Assembly (NCBI GenBank): GCA_945865725.1
Contig: CAMBEO010000008.1
Location: 1 to 59,775, forward strand
From: Thermoflexus hugenholtzii JAD2
GTDB lineage: Bacteria > Chloroflexota > UBA11872 > UBA12225
Length of the DNA stretch: 59,775 bases
Reading direction: 5' to 3'
Part shown: positions 1-59,775 of the stretch, one piece after another
Numbering within the stretch: position 1 is the first letter of the stretch
Layout: each line of letters opens with the position of its first letter
Program-made: the position numbers and the translations under genes
The notes under the pieces: model-generated
Told to the model about the DNA's origin: nothing
Database searches by the model: none
Seen by the model: only the letters and a program-made list of their open reading frames with translations

Positions 1-197
1 ATCTTCCGAAGCGCCGAGTTCGGCTTCTTCGGGCTTGCAGTCTTTACCTGCACGCACACGCCCTTCTTGAACGGCGCCGGATTCGCCTTCGAAGTGCGGC
101 TCGTCTGCGCGTTGTACGTGAAGTGAAGGGCAGGCGCGCGCAACTTGCGCGCCGCGCGATTGCGCCCGTGCCTGATGAGCTGGTTGATCGTGGGCAC
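1..197 (-). CDS. rpsL: 30S ribosomal protein S12, C-terminal part cut off by window start
   Basis: Manual translation of the complement from GTG at 195-197: [66 protein letters not shown]12 hallmark [10 protein letters not shown]; lies downstream of rpoC as expected. Confidence 0.95.
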
Positions 198-375
198 GCT
201 ACGTTGATCCTTCGAGGCCTCGGCGCCGCTCCGTATGCGTACGGCGCCGGGTCAACCCTTGTCCCGCTCTGCCCTTGGCGAGCGACACGACAAAACAGTA
301 TAGCTGCGGCACGTCAGCGACCGCAATCGCCCGGAGCGTGGACGGCCACTCGTGCCGTCCACGTCCGCCATTCGC

Positions 376-4575
<4,200 letters not shown>

Positions 4576-4611
4576 TAGGAGGTCTCCCTCGCCCCGTGGT
4601 GCAGGCGGGCG

Positions 4612-7600
4612 TCAGTCGCGGTCCTCGAGGCCCTCAAGGTTGATGCCAAGTGCAGGCAGGTCATCCATGCCGGATTCATCGACGAGACGGATCGGATCCT
4701 CGTTCTCGTTCAGGATGTCAACGTTCAGACCAAGGCTCTGAAGCTCTTTCACGAGGACCTTGAAGGACTCCGGGACGCCCGGCTCCATGATCGGCTCGCC
4801 CTTCACGATCGCCTCGTACGTCTTCACGCGTCCGACGATGTCGTCCGACTTGACGGTCAGGAGTTCCTGGAGGATGTGCGCGGCCCCGTACGCCTCGAGC
4901 GCCCAGACCTCCATCTCGCCAAAACGCTGACCGCCGAATTGCGCCTTCCCGCCGAGGGGCTGTTGCGTGATCAACGAGTACGGCCCGGTTGACCGTGCGT
5001 GGATCTTGTCCTCGACAAGGTGGGCGAGCTTCAGCATGTAGATGTAGCCGACGCACACGTCGTGCTCGAACTGGTCACCCGTCCGACCATCGAACAACTT
5101 TGCCTTGCCGGACGCGCTGTAGACGGACGGGCGATAGCCGTCCTCCCCCGGGGTGCCGGACCCCGTCACGGTGGCGGCGCGATCGAGGAGCTTGCTGATG
5201 TCGTCCTCGTTCACGCTGTCGAACACGGGCGTGGCCGCCTTGAACCCGAGTGCCGCGGCTGCCCATCCGAGATGCGTTTCCAGGATGGTGCCGATGTTCA
5301 TGCGGGACGGCGCACCGAGCGGACTGAGAATGATGTCGACGGGCGTACCGTCCTCCAGGTAGGGCATGTCCTCTACCGGCAGGATCCGCGCGATGACGCC
5401 CTTGTTGCCATGGCGACCGGCCATCTTGTCGCCCTCGGTGAGCTTGCGCTTCACCGCGACCGAGACGCGAACCATCTCGTGGACGCCCGCTGGCAGCTCA
5501 CCGGCACTCACGTCCTCGCGAGAAAACTTCTTGACGTCCACGACCTTGCCGTACTCGCCGGAAGGCACGCGCAAGGACGAGTCCTTGACCTCACGAGCCT
5601 TCTCGCCGAAGATCGCGCGCAGGAGGCGCTCTTCCGCGGTGAGTTCGGTCTCGCCCTTGGGCGAAATCTTCCCGACGAGGATGTCGCCGGCCCGAACCTC
5701 GGCACCAACGTAGATGATCCCGTTCTCGTCGAGGTTGCGAAGCGCCTCCTCACCAACGTTCGGGATATCCCGCGTGATCTCCTCCGGGCCAAGCTTCGTG
5801 TCCCGCGCCTCGATCTCGTACTTCTCGATGTGGATCGAGGTGAACTTGTCCTCCTGGATGAGCCGCTCGCTCAACAGGATCGCGTCCTCGAAGTTTCCGC
5901 CTTCCCAGAACATGAAGGCGCAGAGGACATTCTGGCCAAGCGCCAGCTCACCGCCCTCGGTTGACATGCTGTCCGCTAGGGGCTGTCCCTCCACGACCCG
6001 GTCGCCGCGCTCGACGATTGGCCGCTGGTTGATGCAGGTCCCTTGGTTGCTTCGGACAAACTTTCGCAACGGGTGTTGATGCGGGGTGCCGTCGTCCCCA
6101 AGGACGACCACCTCGGTCGCGGTCGCCCTCAGGACCTCGCCGTTCGCCTTGGAAAGGAGCACCTGCCCGGAGTCGTGCGCAACTTGGCGCTCGACACCCG
6201 TCGCGACGTACGGCGCCTCAGGCTGGAGCAGGGGCACCGCCTGTCGCTGCATGTTCGCGCCCATGAGGGCGCGGTTCGCGTCATCGTGCTCCAGGAACGG
6301 GATCAACGCCGCAGCCACCGACACGATTTGCTTCGGCGAAACATCGAGGAGGTCGACCCGGTCGACGGGAGACGACTGGAACTCGCCGTCGTAGCGCACC
6401 GACACGCGGCTCTCGCTCAAGTTTCCGTACTCATCGAGGACGGTGTTGGCCTGTGCGATGTGGAATGCCTCTTCCTCGTCCGCCGGAAGGTACTTCGGCG
6501 GCTCGACACGGTCGACGAATGGACGCACGGTCAGTTCAAAGTCCCCATCCGCACGCGCGATGGCGACGAGGGCACTGGAAAGCTCTGCATCAACCAAGAC
6601 CGAATCGCCGGCCGCGAGGTTTAGCACGACCGCGAGCGCATTGCTCGCGGCACGCTCCTGGACCGGGCCGGGAAGGCGTCGGCGCGTGTCGGTCGTGAGT
6701 ACCCGTCCGACAAGCGACTCCGGGTCCGTCTCGCCGGACACTTGAACGGACCGGCGGACCGCCCGATAAGGGGTCTCGATGAATCCGTAGTCGTTGATGC
6801 GGCCGTACGTCGCCAACGCCCCGATCAGGCCGATGTTCGGACCTTCCGGCGTCTCGACCGGGCAGATCCGGCCGTAATGGGACTCGTGCACGTCGCGCAC
6901 GTCGAAGCCGGCACGATCCCGAGAAAGGCCGCCGGGGCCGAGGGCCGACAGGCGACGCTTGTGCGTCAGCTCAGAGAGCGGGTTCGTCTGGTCCATGAAC
7001 TGGCTGAGCTGGGAACCACCGAAGAACTCTTTCATCGCCGCGCCAACCGGACGCGTGTTGACGAGTTGGGTCGGGGTCGCCGACTCGGGGTCCTGGACCG
7101 TCATCCGTTCCTTGATGACGCGCTCCATGCGCAGCAGGCCGATCCGGAACTGGTTCTGGATCAATTCGCCCACGGCCCGGATCCGTCGGTTGCCGAGGTG
7201 GTCGATCTCGTCGCTCTTCCCCTGGCCGCGATTGAGTCGAATCAACTCGCGGACGAGCGCAACCATGTCATCGACGCCGAGCGTCCGATCCGTGCGTCCG
7301 AACGTCTTCAAGCGCTTGTTGAGCTTGTAGCGACCGACCCGCCCGAGGTCGTAGCGCCTCGCGTTGAAGAACAGCCCGTGCACCGTCGTCTCGGCGTTCG
7401 CCGGGGTTGCCGGGTCGCCAGGACGAAGTCGCCGGTAAATCTCGATCAGCGCCTCGGTATAGGTACGCGCCGGGTCGCGACGCGTCTGCATCCCGATCGT
7501 GGCCTCGATGTAGCGATGCGTCGGATCAGTATCGACGTCCTCGAACATCTTGATCAGCGAGTCATCGTCCGCAAGGTCGCGGGAGAGCGAGCGCAGCAAG

Positions 7601-8202
7601 GTAGTGACCGGGATCTTGCGCTTCCGGTCGATCTTGACCGTCAGCATGTCCTTGTTGCTGGTCTCGAACTCGAGCCACGCACCACGGTTCGGGATGAGCT
7701 TGGCAGTGAACAGGCGACGCCCGGTCACCGGATCGTCGTCGGACTGGAAGTACACGCCCGGGGACCGGACGAGCTGGCTGACGACGACCCGTTCCGCACC
7801 ATTGATGATGAACGTGCCGTGCTCGGTCATCATGGGGTAGTCCCCCATGAAGATCACCGACTCCTTGATCTCGCCAGTGTTCTTGTTCCTGAGCTCCGCC
7901 GTGCATTGCAAGGCGCGGCTAAAGGTCAGATCGCGCTCCCGGCACGTGTCCTCGTCATATTTCGGGTCACCAAACGGGTTGTCGCCGACCGAAAGCCGCA
8001 ACTCGAGGTTCTTGCCCGTGAAGTCCGTGATCGGCGAAATCTCGTCGAAGAGTTCCTTCAAGCCGTCCCGCTTGAACCATTCGAAGGAGTGCCGCTGGAT
8101 CTCCAGCAAGTTGGGCATGTCGAGCAAGTCGTCGGCACGTCCGAAATGAACGCGGCCAGGGGCGCCCCCACCGGCGCCTAGAAGTCGCTCTACTGCAACC
8201 AT
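4612..8202 (-). CDS. rpoB: DNA-directed RNA polymerase subunit beta
   Basis: 1196 aa [85 protein letters not shown]. Confidence 0.99.
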
Positions 8203-8371
8203 TCCGCAGACTCCCGAAGGTGCGCGACCCTGATCGATCAGGGTCGCCGCGACGACACGCCGCCGTGGCCGCCGCGCATCATGGCCGAGGAAACGCGGCT
8301 AAGGGCAGACCGCAACGGCACTTCGGCCGCGCAATCGCGAGCCGCGCCGTCAGCGATTGCCGGAAGCGCGT

Positions 8372-8420
8372 AATGCCTCCGGGCACGGCCAGTGCACGCA
8401 CTGACCCGCCCGGAGGCATT
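8372..8420 (-). promoter_or_regulatory. rplL-rpoB intergenic hairpin (candidate attenuator or RNase processing site)
   Basis: Perfect 13-bp inverted repeat AATGCCTCCGGGC (8372-8384) / GCCCGGAGGCATT (8408-8420), with an inner CAGTG-CACG-CACTG stem; no clear T-tract on the transcribed strand. Confidence 0.6.
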
Positions 8421-8485
8421 TCCGTCAACCGTCCAAAGCATAGCAGCCTTGGACACTCCCGTTGCCGCACGGGAGAACGAACCGG

Positions 8486-8884
8486 TTACTTGATTTCGAC
8501 CGTCGCGCCGACGCCGTCGAGCTTCGCCTTGAGGGCCGCCGCGTCCTCCTTGGACACGCCTTCCTTGACCGACTTCGGCGCGCCATCGACCAGGTCCTTC
8601 GCCTCCTTGAGGCCAAGACCCGTGATCTCGCGTACGACCTTGATCACCGGGATCTTGTTCGCACCCGCCGCGAGGAGGACGACGTTGAACTCCGTCTGCT
8701 CCTCGACCACCGCCGCCGCCGCCGCCGGCGCCGCCGCGGCCGGCGCGGCCGCGACTGCCGCCGACACGCCCCAAGCCTCCTGAAGCGCCTTGCTCAGCTC
8801 GGCCAGCTCCAGCACGTTGAACTGGTTGAGCTGCTCGATGATCCCCTGGACCTTCTCGCTGGACATTCTAGTTTCCCTTTCCAA
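8486..8884 (-). CDS. rplL: 50S ribosomal protein L7/L12
   Basis: 132 aa; Ala-rich hinge, [44 protein letters not shown]. Confidence 0.98.
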
Positions 8885-8896
8885 AAGAAGCGGCTG

Positions 8897-9421
8897 CTAG
8901 GCCGCGCTCGCCTCTGCCTGTTCGACCTTCGCTTCGATCGTCGCGACAAACGTCTGGAGGACGGCATTCAGGACACCGACCACGCTGCTCAGGGGAGCAC
9001 TAATCGTGCCGACCACCTGTGCGCGCAGCTGATCAACCGGGGGCAGGCTCGCGATCGTGCTTACTGCTTCCGCGCCGATCGGCTTTCCGTCGAGTAGCGC
9101 GCCACGGACCCGAAGGATCCGCGACGTCCGCGCGAAGTCGTTCAACACCTTTGCAGGTTCAACGATGCCGCTGAAGCAGAAGGCAACCGCTGTCGGCCCC
9201 TTGAAGAGGTCGCCCCCGTCAAAACCGCGCGCGTTGGTCGCACGGGTGAGCAAGGTGTTCTTGGCGACCACCAGCTCGGCCTGGTGCTCGCCGAGCTGGC
9301 GCCGTAGCGTGCGAAGGTCTTTCACCTTCAAGCCGCGATAGTCGGTAACGATCGCAAGTTGAGCGCGCCCCAACCTTTCGGTGAGGTTCGCGACTTGCGT
9401 CTCCTTTTGTGGCGTGGGCAT
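8897..9421 (-). CDS. rplJ: 50S ribosomal protein L10
   Basis: MPTPQKETQVANLTERLGRAQLAIVTDYRGLKVKDLRTLRRQL; start placed at 9419-9421 behind GGAGGG rather than the ORF-track start at 9709. Confidence 0.95.
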   Translation of the reverse strand: MPTPQKETQVANLTERLGRAQLAIVTDYRGLKVKDLRTLRRQLGEHQAELVVAKNTLLTRATNARGFDGGDLFKGPTAVAFCFSGIVEPAKVLNDFARTSRILRVRGALLDGKPIGAEAVSTIASLPPVDQLRAQVVGTISAPLSSVVGVLNAVLQTFVATIEAKVEQAEASAA

Positions 9422-9479
9422 TCCGCCCTCCTTGCGCGTCTCGTGTTCGTCGTCACGCGCCGCGACGAGTGTGGACGCC

Positions 9480-9580
9480 GCACTTCCCCGGGGGCACCGG
9501 TACGCACCCCCGGAAATGACGACGCACCCCTGCGTACTCGGTCGCAGAGGTGCGTATGAAGCCCGCGCCGTGCTCAGGAC
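9480..9580 (-). promoter_or_regulatory. Ribosomal protein L10 leader-like structured 5' region
   Basis: Upstream of rplJ on the transcribed strand: hairpin GCACCTCTGCG-ACCGAGTA-CGCAGGGGTGC followed by CCGGGGG...CCCCCGG; position matches the known L10-leader location. Confidence 0.55.
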
Positions 9581-9731
9581 CACATCGTGGCCACGACGCA
9601 CGTCGCGTTGCCCCAAGCCTCGGCCGGCAGCGCGATACTCGCGCTTTTCGCCCGCGCACTGCGGGACCGGCGGTCTGCGACCGGGTATCAGGTCTGTTCG
9701 GTTCAGCAAAGTATAGCGTTCGCGTTGGCGC

Positions 9732-10439
9732 CTACGAGCCCGCCAAGGCCTGCGCCCCAGCGACGTCGATTCGAACCCCAGGTCCCATCGTCGTCGCGAC
9801 GGTCATCGTCCGAACGTACGTCCCCTTGGCTCCCGACGGTTTCGCCGCGATAACTGCACCGACGAACGCCTTGAGGTTGTCGCGAAGCGCCGCGTCCGAG
9901 AAACTCACCTTGCCGATCGGCACGTGAAGCAACCCCTGACGGTCGGCGCGGAACTCCACGCGACCTGCCTTGATCTCGCGCAGAACCCGGGTGATGTCCG
10001 GCGACACGGTGCCGGTCCTCGCGTTCGGCATCAGACCGCGCGGTCCCAGGATCCGCCCGAGGCGCCCGACGACGCTCATCATGTCCGGCGTCGCCACCGC
10101 GACATCGAAGTCGATCGTCCCGCCTTCGATTTCCTTCGCGAGATCCTCGGCACCGACCTTGTCAGCGCCGGCCGCCAGTGCCTCAGCGGCCTTGTCGCCT
10201 TGCGCAAACACCGCCACACGCACGGTTCGTCCGGTACCCGCCGGCAGGACGACCGTGCTCCGCACTTGCTGGTCCGCGTGACGGACGTCGATGCCCAGGC
10301 GCACATGCACTTCGACGGTGGCGTCGAACTTCACGTACGAAGTGCTCTTCGCGACCGTGATCGCCTCCTCCGGCGTGTAGAGGCGCGAGCGATCAACCCG
10401 TGAGAGAGCCTCGATATGCTTCCGGCCTTGCTTGGCCAT
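9732..10439 (-). CDS. rplA: 50S ribosomal protein L1
   Basis: 235 aa; VGRLGRILGPRGLMPNARTGTVSPD. Confidence 0.98.
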   Translation of the reverse strand: MAKQGRKHIEALSRVDRSRLYTPEEAITVAKSTSYVKFDATVEVHVRLGIDVRHADQQVRSTVVLPAGTGRTVRVAVFAQGDKAAEALAAGADKVGAEDLAKEIEGGTIDFDVAVATPDMMSVVGRLGRILGPRGLMPNARTGTVSPDITRVLREIKAGRVEFRADRQGLLHVPIGKVSFSDAALRDNLKAFVGAVIAAKPSGAKGTYVRTMTVATTMGPGVRIDVAGAQALAGS

Positions 10440-10513
10440 TGGTGTTCCTCCTGCAGTCCTATCGCACCCAGTCGGGCGCTCCTGCGTTTCCGGCGCCCGA
10501 TCCGGGCGCGCGC

Positions 10514-10939
10514 CTAGTCCTCGACCGAAAGGCCCATGCTCCGCGCCGTGCCCTCAATCATGCGCATTGCCGCTTCCAGGTCATTCGCGTTCAGGTCGAC
10601 CATCTTGGTCCGGGCGATCTCCCGGACCTTCTCGCGAGTCACCACGCCGACGCGCGTCGTCGCAGGGTTCGCTGCGCCCTTCTCGACCCCGGCCGCCCTC
10701 TTCAGAAGGTCAGCGGCCGGCGGGGTCTTGAGGATGAACGTGAAGGTCCGGTCCTCATAGACCGTGATCTCCGCCGGGATCACCAGCCCTGCTTGCGATG
10801 CCGTGCGCTCATTGAACTCCTTTACGAAGCCCATGATGTTGATGCCGTGCTGCCCGAGGGCGGGGCCGATCGGCGGCGCGGGCGTCGCCTTTCCGGCTGG
10901 CGCCTGGACCTTCACGATTGCGCGGATCTTCTTGGCCAT
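10514..10939 (-). CDS. rplK: 50S ribosomal protein L11
   Basis: 141 aa; [27 protein letters not shown]. Confidence 0.98.
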
Positions 10940-11017
10940 GCGAATGTCCTCACGTGCGGGCCGCTCCGACGCGGCCCCGCTGCGCTCGCGTCGCTCGCGA
11001 CGCGTCGATGCGCGCTA

Positions 11018-11596
11018 CTACTGCTTCTCCACCTGGAGGTAATCGAGCTCGACCGGCGTCTCGCGCCCGAACATCGACACGAGGACCCGGAGCTTCGTCT
11101 TCTCGGGGTTCACGTCAACGACCAATCCAAGATGCTCGTTGAATGGCCCATCGACGATCTTCACCCGGTCCCCCTTGTCAAAGGTGATCCGGACCTGCGG
11201 CTTCTCCTCCACCATCTTGCGGAGGATTGCTTCGACCTCGGAGTCTTCGAGCGGGGTCGCGTCGTTACTTGACTTGCCCACGAAGCTCGTCACGCCCTGG
11301 GTCCGCCGAACGACCTCCCACGTCTGGGGGTCGATCAACATCTCCACCAAGACGTAGCCAGGGAAGACTTTCTTCTGGACGGTTCGGCGCACACCGTTCT
11401 TGACCTCGACCTCTTCTTCGGTCGGGACCACGACTCGGAATACCCGGTCGACGACGTCCATCGACTGGATGCGCTGCTCGAGGTATTGCTTGACCTTGTT
11501 CTCGTAGCCAGCGTACGTGTGGATCACATACCACTTCGTGCCGTCTGGGCGCGCTTCGGTCGACTCGGCGACGTTCGTATCGGTCTCGGCAACCAC
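11018..11596 (-). CDS. nusG: Transcription termination/antitermination protein NusG
   Basis: GTG start at 11594-11596; KWYVIHTYAGYENKVKQYLEQR, FPGYVLVEM, KOW GDRVKIVDGPFNEHLG. Confidence 0.95.
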   Translation of the reverse strand: MVAETDTNVAESTEARPDGTKWYVIHTYAGYENKVKQYLEQRIQSMDVVDRVFRVVVPTEEEVEVKNGVRRTVQKKVFPGYVLVEMLIDPQTWEVVRRTQGVTSFVGKSSNDATPLEDSEVEAILRKMVEEKPQVRITFDKGDRVKIVDGPFNEHLGLVVDVNPEKTKLRVLVSMFGRETPVELDYLQVEKQ

Positions 11597-11655
11597 GTGC
11601 GTTCCTTGCGGGTCCCATCGCGCCACGCCTCGTCGGCATGGTGCGCGCGACCCAT

Positions 11656-12003
11656 CTAGCTCAGGAAGAGCCCGAACAACTTTTCGAAGACGTAATCGAG
11701 CGCCCCGAGCGCAAGCCCGGTCGCGAGCGACACGCCGATGACAAGGACGGTCAGGTTCGTGGCTTGCTCGCGCGATGGCCACGTCACCTTGCGCAATTCC
11801 GCGAAGGCATCCCGGAAGAAGTCGATATTCAATCGCTCCGTCAGCAATCGAACACGCCCGGGTCGCGTTGGCGAAGCGGCTGCCGTCGCCTGGCGAATCG
11901 CCTTCGACGACGTGACCGATGTGACGACCCGAGCCGGGTCGGCGTCGGTCGTCGAGGCGCGGCCGGCCGGCCCGCCGCGCATGGTGCGTCCACGCATCGC
12001 CAT
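11656..12003 (-). CDS. secE: Preprotein translocase subunit SecE
   Basis: C-terminal DFFRDAFAELRKVTWPSREQATNLTVLVIGVSLATGLALGALDYVF; N-terminal start uncertain. Confidence 0.9.
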   Translation of the reverse strand: MAMRGRTMRGGPAGRASTTDADPARVVTSVTSSKAIRQATAAASPTRPGRVRLLTERLNIDFFRDAFAELRKVTWPSREQATNLTVLVIGVSLATGLALGALDYVFEKLFGLFLS

Positions 12004-12022
12004 GATCGACGCTCCGACGCCC

Positions 12023-12202
12023 CTATCCCTGACCAGAAATCTTGGTTTCGCGGTGCTCGTGATGCGCCCGGCACCGCGGGCAGAACTTCCGAAGCGTCAT
12101 CCGCTCCGGGTTGTTGCGCTTGTTCTTGGTCGTCGTGTAGTTCGGCGACTTGCACGCCGTGCACTCGAGTCGGAAGGCAATCCGGTCTTCCCGCTTCGCC
12201 AC
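12023..12202 (-). CDS. rpmG: 50S ribosomal protein L33
   Basis: Manual translation, GTG start: [59 protein letters not shown]; two CxxC motifs; missed by the ORF track. Confidence 0.95.
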
Positions 12203-12596
12203 GTCTTCAGTCCTCTCTTCGGCGCGTCACGGGGGGCCAGGGTGCCTCCTGAACGACCGCCGCCCACGCCAAGGCGCAGGCGGCACGTTCCGCCAACGTC
12301 CAATGGTACACGGGTCTACCCTCCGGGCGCCGTTTTCTGGCACCTCGGGGCGGTGACCCGCCTGCCGCCTTCGACCGGACCACGCCGTGCCCTTCGAGTA
12401 CGGCACCCGCCGAGCCGTCGTTCTCGGCACGACCGACCCGCGCTCCTACACACACCCCCGCGCGTTACGTCGATCCCCACGCGATGTGTCCGCCGCATGG
12501 CGTCGGCAGCGCCTTGGAACGCCAGTGCACCGTGCGATCTGGAATGACGTGTTCGGGACGGCGGCAGGCGCGATCAAGCGCCCGGCCAGAGAACGG

Positions 12597-12669
12597 AGCC
12601 CACATCCGGGATCGAACCGGAGACCTCAGTCTTACCAAGACTGTGCTCTACCATCTGAGCTATGTGGGC
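12597..12669 (-). tRNA. tRNA-Thr(GGU)
   Basis: GCCCACATAGCTCAGATGGTAGAGCACAGTCTTGGTAAGACTGAGGTCTCCGGTTCGATCCCGGATGTGGGC folds as a cloverleaf, loop TTGGTAA. Confidence 0.95.
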
Positions 12670-12763
12670 GCGAGACCAAGGCACCGGAAGCGACCTCCGG
12701 TCGCACGTCCTGCGGATGACAGTCGCATCCGGCAAGAAGTAGGCGACCCGCGAGGGGGGCCGG

Positions 12764-12835
12764 AGCCGGTGAAGGGACTTGAACCCATAACCGGCGGTTT
12801 ACAAAACCGCTGCTCTACCGTTGAGCTACACCGGC
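12764..12835 (-). tRNA. tRNA-Thr(UGU)
   Basis: GCCGGTGTAGCTCAACGGTAGAGCAGCGGTTTTGTAAACCGCCGGTTATGGGTTCAAGTCCCTTCACCGGC, loop TTTGTAA. Confidence 0.95.
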
Positions 12836-12870
12836 AGCACGACGAGTATAGGCGCCCGCCCTCGGGACGG

Positions 12871-13788
12871 TCAATCGACTGGCGGGCCGGCCGGAGGTTC
12901 GGCGTCCACGTCGGCACCGCTCTCCGCCAACGCGGTCCCCTGTCGGCGCGCGGACCGTGCGGCGAATGCGACCACTGCCACGGCCACGGACACGTTTAGC
13001 GACGCGATCTCGCCGAGGAGCGGGATGCGGACGAGCCGGTCACACGCCATCCTCGCCGGTCGACCAAGGCCCCGGCCTTCCGATCCCGCGACCAGCACGA
13101 GACGCCCGCGAGCGATCGCCTCGTCGTACGCCGCCGTGGCTTCGCCGTCCAGGCCGACGACGTCGAATCCATCCTGCTTGAGCGCGATAAGCGTCGTGGA
13201 CAATGACGGGACCCGGACGACCGGCACGCGATCAACCGCCCCCGCCGACGCCCGCGCGACGGCGGCGCTCACGGGCGACGACCCCCGTTCGGCGACGATC
13301 ACTGCCAGGGCGCCGGCCCCCTCGGCGCTTCGCAGCACCGCGCCAAAGTTCTGGGGGTCTTCGACGCCATCGAGCGCGACCAGTAACGGGTCTCCGGTCG
13401 CCCCCGCGACGCGGACGCGCAAGTCATCGAAGCTCAGGTATGCGAACGGCCGCACGACCGCCGCCACGCCTTGGTGGCGCGCCCCGCCAGTCTCCCGGTC
13501 AAGGTCACCCGGGAGGACCTCGCGCACGGGCACCTTGAGGTGTGCCGCGCGACGGATCACCGGCGCGACCTGTGCCCGGTCTGGCGCCGCCGCGATCACC
13601 TCGACCACGACGCCCGCGGCAAGGGCCTCCATCACCGGATGGATGCCATGCCGAACCGTCCACCCGTCGCGCACGACTGGGGCCGTGCCATCGCCGGTGC
13701 GCGCCGGTCGCGATCCTCGCCGGTCAGGGAGCCCGGAGGCGCGTCCGGCGGGGCGCCAGCGATCCCGGTCCCCTCCCATCAGGCGCAT
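12871..13788 (-). CDS. rlmB: SpoU/TrmH-family 23S rRNA 2'-O-methyltransferase (RlmB-like)
   Basis: 305 aa; LDGVEDPQNFGAVLRSAEGAG, GSEGRGLGRPARMACDRLVRIPLLGEIASLNVSVA. Confidence 0.92.
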   Translation of the reverse strand: MRLMGGDRDRWRPAGRASGLPDRRGSRPARTGDGTAPVVRDGWTVRHGIHPVMEALAAGVVVEVIAAAPDRAQVAPVIRRAAHLKVPVREVLPGDLDRETGGARHQGVAAVVRPFAYLSFDDLRVRVAGATGDPLLVALDGVEDPQNFGAVLRSAEGAGALAVIVAERGSSPVSAAVARASAGAVDRVPVVRVPSLSTTLIALKQDGFDVVGLDGEATAAYDEAIARGRLVLVAGSEGRGLGRPARMACDRLVRIPLLGEIASLNVSVAVAVVAFAARSARRQGTALAESGADVDAEPPAGPPVD

Positions 13789-13825
13789 GCAACCCGCGCT
13801 CGCGGATGCGGGGGGAGATGCGGGT

Positions 13826-14695
13826 TCACGACAGGACTGCCCCCACTCCGTGCCCCTTCCCCGCGGTCCAACTGGCTGGTGCTCGCATCGGGAGGCGTGG
13901 CGGCACCGTCTCGTCGCCGACCAGTTCCCCGCCCTCCAGCTCGGCGACGCGCGCCTCGAGTGCCAGTACCTGTTCGTGCAGGCGGTGGATGACCTCGAGC
14001 ACCGGGTCCGGGAGGTCGACGTTCAAACGGAGCGGTTGATCAACCCGGCGCGCGACGCCCGTATGTGGATCCCGCTCGACGACGACCCGGCCGGGCACCC
14101 CGACGACCGTCGTGTGTGGGGGGACGTCCCGTGTCACGACCGAACCGGCGCCGATGATTGCGCCCTCGCCGACCGTGAGCGCGCCGAGGATCTTGGCACC
14201 GACGGTCACGGTCACGCCGTCACGCAGGGTCGGATGGCGTTTCGTGCCCCGCATCGCGCTCACGTTCGCGGTGTGGTAGATGCCCAAGGTCACGCCCTGG
14301 TACAGGGTGACGCGGTTGCCGATCTCGGCGGTCTCGCCGATCACCACCCCCATCCCATGGTCGATGAAAAAGGCACGCCCGATCCGGGCGCCGGGATGGA
14401 TCTCGATCCCCGTCAAGAACCGCGCGACGTGCGAGATGAGCCGGGGCAGCAACGGTACGCCTCGAAGGTGGAGGCGATGCGCGAGCCGGTGCGTCCAGAT
14501 CGCGTGGAGGCCAGGGGTCGTCAGCACGACCTCAAGGCGCGACCGCGCCGCCGGGTCACGGTCGAAGACAGTCTGGACGTCTTCGCGAAGCTGGTCGAGA
14601 AGCCCGGAGATGCTACGCCGCACGCTTGGACCCCTTCGCGCCATGCGAGCGAGGAGACGAGCCGCACGCACGCCGATGCGTCGCGCGGCACGCAA
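13826..14695 (-). CDS. cysE: Serine O-acetyltransferase
   Basis: 289 aa; [43 protein letters not shown] left-handed beta-helix motif; start uncertain. Confidence 0.93.
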
Positions 14696-14706
14696 ATCCT
14701 ACCGTC

Positions 14707-16197
14707 TCAGTCGGCGCAGGTCGGTGCCGTCGTCGACACGACGGCAATGGCGTGCACCGCGACGGCCTCGCCGCGACCGATGGCGTCCAGGCCCTCGTTC
14801 GTCTTTGCCTTCACGCTGACCATGATCGGGTCAAGCCCCATGGCATCAGCGAGGCGCGCCCGCATCGCTTCGACATGCGGCGCGAGGCGTGGTCGCTCGA
14901 GCACCACCGTCGCATCGACGCTTGCCGGACTGAACCCCGCTGCGGCCAGGTGCCCTACCACGTTGCGCAGGAGGCCAATGCTGTCCGCGTCCTTGAAGCG
15001 CGGATCGCCCGGCGGGAAGAGTCTCCCGATGTCCCCGAGCGCGCATGCCCCAAGGAGGGCGTCGGTGACCGCGTGCGCGAGCGCGTCCCCGTCGGAGTGG
15101 CCGGTGCATCCGACGTCGTGCGGCACGACGACCCCTCCCAGGACGAGGGGGCGCCCGGCTGCCAGGCGATGCACGTCGTAGCCCGTACCCGTCCGCGTCA
15201 TTCCATTGGGATGGGGAGGGGTGGTGCTTCCCTCTCCCGCCGCAGTAGGCGGGGGAGGGGTGGTGCTTCCCTCTCCCGCCGCCGCGGGCGAAGGAGGGGT
15301 GGTGCTTCCCTCTCCCGCCGCCGCGGGCGAAGGAGGGGTGGTGCTTCCCTCTCCCGCCGCCGCAGGCGGGGAAGGGGTGGTGCTTCCCTCTCCCGTTGGT
15401 CCGCGGGCATCCTTGCCCGCCGGGGTAGAGGGGGTGGTGCTTCCCTCTCCCGCCGCAGCGGGGGAGGGACTGAGGGTGGGGGCTTTGACGGCCGCGCGCC
15501 TCGCGAGGAGCGCCTCCACCACCTCGACGTCGTCGGGCATCGTCACCTTGAGGCTAGCCTGGCTGCCGGGGAACGTCACGACGGGGAAGCCGGCCGCCTC
15601 GACAATGCCCGCATCGTCCGTGAACGACGCCGCGCGATCTCCCATGACCTGGTACGCCTCGAGGAGCCGGTCAGTCCGGAAGGCCTGAGGCGTTTGTGCC
15701 GCCCAGAGCGCGGCGCGGTCGACGGTCTCGATGACGGCGACGCCATCCTCGCCCACGCGCTTCAGCGTGTCCCGCACGGGAATCGCCGCAACGGCGGCAC
15801 CATGCATGCGCGCGGCCGCGATGCCTGCTTCCACCACGTCGCGATCAACGATCGGGCGCGCGGCGTCGTGGATCACGACTATGGGCAGGTCCGGCAGCGC
15901 CGCCAAGCCATTGGCCACGGATTGCTGCCGCGTCGAGCCACCCGGAACGACGGCGATGACCTTTCGCCAGCCAGCGTCCCGCACGACCTTCCAGGCGTCA
16001 CTAATCCGCGTCGCGGCGACGACCAGGACGATCGCGGCGACGTCAGGGACGCTCTCGAACGTGGCGACCGAGTGAGCGAGCATCGGGCGGCCGGCAATGT
16101 CCATGAACGCCTTGTCGACGCCCCCGAGGCGAGTCCCTGTTCCCGCGCCGACGACGACAACCCCGACAGCCCCTGCGCTCCCCTCGTTCCTGCTCAC
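14707..16197 (-). CDS. ispDF: Bifunctional IspD-IspF (2-C-methyl-D-erythritol 4-phosphate cytidylyltransferase / 2,4-cyclodiphosphate synthase) with repeat-derived linker
   Basis: 496 aa; N-terminal IspD (AGTGTRLGGVDKAFMDIAGRPML) and C-terminal IspF (GTGYDVHRLAAGRPLVLGGVVVPHDVGCTGHSDGDALAHAVTDALLGACALGDIGRLFPPGD) joined by tandem [13 protein letters not shown]. Confidence 0.93.
   Translation of the reverse strand: MSRNEGSAGAVGVVVVGAGTGTRLGGVDKAFMDIAGRPMLAHSVATFESVPDVAAIVLVVAATRISDAWKVVRDAGWRKVIAVVPGGSTRQQSVANGLAALPDLPIVVIHDAARPIVDRDVVEAGIAAARMHGAAVAAIPVRDTLKRVGEDGVAVIETVDRAALWAAQTPQAFRTDRLLEAYQVMGDRAASFTDDAGIVEAAGFPVVTFPGSQASLKVTMPDDVEVVEALLARRAAVKAPTLSPSPAAAGEGSTTPSTPAGKDARGPTGEGSTTPSPPAAAGEGSTTPPSPAAAGEGSTTPPSPAAAGEGSTTPPPPTAAGEGSTTPPHPNGMTRTGTGYDVHRLAAGRPLVLGGVVVPHDVGCTGHSDGDALAHAVTDALLGACALGDIGRLFPPGDPRFKDADSIGLLRNVVGHLAAAGFSPASVDATVVLERPRLAPHVEAMRARLADAMGLDPIMVSVKAKTNEGLDAIGRGEAVAVHAIAVVSTTAPTCAD
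15229..15475 (-). repeat. In-frame tandem array of the GC-rich hairpin repeat (39-bp period) inside ispDF
   Basis: Copies of TTCCCTCTCCCGCC at about 15229, 15268, 15307, 15346, 15385 and 15439; encodes ([13 protein letters not shown])n. Confidence 0.95.
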
Positions 16198-17828
16198 CCG
16201 GCATCCTCCCCACCGTCGTCATCAAGATGCCGCCAGTTGGCCGACCCATCGGGAGCGTCTGGGTCCTGGCCGCCAGCCGATCCACGGGAATCACCAGCGT
16301 CCCGACGGCTGGCTCCCCTGCTCCCGCGACGCACCACCAGCGCGTCGCGACCGAGCGCGGCGACAAGCGCCCCGGCAAGCGTGGGGGTGCCAACAAGGGT
16401 CATGCCCCGCCATTCGAGCTCGGAAACCGGATGCGCCCCCGGCGGCCGGTCGCTCCTGGTCCGTGGTGCGCTGCCGGTGATCCTCTCGACATCGCGGTCC
16501 GGCATGATGCACCGCACGAACCCGAGCCGGGACGCCTCGGCAAGGCGTCGCTCGACGTGGGCCACCGGTCGCGTCTCCCCCTGCAGGCCGACCTCGCCGA
16601 TCACGACCGTCCGTTCGTCGATCGGCCGGTCCTGGAAGCTGGAAGCGATGGCGGTCGCCAGTGCAAGGTCGGCGCCGGGGTCAGAGATGCGCATGCCCCC
16701 GGCCACGTTCACGTAGACGTCCTGGGCGGCGACCGGCAATCCGATGCGACGGGTGAGAACGGCGATAAGCAGTTGCAGGCGGTTCAGGTCGGCACCGATG
16801 GTGGTGCGTCGCGCGATGCCGATCCCGGCCGGGACCGTCAGTGCCTGCACGTCGACCAGCAGCGATCGCGTCCCCTCCACCGGCGCGGCGACCACGGAAC
16901 CCGGCTGCCGCACGACCCGACCGGAAAGGAAGGCGGCCGACGGGTTCGTGACCTCTACCAGCCCTTCCTCGGTCATCTCGAAGACGCCGATCTCGTTCGT
17001 CGACCCGAACCGGTTCTTGGTCGCCCGGAGCAGCCGGTAGCTGTGGTACCGCTCCCCTTCCAGGTAGATGACCGCGTCGACCATGTGCTCGAGCGCCCGT
17101 GGCCCGGCGACGTTCCCCTCCTTGGTCACGTGCCCGATCAGGAAGATCGGCACGTCCAGCCGCTTCGCCACGTGCATCAGCTGGAGGGTGACCTCGCGGA
17201 GTTGCGCGACGTTGCCCGGCGATGAGGCGAGCGCCTCGCTCCACGTCGTCTGGATCGAGTCAATCACGACGACGGCAGGGGACACCCGCGCGATTGCCCG
17301 TGCGATCACCTCGACGTTCGTCTCAGGGAGCACGAGCAACGCCCGCGCGAGTGCGCCGAGACGCGCGGCGCGCAATCGCACCTGCCGCGCGGACTCCTCG
17401 CCCGAAACGTAGAGGACGGGTCGATCACCGGAGGCGGCGACACGCGCCGCGATCTGCAGGAGCAGCGTGGACTTCCCGATGCCGGGATCGCCCCCGATCA
17501 GTACCAATGCGCCTGGCACGATCCCGCCGCCGAGGACGCGGTCAAACTCCCCGATCGTCGACTGGATGCGCGGTGCGTCGTCCGTCGCGACGTCGGCGAG
17601 GTGGACCGGTTCGGCGTCCCCGTCCCCCGCCGCGGGCAGCGCCGGCGATCCGCCGGGGCGAGTGATCGCAGCACGTCGCGATGCCGGAACCCCACGCGCC
17701 GCGGGTGCTTCGGCCTTGACGGCCTCGACCAGCGAGTTCCAGCTCCCGCACTCAGGGCAGCGCCCCAGCCACTTCGGGACCTCATGGCCGCACTCCTGGC
17801 AGGAGAACACGGTCCGCGCTCGCGCCAC
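16194..17828 (-). CDS. radA: DNA repair protein RadA
   Basis: 544 aa; N-terminal zinc finger CQECGHEVPKWLGRCPECGSW, Walker A GGDPGIGKSTLLLQ, KNRFGSTNEIGVFEM. Confidence 0.97.
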   Translation of the reverse strand: MARARTVFSCQECGHEVPKWLGRCPECGSWNSLVEAVKAEAPAARGVPASRRAAITRPGGSPALPAAGDGDAEPVHLADVATDDAPRIQSTIGEFDRVLGGGIVPGALVLIGGDPGIGKSTLLLQIAARVAASGDRPVLYVSGEESARQVRLRAARLGALARALLVLPETNVEVIARAIARVSPAVVVIDSIQTTWSEALASSPGNVAQLREVTLQLMHVAKRLDVPIFLIGHVTKEGNVAGPRALEHMVDAVIYLEGERYHSYRLLRATKNRFGSTNEIGVFEMTEEGLVEVTNPSAAFLSGRVVRQPGSVVAAPVEGTRSLLVDVQALTVPAGIGIARRTTIGADLNRLQLLIAVLTRRIGLPVAAQDVYVNVAGGMRISDPGADLALATAIASSFQDRPIDERTVVIGEVGLQGETRPVAHVERRLAEASRLGFVRCIMPDRDVERITGSAPRTRSDRPPGAHPVSELEWRGMTLVGTPTLAGALVAALGRDALVVRRGSRGASRRDAGDSRGSAGGQDPDAPDGSANWRHLDDDGGEDAG

Positions 17829-17839
17829 TGGGTCCTCCC

Positions 17840-18062
17840 GCCGCAGGGGTAGTGCTTCCCCCTCCCGCCGCAGCGGGGGAGGGATTGAGGGTGGGGGCGC
17901 TACGTCGGGGAGCTACGTGGAGGCCGGGGTGGTGCTTCCCTCTCCCGCCGTAACGGGGGAGGGACTGAGGGAGGGGGCGTTACGTGGGAGGCCAGGGTGG
18001 TGCTTCCCTCTCCCGCCGCAGCGGGGGAGGGATCGCATACGCGGATAACGATGGTGGGGGCG
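17840..18062. repeat. Cluster of at least three GC-rich hairpin repeats between radA and clpC
   Basis: Three copies of CCCTCCCGCCG(C)AGCGGGGGAGGGA(C/T)TGAGGGTGGGGGC-like sequence plus GCATACGCGGATAACGATGGTGGGGG. Confidence 0.9.
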
Positions 18063-20570
18063 CTACGTGGGGGCGCCAGCGAGCTCCGGCTCGGGCGCCG
18101 GTTCGCCCGGTGCCACGGTAGGGGTTGTCGAGACCACGATCTCGCCAGCGGGAGCTGACACGTGGACCGCGCCCCCTCCCTTCAACTCGCCGCGCAGAAG
18201 CCGGTCAGCGAGTTCGTCCTCGATCGTGTTCTGGATCACCCGACGCAGTGGGCGTGCCCCGAAGTCGGGGTCGTAGCCCTTCGTCCCAAGGAGTTCCATC
18301 GCCTCCGGCGACACCTCGAGGGTCAGCGACTGCTCCTTGAGCTGCTTGCGGATCCGGTTCAGCTCGAGATCGACAATCGACAGGACGTCACGGAGTGCCA
18401 AGGCCCGGAACACGACGATCATGTCGACGCGATTGATGAACTCGGGCCGGAAGACGTTCTTCACCTCCCCGAGCACCTTCTCGCGCATCCGCTCGTAGGC
18501 CTGCTGCTCGCTCCGTTCGTCGTTGCCCAGGGTCCGGAAGCCGATCTGGGCCTCGCGCTTGATCATCTGGGCGCCGACATTCCCGGACATGATGATGATG
18601 GTGTTGCGGAAGTCGACCGTCCGCCCCTTGGCGTCGGTCAGGCGCCCGTCCTCCATGATCTGGAGGAGGATGTTGAAGACTTCCGGGTGGGCCTTCTCGA
18701 TCTCGTCGAGGAGGATGACCGCGTAGCTCCGGCGCCGTACGGCCTCGGTCAGCTGCCCCCCTTCCTCGTAGCCGACGTAGCCTGGCGGCGCACCGGTCAG
18801 GCGGGCGACCGAGTGCCGTTCCATGTACTCCGACATGTCGAGGCGGATCATCGCGTCTTCCGAGCCAAACATGAACTCGGCAAGTTTCCGGGCGAGCAAC
18901 GTCTTGCCGACGCCGGTCGGACCTAGGAAGATGAACGAACCGATCGGACGCTTCGGGTCCTTCAGGCCAGCGCGGGCGCGACGCACGGCCTTGGCGACGG
19001 CTCCGACGGCCTCGTGCTGGCTGACGATGTGCCGATGGAGGTTCTCTTCCATCTGGAGAAGCCGCTCCGACTCCTCCTGGGCGATGCGCATCACCGGAAT
19101 CCCGGTCCACATGGAGACGACCTGCGCGATGTCGTCCTCGCCGACGACGGGGCGCGCGATGTCCTCCTGCTTGTGGAAGCCGGTCTCAAGGCGCTGGACC
19201 TTCTCGCGTACGGCGGCCTCGCGATCCCGGAGGGCCGCCGCCGCCTCGTACTGCTGGCTCTCGATCGCGGTTTCCTTCTCCTTCAGGACGGCGTCTAGCT
19301 CGCGCATCGCCTCCTTGAGGGAGTTGGGGGCGGTCGCGCGCTGGATGCGCACTCGCGATGCCGCCTCATCGACCAGGTCAATCGCCTTGTCCGGGAGGAA
19401 ACGGTCGGTGATGTACCGACTTCCCATCTCCGCGGCGTTCTTCAGGGCCTCGTCGGTGATCGTCACCCGGTGGTGCTGCTCGTAGTTCGGGCGAATGCCC
19501 TTGAGGATTTCGATCGTTTCCTCGACCGTCGCCTCGCGCACCTGCACCGGCTGGAACCGCCGCTCGAGTGCCTTGTCCCGTTCGATGTACTTGCGGTACT
19601 CGTCAAGCGTCGTCGCCCCGATGACTTGGAGCTCGCCCCGCGACAGCGACGGCTTGAGGATGTTGGCCGCATCGACCGCGCCCTCGGCCGCACCCGCCCC
19701 GACGAGCGTGTGCAACTCGTCGATGAACAACATGCAGTCCCCGGACTGGCGAATCTCCTCGACGACCTTCTTCAGCCGCTCCTCGAACTCGCCACGGTAC
19801 TTCGTGCCGGCCACAAGCGACCCGATGTCAAGCGTCACGAGGCGCTTGTTTGCCAACATCTCGGGCACGTCACCGGAGACGATCCGTCGCGCGAGCCCCT
19901 CGGCAATCGCGGTCTTCCCCACTCCGGGTTCGCCGATCAGGGCAGGGTTGTTCTTCGTCCGGCGCGACAAGATCTGGATGACCCGCTCGATCTCCTTCTC
20001 GCGGCCGATGATCGGGTCGATCTTGCCGGCGCGCGCGAGGGCGGTCAGGTCCTGTCCCATCTGGTCGATCGTCGGCGTCTTCGAAGGCTGCTGCTTCCCC
20101 TCGGCCGGCGCGCTGGTGCCCGACTGGTTGACGACCTGGATGACCTGCGCACGCACCTTCTCAAGGTTGACGCCAAGGCTCTCCAGGACCCCGGCGGCGA
20201 TGCCCTCACCCTCGCGCACGAGGCCAAGGAGCAAGTGCTCCGTCCCGATGTAGTTGTGGTTAAGGCGGCGTGCCTCTTCCACCGCGAGTTCGATCACCTT
20301 CTTCGCGCGCGGCGTGAGGCTGATGTCGCCGATGACCATGCGGTCGCCGCGCCCGATGATGAACTCGACGGCGCTCCGCACCTTCTGAAGCTCGACGCCA
20401 AGGTTCGACAGAACCCGTGCGGCGATCCCCTCACCCTCGCGAACGAGCCCCAGCAACAAGTGCTCGGTCCCGATGTAGTTGTGGTTGAAGCGCTGGGCCT
20501 CTTCCTGCGCGAGGACGAGCACCTTCTTGGCGCGCTCGGTGAACTTGTCGAAACGGTCGCTCATCGACAC
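18063..20570 (-). CDS. clpC: ATP-dependent Clp protease ATP-binding subunit ClpC
   Basis: 835 aa; two Clp_N repeats, Walker [14 protein letters not shown] and [13 protein letters not shown]. Confidence 0.97.
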
Positions 20571-20712
20571 TCCCCAAAGCGGGACGGCCAGGCCTGCCCG
20601 GGCAAGAGTATACCAGTGGGCTTAGCGCCCCACGCCTGAACACCAAAAGGCGCCACACGTCCTCCCCCGAAGGGGCGTGCAGCGCCTAAGTGTGCGGTTG
20701 TGCGACCGAAAC

Positions 20713-21888
20713 CTACGGGGCGGTTTCGTCGGTATCGTTGATTGCTACGAGGCGCAACCGACGACGGTCCCGCTCGATCGAGATCACCCGGAAGTGTGCG
20801 CGGTTCCCCTCCTGGAGGATCCGGCGGTCCTGCGGCGAGATCTCGCTGTTGTGCACGAGGCCCTCAATGCCCTCGTCCAGGCGCACGAACACGCCGAACT
20901 GGGCCTGCTTCAAGACCTCGCCCTCGACGATCGAGTTGATCGGGTGATCCTCGTCGACGCGATCCCACGGATCCTCGGCGGCACGGCGCAAGCTCAGCGC
21001 AATCTTCCGCGAGTCACGATCAACCGAGATCACGAAGACCTCGACCTCCTGGCCCGGCCGGACGACCTCGCTCGGGTGCTTCACGCGTGCCCAGGACAAC
21101 TCCGAGATGTGGACCAGGCCGTCCGCGCCACCAAGGTCGACGAACACGCCGAAACTCGCGACGTTGCTGACCCGTCCACGACGGACCTGCCCGGCCTCAA
21201 GCTCCTGGATGAGCGTGTCGCGTCGCTGCGAACGCAACTCGCGGTTCGCCTGGCGCTCAGAGAGGATGAGGCGGTTCCGACGGCGGTCCGCCTCGATCAC
21301 CTTCAGGCGCAAGATCTGACCGACAAGCTCCTGGAGTTGCTTCTCGAGGGCCGCCTGCTCCTCTTCCGTGTCCCCGACCCGGGTAACGGTAGAGAGCTGC
21401 GAGATCGGCACGAATGCCCGGCTGCCGTAGTCAACCACGACACCGCCCCGGTTGGCCTCGAGCACTCGCGCCTCGATGACCTCGCCCTGTTGCACTTGCA
21501 ACTGGGCCTTCCGCCAGAACCGCTCGGAAGCCGCCCGCTTGTAGCTGAGGATCGGATGCCCCTCGGGGCTCTCCGTCGCCACGACATACACCAGCAGGCT
21601 GTCGCCCGGCAGGGGCCGACGGCCAAGATCCTCGACGATCGCTGCCACTTCACGCGTGGAGACGACGCCCTCGGACTTCAGGCCGATATCGACCAGCAAT
21701 TCTTCCGGGTCGATCCGGACCACGACACCATCGACGACCGAACCGCGACGCACGTCCTTGACTTCGCCAAGCGAGTCCAGGATCGCCTGCATGCTTTCCG
21801 GTTCGTCGTCCTCCGGTCCTGCTGCGCTAACGTGGTCGTCGCCGCCGTCGGCGCCTAGGCGGAGACGCTCTGATTCTTCCATCAACAC
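20713..21888 (-). CDS. rpsA: 30S ribosomal protein S1 (short form, multiple S1 domains)
   Basis: 391 aa; repeated S1 motifs e.g. GRVSNVASFGVFVDLGGADGLVHISELSWARVKHPSEVVRPGQEVEVFVI. Confidence 0.93.
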   Translation of the reverse strand: MLMEESERLRLGADGGDDHVSAAGPEDDEPESMQAILDSLGEVKDVRRGSVVDGVVVRIDPEELLVDIGLKSEGVVSTREVAAIVEDLGRRPLPGDSLLVYVVATESPEGHPILSYKRAASERFWRKAQLQVQQGEVIEARVLEANRGGVVVDYGSRAFVPISQLSTVTRVGDTEEEQAALEKQLQELVGQILRLKVIEADRRRNRLILSERQANRELRSQRRDTLIQELEAGQVRRGRVSNVASFGVFVDLGGADGLVHISELSWARVKHPSEVVRPGQEVEVFVISVDRDSRKIALSLRRAAEDPWDRVDEDHPINSIVEGEVLKQAQFGVFVRLDEGIEGLVHNSEISPQDRRILQEGNRAHFRVISIERDRRRLRLVAINDTDETAP

Positions 21889-22087
21889 CCCAACTCTCGG
21901 GTAGGTCGGCCGGGGTGCGCAGTGCGTGTCATCCCCTGAGGGATGCCAAGCTCAAACCCGCCCCGAACCATCGGCCAGTATAGCGCCCGGAAGGGGCAGC
22001 CGTGAAGTCCGCGGCATCGGGATCGCATCTATCCTTTCGACGGGCGCCTCGAAAGCCTTCGCAAATCACGCCAGTTAGGAACCACCA

Positions 22088-22537
22088 ATGGGAGCGGTCC
22101 AGGTATTCGGTATCAACCACGTCGCGATTGAGACGGATGACGTCCCCGCGACGGTCGCTTTCTACGAGGATGTCTTCGGCCTCCGCATGCTCAAGGGAGG
22201 CGAAGGCGCCGCGTGGTGCCAGGTGGGCGAACATCAGTTCCTCGCCATTTTCGAGGTGGAACAGGTCGCCCGGGGCCGGGCCGCCCACTTCGGCTTGATC
22301 GTCAAGACGAACGAGGAGATCGAGGCCGTCAAGTCGAAGCTTCGGGGCACGTACGGGCTGAATGTCCTCGAAGCCAGCTACACCCGTTGCGACTTCGAAG
22401 ACCCGTGGGGCAACCACGTACAGGTCGTTGACCTCCACGACGAGTCGATGGTCTGGCTGTTGCCATATCGTGAAGTGCAAGTCCTCGGGATCGAGTTCGG
22501 CGAGCCGCGCCCGCCCGCGAGCGTCGAGGACTTGTAG
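22088..22537 (+). CDS. VOC-family (glyoxalase/dioxygenase fold) protein
   Basis: 149 aa; FGINHVAIETDDVPATVAFYEDVFGLRMLKG ... CDFEDPWGNHVQVVDLHDE. Confidence 0.85.
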   Translation: MGAVQVFGINHVAIETDDVPATVAFYEDVFGLRMLKGGEGAAWCQVGEHQFLAIFEVEQVARGRAAHFGLIVKTNEEIEAVKSKLRGTYGLNVLEASYTRCDFEDPWGNHVQVVDLHDESMVWLLPYREVQVLGIEFGEPRPPASVEDL

Positions 22538-22552
22538 GCGCGCGCGCCCCGA

Positions 22553-23194
22553 CTACGATTCCGGCCGGTCTTCCGCGACCAGGACTGGGGGAGGGGCGAT
22601 CCGCTCGAAAACCCGGGACAGTACGTAGGCGACGGCAACCAGGGCGGCCGCGAGCACGACCATCCCGTCGAACCCGCCGCTCATCCTCGATGAAGCACCT
22701 GCCTCCCCGGAACCGAAGCGCACGAGGAACAGGGCGGCGTAGTCTGACCAGTAGCGCACGCCGAAGACTAGGCCGGTGACGAGCGCTCGGCTTACCCAGC
22801 GCAAGTCTTGTGCGATCAGCACGCAGAGCGGGACACTGCCGACCAGGCATGCCTCGGCCACGATCACCAAGCCCGCGGTGGCTTCCGCGACGGGTACGAG
22901 GCGCGCGATCGCCATCGCAAACATTGCACCGATGGCCGTCCACGAGAGCACGCGGACGTTTCCGAACCGATCCCCCGCCACGCACGCGCCCAACACGGCA
23001 ACCACGTCGAAGAGGGGTCGGACCCCGCCATACAGCCCGAGGGCGCCATGCCAGACAAGCACGATGTTGTGCGCGATCCCCATGGCAACGACGAGGGCGA
23101 TCAGCACCGCGATGGCGCGCGGATCGCGAACGACGACAAGGGTGGTCAGGTCGCGCCGGGTCCGACCACCTCGACGAGGACGCTCAGGTGGCAT
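22553..23194 (-). CDS. Hypothetical multi-TM membrane protein
   Basis: Several hydrophobic segments; start placed at MPPERPRRGG because upstream codons of the track ORF overlap tRNA-Ala. Confidence 0.65.
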   Translation of the reverse strand: MPPERPRRGGRTRRDLTTLVVVRDPRAIAVLIALVVAMGIAHNIVLVWHGALGLYGGVRPLFDVVAVLGACVAGDRFGNVRVLSWTAIGAMFAMAIARLVPVAEATAGLVIVAEACLVGSVPLCVLIAQDLRWVSRALVTGLVFGVRYWSDYAALFLVRFGSGEAGASSRMSGGFDGMVVLAAALVAVAYVLSRVFERIAPPPVLVAEDRPES

Positions 23195-23214
23195 GCGCTG
23201 CCTCCCGGAAGTGA

Positions 23215-23290
23215 TGGTGGAGACGAGGGGACTCGAACCCCTGACCCTCTGCTTGCAAAGCAGATGCTCTCCCAACTGAGCTACGTCCCC
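23215..23290 (-). tRNA. tRNA-Ala(UGC)
   Basis: GGGGACGTAGCTCAGTTGGGAGAGCATCTGCTTTGCAAAGCAGAGGGTCAGGGGTTCGAGTCCCCTCGTCTCCACCA; CCA encoded. Confidence 0.96.
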
Positions 23291-23403
23291 GCGACGGTCC
23301 GCTTCCGGGCGGGGCGGTTTGCCAGACCGCAGTGTACGCGAATGGCGGTCGGAGGCACCCCGACGTCACGCACAAGGACTGGCTTGGCGCCAGTCGGTCC
23401 GGA

Positions 23404-23480
23404 TGGTGGGCCATCGTGGATTCGAACCACGGACCTCAGTCTTATCAGGACTGCGCTCTAACCAACTGAGCTAATGGCCC
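23404..23480 (-). tRNA. tRNA-Ile(GAU)
   Basis: GGGCCATTAGCTCAGTTGGTTAGAGCGCAGTCCTGATAAGACTGAGGTCCGTGGTTCGAATCCACGATGGCCCACCA. Confidence 0.96.
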
Positions 23481-23547
23481 CGGACCCGCGGACTATACCA
23501 GTCACGTGCACCCGCCCGTGACCCCAGCGACCCGGGACACCTCAAGG

Positions 23548-24153
23548 CTAGAGCCGCGTGCGGTTCTGCAAGGCCCGGGTCAACGTGTAGTCATCGGCGT
23601 ATTCGATGTCCGATCCGATCGGCAATCCCTGCGCGAGGCGCGTGGCCCGGACGCCGTCAAAGGACTGGAGGCGCGTCCGCACCAAGTTTGCCGTGGCCTC
23701 GCCCTCGACCGTCGCGTTCGTCGCCACGATGACCTCGTTGATGCCTCCCGCCCTGACTCGCCGGACCAGGTCAGCGATCCGCAGGTCATCCTCAAGAATG
23801 CCGTCCATCGGCGAGAACGACCCGTGAAGGACATGGTAGAGGCCTCGATACGAGCCGAGCTTCTCCAAGGCGATCACGTCGAGCGGTGCCTCGACCACGC
23901 AGATCGCCGTTCGGTCCCGCGCGCCGTCGGTACAGATGCCGCACGGGTCGGTCGCCCCGAGGTTGAAGCACGTCGAGCACTCCAGGATTTGGTCCTTGAG
24001 GTCGACAACCGCTCGCGCAAGCGCTTCCGCCACCTCGCGCGGCTGGCGCAAGAGATGGAACGCGAGGCGTTGCGCCGTCTTCGGGCCAATGCCCGGGAGG
24101 CGCCCGAACGATTCGATCGCTCGCGAGATCGGGTCAGGAAGCAGCGCGGGCAT
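23548..24153 (-). CDS. recR: Recombination protein RecR
   Basis: 201 aa; DPISRAIESFGRLPGIGPKTAQRLAFHLL, C4 zinc motif CSTCFNLGATDPCGIC, Toprim. Confidence 0.97.
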   Translation of the reverse strand: MPALLPDPISRAIESFGRLPGIGPKTAQRLAFHLLRQPREVAEALARAVVDLKDQILECSTCFNLGATDPCGICTDGARDRTAICVVEAPLDVIALEKLGSYRGLYHVLHGSFSPMDGILEDDLRIADLVRRVRAGGINEVIVATNATVEGEATANLVRTRLQSFDGVRATRLAQGLPIGSDIEYADDYTLTRALQNRTRL

Positions 24154-24194
24154 CAGACAGCCACACGACAGGGACCGGGAATAGCCGCCACCCG

Positions 24195-24491
24195 CTACGT
24201 CAGGCCCGGGATCTTCATCCCACCCGTCAATGCCCCGAGCCGCTTCGCCTGCAACTCCTTCGCCCTGGCGAACGCGTCGCGCGTCGCGGCCATGACGAGG
24301 TCCTGCAGCATCTCAACGTCTTCCGGATCCACGACCTCCGGGCTGATTTCCACCGACTTGAGGTCGAGTTGCCCGGTGACTCGCACGGTGACGGCGCCAC
24401 CCCCCGCGGACGCCTCGACGATCTCCTTCGCGAGCTCGTCCTGGATCCGCGCCAGCTCGCGCTGCATCTTCTGCATCATCGCCATGCCCAT
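24195..24491 (-). CDS. YbaB/EbfC-family nucleoid-associated protein
   Basis: 98 aa; MQKMQRELARIQDELAKEIVEASAGGGAVTVRVTGQLDLKSVEISPEVVDPEDVEMLQDLVMAATRDA. Confidence 0.92.
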   Translation of the reverse strand: MGMAMMQKMQRELARIQDELAKEIVEASAGGGAVTVRVTGQLDLKSVEISPEVVDPEDVEMLQDLVMAATRDAFARAKELQAKRLGALTGGMKIPGLT

Positions 24492-24534
24492 GAAGGGAAA
24501 CCTTTCGTCCGCGCTGTCAGGGCGCCGCGCGAGA

Positions 24535-26559
24535 TCAGCCGGGCAGCCGGTCCAAGGGTAACGTGGCTTGGCGGTCCAGCTGTTCCACCTCTTCGGGCGC
24601 TAGTGCCCGACCGCCAAGCATGCGCGTCGCACGGGCCACGAACGCATCCTGGACCCCGGCCGCTGGCGCGCGACGCCTCGTCGCGTCCTGTGCCGCGCCG
24701 ATGACGTGGAACCGGAGCCGCACCGATACGCCCAGGACGTGCCCGGCGCAGCGTTCGATTCCGACCTGGTTGGCGGGTTCCCGAAGTTTCTGGACGTGGA
24801 ACGTCGAGGGGCACGCGACGGCGATAGCGCCGTCCGGGTCGATCCCTGTCGGCTGCGACCCCTGCAGCAGGCCCACGACCGGGGCCATCCCCTCCGAGCC
24901 GACGCGCGCGATGGCCTCCGGCCAGCGTTTCACGACCTCGTCAAGTCCTAGGCGCCCAACGGTCGGTGCCGTTCGTCGACTTCCCGAATCCCCCGACGCA
25001 CCTTCCGGTCTGGGCGCGATCGGCCAGGCGCCGGCAGGCACTGGAGCGCCTCCGCGGCTTGGTGCCCCCGGCTCAATTGGCGTCGCCGAGGCCTCACCGC
25101 CTGTCGCCACCGCCACGAAGGAACTACGCGGTGCCAGCGCAAGTTCCTCGGACGCTGCGAATCCAATTTCGGCACCCGTTGGCGCCGGGGCGACCGGACG
25201 GCCTGCCGGCCCGGAATGCGCCGCCCCTGATTCGACGATCGTCTCCGCGACCGCGGCAGGTGTGGGCGCGAACGATGCCGCCCCGCCCCCCTGGCCCGGA
25301 GCGGCGACCGGGCCTGCGACCACTGGAGCCCTTGTTGGGGCAACCGACGATACGGGGACCATCACGCGTGAGGGCGTGGTCGCAGCCGTCGCGCCTTGCG
25401 AGACCGCTGACCCGGAAGCACCCGTCGCCTCGGAGATGACCTCGGCGATCGCGACCTCGAAGAGGAGCGTGGCGTCGGCGGCGCGGCTTCGCAATCCCGC
25501 CTCGAGCGATGACAGCGACTTGATCGCCCGGATCGTTCGACCCAGCGTGAAGCGCCGGGCGTGCAATGCCACGACATCGCGCAGCGCTGGGTCGAGGTCG
25601 GCGGCATCCGGCGCGCCACCAAGGTTCAGGAGGATGGCACGGAGTGCTTCGATGACTTGGCGCGCGAAGGATCGGACGTCCGCGCCACCTTCGAGGGCGG
25701 CGTGCGTCCCGCGAAAGGCGCCAGCAAGGTCGGCGTCACCGATCGCCCGGACGACCTCGACGACGGCATCCGCACCGGAGAGGCCGAGCATCGCGTCGAC
25801 CTGCGCCGCCGTCACGGTCCCTTTGCCGTCAGCGCCGGAGGCGCCGGCGTACGCGAACGACTGGTCCAGCAGGCCGATCGCATCACGCAAGCCACCGCGC
25901 GCGGCCCGTGACAAGGTTTCGAGCGCCCGCGTCTCGACCGCCATGCCCTCCTCGGAGGCGACGTGGGCGAGATGCGCCACCAGCAGCCCCATCGGCACCC
26001 AACGGAAGTCAAACCGTTGGCATCGGGAGACGATGGTCGGGAGGACCTCGTGCGGGTTGGTCGTCGCCAAAATGAAGATGACGTGCGGCGGTGGCTCCTC
26101 CAGGCTCTTAAGGAGCGTGTTGAACGCCTCCCGTGTAAGCATGTGGACTTCATCGATGATGTAGACCTTGTACCGTCCGGTAAGGCCGTCGCCGCCCGGT
26201 CGCTGCAGGAGGCGTTCCCGCAGCGTTCGCGCGTCCTCCACCCCGCGGTTGGAGGCGGCATCGATCTCCACGAGGAGGTCCAGCTGGCGCCCATCGAGCA
26301 TCGAGGTGCAGTTCGCGCACCGGTTGCACGGTTCGCCTTGCAGCCCACCCAGGCAGTTGATCGCCCGGGCGAAAATCCGCGCGGCGGACGTCTTCCCGGT
26401 CCCACGAGGACCGCAGAAGAGGTACGCGTGTGCCACCTGCTGGCGTTGGATCGCCAGTCGGAGGGTGCGAGCAACCGGCTCCTGGCCGACGAGCGGCCGG
26501 TCGCGCGGATCCGCGAAAGTCCGCGGGCGCCACTTGTTGTAGAGGGTCGTTGGCGCCAC
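24535..26559 (-). CDS. dnaX: DNA polymerase III subunit gamma/tau
   Basis: 674 aa; LYNKWRPRTFADPRDRPLVGQEPVARTLRLAI, GPRGTGKTSAARIFARAINC, zinc finger CNRCANC. Confidence 0.96.
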   Translation of the reverse strand: MAPTTLYNKWRPRTFADPRDRPLVGQEPVARTLRLAIQRQQVAHAYLFCGPRGTGKTSAARIFARAINCLGGLQGEPCNRCANCTSMLDGRQLDLLVEIDAASNRGVEDARTLRERLLQRPGGDGLTGRYKVYIIDEVHMLTREAFNTLLKSLEEPPPHVIFILATTNPHEVLPTIVSRCQRFDFRWVPMGLLVAHLAHVASEEGMAVETRALETLSRAARGGLRDAIGLLDQSFAYAGASGADGKGTVTAAQVDAMLGLSGADAVVEVVRAIGDADLAGAFRGTHAALEGGADVRSFARQVIEALRAILLNLGGAPDAADLDPALRDVVALHARRFTLGRTIRAIKSLSSLEAGLRSRAADATLLFEVAIAEVISEATGASGSAVSQGATAATTPSRVMVPVSSVAPTRAPVVAGPVAAPGQGGGAASFAPTPAAVAETIVESGAAHSGPAGRPVAPAPTGAEIGFAASEELALAPRSSFVAVATGGEASATPIEPGAPSRGGAPVPAGAWPIAPRPEGASGDSGSRRTAPTVGRLGLDEVVKRWPEAIARVGSEGMAPVVGLLQGSQPTGIDPDGAIAVACPSTFHVQKLREPANQVGIERCAGHVLGVSVRLRFHVIGAAQDATRRRAPAAGVQDAFVARATRMLGGRALAPEEVEQLDRQATLPLDRLPG

Positions 26560-26660
26560 TCGGCCTCACGCGCCCACCGGGCGATTGCTCGAAGAGAAAG
26601 GCGGTCGTGCACCCTCCGTCGACGCCAGCGCCGCCGCGCGATCCCTCGGCACGTGGCTCA

Positions 26661-26757
26661 GGGCAGGCATCCTTGCGGCACCCAGGCCGGTCCGCTTACC
26701 GCTGCTTCCTTCCGGACCTGACGGGGTTCACGGTGACCTGCCGCGCAAGACCCGCCC
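26661..26757 (-). ncRNA. ffs: Bacterial signal recognition particle RNA (small 4.5S type)
   Basis: Complement contains GTCAGGTCCGGAAGGAAGCAGCGGTAA, with closing stems GGGC...GCCC and GCGGCA...TGCCGC. Confidence 0.93.
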
Positions 26758-26931
26758 CTCGACGCCGGTGCATCGGGACCGATCGGAGGCCGGTACGCCT
26801 CGGGAGGGAGTTCAGCCCCGCTACAGCGGATTGCGGGTACAGGGCACCGCTAGCTCCCCGCCTAGCACGACCGCATTGAGTCTACCCCGAGAACCGGTGC
26901 GGGGCAATCATCGTGTCCGGGGGCAGGAGGG

Positions 26932-27017
26932 CGGAGGGAGAGGGATTCGAACCCTCGATACCTTGCGGTATACGCGCTTTCCAAGCGCGCGCACTAGACC
27001 AGCTATGCGATCCCTCC
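26932..27017 (-). tRNA. tRNA-Ser(GGA)
   Basis: 86-nt class II tRNA, GGAGGGATCGCATAGCTGG...CTTGGAAAG...GGTTCGAATCCCTCTCCCTCC. Confidence 0.93.
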
Positions 27018-27079
27018 AGTGAGGTGGTCCACGGGCCGTGCCATCGCGCCGGCCGGAGCCGGCGCGACCAAGGATCAGG

Positions 27080-27164
27080 CGGAGGGGGTGGGATTCGAAC
27101 CCACGAGGCTGTGACACCCACTCGTTTTCGAGACGAGCTCTTTCAACCGCTCAGACACCCCTCC
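27080..27164 (-). tRNA. tRNA-Ser(CGA)
   Basis: 85-nt class II tRNA, GGAGGGGTGTCTGAGCGG...CTCGAAA...GGTTCGAATCCCACCCCCTCC. Confidence 0.93.
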
Positions 27165-27245
27165 GGAACCGCCGTGCACGGCACGGCCCGAAGACCGCGC
27201 CGATCATACCCGTTCGCGCACGGGGCAACCCGGCCCTCCGAGGCG

Positions 27246-27876
27246 TCAGGTGCTAGACAGATCGCGCCCACGCGCCCGAAGCGCCTGGACAAACGTCGCG
27301 ATCTGGGCGGACGCCTCGTCCGCTCGAATCCCGGCAGTCACCGGGACCACGTGATTGTGGGCGGGCGCATCCAATAGGGAGAACGCCGACCCAGCGGCGC
27401 CCGCGCGCGGGTCAAGCGCGGCGAACGCCAAGCGGCCTACCCGCGCCTGGACCATCGCACCGGCGCACATCGCGCACGGTTCAAGGGTGACGTAGAGGGT
27501 GACGTCGGGCAGGCGCCACCTCCCAAGCACCCCCGCCGCCGCCCGGATTGCCAGGACCTCCGCGTGCGCCGTCGGGTCGTGACGCGCTTCCTTCTCGTTC
27601 CACGCGACCGCGATGGACACGCCATCCCGGACGGCGACGGCGCCGACAGGCACGTCGCCCATCCTTGCCGCCCGCGCCGCGGCCTCGAGGGCAACCCGCA
27701 TCCATGCGTCGTCACGCGCCGCGTCAGGCGGGTCGAGTTCGACGAACGGCACCCCCCGCGCCCCGCGCGCCGGGACGGGACCCGTGCCGGGTGCGACGGA
27801 TGTCGGCGGGACGCCATCGCTCCCGGTCGTGACTGGATCCGGTGGGACCTCGACCATCCTGGTGCTGTCGATGCCG

Positions 27877-27884
<8 letters not shown>
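27246..27884 (-). CDS. tadA: tRNA-specific adenosine deaminase-like nucleoside deaminase
   Basis: DPTAHAEVLAIRAAAGVLGRWRLPDVTLYVTLEPCAMCAGAMVQARV deaminase motifs; N-terminal extension uncertain. Confidence 0.88.
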
Positions 27885-29313
<1,429 letters not shown>

Positions 29314-29339
29314 CCGGGGACCCTTCCTTCCGTGCCTCG

Positions 29340-29770
29340 TCGTTATCCGCGTGAGGGATTCCCCCTCCCGTTGGTCCGCGGGCATCCTTGCCCGCCGGGG
29401 TAGGGTGGTGCTTCCCTCTCCCGCCGCAACGGGGGAGGGACTGAGGGTGGGGGCGCGTGGGTCAGGCTGGGGGTCACGCAGGATTGACGCGCCATCCCGC
29501 AATCGGATGGTAGCGAAGCACCGGGCCGCGCACCCGGATACCGATAATGGGGGCGGCGCTTCCCCCTTCCGTTGGTCCGCGGGTGAAAAACCTTGCCCGC
29601 CGGGGTGGGGTGGTGCTTCCCTCCCCCGTTGGTCTCGCGGGTGAAAAACCTTGCCCGCCGGGGTGGGGTGGTGCTTCCCTCCCCCGTTGGTCTCGCGGGT
29701 GAAAAACCTTGCCCGCTGGGGTGGGGTGGTGCTTCCCTCTCCCGCCGCAGCGCGGGGCGCTTGCGGCCAA
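29340..29770. repeat. Repeat cluster upstream of fumC, including a 3 x 58-bp tandem array (29579-29752)
   Basis: GCGGGTGAAAAACCTTGCCCGCCGGGGTGGGGTGGTGCTTCCCTCCCCCGTTGGTCTC repeated at 29579 and 29637, with a variant at 29695. Confidence 0.93.
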
Positions 29771-29959
29771 TGGAAGGGGGCGCGTGGGTTAGGCCGGGGG
29801 GATATTCAGGATCGACGCACCGTCCCTCCGGCGAGGCGGCGGAAGGGTCCGGCCGATAAGAAGCGCAGCCGTCGGGGTACTATCATCTGCGCGTTTGCGC
29901 CTGCCGGGTGATGGGACCATGCACGGCGGTCTCCCAGTGGTCCCGTCAGCACGGAGCCA

Positions 29960-30718
29960 TTGGTGGCACTCGAATCACGCGCCGTCCCGACCGGACGCAC
30001 GACACCGTACTCCCCCAGGCCGTTCCCGACGGCGGACGGCGCCGTCGCGCGACGTGCGTACGCCGTGTCGACCATCGGCACGAAGGTGATCCTCGCGGTC
30101 ACTGGCCTCGCGCTCTTCCTATTCCTCCCCATCCACCTCGTTGGCAACCTCCTTTTGCTCGTCGGCAGCGACACCTTCAACCGGTACGCCCGCAGCTTGG
30201 AGAGCATTCCGGTCCTCGTGCCCGTCGCCGAGGTCGGGTTGCTCGCGCTCTTCGTCATCCATGCGTCAAAGGCGGTGCTGAACTTTCTCGCCAACCGTCG
30301 CGCACGCGGCTCGAACTACGCCGCGAAGCGCCCGGCCACCGGCGGCGCCAGCCGGAAGACTTGGGCCTCCGCCTCCATGATTGTCTCCGGCATCACTATC
30401 GGCGTGTTCGTGCCCGTCCACCTGCTGCAAATGAAGTTCGGTGCCTATTACCCGGTGACGTTGGATGGCGCGCCCGCGCGGGACCTCTACCGTCTCGTTC
30501 GTGAACTGTTCCATGACCCGTTCGTCGTGGCGTTTTATGTGTTTTGCATGGTCGTCGTTGGCGCGCACATCTACCACGGCTTCGCGAGCGCCTTCCAGTC
30601 CCTCGGCGCCTACCACCCGCGGTACGCACCGTTGGTGCTCCTCCTCGGTCGCGGGCTCGGGGTCGTGATCGGCGCCGGCTTCCTCGCCTTGCCCCTCGTC
30701 ATGTACGCCGCGCGCTAG
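29960..30718 (+). CDS. sdhC: Succinate dehydrogenase cytochrome b558-type membrane subunit
   Basis: 252 aa (TTG start on track); five-TM SdhC-like with conserved His ([39 protein letters not shown]); immediately before sdhA. Confidence 0.88.
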
Positions 30719-30740
30719 CGCCACACGGAGGTCCCGCCCC

Positions 30741-32720
<1,980 letters not shown>

Positions 32721-32734
32721 ACAAAATCCGCGTG

Positions 32735-32925
32735 AGGACGGCCCCCACCCTCAGTCCCTCCCCCGCTGCGGCGGGAGAGGGAAGCACCGCCCCAGCCCCG
32801 ATACGACCCCCACCATCGTTATCCGCGTACGCGGTCCCTCCCCCGCTGCGGCGGGAGAGGGAAGCGCCACCCCCTCCATCCGCCGCAACAGGCACCCCCA
32901 ACGTGGTGGCGGGAGAGGGGGGCAA
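32735..32925. repeat. Two or more GC-rich hairpin repeats inside the sdhA-sdhB gap
   Basis: CCCTCAGTCCCTCCCCCGCTGCGGCGGGAGAGGGAAGC, then CATCGTTATCCGCGTACGCGGTCCCTCCCCCGCTGCGGCGGGAGAGGGAAGC. Confidence 0.92.
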
Positions 32926-32934
32926 GGAGCAGGC

Positions 32935-33726
32935 ATGATCGTGAACCCGGCGCCAACCCGCACGGCTCCCAAGGGCATGCGCATCGCCCTCCGCGTGTGG
33001 CGCCAGGCCAACGCGACCACCCGCGGACGCCTCGTCAACTACCAGCTTGACGACGTCAGCCCCGACATGTCCTTCCTGGAGATGCTCGACGTACTCAACG
33101 AGACCCTGATCAAGAAGGGCGAGGAGCCCGTCGACTTCGAGTCGGACTGTCGCGAGGGCATCTGCGGGTCGTGCGGCCTGATGATCGACGGTCGCGCACA
33201 TGGGCCACTGGCGGGCACGACCACGTGTCAGTTGCACATGCGGACGTACCGCGACGGCGACGAGATCGTGATCGAGCCGTGGCGGGCGGAGGCGTTCCCC
33301 ATCCTCAAGGACCTGTCGGTCGACCGCTCGGCGTTCGATCGCATCATCGTCGCGGGCGGGTTCGTCTCCGTGAACACCGGGGCGGCGCCGGACGCCAACG
33401 CGGTGCTCGTGCCGAAGGGGGACGCCGACCTCGCGATGGACGCGGCGGCGTGCATCGCCTGCGGGGCGTGCGTCGCCCAGTGCAAGAATGCGTCCGCCGC
33501 GCTGTTCACCGGCGCAAAGGTCTCGCACCTCTCGCTCCTTCCGCAGGGCGGTCCCGAGCGTGGCCGCCGGGCGATCCGCATGGTGCAACAGATGGACGCC
33601 GAGGGGTTCGGGTCCTGTTCGAACGAGGGCGAGTGCGAGGCCGTCTGCCCGAAGCAGATTTCCATCGGCACCATCGCCCGCATGAACCGCGAGTTCACCC
33701 GCGCCGCGCTGGACGGCGCCTCGTAG
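32935..33726 (+). CDS. sdhB: Succinate dehydrogenase/fumarate reductase iron-sulfur subunit
   Basis: [15 protein letters not shown]...[27 protein letters not shown] cluster ligands; start at [10 protein letters not shown]. Confidence 0.95.
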
Positions 33727-33830
33727 GCAGCGCCCATCCCCCGCCTCATTGCCACGCCGTCCGGGATCGTCACGTCCCGACGACCACAACCACCTCCGGC
33801 GCCACCGCGCCATCAAGGAAACTTTGCCTC

Positions 33831-34766
33831 ATGAGGAAAAAGGTCTCCATCGTCGGCGCCGGGAATGTCGGCGGCTCGGTTGCCCAGCGTCTCGCCGAGA
33901 CGGGCGTCACGGACATCGTCCTCGCGGACGTCTTCGACGGCTACGCCCAGGGGAAGGCGCTCGACCTCGCCCAGGCAGGACCGGTCGTGGGCTACGACTG
34001 CGCGATCACCGGCGCGACGTTGCCCGCGGACTACCACCTGACCGCGGACAGCGACGTCGTCGTGTTTACCTCCGGCGCGCCGCGCAAGCCGGGCATGAGC
34101 CGGGATGACCTCCTCGCCACGAACCAGAAGATCGTGGTCGACAACGTCTCCCAGATCGTCCGCCACTCCCCGCAATGCGTCCTCGTCATGGTCAACAACC
34201 CGCTCGACGCGATGGCCCACCTGGCCTTCAAGACCGCCGGGTTCCCGAAGGCCCGCGTCGTCGGGCAGGCGGGCATCCTTGACACGGCACGCTTCCGCAC
34301 CTTCCTCGCGAAGGAGCTCCACGTGTCGGTCCGGGACGTGAACGCCTACGTCCTCGGCGGCCATGGCGACGACATGGTCCCGCTGGTCTCGTACACCACC
34401 GTCGGTGGCGTCCCGGTCTCGCGCCTCATCGCGCCCGAGCGCCTCGCCGCCATCGTCGACCGCACCCGCAAGGGCGGGCAGGAGATTGTGGACCTCCTGA
34501 AGACTGGAAGCGCCTACCAGGCGCCGGCGGCCGCGACGACCCAGATGGTCCTTTCGATCCTGCTCGACCAGAAGCGCCTCCTCCCGTGCTCCACCTACCT
34601 CGAAGGCGAGTACGGGATCACCGACCTGTTCGTCGGCGTGCCGTGCAAGCTTGGCGCCGCGGGCGTGGAACAGGTCATCGAGATCGACCTTGCACCGGAC
34701 GAGCGCGACGCCTTGCACCGGACCGCGTCCAGCGTCCGGTCGCTCGTCCACAAGCTTGGGCTGTAG
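33831..34766 (+). CDS. mdh: Malate dehydrogenase (LDH-like type)
   Basis: MRKKVSIVGAGNVGGSVAQRLAETGVTDIVLADV, VMVNNPLDAMAHLAFKTAGFPKARVVGQAGILDTARF. Confidence 0.95.
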   Translation: MRKKVSIVGAGNVGGSVAQRLAETGVTDIVLADVFDGYAQGKALDLAQAGPVVGYDCAITGATLPADYHLTADSDVVVFTSGAPRKPGMSRDDLLATNQKIVVDNVSQIVRHSPQCVLVMVNNPLDAMAHLAFKTAGFPKARVVGQAGILDTARFRTFLAKELHVSVRDVNAYVLGGHGDDMVPLVSYTTVGGVPVSRLIAPERLAAIVDRTRKGGQEIVDLLKTGSAYQAPAAATTQMVLSILLDQKRLLPCSTYLEGEYGITDLFVGVPCKLGAAGVEQVIEIDLAPDERDALHRTASSVRSLVHKLGL

Positions 34767-34789
34767 TCTCGGGGGGTGAGGGAAGCACG

Positions 34790-34920
34790 ACGCCCTCCCG
34801 TTGGTCCGCGGGCGGTGGTGCTTCCCTCTCTCGCCGCAGCGGGGGAGGGACTGAGGGTGGGGGCCTAGTCCGCGGGCACCCGTGTCCCCCGGGGCTGGGT
34901 GGGGTGGCGCTTCCCTCTCA
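34790..34920. repeat. Repeat cluster between mdh and tRNA-Arg
   Basis: GTTGGTCCGCGGGC...GGTGCTTCCCTCTCTCGCCGCAGCGGGGGAGGGACTGAGGGTGGGGGC...CCGCGGGCACCCGTGTCCCCCGGGG. Confidence 0.9.
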
Positions 34921-34933
34921 CACACGCGTTCAG

Positions 34934-35006
34934 GTCCCGGTAGCTCAGTGGAAAGAGCAGCCGCCTTCTAAGCGGTCGGTCGCGCGTTCGATTCGCGCCC
35001 GGGGCA
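34934..35006 (+). tRNA. tRNA-Arg(UCU)
   Basis: GTCCCGGTAGCTCAGTGGAAAGAGCAGCCGCCTTCTAAGCGGTCGGTCGCGCGTTCGATTCGCGCCCGGGGCA, loop CTTCTAA. Confidence 0.95.
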
Positions 35007-35009
35007 CCG

Positions 35010-35384
35010 ATGGGCATGACACGAACCAGCGAGCGCCAGGTCACCCGTTTGCCGTTTACCGGTGACGCGATCGCGTTGATCGAGCACGAACTCGGTGTCG
35101 GTGCGACCGTGGCGCCGTACCGCGTCGAGGGCGAGGTCGTCTGGGAACTTCGCGTGCCCGCCCGATGGCTGCCCGGTACCACGCTTCTCGTCGTCCTTTG
35201 GCCATCGATCAGGCGCGTCGACGTTCGCGTCGTCCCGGACGGCGAGGGTCCGGTCCCCGTCGCGGTGACCGCGACCGGCGTCCACACTGTCGAGGTCTAC
35301 GCCAGCGTGGAAGTCATGTTCCGGCGCGACGGCGGAAGCGTCCTGTTCGTCACCCGGGACGGTCGCGTGGCGGTCGCGGATTGA
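35010..35384 (+). CDS. Hypothetical protein directly downstream of tRNA-Arg
   Basis: 124 aa; stop overlaps the start of the downstream deacetylase (ATGA junction at 35382-35386). Confidence 0.7.
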   Translation: MGMTRTSERQVTRLPFTGDAIALIEHELGVGATVAPYRVEGEVVWELRVPARWLPGTTLLVVLWPSIRRVDVRVVPDGEGPVPVAVTATGVHTVEVYASVEVMFRRDGGSVLFVTRDGRVAVAD

Positions 35385-36517
35385 TGGCCCGCAACGGGCA
35401 CCTCGTCGTCCACGGGGACCAGGCGGTCGCCCGCCACTTCCCGGAACGGCATCCCTTGAAGCCCGGGCGACCCGACGCCGCGATCGCGCACCTCGTGCGT
35501 GCGGGGATCGTCGGCGACGGCGCCATCCCGGTCGTGGCCCCGTCCCGAGCGAGCGACGCCGACCTGCGCCGCGTCCACGCCCCGGCCTACCTCGACGTGG
35601 CCCAACGCCTCTCGCTTCCCGGGCGCGACCCGCGCAACCTCCTGGTCGACCCGCGTGAGGCGACGGCCTTCGGCTTCTCGCCCGACGGCGACAATCCGCC
35701 CTACCTGGACATGGTCGAGGTCGGCCGGCATGCCTGCGGTGGCGTGATCGATGCGGCACGCCATGTCCTCGGCGGGGGCGGGATCGCGTTCGTCCCGGCC
35801 GCCGGCGCGAACCACCATGCGAAGCGCGCCCGGGCGAGCGGCTTCGGGATCCTGAACGACGCCGCTGTCGCCATCGCTTCCCTGCGTGCCGAGGGGGTCC
35901 GGGTGGCGTACGTCGACCTTGACGTCCATCACGGCGACGGCGTGGAGGAAGCCTTTGCGGCCGACCCGTCCGTGCTGACCATCTCCATCCACGAGAGCAC
36001 CCGGTACCTCTTCCCCGGTCCTCCGGGAGGCCTCCACGACTGCATCGGATCGGGTCCAGGGACCGGGTTCGCGGTAAACGTGCCTCTCGCGCCATGGTCG
36101 GACGACACGGAGTGGCTTGGCGCTTTCGAGACGATCATCCCGCCGTTGCTCGAGGCGTTTCGCCCGGACGTGACGGTCGTCCAGTGCGGGACCGACGGGT
36201 ACCACGCCGATCCGCTCGCACACCTCCTCGTTGGCGAGCGCGCCTACGTGACGGCCGCCGCCCGCCTGCGTGACCTGACCGGCGGACGCCTGGTCGCGAT
36301 CGGCGGCGGGGGATACGACGTGGCGGCAACCGCCCGCATTTGGGCAGCGATGTTCGCGACGTTCGTTGGCGCGAAGGTCCCGGATGAATGGACCACTGGC
36401 GAGCCCGCCCAGGTCCCGGATGGGCGCACGATGGCGCGAGTGGCGGCGGAGAACGGCATCAACGTCGCCGCCGTGCGCCGGCTCGTGTTCCCGCACCACG
36501 GGCTAGGCCTGACGTAG
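35384..36517 (+). CDS. Histone deacetylase-family / AcuC-like amidohydrolase
   Basis: RVAYVDLDVHHGDGVEEAFAADPSVLTISIHESTRYLFPG, GGGGYDV. Confidence 0.92.
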   Translation: MARNGHLVVHGDQAVARHFPERHPLKPGRPDAAIAHLVRAGIVGDGAIPVVAPSRASDADLRRVHAPAYLDVAQRLSLPGRDPRNLLVDPREATAFGFSPDGDNPPYLDMVEVGRHACGGVIDAARHVLGGGGIAFVPAAGANHHAKRARASGFGILNDAAVAIASLRAEGVRVAYVDLDVHHGDGVEEAFAADPSVLTISIHESTRYLFPGPPGGLHDCIGSGPGTGFAVNVPLAPWSDDTEWLGAFETIIPPLLEAFRPDVTVVQCGTDGYHADPLAHLLVGERAYVTAAARLRDLTGGRLVAIGGGGYDVAATARIWAAMFATFVGAKVPDEWTTGEPAQVPDGRTMARVAAENGINVAAVRRLVFPHHGLGLT

Positions 36518-36529
36518 GCCCGCCGTCGC

Positions 36530-36817
36530 CTACCAGTACGGGATCACGCCGGTCGCCCAGAGGAGGCCCGCGGCGACCACGATCACGATCACCCCGCCGA
36601 ACGCGAAATCGAACGCCGTCGGGTCGCCCTCCTCGCCTTCGACGCGCGGCGACCACCCGTCGCCCCCTACGCGTTCGTTTTCCCCGTACGGCCTAACCCC
36701 CCGACCCCCTTCCCGGCGCGGGAAGGGGGAGGCGGCGTCACCACCACCCCCGGGGGACGCGGTTGCCCGCGGACCAACGGGAGAGGGAGGCACCTTCTCC
36801 TGTGACGTCTCGTCCAT
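36530..36817 (-). CDS. Small single-TM hypothetical protein with repeat-derived N-terminal half
   Basis: C-terminal DPTAFDFAFGGVIVIVVAAGLLWATGVIPYW; N-terminal PPSPVGPRATASPGGGGDAASPFPRREGGRGVRP is translated repeat. Confidence 0.5.
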   Translation of the reverse strand: MDETSQEKVPPSPVGPRATASPGGGGDAASPFPRREGGRGVRPYGENERVGGDGWSPRVEGEEGDPTAFDFAFGGVIVIVVAAGLLWATGVIPYW

Positions 36818-36826
36818 GCCCCGAAC

Positions 36827-37909
36827 CTATGCGACGCGCGCCGTGATCGCCCCCGCGTCAAGGCCCGAGAGGCCCAGGTCAGCCAGTGAGCGTCCTCCGT
36901 GGGGTCTCCCGCCCATCACCTGCCCCGCCAGCACCACGACCGAGGCGCTCACCGGCATCGGCACGCCCAGCTGCTGCCCCAGCTCCACCCAGGTCGCCAG
37001 CGCGAAAGGCGTGTCCTCCGTCAGCCATCGGGTATCGAGCGAACCGGGAGCCTTCAACGGCGTGAGCATCCGGCTCCCGTTAATCGTCGCCCAGAGGTCG
37101 CCACGCGGGCCGAAGCCTGCCCGGTGGTAGAGCGTCGCGACGTCGGGGAGGTCCAGGCCGAGCGCCCGGCCGACCGCGCGGCGCTCCTCGTCCACCGCCT
37201 CGATCACGCGAACGACCGCCGGGGTCACGCCTTCCTCGTAGAACTGGAACTCGCCCTGGCTGCGTTCGATCCGGCCGGCGTTCATCAGCACGCCGACCGG
37301 GTGCATGATGGGGTTCGTCGCGTTGAGCGCCGTCTCCAGGACACTTGCATGCCCGGAAAGACCAGGGAACGCGGGGGAGAGCCGCTCGATCGCCTCGGCG
37401 GTCCGCGACGCCGGATACGCACCGATCCCCATCGCGGGCACCACCCCCCACACGTGGGCGTGGTCGGGCCCGAGCTTGCGGCAGACGTACGGCGCCGTGT
37501 CGGTCTCGACCAGCAATGGGAGCTCGGTACCGGGCCGGGTGCGCCTCAGGGACTCGGCAATGGCGAGCGTTCCGAGGTTGCCCGGCGTGAGTGCGAGCAG
37601 GTGGCGGGCGCCGACGTGGGGACCGATCGCATCGATCAGGGCGGCGTGCGCGTAGCTCGGGACCGGTGCGATGAGCACGTCGCCCGCCGAGAGCGCCTCG
37701 GCGGCGTCAGTCGTCACCGCGGCAAGTCGCGCCGTGCCGGTCCGGGCAACGCCGGTCAAGCGGATCTCGCGTCGCGCCATGATCGGCTCGATCGAGCGCG
37801 ACTGGGACGGGTGCTCCCACAGGACGACCTCGAGGCCATCCAACGCGAGCATCGCCGCCACCGAGAAGGCCGTGTTCCCGCCTCCAAGCACCACGATCGT
37901 ACCCGCCAT
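36827..37909 (-). CDS. NAD/NADP octopine/nopaline (opine) dehydrogenase family protein
   Basis: TIVVLGGGNTAFSVAAMLALDGLEVVLWEH Rossmann; ETALNATNPIMHPVGVLMNAGRIERSQGEFQFYEEGVTPAVVRVIEAVDEERRAVGRALG matches the family helical domain. Confidence 0.88.
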   Translation of the reverse strand: MAGTIVVLGGGNTAFSVAAMLALDGLEVVLWEHPSQSRSIEPIMARREIRLTGVARTGTARLAAVTTDAAEALSAGDVLIAPVPSYAHAALIDAIGPHVGARHLLALTPGNLGTLAIAESLRRTRPGTELPLLVETDTAPYVCRKLGPDHAHVWGVVPAMGIGAYPASRTAEAIERLSPAFPGLSGHASVLETALNATNPIMHPVGVLMNAGRIERSQGEFQFYEEGVTPAVVRVIEAVDEERRAVGRALGLDLPDVATLYHRAGFGPRGDLWATINGSRMLTPLKAPGSLDTRWLTEDTPFALATWVELGQQLGVPMPVSASVVVLAGQVMGGRPHGGRSLADLGLSGLDAGAITARVA

Positions 37910-38039
37910 CGCGTCTCCCTCGTCGACGCGACCCGGTTGCCGGGGCGTCGCCGCCGAGTGTGGCACACGCCGACAGCACGCGATCAGCACGCCAAGTGGC
38001 CCCACGTGCGCGCCCGGCCGCGTGGGTACCCTCCCCCGC

Positions 38040-39074
38040 GTGAACGACCTCGCCGTCGCGACCGTGCGCCTGAGGAAGACCTATCAAGTTCCCGTGCGGC
38101 AATCCGGCATCGCCGCGTCGCTCAGGAGCCTCGTGCGCCGCACAACGCGCGACGTTCACGCCGTCGATGGACTGTCCCTCTCGATCGCGCCCGGCGAGAT
38201 AACCGGCTTCCTCGGCCCGAACGGCGCCGGGAAGACGACGACGCTCAAGATGCTCGCCGGCCTCCTCTACCCGACCTCGGGCGAGGTCACCGTCCTCGGT
38301 CACGTGCCGTCCCGGCGGGAACCGGCCTTCCTGCGCCAGATCACGCTGGTCATGGGACAGCGCAACCAGCTCCAGTGGGACATTCCTGTCGCGGACTCCT
38401 TCGAGCTGAATCGCACCGTGTACCGGGTGCCGGCCGCCGCGTTCCGGCGGACGCTCGACGACCTGGCCAGCCTCCTTGACCTCGGCCCGCTCATGATGAA
38501 GCCGGTCCGGCAACTGTCGCTCGGCGAGCGGATGAAGTGCGAGATCGCCGTCGCCTTGCTGCACCAGCCGCGGATCCTGTTCCTCGACGAGCCGACGATC
38601 GGCCTTGACGTGACCATGCAGCGGCGGATCCGCGCGTTCGTGGCCGAGTACAACCGCCGCCACGGCGCGACCGTCCTGCTTACGTCCCACTACATGGCGG
38701 ATGTCGAGGCGCTGTGCAAGCGCGTCATCGTCATCCACCATGGGCGCCTGCTCTTCGATGGCGAACTGTCGGCCCTCGTCGCGCGCTTCTCGACCCACAA
38801 GACCATCGCGATCGACCTCGACGGCGACGCACCCGATGCCCGCGCGGTACTGGAAAGGATCGGAGAAGTGGTGTCCATCGAGGACGGGCACGCGGTCGTG
38901 CGAGTCCCCAAGTCCCAGACGGCGCGCGCGACCGGCGAGATCCTCGCCACCCTGCCCGTCGCTGACCTCTCGGTCGAGGACCCGCCGGTGGACGACGTGA
39001 TCGAACGCGTCTTCGCCTCGACCCGGGACGCCACGGGCGATGGCGACGCGAGCCACGAGGGAGTTGCGGGATGA
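38040..39074 (+). CDS. ABC-2 type exporter ATP-binding protein
   Basis: GPNGAGKTTTLKMLAGLLYPTSGEV, LSLGERMKCEIAVALLHQPRILFLDEPTIGLDV; GTG start. Confidence 0.92.
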   Translation: MNDLAVATVRLRKTYQVPVRQSGIAASLRSLVRRTTRDVHAVDGLSLSIAPGEITGFLGPNGAGKTTTLKMLAGLLYPTSGEVTVLGHVPSRREPAFLRQITLVMGQRNQLQWDIPVADSFELNRTVYRVPAAAFRRTLDDLASLLDLGPLMMKPVRQLSLGERMKCEIAVALLHQPRILFLDEPTIGLDVTMQRRIRAFVAEYNRRHGATVLLTSHYMADVEALCKRVIVIHHGRLLFDGELSALVARFSTHKTIAIDLDGDAPDARAVLERIGEVVSIEDGHAVVRVPKSQTARATGEILATLPVADLSVEDPPVDDVIERVFASTRDATGDGDASHEGVAG

Positions 39075-40069
39075 CCGGTGATCGCGCCCGTGCCGCACGC
39101 GCCGCGTCGCCGCTGGTCGTCGCGATCGACGCGCCGTCCGTCGACCTGACCGACCGGGACCGCCTCGCCAGCGCGTTCCCGTCGGTGTCGTTCGTGGCGG
39201 CCACGGACCCGGACGACCTCGCACAGGCGATCACTCGCGCGCATGTCGTGTTCGGCAAGCGCTTGCCTCACGCCGCGATCGCCGGGGCACCGACCCTGGC
39301 GTGGGTGCAGGCGGGGACCGCCGGCGTCGATGGCGTCCTCGCCCGCGGCCCGTGGCCCGATGGGGTGCTCCTGACGAACGCACGTGGAGCGCACGGCACC
39401 CCCATTTCCGAGCAGGTCGTCGCGATGATGCTGGCGTTCGCGACCCGCTTGCACGTGCTACTCCGCGCTCAGGCCGAACGGCGCAATGTCGCGCGGGCCG
39501 TGACGTCGACGAAGTGGGAACTGTCGGGGCAACGACTGGTGATCCTCGGGCTCGGTGACATCGGCGGGAGCCTCGCCGTGCGCGCATCCGCCCTCGGGAT
39601 GCGCGTGACCGGCGTACGCCGCGAACCGGCGCCCGTCCCCGGGTGCGAACGGGTCGTCGGTCCCGGTTCCCTGGTCGAGGTCCTCCGTGACGCCGACCAC
39701 CTGGCCGCGTGCCTGCCGCTCACCCCCGGCACGCGGCACCTCGTCGGCGAGGCGGAACTGCGGGCGCTCCCGCGTGGCGCCCATGTCTACAACGTCGGCC
39801 GTGGCGCCGTGATCGACGGCCAGGCCCTGCGGCGTGCCCTCGCGGATGGCCACCTCGGGGGTGCCGGGCTCGATTGCGTCGAACCGTCCGACATCCCGGA
39901 CGTGAGTGACCCGCTCTGGTCGCATCCCGACGTGATCCTCGGCCAGCACTCGAGCGGGCACGCGCCGGGGAACTCGCGCCTCATCACCGACATCTTCGCC
40001 TCAAACCTCGAACGGTTCCTCGCCGGCCGCGAACTCGAGAATCGGGTCGACCTCGCGCGTGGCTATTAG
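39071..40069 (+). CDS. D-2-hydroxyacid dehydrogenase family protein
   Basis: VILGLGDIGGSLAVRASALGMRVTGVRR, LPLTPGTRHLVGEAELRALPRGAHVYNVGRGAVIDGQALRRAL; 4-bp overlap with ABC ATPase. Confidence 0.93.
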   Translation: MTGDRARAARAASPLVVAIDAPSVDLTDRDRLASAFPSVSFVAATDPDDLAQAITRAHVVFGKRLPHAAIAGAPTLAWVQAGTAGVDGVLARGPWPDGVLLTNARGAHGTPISEQVVAMMLAFATRLHVLLRAQAERRNVARAVTSTKWELSGQRLVILGLGDIGGSLAVRASALGMRVTGVRREPAPVPGCERVVGPGSLVEVLRDADHLAACLPLTPGTRHLVGEAELRALPRGAHVYNVGRGAVIDGQALRRALADGHLGGAGLDCVEPSDIPDVSDPLWSHPDVILGQHSSGHAPGNSRLITDIFASNLERFLAGRELENRVDLARGY

Positions 40070-40096
40070 CCGGCACGAGCCAGGACTGGCACGTCG

Positions 40097-40900
40097 GTGA
40101 TCGACTGGATATCGATCTACCGCGCGCAGTTCGCGGTCACGTTCGGTGCGCAACTGCAATACCGCGCGTCGCTCGCGATATGGCTGCTTGGGCTCGTCTT
40201 GGCGCCGGTCATCAGCCTGGTGGTCTGGACGACGGTCGCCGCGTCGGGGGGCGGGCAGGCCGGAGGCTTCAGTCAGGGCGAGTTCGCGGCGTACTTCCTC
40301 GCGCTGCTCGTCGCGAACCACCTCACCTTCACGTGGGTTGCCTGGGATTTCGAGTTCCGCGTACGAAACGGATCGCTCTCGGGCCAGCTCCTGCGGCCTG
40401 TCGACCCGATACATGCCAACATCGCCGACAACGTGACCTACAAGGTGATCACGCTCCTCGCCGTGGTACCGGCCACCGCCGTCCTCGCCTGGGCTTTCGA
40501 GCCGGCGGCCGACACGTCGTGGCTCAACCTCGTCCTTTTCCTTCCGGTCGTCGCGCTCGCCGCCACGCTCAGGTTCCTCGTCGAGTACTCCCTCGCGATG
40601 GCGGCGTTCTGGACCACCCGGGTGTTCGCGATCAACGACCTGTACTACGTGCCGCTCTTCTTCTTCTCCGGCCAGCTCGTGCCCCTGGCGCTCCTCCCAG
40701 ACTGGGTGCGGGCCGTGGGGAACCTCCTGCCGTTCCGTTGGATGCTCTCGTTCCCGGTCGAGGTCGCGATCGGCCGGGTGGCACCGTCGGAGGTGCCTAT
40801 CGGCGTGGCCTGCCAGCTCGCTTGGATCGGCGCATTCCTCGTGGTCCGGTCCATGGCGTGGCGGCATGGGGTGCGGCGCTACTCCGCGGTCGGCGCGTGA
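40097..40900 (+). CDS. ABC-2 family transporter permease (first)
   Basis: 267 aa; six hydrophobic segments; WDFEFRVRNGSLSGQLLRPVDPIHANIADNVTYK. Confidence 0.88.
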   Translation: MIDWISIYRAQFAVTFGAQLQYRASLAIWLLGLVLAPVISLVVWTTVAASGGGQAGGFSQGEFAAYFLALLVANHLTFTWVAWDFEFRVRNGSLSGQLLRPVDPIHANIADNVTYKVITLLAVVPATAVLAWAFEPAADTSWLNLVLFLPVVALAATLRFLVEYSLAMAAFWTTRVFAINDLYYVPLFFFSGQLVPLALLPDWVRAVGNLLPFRWMLSFPVEVAIGRVAPSEVPIGVACQLAWIGAFLVVRSMAWRHGVRRYSAVGA

Positions 40901-40916
40901 CCGGCAGGAACCGCGC

Positions 40917-41702
40917 ATGACCATCGTCCGCCTCCTCGCCGTCTACCTGCGGGTCGGGATCCTGACCGAGCTGCAGTACCGCGCGAACTTTTACGTCCAG
41001 GCGTTTCGGTCCGTCCTGTCCCTCGCGACGGGACTGGCCGGGCTGGCCGTGGTCTTCAGCCACGCCACCACGCTTGCGGGCTGGCGCCCGCATGAGCTGC
41101 TCGCGGTGCTCGGCGTGTACCTGGTCATCAGCGGCGTCGTGCGGTTCGCGATCCAACCCGCGATGGAACGCCTCATGGAGGACGTCCGGGAAGGCACCCT
41201 CGACTACGTACTGACGAAGCCGGAGGACAGCCTCGTCCTGGTCTCCGTCCGCGCAAACGCGATCTGGCGCCTCGTCGACGTCGTTCTGGGCGTGGCGGTC
41301 GTGGGATACGCGGTGGCGACGTCGGGCGGGAGCCTCGGCGCCTACGAGTTCGCGGCGTTCGTGGTGTCCCTTGGCGCCGCCGTGGCGACCATCTACGGCT
41401 TCCTGGTCATCCTCACGACGCTGTCGTTCTGGTTCACGCGCGTCGAGAACATCCTCGTCATCTTCCAGAGCATGTACGAGGCGGGAAAGTGGCCGGTCGA
41501 CATCTATCCGGCGTGGTTGCGCGCGACCCTGACCTTCCTGGTCCCCGTCGCCTTTGCCGTCACGGTCCCTGCCGGGGCGCTATCCGGGCGCGCCACGCCG
41601 CTCACCCTCGCAGCGACCGTCGCCATCGCGGTAGTGATGGTGGTCGCCGCCCGCCGCTTCTGGCTCGTCGGCCTGCGCCGGTACTCCGGGGCATCCGCCT
41701 GA
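40917..41702 (+). CDS. ABC-2 family transporter permease (second)
   Basis: MTIVRLLAVYLRVGILTELQYRANFYVQAFRSVLSLATGLAGLAVVF, VREGTLDYVLTKPEDSLVLVS. Confidence 0.88.
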   Translation: MTIVRLLAVYLRVGILTELQYRANFYVQAFRSVLSLATGLAGLAVVFSHATTLAGWRPHELLAVLGVYLVISGVVRFAIQPAMERLMEDVREGTLDYVLTKPEDSLVLVSVRANAIWRLVDVVLGVAVVGYAVATSGGSLGAYEFAAFVVSLGAAVATIYGFLVILTTLSFWFTRVENILVIFQSMYEAGKWPVDIYPAWLRATLTFLVPVAFAVTVPAGALSGRATPLTLAATVAIAVVMVVAARRFWLVGLRRYSGASA

Positions 41703-41705
41703 CGT

Positions 41706-41885
41706 GTCCCGCTTCCCTCTCCCGCCGCAGCGCTGGGGGGTGCTTGTCGCGGCGGATGGAGGGGTGGGTGGTGCTTCCCTCTCCCGCCGCAGCGGGGGAG
41801 GGATTGAGGGTGGGGGCCGTCCCGGGGTGGAAGAGCTAGTCCTTCCCTCTCCCGCCGCAGCGCTGGGGGGTGCTTGTTGCGGCTG
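41706..41885. repeat. Cluster of three GC-rich hairpin repeat copies
   Basis: TTCCCTCTCCCGCCGCAGCGCTGGGGGGTGCTTGTCGCGGCGGATGGAGGGGTGG, repeated in variants. Confidence 0.93.
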
Positions 41886-41897
41886 ATCGAAGGGGGC

Positions 41898-42299
41898 TCA
41901 CTCGCCCCGGTTGACCAAGTGCGTCGCCGCCCGGTCAAAGTACTCGCGCATCGCCGCATCGACCGGCGCCGGGAAGGCGCACGCGTCGAGGGCCGAGGCC
42001 ATGCATCGAACCCACCGGTCGCGCGCATCGCCGTCGATGGCGAAGGCGAAGTGGCGCATCCGCAGGCGCGGGTGGCCACGTTCCTCCGAATACGTCGGGG
42101 GTCCTCCCCAGTACTGGGCAAGGAAACGCGACAGGCGACGCTTGGCCGCGTCGTGCTCCGCCTCGGCGTACATCGCGCTCAGGACCTCGTCCGCCGCGAC
42201 CCCCTCGTAGAACCGTTCGACGAGACTCTCGAAGGCAGGCATCCCCCCGACGGCGTCGTACACCGAACGCAGGTCCAGCGATTCCTCCGCCATCGTCAA
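41898..42299 (-). CDS. Truncated hemoglobin (bacterial globin)
   Basis: 133 aa; VYDAVGGMPAFESLVERFYEGVAADEVLSAMY, YWGGPPTYSEERGHPRLRMRHFAFAI. Confidence 0.92.
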   Translation of the reverse strand: MTMAEESLDLRSVYDAVGGMPAFESLVERFYEGVAADEVLSAMYAEAEHDAAKRRLSRFLAQYWGGPPTYSEERGHPRLRMRHFAFAIDGDARDRWVRCMASALDACAFPAPVDAAMREYFDRAATHLVNRGE

Positions 42300-42319
42300 T
42301 CTCTCCGGCTAGGTCCCGG

Positions 42320-42823
42320 TCACCGGTAGTTATCGAACTGGACCGGGTTCACCCACGCCTTGTCCTTCTCCGCGTCCCGCACGGCCGAGATCGCCGCCTG
42401 GAGTTCGTCCTTCGCCTTGCCGGTGACCCGCACGGCATCCCCCTGGATCTGTGCCTTCAGCTTGGGGCAGCGATCACGAACGACCTTCACGATCTCCCGC
42501 GCGAGGTCCTGGGGCAACCCCTGGCGCAGTTTGACCGACTGGCGAACCGTCCCCTTGGTCGCCTCTTCGACCTCCTGGAAGTCGAAGACCTTTGCGGATA
42601 CCCCTCGCTTCACCGCGCGACCGACGAGGATGTCGCGAACCGACTCGAGCGTCATCTCGCTCGCACTCGCGAGCTTGATCAAGGTCGGTTCCAGCTCGAT
42701 CGTCGATCCGCTGTCCTTGAGGTCGAAGCGCGTCGCAATCTCGCGCCGCGCCTGGTCGATGGCGTTGGCCATCTCCTGCTTGTCAAACGTCGACACGACG
42801 TCGAAGGAAAATTCCGATGCCAT
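42320..42823 (-). CDS. YajQ-family cyclic-di-GMP/nucleotide-binding protein
   Basis: MASEFSFDVVSTFDKQEMANAIDQARREIATRFDLKDSGSTIEL; C-terminal DKAWVNPVQFDNYR. Confidence 0.95.
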   Translation of the reverse strand: MASEFSFDVVSTFDKQEMANAIDQARREIATRFDLKDSGSTIELEPTLIKLASASEMTLESVRDILVGRAVKRGVSAKVFDFQEVEEATKGTVRQSVKLRQGLPQDLAREIVKVVRDRCPKLKAQIQGDAVRVTGKAKDELQAAISAVRDAEKDKAWVNPVQFDNYR

Positions 42824-42881
42824 GCCGACATTGTCGCGCACCGGCAAGCGAAACCGCACGCCCCGCGTACCATCCTCCTCC

Positions 42882-43649
42882 GTGGGCACCCTTCCGGCAG
42901 AGTGGGACGCGATCACCTACGACCTCGTCGCCGCACCGATGACGCGGATGGGATCCGTCGTCCTCGACCGGCTCCCGCTGCGCGGGGACGAGGTCGTCCT
43001 GGACGCCGGATGCGGCAGCGGTCAAGTCACCGCTCGCTTGGCGGCACGCCTGCCCCGCGGGCGCGTCGTCGCCCTTGACGGCTCGGCGGCGATGCTTGAC
43101 CTCGCCCGGAAAGCCCTCGCGTCCCACGACGGCCGGGTGGAGTTCGTCCAGGCCGACCTCTCCGCGCCGCTGCCGCCATTGCCGCCCCTTGACGCCGTGC
43201 TCTCGACGGCGACCTTCCACTGGGTCACCGGCCACGAATCCCTGTTCAGGCACCTGGCGGGCGCGATGCGACCGGGAGCGCGGCTCGTCGCCCAGTGGGG
43301 CGGTGCGGGAAACGTCTCGCACGTCACCAATGCGCTTGCTGACGTCGCTCCGGACTTCCCGGGTCTGGACGGTTGGCCCGGCCCGTGGTGGTTCCCGACC
43401 GCCGACGAGGTCGCCGCGCGCCTGGCCGATGCCGACTTTGACATCGACGCGTGCTGGCTCCACGAGGAGCCGGTCTGCCAGTCGAGCCGCGCGGCCTTGG
43501 AGGCCTACCTCGCCACCCCCGTCCTCGTCGCGCACCTCGCCCGCCTGGACCCGCCCGACCGGCCTCGCCTCGTGTCCGCGATCGCCGACCGCATCCCGGA
43601 AGGGGTCATCGACTACGTTCGCGTGAATGTCGTCGCAACCAGACGGTAG
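42882..43649 (+). CDS. Class I SAM-dependent methyltransferase
   Basis: VVLDAGCGSGQVTARLAARLPRGRVVALDGSAAMLDLARKAL; GTG start. Confidence 0.88.
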   Translation: MGTLPAEWDAITYDLVAAPMTRMGSVVLDRLPLRGDEVVLDAGCGSGQVTARLAARLPRGRVVALDGSAAMLDLARKALASHDGRVEFVQADLSAPLPPLPPLDAVLSTATFHWVTGHESLFRHLAGAMRPGARLVAQWGGAGNVSHVTNALADVAPDFPGLDGWPGPWWFPTADEVAARLADADFDIDACWLHEEPVCQSSRAALEAYLATPVLVAHLARLDPPDRPRLVSAIADRIPEGVIDYVRVNVVATRR

Positions 43650-43747
43650 CGGCAAGACGCGTCTCCGGCAGGAGCCGACCGCCTTCGGGTTGCCCGAAGG
43701 AACCCACGGGTACCATCGGTCGGCCCTGAACGGCCGAGGAGAAGACC

Positions 43748-44482
43748 GTGAGCGAGTTCCTGCACGTTAGTCTGCGCAGCCGCGACCGCGATCGCACCGT
43801 CGACTGGTACGTCTCAAATCTAGGTTTCGTCGAGGAGCGCCGGGGAACGACGGGCATCGGGACCCAGACGGCGATCCTGCGCCTGGTTGGCCTCAACACC
43901 TACATCGAGGTATCGGACCGGGTCAAGCTCGGGCGGGACTTTCCGATCCCGGAGGACCTGATCCACCTCGCGTTCACCGTCACCGACATGCCGTCGGCCC
44001 ACGATCGCCTCGTCGCGAACGGCGTGAAGTGGACGGATGGCGCGCCGACGGACCGGTTCGCGTTCATCGAGGACTGCGACGGGTACGAGATCGAACTGGT
44101 GACCGCCCCGGTCGGCGGCGAGTTCGACCACTTCCGCCTCCGGGTCGGCGACCTAGACCGGAGCGTCGAGTTCTACGAGCGGTTCCTCGGCTTCCGCACG
44201 GTGCAGCGGACGGAATCGCCGCGGGGCAGCAAGATCGCCAAGCTCGAACTCCCCGGCAATCGCGTGTTGCTCGAACTCTCGTTCCTGCCGTTCCTCGACC
44301 CGCACTTCACCGTGCCCGAGGATCTGATGCACCTCGCCTTCCCGGTGGAGGACATGCCGACGCTCTACCGTGACTGGGAGGCAAACGGCGTCGCCATCAC
44401 TGAGGGCAGACCGGACGGCCACATGATCTTCGCCGCCGACCCGGACGGGTACGAGTTGGAGATGATCCAGCGCCGGCGGTAG
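43748..44482 (+). CDS. Two-domain VOC-family (glyoxalase-like) protein
   Basis: 244 aa; two copies of VOC half-sites (DWYVSNLGFVEERR / EFYERFLGFRTVQR; YEIELV / YELEMIQ). Confidence 0.85.
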   Translation: MSEFLHVSLRSRDRDRTVDWYVSNLGFVEERRGTTGIGTQTAILRLVGLNTYIEVSDRVKLGRDFPIPEDLIHLAFTVTDMPSAHDRLVANGVKWTDGAPTDRFAFIEDCDGYEIELVTAPVGGEFDHFRLRVGDLDRSVEFYERFLGFRTVQRTESPRGSKIAKLELPGNRVLLELSFLPFLDPHFTVPEDLMHLAFPVEDMPTLYRDWEANGVAITEGRPDGHMIFAADPDGYELEMIQRRR

Positions 44483-44499
44483 GGCGACCGCGCGGGTGT

Positions 44500-44620
44500 C
44501 CTGCTTCCCTCTCCCGCCGCAGCGCTGGGGGGTGCTTGGTGCGGCGGATGGAGGGGTGGGTGGTGCTTCCCTCTCCCGCCGCAGCGCGGGGCGCTTGCGG
44601 CAGATGGAGGGGGTCCCCCC
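44500..44620. repeat. GC-rich hairpin repeat pair
   Basis: CTTCCCTCTCCCGCCGCAGCGCTGGGGGGTGCTTGGTGCGGCGGATGGAGGGGTGGGTGGTGCTTCCCTCTCCCGCCGCAGCGCGGGGCGCTTGCGG. Confidence 0.93.
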
Positions 44621-44639
44621 GGACACCCGCGCGATCGCG

Positions 44640-45002
44640 TCAGGCGGCGAGACCGGCCCGGCGCGTCGCGGACGCAATCCCGCGTTCGACGTGCCCGAGG
44701 ATTTCGCGGACATGGGCGAGCTGGATCGCGACCGTTTCGCGATCCTCGCCAAGGGCGCCGAGTGACGCCTCTTCCGCGAGTTCCTCTTGCCGGAGGCGCA
44801 ATTGGCGCACTTCGACGGGGTGCAGCAGGAACGGCGCCACCACGCCGGAGGCACTGGCATCGCGCCAGGCGGTGGAAACGGTCTCGAGCATCATCGCCCC
44901 TCCCGATGCGGCGACCGCCACGATGCGGTCGCCGACACTAGCAACACGTCCGACCACGTTGTCGGAACCGCTACGGATCCAGAGTACCACCGTCAGCGTC
45001 AC
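44640..45002 (-). CDS. Hypothetical protein
   Basis: 120 aa ORF following and overlapping the GNAT gene on the same strand; no recognised family. Confidence 0.45.
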   Translation of the reverse strand: MTLTVVLWIRSGSDNVVGRVASVGDRIVAVAASGGAMMLETVSTAWRDASASGVVAPFLLHPVEVRQLRLRQEELAEEASLGALGEDRETVAIQLAHVREILGHVERGIASATRRAGLAA

Positions 45003-45906
45003 CGACGGGTCTCACCATGTCAAACGTCTCGCCCCTGACGACGGCCCCGATGGCGGCGAGGAAACCGTGTACCGGTGCCGGTTCATGCACCCGCGCAAGG
45101 AGCGTGGGGATTCGCGCCCGAGCCAGGAGCGCCCCGAGCAGAGCGCGCCCGGTCCCACGACGGCGCGCGTCCTCATGGACCCCGACGAACCGGACCCGAA
45201 CGCCTTCCCCGCCGGCCAGGCGCGCTCCCCACGCGACACCGACTGCCGCCGTCGGGTCGTCCGCCTCCCATGCCCCGGCGCCGACGTGGTCCGCGTGCAT
45301 CGACGCCCCGGCAAGGACTGACGGCGTCAAGCCATCGAGGTCGTCGTGCGGCTCCGTCGCCCGTTCGACGGCGAGGTGGATCAGGAGCCCGGCCAGCGCG
45401 GGCAGCTCGTCGTGGCGGAGGGGCCGGATCACGACGCCCGCGGGAGGCGGCGCGGTCACGAGCGACGCCCCGGCAGGCGCATCGACCCGAACCTCCATCG
45501 TGCGCCGTTCCGGTTCGAAGCCTGCCGCACGCAGGAACCCCACGGCGCGCTCGTCCCCGGCATCCACCGTCACCTCGACGCGCCGTGCCCCAAGGCGAGC
45601 CGCACTCGCGATCACCCGGTCGAGAAGGTGGCGCCCTATCCCGTTCCGCCGCTGGTCGGGCGTAACGCCGATCCAGGAGACCTGCACGGCGGCCGGTGAC
45701 CCGTCTGACGTGCGCCGACGCACACCAGCCACGACCGCCGCGCACGGCGATTCCGGCGCCTCCGACGGCACGACCCATCCGAACCACGGCCGGTAGGTGG
45801 TCTCCACGTGCCGCGCCAGTCGCGCGCCATATTCGCGTTCCTGGCCGAGGAGAACCGCGACCCCTTCCCAGTCGCCTGGCAGCAAGTCTCTCGCTACCGA
45901 TGTCAT
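44971..45906 (-). CDS. GNAT-family N-acetyltransferase with tandem GNAT domains
   Basis: 311 aa; VSWIGVTPDQRRNGIGRHLLDRVIASAARLGARRVEV and VRVRFVGVHEDARRRGTGRALLGALLARAR acetyl-CoA loops. Confidence 0.85.
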   Translation of the reverse strand: MTSVARDLLPGDWEGVAVLLGQEREYGARLARHVETTYRPWFGWVVPSEAPESPCAAVVAGVRRRTSDGSPAAVQVSWIGVTPDQRRNGIGRHLLDRVIASAARLGARRVEVTVDAGDERAVGFLRAAGFEPERRTMEVRVDAPAGASLVTAPPPAGVVIRPLRHDELPALAGLLIHLAVERATEPHDDLDGLTPSVLAGASMHADHVGAGAWEADDPTAAVGVAWGARLAGGEGVRVRFVGVHEDARRRGTGRALLGALLARARIPTLLARVHEPAPVHGFLAAIGAVVRGETFDMVRPVGDADGGTLDP

Positions 45907-46037
45907 CGAGTCTTCACCTCAGTCGCTCCCGGTCGCGCGCGGCCGTTCCGCCACGCGACGCGCCCCCTACGAGCGGGGGGCCTGACTACAATCGTGCCCG
46001 CAGTGGCCCCTTCAGGGGCAAGCGCGAGGAGTGGGGC

Positions 46038-47042
46038 ATGTATCTCGGAAACCAGATGGGAAACCTTAGCGAGGAGCGGCTCCAGTGGGCGGCGCAACTG
46101 GGCGTCGCCCACATCGCGTGCGAGGATCGCCGCACCGATGCGATCGAGAACGAGGACGGGACGTGGAGCGTCGAAGGCCTGCGCCGCCTGCAGGAGCGTT
46201 GTTCGGCCTGGGGCATCAAGGTTGACGTCATCGCGCTCAACCTCCCCAGCCAGTACATGACCCGGCAACGGTTCCCGGGAATCATGCGGGGCCTGCCGTC
46301 GCGCGACGCAGAAATCGAAGTGATCAACCAGAACATCCGCGCCGCCGGCGAGGCCGGTATCGACTGCCTCAAGTACAACCTCAACTTGCTCGGGGTCCCG
46401 CGCACGGGTCGGACGAAGGGGCGCGGGGGCGCCATGTACTCCCACTTCGACATTGCCAAGTGGGAGGACCACTCCCTGACGGAAGCCGGTCCGGTCTCGC
46501 CCGAGGCGATGTGGGCGAACATCGAGTACTTCCTGGAGCGGGTCGTGCCCGTCGCCGAGGAGGCTCGCGTCCGCCTTGCCTGCCACCCGCATGACCCGGC
46601 CGTCCCGCACGTCGGCGGCCTCCGGGGCGTCCATTGCGTCCTCGGGAGCATCGACGGCATGAAGCGCTTCGTCGAGACTTGCCCTAGCCCCTACCACGGC
46701 CTGAACTTCTGCCAGGGGACCGTCTCCGAGATGTGCGTCGACCCGGCGACCGAGGTCCTCGAGGCGATCCGCCACTTCGGGGCCCAAGGCAAGATCTTCA
46801 TGGTCCACTTCCGCAACATCCGGGGCGGGTTCCTGAACTTCGACGAGGTCTATCCCGACGAGGGCGACGTCGACATGTTCGCGGCGGTCAACGCCTACCT
46901 CGACTCGGGCGCGAACGCGATGCTTTGCCCGGATCACGTGCCGCATAGCACGGTGGACCCGACCGGCGAGAAGCAGTTCAGCTACTGCCTCGGTCACACC
47001 CGGGCGCTCCTCCAAGTGGCGCAGTCCCTCCGGGGGCGGTAG
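46038..47042 (+). CDS. Mannonate dehydratase (UxuA)-like TIM-barrel protein
   Basis: YNLNLLGVPRTGRTKGRGGAMYSHFD, RLACHPHDPAVPHVGGLRGVHCVLGS, HGLNFCQGTVSEM, MVHFRNIRG. Confidence 0.82.
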   Translation: MYLGNQMGNLSEERLQWAAQLGVAHIACEDRRTDAIENEDGTWSVEGLRRLQERCSAWGIKVDVIALNLPSQYMTRQRFPGIMRGLPSRDAEIEVINQNIRAAGEAGIDCLKYNLNLLGVPRTGRTKGRGGAMYSHFDIAKWEDHSLTEAGPVSPEAMWANIEYFLERVVPVAEEARVRLACHPHDPAVPHVGGLRGVHCVLGSIDGMKRFVETCPSPYHGLNFCQGTVSEMCVDPATEVLEAIRHFGAQGKIFMVHFRNIRGGFLNFDEVYPDEGDVDMFAAVNAYLDSGANAMLCPDHVPHSTVDPTGEKQFSYCLGHTRALLQVAQSLRGR

Positions 47043-47049
47043 GGCAGGG

Positions 47050-47175
47050 GGCGTCGTCCTTCCCTCTCCCGCCGCAGCGGGCGAGGGATTGAGGGTGGGT
47101 GGTGCTTCCCTCTCCCGCCGCAGCGGGGGAGGGATTGAGGGTGGGGGCCTTTTTCTTCCCTCTCCCGCCGCACCG
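47050..47175. repeat. Three consecutive GC-rich hairpin repeat copies upstream of the ABC exporter
   Basis: TTCCCTCTCCCGCCGCAGCGGGCGAGGGATTGAGGGTGGGTGGTGC, repeated three times, last copy degenerate. Confidence 0.94.
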
Positions 47176-47232
47176 GTGCGCTGTGGCGATGATTGAGGTC
47201 AGCAAGTCAATGGCGCGGTTGGAGGGTGGCTG

Positions 47233-49230
47233 ATGATCCGGATGGGCATGGGGCGAGGCGGGCGCGGGGAGCAGCGGCCGGGCGTGAGCAAGGAGCTGCC
47301 ACCGGTCTCCGCCCGGCGCCTCTACGCCATCCTGTGGCCCTACCGGGCGCGCCTTGCCCTCTCCGGCCTGCTCCTGCTCTACACCGCGGCCGTCGGCCTC
47401 GTCTTCCCCCTCGGGGTCAAGGTCCTGATCGACTCCGCCCTGTCCGATGCCGATCCCGCGCAACTCGATTGGGTCGCCGGCGCCCTCATCGTGATGTTCC
47501 TGACGGAGTCGATCGCGAGTTTTGTCCAGGGCTACCTCGTCGGCGGCACGGGCGAGCGCCTCGGCAACGACCTTGCCATGCGCGTCGCCGACCACCTCCT
47601 TCGCCTCCCGATGCGCTACTACGACCGCCAGCGCACCGGCGACCTCCTCGCGATCGTCGGGTCCGACGTCACCCTCGTCCGGTCAGGCACCCTCGGGACG
47701 GCGCTGCCCCTCGTCTCGCAGGTCGTCCGCCTCGCCGGCAGCATCGCGATCGCGATCTCCCTCAACTGGCGCCTCGCGATGTTTGTCGTCGTCATCACCC
47801 CGCTCGTCATGGCCATCGCCATCACCGCGGGTCGGCGCGTGCGCACGCTGTCGCGCATGGCGCAACAGGGCGTCGGCGAGGCCACCGCCGTCCTGAGCGA
47901 GGTGCTCACGAACGTTCGCGTCGTCAAGGCGTTCGGGCGCGAGCCCCACGAGCGCGTCCGCTACCTGGATCGCATGGCCGAGGTCCTCCGCCTCGGCTTG
48001 CACCGGACCCTCATCGACTCGTCGGTCGGCCCCTCGATCACGTTCCTGAGTTTCAGCGCGATCACCGCCGTGCTCTGGGTCGGTGGACAGGAGGTCATCG
48101 CCGGGCGATTGAGCGCCGGAGACCTTGTCGCGTTCCTCATGTACCTCATGGGAGTGGCCGCGCCCATCGGCGCGCTGACCCGCCTGTACACGCAACTCCA
48201 GCAGGCCCTCGGGGCCGCCCAGCGCATCTTCGCCCTGACCGACGAACCCGTGGAGATCCAGGACCGGACTGACGCGCGCGCGCTCCCAGCAGGTAAGGGT
48301 CGCGTCCAGTTCGAGAGCGTCCACTTCGCGTACGCGCCGGATCGCGAAGTCCTCCACGGCCTTGACTTGCTCGTGGAACCGGGCCAGACGTGCGCCGTGG
48401 TCGGACCGTCGGGCGCCGGCAAGACGACGACGATCGGCCTCCTCCTGCGCCTGTACGAGGTCACCGCCGGGGCCGTCATCGTTGACGGGTGCGACGTCCG
48501 CGACGCGACGCAGGCGTCACTGCGCGAGGCGATGGCCCTCGTGCCGCAGGAGCCCGTGCTCTTCGCGACGACCGTTGGTGACAACATCCGGTACGGGCGC
48601 CTTGACGCGACCGACGACGAGGTTGAGGAGGCCGCGCGCGTCGCTAACGCGCACGAGTTCGTCAGCCGCCTGCCGTCGGGCTACGCGACGGAGGTGGGGG
48701 AGCGGGGCGTGCAACTCTCCGCGGGGCAGCGCCAGCGGATCGCCATCGCCCGCGCCATCCTGCGCAACCCAAGGATCCTCCTCCTCGACGAGGCGACGGC
48801 CTCCCTGGACAACGAGTCGGAGTTCCTGGTCCAGGAGGCCCTTGACCGCCTCATGCGGGACCGCACCACGATCGTCGTGGCGCACCGCCTCACCACCATC
48901 GAGAATGCCGACAAGATCGTCGTCCTCGATGAGGGCCGGTGCGTCGAGTCGGGCACGCACGCCGAACTGCTCTTGCACGCCGGGCTATACGCGCGTCTAT
49001 GGACGCGCAGCTTCGAGGATGAGAGGGATTTCGTCTCCACGCGCGGAGCGCCTGCGGAGTTCCCTGACGGCCGCCCGACCCGAACCGCTCGCCGGGCCGT
49101 CCTGGCGGGTGACGCGATCGCGCGGGTGCCCGGAAGGACCCCCACCCTCAATCCCTCCCCCGCTGCGGCGGGAGAGGGAAGCCCCACCCCCTCCCCTCGG
49201 GAGAGCGGTGGGGGGCGCGTACGCGGATAA
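47233..49230 (+). CDS. MsbA/LmrA-like ABC exporter (TMD-NBD fusion) with repeat-encoded C-terminus
   Basis: GPSGAGKTTTIGLLLRLYEV, LSAGQRQRIAIARAILRNPRILLLDEATASLDNESE; last about 30 aa [31 protein letters not shown] is translated repeat. Confidence 0.94.
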   Translation: MIRMGMGRGGRGEQRPGVSKELPPVSARRLYAILWPYRARLALSGLLLLYTAAVGLVFPLGVKVLIDSALSDADPAQLDWVAGALIVMFLTESIASFVQGYLVGGTGERLGNDLAMRVADHLLRLPMRYYDRQRTGDLLAIVGSDVTLVRSGTLGTALPLVSQVVRLAGSIAIAISLNWRLAMFVVVITPLVMAIAITAGRRVRTLSRMAQQGVGEATAVLSEVLTNVRVVKAFGREPHERVRYLDRMAEVLRLGLHRTLIDSSVGPSITFLSFSAITAVLWVGGQEVIAGRLSAGDLVAFLMYLMGVAAPIGALTRLYTQLQQALGAAQRIFALTDEPVEIQDRTDARALPAGKGRVQFESVHFAYAPDREVLHGLDLLVEPGQTCAVVGPSGAGKTTTIGLLLRLYEVTAGAVIVDGCDVRDATQASLREAMALVPQEPVLFATTVGDNIRYGRLDATDDEVEEAARVANAHEFVSRLPSGYATEVGERGVQLSAGQRQRIAIARAILRNPRILLLDEATASLDNESEFLVQEALDRLMRDRTTIVVAHRLTTIENADKIVVLDEGRCVESGTHAELLLHAGLYARLWTRSFEDERDFVSTRGAPAEFPDGRPTRTARRAVLAGDAIARVPGRTPTLNPSPAAAGEGSPTPSPRESGGGRVRG

Positions 49231-49258
49231 CGAGGTCGTCACGCCCGCGGCGGAACGG

Positions 49259-50224
49259 TCAGGCGCCGCCCGGTAGCGCCACCCAGTCCTCGACGAGGCC
49301 GTCCGCCCGCAGGTCGGCCCAGAGCGCGCCGGGAATGTCGAACCGCATCATCTCGGCGTTCTCGTCGAGTTCCTCGATCGAGCGGACGCCGGTCAGGACG
49401 GAATTGACCGCCGGATGGGCGAGCGGGAACTGCAGCGCCGCCGCCTTGAGCGGCACGTCGTGGCGCGCGCAGGCCTCTTCGAGCCGACGCGCTCGCTCAA
49501 GCCACGGCGACGGCACCGGCGCGTAGTTGAAGGTCGCGCGCTCGGTCGGCCCGGCAAGGACGCCGCTGTTGTAGACCCCGCCGATGATGATCCCGATCCC
49601 CTTGCGGGCGCACGTCTCGACCAGCGACCTGGAGGTGCCGTGGTCAAGGAGGGTGTAGCGCCCGGCAAGCAGGAAGCAGTCCAGGTGCACCTCGTCCGCA
49701 AAGCGTTCAAGCATCGCCGCCTGGTTCATCCCCGCACCGATCGCCTTCACGACCCCCGTTGACCGCAGCACGTCGAGCGCGGTGTAGGCCGTGTCGCTTG
49801 CCTGGCTCCAGTGGTCGTCCGGGTCATGCAGGTGCAACAGGTCGACGCCACTCATGCGCAAGCGCCCAAGGCTCTCGTCAAGTGACCGCATCACGCCGTC
49901 GTAGGAGAAGTCGAACGTCGGCGCAATCGCGCCAGTCGCATCTGGCCGGAGCAGTCGCCCGACTTTCGTGGAGATCACGTAATCGTCGGGCTTCCACCGG
50001 GAGAGCGCGTGCCCCAGGCGGCGTTCGGACTCGCCCCGGCCATAGAGCGGCGCGGTGTCGAACAGGCGGATGCCATGTTCCCACGCCCGCGCGACGATCG
50101 CGTCAACGGTCGCCGGATGGTCGGGGCGCGTCGGGCCGGCGAGCGGTCCTCCCCCGAGCGACAACCTGGATACCTCGGAAAGCGACTGGCCAAGACGCAC
50201 GCGTGCCGACGGATCGAACCCCAT
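49259..50224 (-). CDS. Aldo/keto reductase (D-threo-aldose 1-dehydrogenase-like)
   Basis: 321 aa; GIRLFDTAPLYGRGESERRLGHAL, VISTKVGRLLRP, VDLLHLHDPDDHW. Confidence 0.88.
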   Translation of the reverse strand: MGFDPSARVRLGQSLSEVSRLSLGGGPLAGPTRPDHPATVDAIVARAWEHGIRLFDTAPLYGRGESERRLGHALSRWKPDDYVISTKVGRLLRPDATGAIAPTFDFSYDGVMRSLDESLGRLRMSGVDLLHLHDPDDHWSQASDTAYTALDVLRSTGVVKAIGAGMNQAAMLERFADEVHLDCFLLAGRYTLLDHGTSRSLVETCARKGIGIIIGGVYNSGVLAGPTERATFNYAPVPSPWLERARRLEEACARHDVPLKAAALQFPLAHPAVNSVLTGVRSIEELDENAEMMRFDIPGALWADLRADGLVEDWVALPGGA

Positions 50225-50337
50225 GACGTGCCTCCTCGCAGGGCGCGGGGCAGTCTAGCAGCCTTCTCCAGCACCCCGGATGCCGACTGGCCCGCGCGAG
50301 GGGCACAATCACGGGTACCACCGCATCGCTCGGAGGC

Positions 50338-51711
50338 GTGACCAGAATGCCTGGAACTTCACCGGTCGCCCCCGCACTGGTTGACCTCTCCGTCGACCAG
50401 GTCCTTGATGGACTCGCCCGGGAGGACGGCTTCACCGCCCGGACCTACCTTGAGGCCCTGCTCGAGCGCCATGACGCCATCGAGGGGGTCGTGCGCGCGT
50501 TCGCCTGGCGCGATCCCGCCCGGGCACGTGCCCTCGCCGACGAGGCCGACCGCCGACGCGCACGGGGTGGCGCGCTTGGTTCGCTCGAGGGCGTGCCGGT
50601 GGGCATCAAGGACGTGTTCGACACCGCTGGCATCCCGACCGGGTGCGGGTCACGCGCGTTCGACGGGAACGTCCCTTCGACGGACGCCGTGGCGGTCGTC
50701 GCCCTCCAAGCCGCTGGCGCCTGGGTCTTCGGGAAGACGGTCACCACCGAACTGGCCTACTTCCATCCCGGCCCGACGACCAATCCCTGGGACCCGTCGC
50801 GGACGCCGGGCGGTTCCTCGATGGGGAGCGCCGCCGCCGTGGCCGCCGGCCTCGTGCCCCTTGCGATCGGCACGCAAACCAACGGGTCCGTCATCCGTCC
50901 GGCGGCCTTCTGCGGTGTCGTCGGGTTCAAGCCGACCCTTGGGCGGTTGCCCCTGGACGGGTGCCTGCCCTTCAGCCCGTCGAACGACCAGGGCGGGCTC
51001 TTCGCGCGTGACGTTCGCGGCGCCGCCCGCGGTGCCGCCGCATGGGCCGGGGAGTCACCCTCGGATTGGGTCCCCGGTCCCCAGGCACCCGAAGCCAGGG
51101 CGCCGCGCCTCGCGGCCGTGCGGACCGGCGACTGGGACGGCATCGAACCCGCGTCGCGTGACGCCGTCGTGCATTCCGTCGACGTGATAAGGCGCGCCGG
51201 CGCGTCGGTCGACTGGGTGGAGTGCCCCCCGGAGGTCGACGCGCTCCTGCCCGTCCACCGCACGATCATGTCCCGCGAGGGTTCGGACACCCTTGCCCAC
51301 GTGCGCGCCCGCCACGACGCGGTCCTTTCCGCCACCCTCCGCGCGTACCTCGACGAGGGGTCCCGCGTGACGGAACAGGACCTCGCCGTGGCGCGGCTGG
51401 CACGCAACCGGGCGACCGTCGCGTTCGCCACGTGGATGCGCGCCTACGACGCGATCATCGCGCCGGCGGCCCCGGGCGAGGCGCCGACCCCGGAGACCAC
51501 TGGCGACCCGCGCTGCCAGACCCGCTGGCAGTCGGTCGGCGCGCCGGTGCTCTGCCTGCCGTGCGCACTCGGACCCCACGGCTTGCCCTTGGCGATCCAG
51601 GTCGTCGGTGCGCACGGCGCCGATGCGCGCATGCTTCGCGCCGCCGCCTGGATCGAGGCGCGACTGCCCCATCCGGGGCGCCCGGTAGCCAGCACCATCG
51701 CGCGCGCATGA
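50338..51711 (+). CDS. Amidase signature family enzyme
   Basis: 457 aa; GVPVGIKDVFDTAGIPTGCGSRAF, TRTPGGSSMGSAAAVAAGLVPLAIGTQTNGSVIRPAAFCGVVGFKPT-like amidase signature. Confidence 0.93.
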   Translation: MTRMPGTSPVAPALVDLSVDQVLDGLAREDGFTARTYLEALLERHDAIEGVVRAFAWRDPARARALADEADRRRARGGALGSLEGVPVGIKDVFDTAGIPTGCGSRAFDGNVPSTDAVAVVALQAAGAWVFGKTVTTELAYFHPGPTTNPWDPSRTPGGSSMGSAAAVAAGLVPLAIGTQTNGSVIRPAAFCGVVGFKPTLGRLPLDGCLPFSPSNDQGGLFARDVRGAARGAAAWAGESPSDWVPGPQAPEARAPRLAAVRTGDWDGIEPASRDAVVHSVDVIRRAGASVDWVECPPEVDALLPVHRTIMSREGSDTLAHVRARHDAVLSATLRAYLDEGSRVTEQDLAVARLARNRATVAFATWMRAYDAIIAPAAPGEAPTPETTGDPRCQTRWQSVGAPVLCLPCALGPHGLPLAIQVVGAHGADARMLRAAAWIEARLPHPGRPVASTIARA

Positions 51712-53012
51712 CGGCGGCGCCCGCGCAACTCGCGCCCGACCCGGAGGCTCGCCCGCCCCACGCGCGCTACAACTTCGCCCTCCTCACCCTTGACGGCCTG
51801 ACCTTCTGGTTGGGGATGAGCTACTTCTCCCCGACGACGATCCTGCCGCTCTTCGTCAGCCACCTCTCGGCAAGCAACGTCCTGGTCGGCGCCGTGCCGG
51901 CGATCGTCACCATCGCCTGGGCCGTCCCGCAGCTCCTCGGCGCCGCCGTCGCGACACGCGTCTCCTCGCGCAAGTGGTACATCGCAAAGACCGCCCTCGT
52001 CGGGCGCATCCCCCTGGCCGCCATGATCATCGTGGTCTGGGCGTTCGCCGTCGATCAACCCGGCCTCGCCCTCGTCGCCTTCTTCGTCGGCTTCGGCGCC
52101 TTCCGCGCGGTCAGCGGCATGAACACGCCGGTCTACTTTGACCTTGTCGGGGCGACGATCCACCCGCGCGACCGCAGCCACTTCATCGGCCTCAACCAGT
52201 TCCTCGGCGGGGGCATCGGGGCGATCGCCCTCGCGGCCGGGCGCGACATGCTCGACGCCTACCCGTTCCCCGACGGGTTCGTCCTCTGCTTTTCGCTCGG
52301 CCTGGGCATCAGCTCGATCTCCATCGTGTGGCTTGCCAACGTCAGGGAGCCGGCGATCGAGCCGTCCTCCCGTGCGGGACGGCGCGGGATCGTCTCCGAG
52401 GCGATGCGGGTCGTGGCAAAGGACGGCCCATTCCGCGCGTACCTCGTCGCCCGCGCCCTCGTCGTCTTGGCCGGCATGGCCGGTGCCTTCTTCGGCGTGC
52501 ATGCCACGCGCGAACTCGGTGCCAGCGATGGCGACGTCGCGGTGTTCACCTCGATCCTGCTTGCCTTCCAGACGACCTCGACGATGATGTGGGGCGCGGT
52601 CGCCAACCGGTTGCGCCTCGTCAACGTCCTCCTTGGCGGAGCCATCCTCGGCGGGGCCGCCTCCGCCGTCGCCTTCGCGTGGCCGTCCGTCACCGCGTTC
52701 GCGGTCGTCTTTGCCCTCGCCGGGATCGCCACTGGCGCGGTCATCGTCGCCGAGGGTGCGATGCCCCTCGCCTTCGCCGAGGCCGCGGGCGAGGAACGCG
52801 CCCTCTACGTCGCCGTCACGAACACCGTCCTGTCGCCAGTCAACCTGGTCGCACCGCTAGCCGGCGGCCTCATCGCCGACGCCGCCGGTTTCGCGGCCAC
52901 GTACGTGGTCGCGACGGCACTCACCCTCGTTGCGGTCGCGGCGACCCTGCGTGTGCGCGAGGCGCGCGAAGCAGGCACTGCCGGAATGCGCCCGGCGTGG
53001 CCAGCACCATGA
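51708..53012 (+). CDS. MFS transporter (tandem paralog 1)
   Basis: Multiple TM helices; starts MTAAPAQLAPDPEARPPHARYNFALLTLDGLTFWLGMSYFSPTTILPLFVSHLSASNVLVGAVPAIVTI; ATGA overlap with amidase. Confidence 0.87.
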   Translation: MTAAPAQLAPDPEARPPHARYNFALLTLDGLTFWLGMSYFSPTTILPLFVSHLSASNVLVGAVPAIVTIAWAVPQLLGAAVATRVSSRKWYIAKTALVGRIPLAAMIIVVWAFAVDQPGLALVAFFVGFGAFRAVSGMNTPVYFDLVGATIHPRDRSHFIGLNQFLGGGIGAIALAAGRDMLDAYPFPDGFVLCFSLGLGISSISIVWLANVREPAIEPSSRAGRRGIVSEAMRVVAKDGPFRAYLVARALVVLAGMAGAFFGVHATRELGASDGDVAVFTSILLAFQTTSTMMWGAVANRLRLVNVLLGGAILGGAASAVAFAWPSVTAFAVVFALAGIATGAVIVAEGAMPLAFAEAAGEERALYVAVTNTVLSPVNLVAPLAGGLIADAAGFAATYVVATALTLVAVAATLRVREAREAGTAGMRPAWPAP

Positions 53013-53115
53013 CTGGCGGTCGGCGGAACATCAGGATGGCACGGCCGACTGAACGGCACGGTCCGCCAAGCGGGCTGGAGATGTCCCGCGCGGAGTGCGA
53101 GTGGGGACGCCTCCG

Positions 53116-54172
53116 ATGACCGGCGACGCGCCCGCGACCCCGCGACGCGACGCCGACGACCCGTGGGCCGTGCCGCACGCGCGAAGGAACGTGCCCCTCC
53201 TGGTCCTCGACGGCTTCGTCTTCGCCCTCGGCTTCAACTTCCTCTCGCCGGTCGCCATCATGCCGGTCTTCATCGCGCGCCTCACCCCCATCGACGTCCT
53301 GGCCGGGTCGTTCACGGCACTGGAGCAAATCGGGATCGCGCTCCCGAAGTTCGTCGCCGCCCGGTGGACCGAACGGGCGGCGCGGGCCGGGCGCCGACGG
53401 TCGGTGCGACACCAAGGCGGCGGAGCGGGCAGGGATGCCCGCGGTCCTGGCGCACGGCGGTCGGTGCGACACAAAGGCGGCGGAGCGGGCAGGGATGCCC
53501 GCGGACCAAGAGGACGGCGGAGCGGGCAAGGATGCCCGCGGACCCAGTACACCCGACCGGCAGTTGGCGCGACACGACGGCGGCTGGCGGGCGGCGGAAC
53601 ATCAGGATGGCACGGCCGGCGGAATGGCACGGTCGGCCGAGCGGGCTGGAGATGTCCCGCGCCGAGTGCGAGTGGGGACGCCCCCGATGACCGGTGACGC
53701 ACGACGGTTCGGCCACTCCGCCCCACCCCTGGGGACGCGGTTGCCCGCGGACCAAGCCCCCTGCCCGCCGCAGCGCGGGGCGCTTGCGGCCAATGAAGGC
53801 GTACTGGTCCGCGGGCTTCCAGCCCGCTCCGGCGCTGTGGCAGTCCCACCCTTTTCGCGCGCCGCACGGCGGTTCGGCCACTCCGCCCCACCCCTGGGGA
53901 CGCGGTTGCCCGCGGACCAAGCCCTCGCCGATCCAGCTCGCCGAACGCGCCGGCGCCCCGCGATCGACCTACGTCGCGTCATGGTCTGGATCGACATCCC
54001 CTTCTCGGTCGCCGCCCCCCTCGTGGGCGGTCTCCTCGCCGCGACCGTCGGCTTCGACGCGATCGATGCGGTCGCCGTCGCCGCCTACCTCGCCGCGGGC
54101 GTGGCCGGGGCCACCGTCGTCCGCCTCCTTCGCCGCCGACCGACCCGCGTGGCCAGCGTCGGGGCCGCCTGA
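53116..54172 (+). pseudogene. Remnant of MFS transporter (tandem paralog 2), central region replaced by repeats
   Basis: N-terminal RRNVPLLVLDGFVFALGFNFLSPVAIMPVFIARLTPIDVLAGSFTALEQIGIALPKFVAARWTERAARAGRR and C-terminal WIDIPFSVAAPLVGGLLAATVGFDAIDAVAVAAYLAAGVAGATVVRLL lie in different frames, separated by about 540 bp of repeats. Confidence 0.85.
53400..53935. repeat. Composite repeat block inside the MFS pseudogene
   Basis: 60-bp-spaced copies around GCGGGCAGGGATGCCCGC (53425, 53485), a third hairpin core at 53522, a 108-bp copy of 53022-53130 at about 53593-53701, and two copies of CGGTTCGGCCACTCCGCCCCACCCCTGGGGACGCGGTTGCCCGCGGACCAAGCCC. Confidence 0.9.
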
Positions 54173-54174
54173 CC

Positions 54175-55623
54175 ATGCCTCGCCCCCTGGCTCACGATGC
54201 GTCCGAAATCCCGGAATACCCTAGGGCCGACTTGATTGCCGCCATCGCCGCGGGCTCGGGAGCGGACGGCGGGGGCGCTCCCATACGTCAGGACCTCCCC
54301 AAGCGCGACGCTTCCTGGAACTTCTGGTGGCTCGTCTTCGATGGATTCATCTTCTCGTTCGGATTCACCTTCATCTCGCCATCGTCGATCCTTCCCGTCT
54401 TCGTCGCCCGACTGACCCCCATCGACGTCCTCGCCGGCGCGGTGCCCGCCATCGACTTCGTTGGCCTTGCCCTGCCCCAGTTGCTTGGCGCGCGGTGGGC
54501 GGCACGCGCCGCCCGGGCAGGCGGGCGAAAGCGATTCGTCCTCATCGTCGCCGCCCTCGGGCGCATCCCCATGCTCGCCCCGATCATCGCGACCGCCGCC
54601 TGGGGCGACCGCGAACCGGGACTGGTCCTCGCGTCGCTCCTGATCGGCCTTGGCCTCTTCCGGCTCAGCGAGGGCATCGTCCTTCCGGCGTACTTCGACA
54701 TCGTCGGCGCGGTCATCGATCCGCGCGAGCGTGCGCGCTACTTCGCCCTCCAACAGGCCAGCGGCGCCATCGGTGGCGTCGTCGCGGCCATCGGTGCCCG
54801 GTGGCTCCTCGCCGACCTGACTTTCCCATGGGGCTTCGTGGCGTGCTTTGCCATCGGAACCTTTTGGGTGTCGTTCGTCCTCGTCGTCTTCGCGCAGGTG
54901 CGCGAGCCTTCGGCCGACGACCCGGCGTGGGCCGAGGCAGCGGCGACCGGGCACGAGCCGGAGCCGAGCGACTTCCGGGAGGACGACGCCCGACGCACCG
55001 AGGCGGTCGGCGAGGCCATCGCTCGCCCGACATGGTGGCGCGACGTGGCGCTCACCGTCTCGGGAGACCAACGCTTCCGGCTCCTCTTCGCCGCGCGGGC
55101 GCTCTCCGCGATCGCCGGGATGGCCCCCGCCTACTTCGCGGTCGCCGCCGTGCGTCGACTGGGCGCGACCGACGCCGACGGCGCCACCTTCGGTGGGGTC
55201 ATGCTTGCCAGCGGCCTCCTTGGCACGCTGCTCTGGGGAGAGGTCGCCGCTCGGCACCGGCATGCCGTCCTGGTTCCGATCGGCGCGGCCCTCGGGGCCG
55301 TTGCCGCCATCGGCGCAAGCCTTGCACCGGACGTGACGTGGCTTCTCGGCACGTTCGCCGCCGGCGGACTCGGCGCGTCAGCCCTCGGGATGGCCGACTC
55401 GGCGCTTCCACTCGCCCTTGCAGAGCGCGCCGGTCGGTCACGAGCGTTTTACGTCGCCGTGTACGCGACCCTGACAGTCCCGTTCGCGGTCACCGCTCCC
55501 CTCGTCGGAGGACTTGTGTCCGGCGCGTTCGGATACGAGACGGTGAACGGCATCGCGGTCGCCGCGTACGCCGGCACTGCCGTGGTCGGATGGCGTCTCG
55601 TGCGCCTTGGCTCCGGCCCGTAG
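54175..55623 (+). CDS. MFS transporter (tandem paralog 3)
   Basis: 482 aa; NFWWLVFDGFIFSFGFTFISPSSILPVFVARLTPIDVLAGAVPAIDFVGLALPQLLGARWAARAARAGGRKR, clearly related to paralog 2 remnant. Confidence 0.88.
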   Translation: MPRPLAHDASEIPEYPRADLIAAIAAGSGADGGGAPIRQDLPKRDASWNFWWLVFDGFIFSFGFTFISPSSILPVFVARLTPIDVLAGAVPAIDFVGLALPQLLGARWAARAARAGGRKRFVLIVAALGRIPMLAPIIATAAWGDREPGLVLASLLIGLGLFRLSEGIVLPAYFDIVGAVIDPRERARYFALQQASGAIGGVVAAIGARWLLADLTFPWGFVACFAIGTFWVSFVLVVFAQVREPSADDPAWAEAAATGHEPEPSDFREDDARRTEAVGEAIARPTWWRDVALTVSGDQRFRLLFAARALSAIAGMAPAYFAVAAVRRLGATDADGATFGGVMLASGLLGTLLWGEVAARHRHAVLVPIGAALGAVAAIGASLAPDVTWLLGTFAAGGLGASALGMADSALPLALAERAGRSRAFYVAVYATLTVPFAVTAPLVGGLVSGAFGYETVNGIAVAAYAGTAVVGWRLVRLGSGP

Positions 55624-55775
55624 CCGTTGGGGGCGGTGCTCCCCTCTCTCCCCGGGAGAGTTTTCAGCAGGGGGCGCGTACGCGGATAACGATGGCGCTC
55701 CTTCCCCCTCTCCCGCCTGCCTTTGCTTTCAACTCAAGCCATCGACCGACCGGCGGCGGCACACTCGTCGTGCCC

Positions 55776-56861
55776 ATGAACGGTCGCGTCACCTCTCACC
55801 CCACGCTCGACGCGCTTGGCCCGGCCTTCGCCCCCGGCCTCACGGCGCGTGAACGCCTTGAGGTCGCCCGTCCCCTGCTCGACGGTTCCCATCCGGTGAT
55901 GGCGGCGTTTGCCATGGCCGCCCGCGACGCCACCCGGGGAGGACTGGACGGATGTGGCATCGCCGTGCGCGTCGCGGCCCGGCACGATGGCGGCACGATC
56001 GCCGAGGCGCAACAGTTCTTCGGCTGCTTCAACCCGACCCGTCGACCGGAACTGTCGGCCTGGCAGTTCGCAGCCATGCGCGAGGCCGACCTCTCGGCGA
56101 TCGCAGCGCGCGCGGCGTCAACCGCACTCGACCTCGTCGATCCAGGGGGCCACCGGACGGTAGGCATTTGGCTATATCCCGTCGACCATGCGAACGCGCA
56201 CTCGATGCTTCGCCTGCACGGCCTCGAAGCCTGGGGTGACCTGGGGGGCGTCGTCGCGCTCCAGGCCTGGCCCAGTCCCGGCACCGTGCGTCGTGTCGGG
56301 CCGGTGGTCACTCGCGCCGTGGCACTGGGGGTGCGGGGTGCCCTCGCGTGGCCGGACGGTCGCCCACCTACCCTTGCGGACCACCTCGCGCGCGAGGGCA
56401 TCGCCTCGCACGCCGTCGGCGCGGCCTTCCCCGCGCTCGAACACCCGTGGGCGGCGCCGTTCACGCCCGCCCCGGACTGGGACGACGCCCTCCGCATCGT
56501 GGCGACCACCATCGGGGTCGCGTCGTACGCCGAGGTCCGGGTCAACACCTACGGCACCGTCCTCCTGGCCGGTGACGACCGCTACCCCTCGCCGCCGGTG
56601 CCCGACGCCGACGATTTGGCGTACGCGCGCGCGGTCCTCCTCGACGACCTTAGCGCACGTGACCCGGCCCGGATCGCTGGATACCTCTACGGCGACCTGA
56701 TCGTCGCGCACTCGGGCCACCCACCGGTTGGCATGTCCCCGTTCGCTGGCCTCACGGCCGCCCATGCGATGGTTGGGGAGTCGATCACTCGTCGCGGCCT
56801 CGACCTTGCCTCGGCTTGCAGGATGCCGGCCGCGGACTTGCTTGACGGCGCCTTCGGGTAG
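55776..56861 (+). CDS. Protein of unrecognised family
   Basis: About 361 aa; candidate start MNGRVTSHPTLDALGP; earlier part of the track ORF is antiphase to the MFS gene and rejected. Confidence 0.7.
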   Translation: MNGRVTSHPTLDALGPAFAPGLTARERLEVARPLLDGSHPVMAAFAMAARDATRGGLDGCGIAVRVAARHDGGTIAEAQQFFGCFNPTRRPELSAWQFAAMREADLSAIAARAASTALDLVDPGGHRTVGIWLYPVDHANAHSMLRLHGLEAWGDLGGVVALQAWPSPGTVRRVGPVVTRAVALGVRGALAWPDGRPPTLADHLAREGIASHAVGAAFPALEHPWAAPFTPAPDWDDALRIVATTIGVASYAEVRVNTYGTVLLAGDDRYPSPPVPDADDLAYARAVLLDDLSARDPARIAGYLYGDLIVAHSGHPPVGMSPFAGLTAAHAMVGESITRRGLDLASACRMPAADLLDGAFG

Positions 56862-56921
56862 CACCTATCGTGCGCGCCGGTCACTCGCCGCCACTCATTC
56901 GGGTCGCCATGGAGAAACGTC

Positions 56922-57914
56922 ATGCGGGTCGCCATCGTAGGCGCTGGTCGTCGGGGCATCGTGCACGGGCGCGCCGCCGCCACGTTCCCGGATTGCGAGG
57001 TCGTCGCGGTCGTCGATCCCGACGCCGCGCGCGCCCAGGCCTTGGTCGGCGAACTGGGGGGGCGGGCCTTCTCGTCCCATCTCGAAGCCATCGCGGCGAC
57101 CCAGCCTGACGCCGTCGTCCTGTGTTCACCACCGCCCTTGCACGTCGCGCAGGCGATCGACGCGATTGCGGCCGGTGCGACCGTCCTGGTCGAGAAGCCC
57201 GTCGCCCTCGACCTTGCCTCGGTCGCCCACCTTGAGACCGTCAGCCGTGCCGCCGGGCGCCTCGTCCTCGTCTGCCAGCAGTTGCGCTACACCGCCGGCG
57301 CCTTGCGCGCGAAACAGGCGCTCGAAGGGCGCCGCGTCGCCCTCGTCCACTCGTGGGTCTACCGCCAGAAGCCTGACATCAAGGGCAACTGGCGCCGGTC
57401 GTGGGGCGGCGGCCATATTGTCGAGAATCAGATCCATCCCATCGACCTGACCCGGTACGTCCTGGGGGATCGCGGCGAACCCACCAGCGTCTTCGCCCGC
57501 TACGGCAACCGCTTTTACGACGTCGATGCCGACTGGGACAACTGGGACTCGTACAGCGTCAGCCTCGAGTTCCGCGGGGGCGCCGTCGGTGGGGTTGCCA
57601 CCACGTACGGGGCTTTTCCGGGCTTGCCGCAGTCGTCCGGCCACGACATCATCGCCGAGGGACTTGCCGTCCGCTTCCGCGGAAACCGCGCCGAGTTGCA
57701 CTGGGCGGACGGGTCGGTCGAGATCGTCGAGGCCGCCGAGGAGGCAACCATCTCGATGAACCACGCCTTCCTCGAGGCAACGCGCACCGGCGAAACCAGC
57801 CACCTGCGCCAGGACTACGCGGACGCCAACCGCAGCCTCGCGATCTGCCTCGCGGCGAACGACTCGGCCCGCACCGGCCACCCAATCACCCTTGGGTGGC
57901 CTGACGCCGACTGA
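56922..57914 (+). CDS. Gfo/Idh/MocA-family oxidoreductase
   Basis: MRVAIVGAGRRGIVHGRAAATFPDCEVVAVVDPD, VLVEKPVALDLASV, GGGHIVENQIHPIDLTRYVLG. Confidence 0.93.
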   Translation: MRVAIVGAGRRGIVHGRAAATFPDCEVVAVVDPDAARAQALVGELGGRAFSSHLEAIAATQPDAVVLCSPPPLHVAQAIDAIAAGATVLVEKPVALDLASVAHLETVSRAAGRLVLVCQQLRYTAGALRAKQALEGRRVALVHSWVYRQKPDIKGNWRRSWGGGHIVENQIHPIDLTRYVLGDRGEPTSVFARYGNRFYDVDADWDNWDSYSVSLEFRGGAVGGVATTYGAFPGLPQSSGHDIIAEGLAVRFRGNRAELHWADGSVEIVEAAEEATISMNHAFLEATRTGETSHLRQDYADANRSLAICLAANDSARTGHPITLGWPDAD

Positions 57915-57926
57915 CCTCGCCTCCCT

Positions 57927-59507
57927 TCACTCCCGCTCCGGGCTGGGGCGGGCTGGGGCGGCGCCCGGCACCAGGTCGCGCGCCAGCAGCGCCATCGCCA
58001 CCAGGCCCGCCCCGGCCACCGCCGCCAGCGACACGAGGATCACCTCCAGCCCATTGCCGAGCGTGACCGACAGTGCTTCCCCGAGGCCTGCCTCCACGCT
58101 CGACCGCGCCGTGGGCGACAGCATTTGCGACACCACCGACACTGCTTGGGCCGGGTCGATCCCGCGCGCGATCGCACCCTCGTGCAACTGGCCGTTCAGC
58201 CACCCGCCGGCGATGGCGACCGCGATCGCACCTGCCACGTTGCGCGCGAACTGCGTCGACGACGTGACCGCCGCTCGCCGGTTCCACGGCACTGACACCT
58301 GGGGCGCGTACAGGAACGCCGTCGACGACATCCCAAGGCCGCTTCCGGTCACCGCCATGCCGACCGCCAGGGCAGCGGTCGGCCAACCGAGCGCCGCACC
58401 GATCGCGACCACCGCGATTCCCGCCGCGATCCCGCCGGTCCCCACGATCGCGCTGCGCCGGAAGCCCAGCGCAAGGTACGCCCGGCCACTGACGACCGCC
58501 GTCAGCGACCAGGCGATGCCCAGCGCCGTCAGCACGGAACCCGTCGCGAGGGCATCCTCGCCGCGTGCGCCCTGCACCAGGAGCGGCAGGAACGTGGTCG
58601 GCATGAATTGCGCGAAGCCGACCGCCACGTTGCCGAGGTTCGCCACCGCCACCGGTCGCAGCATCAGGGCATCGAACGGCAGCACCGGGTCGGCCGCGCG
58701 CCGCTCGACCCACACGAACGCCGCGAACAGCGCCCCGGCGAACATGACCGTCGCGGCGAGTTCCGGGGAACCCCACGGAAGCGACCGCCCCCCCTCGAGG
58801 GCGACGACCAGCACACATGTCAATGCCCCGGTCAGCGTCACCGCCCCGGCATAGTCGATGGGCAGTTCGCGCGGAGCAAGCCGTTCGCGCAGGAAGGCGA
58901 ACAGCAGCGCCAGCGCGCCGATGCAAAACGGCAGGTTCGACCAGAAGACCCATCGCCAGCTGACGTACTGCACCATCAGCGCCCCGCCTGACGGCCCGAC
59001 GACGCTGAAGAACGCCCAGAGGCTTGAGGTCACCGCCTGCACCCGCACGCGTTCCTCGATCGTGTAGATGTCGCCGAGGACGGTCAGCGTCAGCGGCATG
59101 ACCGCGCCGGCGCCTGCCCCCTGCACGAGGCGGGCCAGCACCAGCAGAGGCATCGACGGCGCGGCGCCGCACAGGAACGTCCCCAGGCTGAATAGCGCGA
59201 GGCCGACGAAGAAGAGCGGGCGCCGGCCAAGCACGTCGGCAAGCTTGCCGTACAGCGGCGCCGTCGTCGTCGTGGTTAGCAGGTACCCCGAGAAGACCCA
59301 CGGGTACAGGTCCACTCCCTGCAACTCGCCCGCGATCGACGGCAGGGCGGCGCCGACGACCGTGCCCTCGAACGCCACCGTCGCCATCGCCATCAGCAGC
59401 GCGCCGGTCAGGAGTTGCCGTTCTCGGCCGGGCGCCATCGTGCCCGCCATCACTGTCGCCGCACGCACCCCATGCCTCCCCGACCGGGTCCCGCGCGCGC
59501 GCGCCAA
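57927..59507 (-). CDS. DHA2-family MFS drug transporter (14-TM type)
   Basis: ATVAFEGTVVGAALPSIAGELQGVDLYPWVFSGYLLTTTTTAPLYGKLADVLGRRPLFFVGLALFSLGTFLCGAAPSMPLLVLARLVQGAGAGAV. Confidence 0.92.
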   Translation of the reverse strand: MARARGTRSGRHGVRAATVMAGTMAPGRERQLLTGALLMAMATVAFEGTVVGAALPSIAGELQGVDLYPWVFSGYLLTTTTTAPLYGKLADVLGRRPLFFVGLALFSLGTFLCGAAPSMPLLVLARLVQGAGAGAVMPLTLTVLGDIYTIEERVRVQAVTSSLWAFFSVVGPSGGALMVQYVSWRWVFWSNLPFCIGALALLFAFLRERLAPRELPIDYAGAVTLTGALTCVLVVALEGGRSLPWGSPELAATVMFAGALFAAFVWVERRAADPVLPFDALMLRPVAVANLGNVAVGFAQFMPTTFLPLLVQGARGEDALATGSVLTALGIAWSLTAVVSGRAYLALGFRRSAIVGTGGIAAGIAVVAIGAALGWPTAALAVGMAVTGSGLGMSSTAFLYAPQVSVPWNRRAAVTSSTQFARNVAGAIAVAIAGGWLNGQLHEGAIARGIDPAQAVSVVSQMLSPTARSSVEAGLGEALSVTLGNGLEVILVSLAAVAGAGLVAMALLARDLVPGAAPARPSPERE

Positions 59508-59572
59508 CCGACCGGTGCCGATGGTACGGTCGCGCCGCCCGCGACCTGCCCAGTCGCCGCCGAGGAGGAACG

Positions 59573-59775
59573 ATGCGCATCCTGGTCACTGGCGTCACCG
59601 GCCGGATCGGCGGAAACCTCGCCGCCACCCTCGCCGGTGCCGGGCACGAGGTGCGCGGTCTCGTCTGGTCGCGCGATGCCCGGACCGCGAAGCTGGCCGG
59701 CCTCGGCCTCGAACTCGTCGAGGGCACCCTCACCGACCGCGCCGCGATCGACCGCGCCGTCGAAGGCGTCGAGGC
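59573..59775 (+). CDS. NAD-dependent epimerase/dehydratase (extended SDR), truncated by window end
   Basis: MRILVTGVTGRIGGNLAATLAGAGHEVRGLVWSRDARTAKLAGLGLELVEGTLTDRAAIDRAVEGVE; GxxGxxG motif. Confidence 0.85.
   Translation, partial: MRILVTGVTGRIGGNLAATLAGAGHEVRGLVWSRDARTAKLAGLGLELVEGTLTDRAAIDRAVEGVE

Follow-up and report, generated by a model that had tools for sequence, protein, structure and literature searches.

A REP-like palindromic repeat in the long linker of a predicted IspD–IspF fusion of Thermoflexus hugenholtzii

Introduction

Rickettsia palindromic elements (RPEs) are carried by AT-rich intracellular bacteria. In PMC10969869 (citing Ogata 2000, 2002), they are described as palindromic repeats of ~150 bp that are unusually frequent as in-frame fusions in unrelated protein genes, where they encode a stereotyped peptide. 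A second group, the intragenic REPs tagged with GTAG or CGTC, consists of small stem-loops of several bacteria that lie mainly between genes, with some in frame inside them (PMC3733652). Many of their host genes serve DNA replication/synthesis or repair, Thauera and R. conorii have clusters encoding 43-82 aa, Chloroflexi carry GTAG repeats (GTAG-23 of T. roseum), and RPE-4 and RPE-6 have been placed among the CGTC repeats (PMC3733652).

The repeat described here was found in a 59,775-nucleotide stretch of the Thermoflexus hugenholtzii JAD2 genome (the window), where it lies between genes and in the linker of ispDF. Like RPEs, its elements are short palindromes scattered through the genome and in frame in unrelated genes, with a stereotyped peptide; they differ in being ~48-63 bp long and GC-rich, in belonging to an unrelated bacterium and in having formed a local 39-bp array. 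We regard the repeat as a putative functional analogue of RPEs, on the grounds of its behaviour. It resembles the tagged REPs in being a stem-loop that is mainly intergenic but sometimes in frame, with DnaE, MutL and RecG among its hosts, but it has mosaic tails and carries no consistent GTAG/CGTC tag next to the hairpin. GTAG stands just 5' of the hairpin in 8 of 155 copies, and 41 of the 155 have CGTC no more than 10 nt 3' of it (background 8%) but not adjoining the hairpin, which places the repeat outside the tagged superfamilies. A further difference from the GTAG REPs is that the T. hugenholtzii genome (85% complete) contains no RAYT-type transposase.

Outside Rickettsia and Proteobacteria, the locus is a clear example of a short palindromic repeat that has inserted in frame into protein genes again and again; relatives free of the insert can be compared with it, and its frame preference can be measured. 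It also shows one route to long disordered linkers in multi-domain enzymes.

Results and discussion

A predicted IspDF enzyme with a long linker

The ispDF gene (14707-16197, minus strand) encodes, from a GTG start, a protein of 496 aa in which an IspD domain and an IspF domain occur within a single uninterrupted ORF. The IspD domain covers aa 12-232 (15502-16164, minus strand; Pfam PF01128, E 2.8e-58; pLDDT mostly 96-98) and the IspF (YgbB) domain aa 335-487 (14737-15195, minus strand; Pfam PF02542, E 3.6e-58; pLDDT mostly above 85). The initial annotation had described a fusion of this length, and the ORF encodes exactly the linker peptide that it quoted. The best NCBIfam match is the bifunctional IspD/IspF model NF006899, with a score of 349.7 bits, which is below the cut-off of 417, while the single-domain ispD and ispF models both pass their cut-offs; the long linker plausibly lies behind the low score of the bifunctional model. 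Judged by its domains and its best NCBIfam match, the protein is a predicted bifunctional IspDF enzyme.

AlphaFold2, run with a 32-sequence alignment, modelled both domains with high confidence, and the best Foldseek matches were the IspDF enzymes of C. jejuni (1w55/1w57) and H. pylori (8xhu/8xkf). Between the domains, residues 247-330 mostly had a pLDDT of ~40 and residues ~239 to 333 had no secondary structure; with a pTM of 0.55, the relative placement of the domains was not predicted. Together with the alignment of relatives, this delimits a linker of aa 236-332 (15202-15492, minus strand) that is occupied by the repeat array read antisense and predicted to be disordered between two confident domains, as expected for the flexible linker proposed initially. 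C. jejuni and H. pylori have crystallised IspDFs with the same domain order as the 496-aa fusion, which is set apart by a linker longer than that of its relatives and by its sub-cut-off NF006899 score.

The fusion in related genomes

IspD and IspF form a single ORF with a short linker in five genomes of the same family, including the genus mate, and in two genomes of a sister family in the same order. The distance from the QTPQ motif to GxGxD is 78-87 residues in the fused relatives versus 169 in the 496-aa IspDF; in the genus mate, whose QTPQ motif is off the contig, the short linker was read from the linker alignment. Comparison across relatives had been proposed as a check on the repeat-built linker, and it bears the proposal out, as the linkers of the relatives are ~84 residues shorter and repeat-free. 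Divergence between the IspDF linker and that of the genus mate is too high for the exact insertion point to be read.

Two more distant members of the same family carry ispD and ispF adjacent but unfused, which means that the family has seen either a gain or a loss of the fusion. Separate genes in relatives had been named initially as evidence against a domesticated linker; they exist in these two genomes, but the closest relatives are fused. Since the fused relatives, genus mate included, are without the repeat, the repeats lengthened the fusion and did not create it, and the idea that fusion and repeat arose together fails. On this comparison of sequences, the IspD–IspF fusion is older than the repeats in its linker.

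The repeat family

The common head of the repeat, GGTGCTTCCCTCTCCCG, has 344 matches (≤2 mismatches) in the 2.3-Mb genome, a draft of 106 contigs that is 85% complete, and the reversed-pattern control has 0, which puts the count well above chance; eight genomes of the same family have 1-4 matches each, which is near chance. Side-by-side comparison of 109 copies revealed a mosaic construction, in which the same head precedes different tails: type A is CCGCAGCGGGGGAGGGACTGAGGGTGGGGG, type B has an extra second small hairpin, type C bears GCGCGGGGCGCTTGCGG and type D bears GCGGGCATCCTTGCCCGC. The fold of type A is a 12-bp hairpin (-13.4 kcal/mol, z -2.1), and that of type D has z -2.7. With a length of 20-60 bp, many copies, a stem-loop and a mainly intergenic location, the family is REP-like in the broad sense.

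In the window, three element copies (17851-18047, plus strand) lie between the next two genes, and an intergenic element with a type D array occupies 29407-29773 (plus strand). The period of this type D array (29550-29744) is 58 bp, which is not a multiple of three, in contrast to the ispDF array. Another intergenic tandem array, at 53381-53542, has a 60-bp period; its hairpin, GCGGGCAGGGATGCCCGC, is similar to the type D tail but comes without the common head, so that tails may be able to spread on their own.

The repeat had no match in Rfam or among viral contigs, and no clean target-site duplication was seen around its copies. Mobilisation by a RAYT was considered and rejected, as no Y1_Tnp transposase is present in this 85%-complete genome; in the same phylum, five other genomes that bear the repeat do have Y1_Tnp.

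Repeat units in the linker

In the assembly, the linker of ~95 residues is made up of six units of the hairpin repeat, namely a complete common element, an element with a variant tail and four 39-bp units, all on the plus strand. The outermost is a complete 48-bp element with a type A tail and a 12-bp hairpin, encoding a 16-letter peptide (15436-15483). It is followed by a 57-bp element with a type D tail, the GCGGGCATCCTTGCCCGC hairpin and the in-gene peptide STPAGKDARGPTGEGSTT (15379-15435), and then by the four 39-bp units, which Tandem Repeats Finder and side-by-side comparison of copies place at 15340-15378, 15301-15339 (identical to an adjacent 39-bp unit), 15262-15300 and 15223-15261 (the most diverged of the four). 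Tandem Repeats Finder reports the 39-bp array at 15213-15395, with 4.7 copies, a 93% match and a score of 303. The 39-bp (13-codon) period given initially therefore applies to the four units, but they are followed by a spacing of 57 bp and, at the outer end, by a full-length unit of 48 bp.

A 30-mer diagnostic of the 39-bp unit has 0 matches elsewhere in the genome (≤3 mismatches), and in the 838-kb sample of genome stretches described below, adjacent heads lie 39 bp apart nowhere else. The 39-bp unit, being unique to the ispDF locus, therefore arose by local tandem duplication. Its fold is barely better than those of shuffled sequences (z -0.7), which gives it the look of a degenerate element. 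The initial annotation was right that an interspersed repeat builds the IspD–IspF linker, a repeat that the linkers of relatives lack; its statement that the same repeat is found intergenically holds for head and hairpin but not for the 39-bp unit.

GC-rich tandem repeats coding for Pro/Ala linkers are common, and a local low-complexity expansion might come to resemble the interspersed repeat through GC-rich convergence. This is extremely improbable here, as the linker contains complete A and D elements and its 17-base head is exactly that of hundreds of intergenic copies, against 0 in the control. An assembly artefact, with reads of intergenic copies misjoined into ispDF or the number of units inflated, might be suspected from the fragmentation of the draft, the ~344 repeat copies in the genome and the two identical adjacent units. 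However, the 39-bp unit is present at no other locus and so could not be imported from elsewhere, the reading frame runs unbroken for 1.5 kb, the units differ from each other and similar in-frame copies lie in many other genes, all of which make such an artefact very unlikely.

Insertions in other genes

Insertion into genes was surveyed in an 838-kb sample of genome stretches, 87% of which is coding according to a simple codon-usage gene caller. Of 98 head clusters, 76 were intergenic, 17 gene-interior and 5 at gene edges, which indicates, given the high coding fraction, that genes are avoided but not spared; ispDF is one of the 22 gene-overlapping sites. Hosts supported by Pfam are NuoG, LarC, RecG, a BatA-like protein, a YfhO-like protein, a bifunctional nucleotidyltransferase/phosphomutase, MurG, MutL, DnaE and an ABC transporter, the gene of which has an element at its C-terminal end (49138-49185, minus strand) encoding a 17-letter peptide in the same frame as in ispDF. 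The inserts of DnaE and NuoG are missing from the genus mate, whose proteins are 89% and 86% identical, respectively, and IspDF, DnaE and NuoG are thus three unrelated genes in which an RPE-like in-frame insertion is absent from relatives. For MutL and LarC, insertion is unproven, since the linkers of relatives vary and are about as long.

No stop interrupts any of the three antisense frames of the element, whereas in types A and B one of the sense frames contains a stop. In well-scored genes, 16 of 18 antisense heads are read in phase 1, which gives the 12-letter peptide, and this phase is used at 11 of 11 independent loci; the two off-phase heads are second copies within arrays. Were the frames equally likely, the agreement of 11 loci, on a frame that was not predicted in advance, would have a probability of ~2e-5. 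When the element was placed at random in sampled genes in a simulation, the gene caller read through it about equally often in each of the three frames (at least 94%), and therefore did not make the phase bias. As one of the other two antisense frames is arginine-rich and the other contains cysteine, we infer that selection against these alternatives explains the bias, although a codon-phased insertion preference may also produce it. A bias of all insertions towards the antisense orientation, seen in a smaller sample, was gone in the larger one (12 antisense versus 10 sense), and only the phase bias within antisense copies survived.

A period divisible by three had been taken initially to suggest selection for frame. 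In the ispDF array, all five spacings are multiples of three. The intergenic head spacings of the 838-kb sample lie between 43 and 91 bp, and 20 of the 56 are divisible by three, no more than expected by chance; only one of the four in-gene spacings outside ispDF (56, 56, 35 and 69) is so divisible. The period is therefore no evidence of frame selection by the family, and as a family property the suggestion has to be given up; the frame needs to be kept only over the total insert, not at each spacing.

Origin of the linker

We consider it probable (roughly 0.85) that a REP-like palindromic element amplified specifically in this lineage, was tolerated as filler that keeps the frame, and in this way lengthened an ispDF that was already fused. 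An older family of hairpin repeats in the genus would have given rise to one sequence variant that amplified in the T. hugenholtzii JAD2 lineage, and its copies would have remained mostly intergenic, with some staying in genes where the whole insert is free of stops and keeps the frame. Elements of no fewer than two types (A and D) would then have entered the inter-domain linker of the fused ispDF, antisense to the gene, after which local expansion of a shortened unit, probably through slippage or unequal recombination, would have produced the 39-bp array. The Pro/Ala/Gly/Ser peptide encoded by the insert, predicted to be disordered, would space IspD and IspF without disturbing either fold. 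The order of these events, the mechanism of duplication, the unaffected function of the protein and the mode by which the elements move are our reconstruction of what probably happened.

Describing the repeat as domesticated, as was done initially, implies a benefit. A long flexible linker could improve the enzyme, for example by allowing IspD dimers and IspF trimers to co-assemble, and such a role would fit the linker-like, disordered peptide, the spacings of the array and its standing as the largest gene-interior repeat cluster of the 838-kb sample. However, the relatives manage with much shorter linkers and the crystallised C. jejuni and H. pylori enzymes have only about 370-380 aa, many unrelated proteins contain this peptide too, the spacings of tandem copies are not independent of each other, and the 39-bp units differ at both synonymous and nonsynonymous positions, which together leave adaptive domestication unlikely. 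The presence of the repeat in many unrelated genes points to tolerance instead, and the locus is a caution that linkers made of repeats need not be adaptive.

A more speculative idea, which we hold to be doubtful though less so than domestication, is that the repeat itself has been selected as protein-compatible, with inserts persisting when they encode a disordered, nearly uncharged 12-letter spacer. If this were true, a selfish hairpin would supply disordered linkers to essential enzymes (IspDF, DnaE and NuoG), and local expansion would tune the length of the linker.

Age and spread of the repeat

An older hairpin variant is present both in T. hugenholtzii JAD2 and in the genus mate, including at the same position in the DnaE gene, and the TTCCC variant is absent from the sampled stretches of the genus mate, a sample that is partly biased as some contigs were picked for having hits. 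The simplest reading is that an old family is common to the genus and that one variant was amplified recently. At DnaE (L135:5481-8933, L178), newer copies lie beside the shared older hairpin and are present only in T. hugenholtzii JAD2, which suggests that old elements act as landing sites.

Among 400 genomes of the phylum, 13 match the repeat at ≤3 mismatches, some of them holding the related spelling TCCCCTCTCCCG...CGGGGGAGGGG. One distant genome of the phylum has 62 copies of a related hairpin, TCCCCTCTCCCGCCGCAGCGGGGGAGGGG, a hint of a widespread or transferred repeat family. Within the T. hugenholtzii genome the density of heads is uneven, with 0-2 per 20 kb on four contigs (C1, C4, C6 and C12; stretches L094-L099, L116-L121 and L134) and up to 15 per 20 kb on two others (C3 and C5), whose G+C content is similar to that of the sparse ones.
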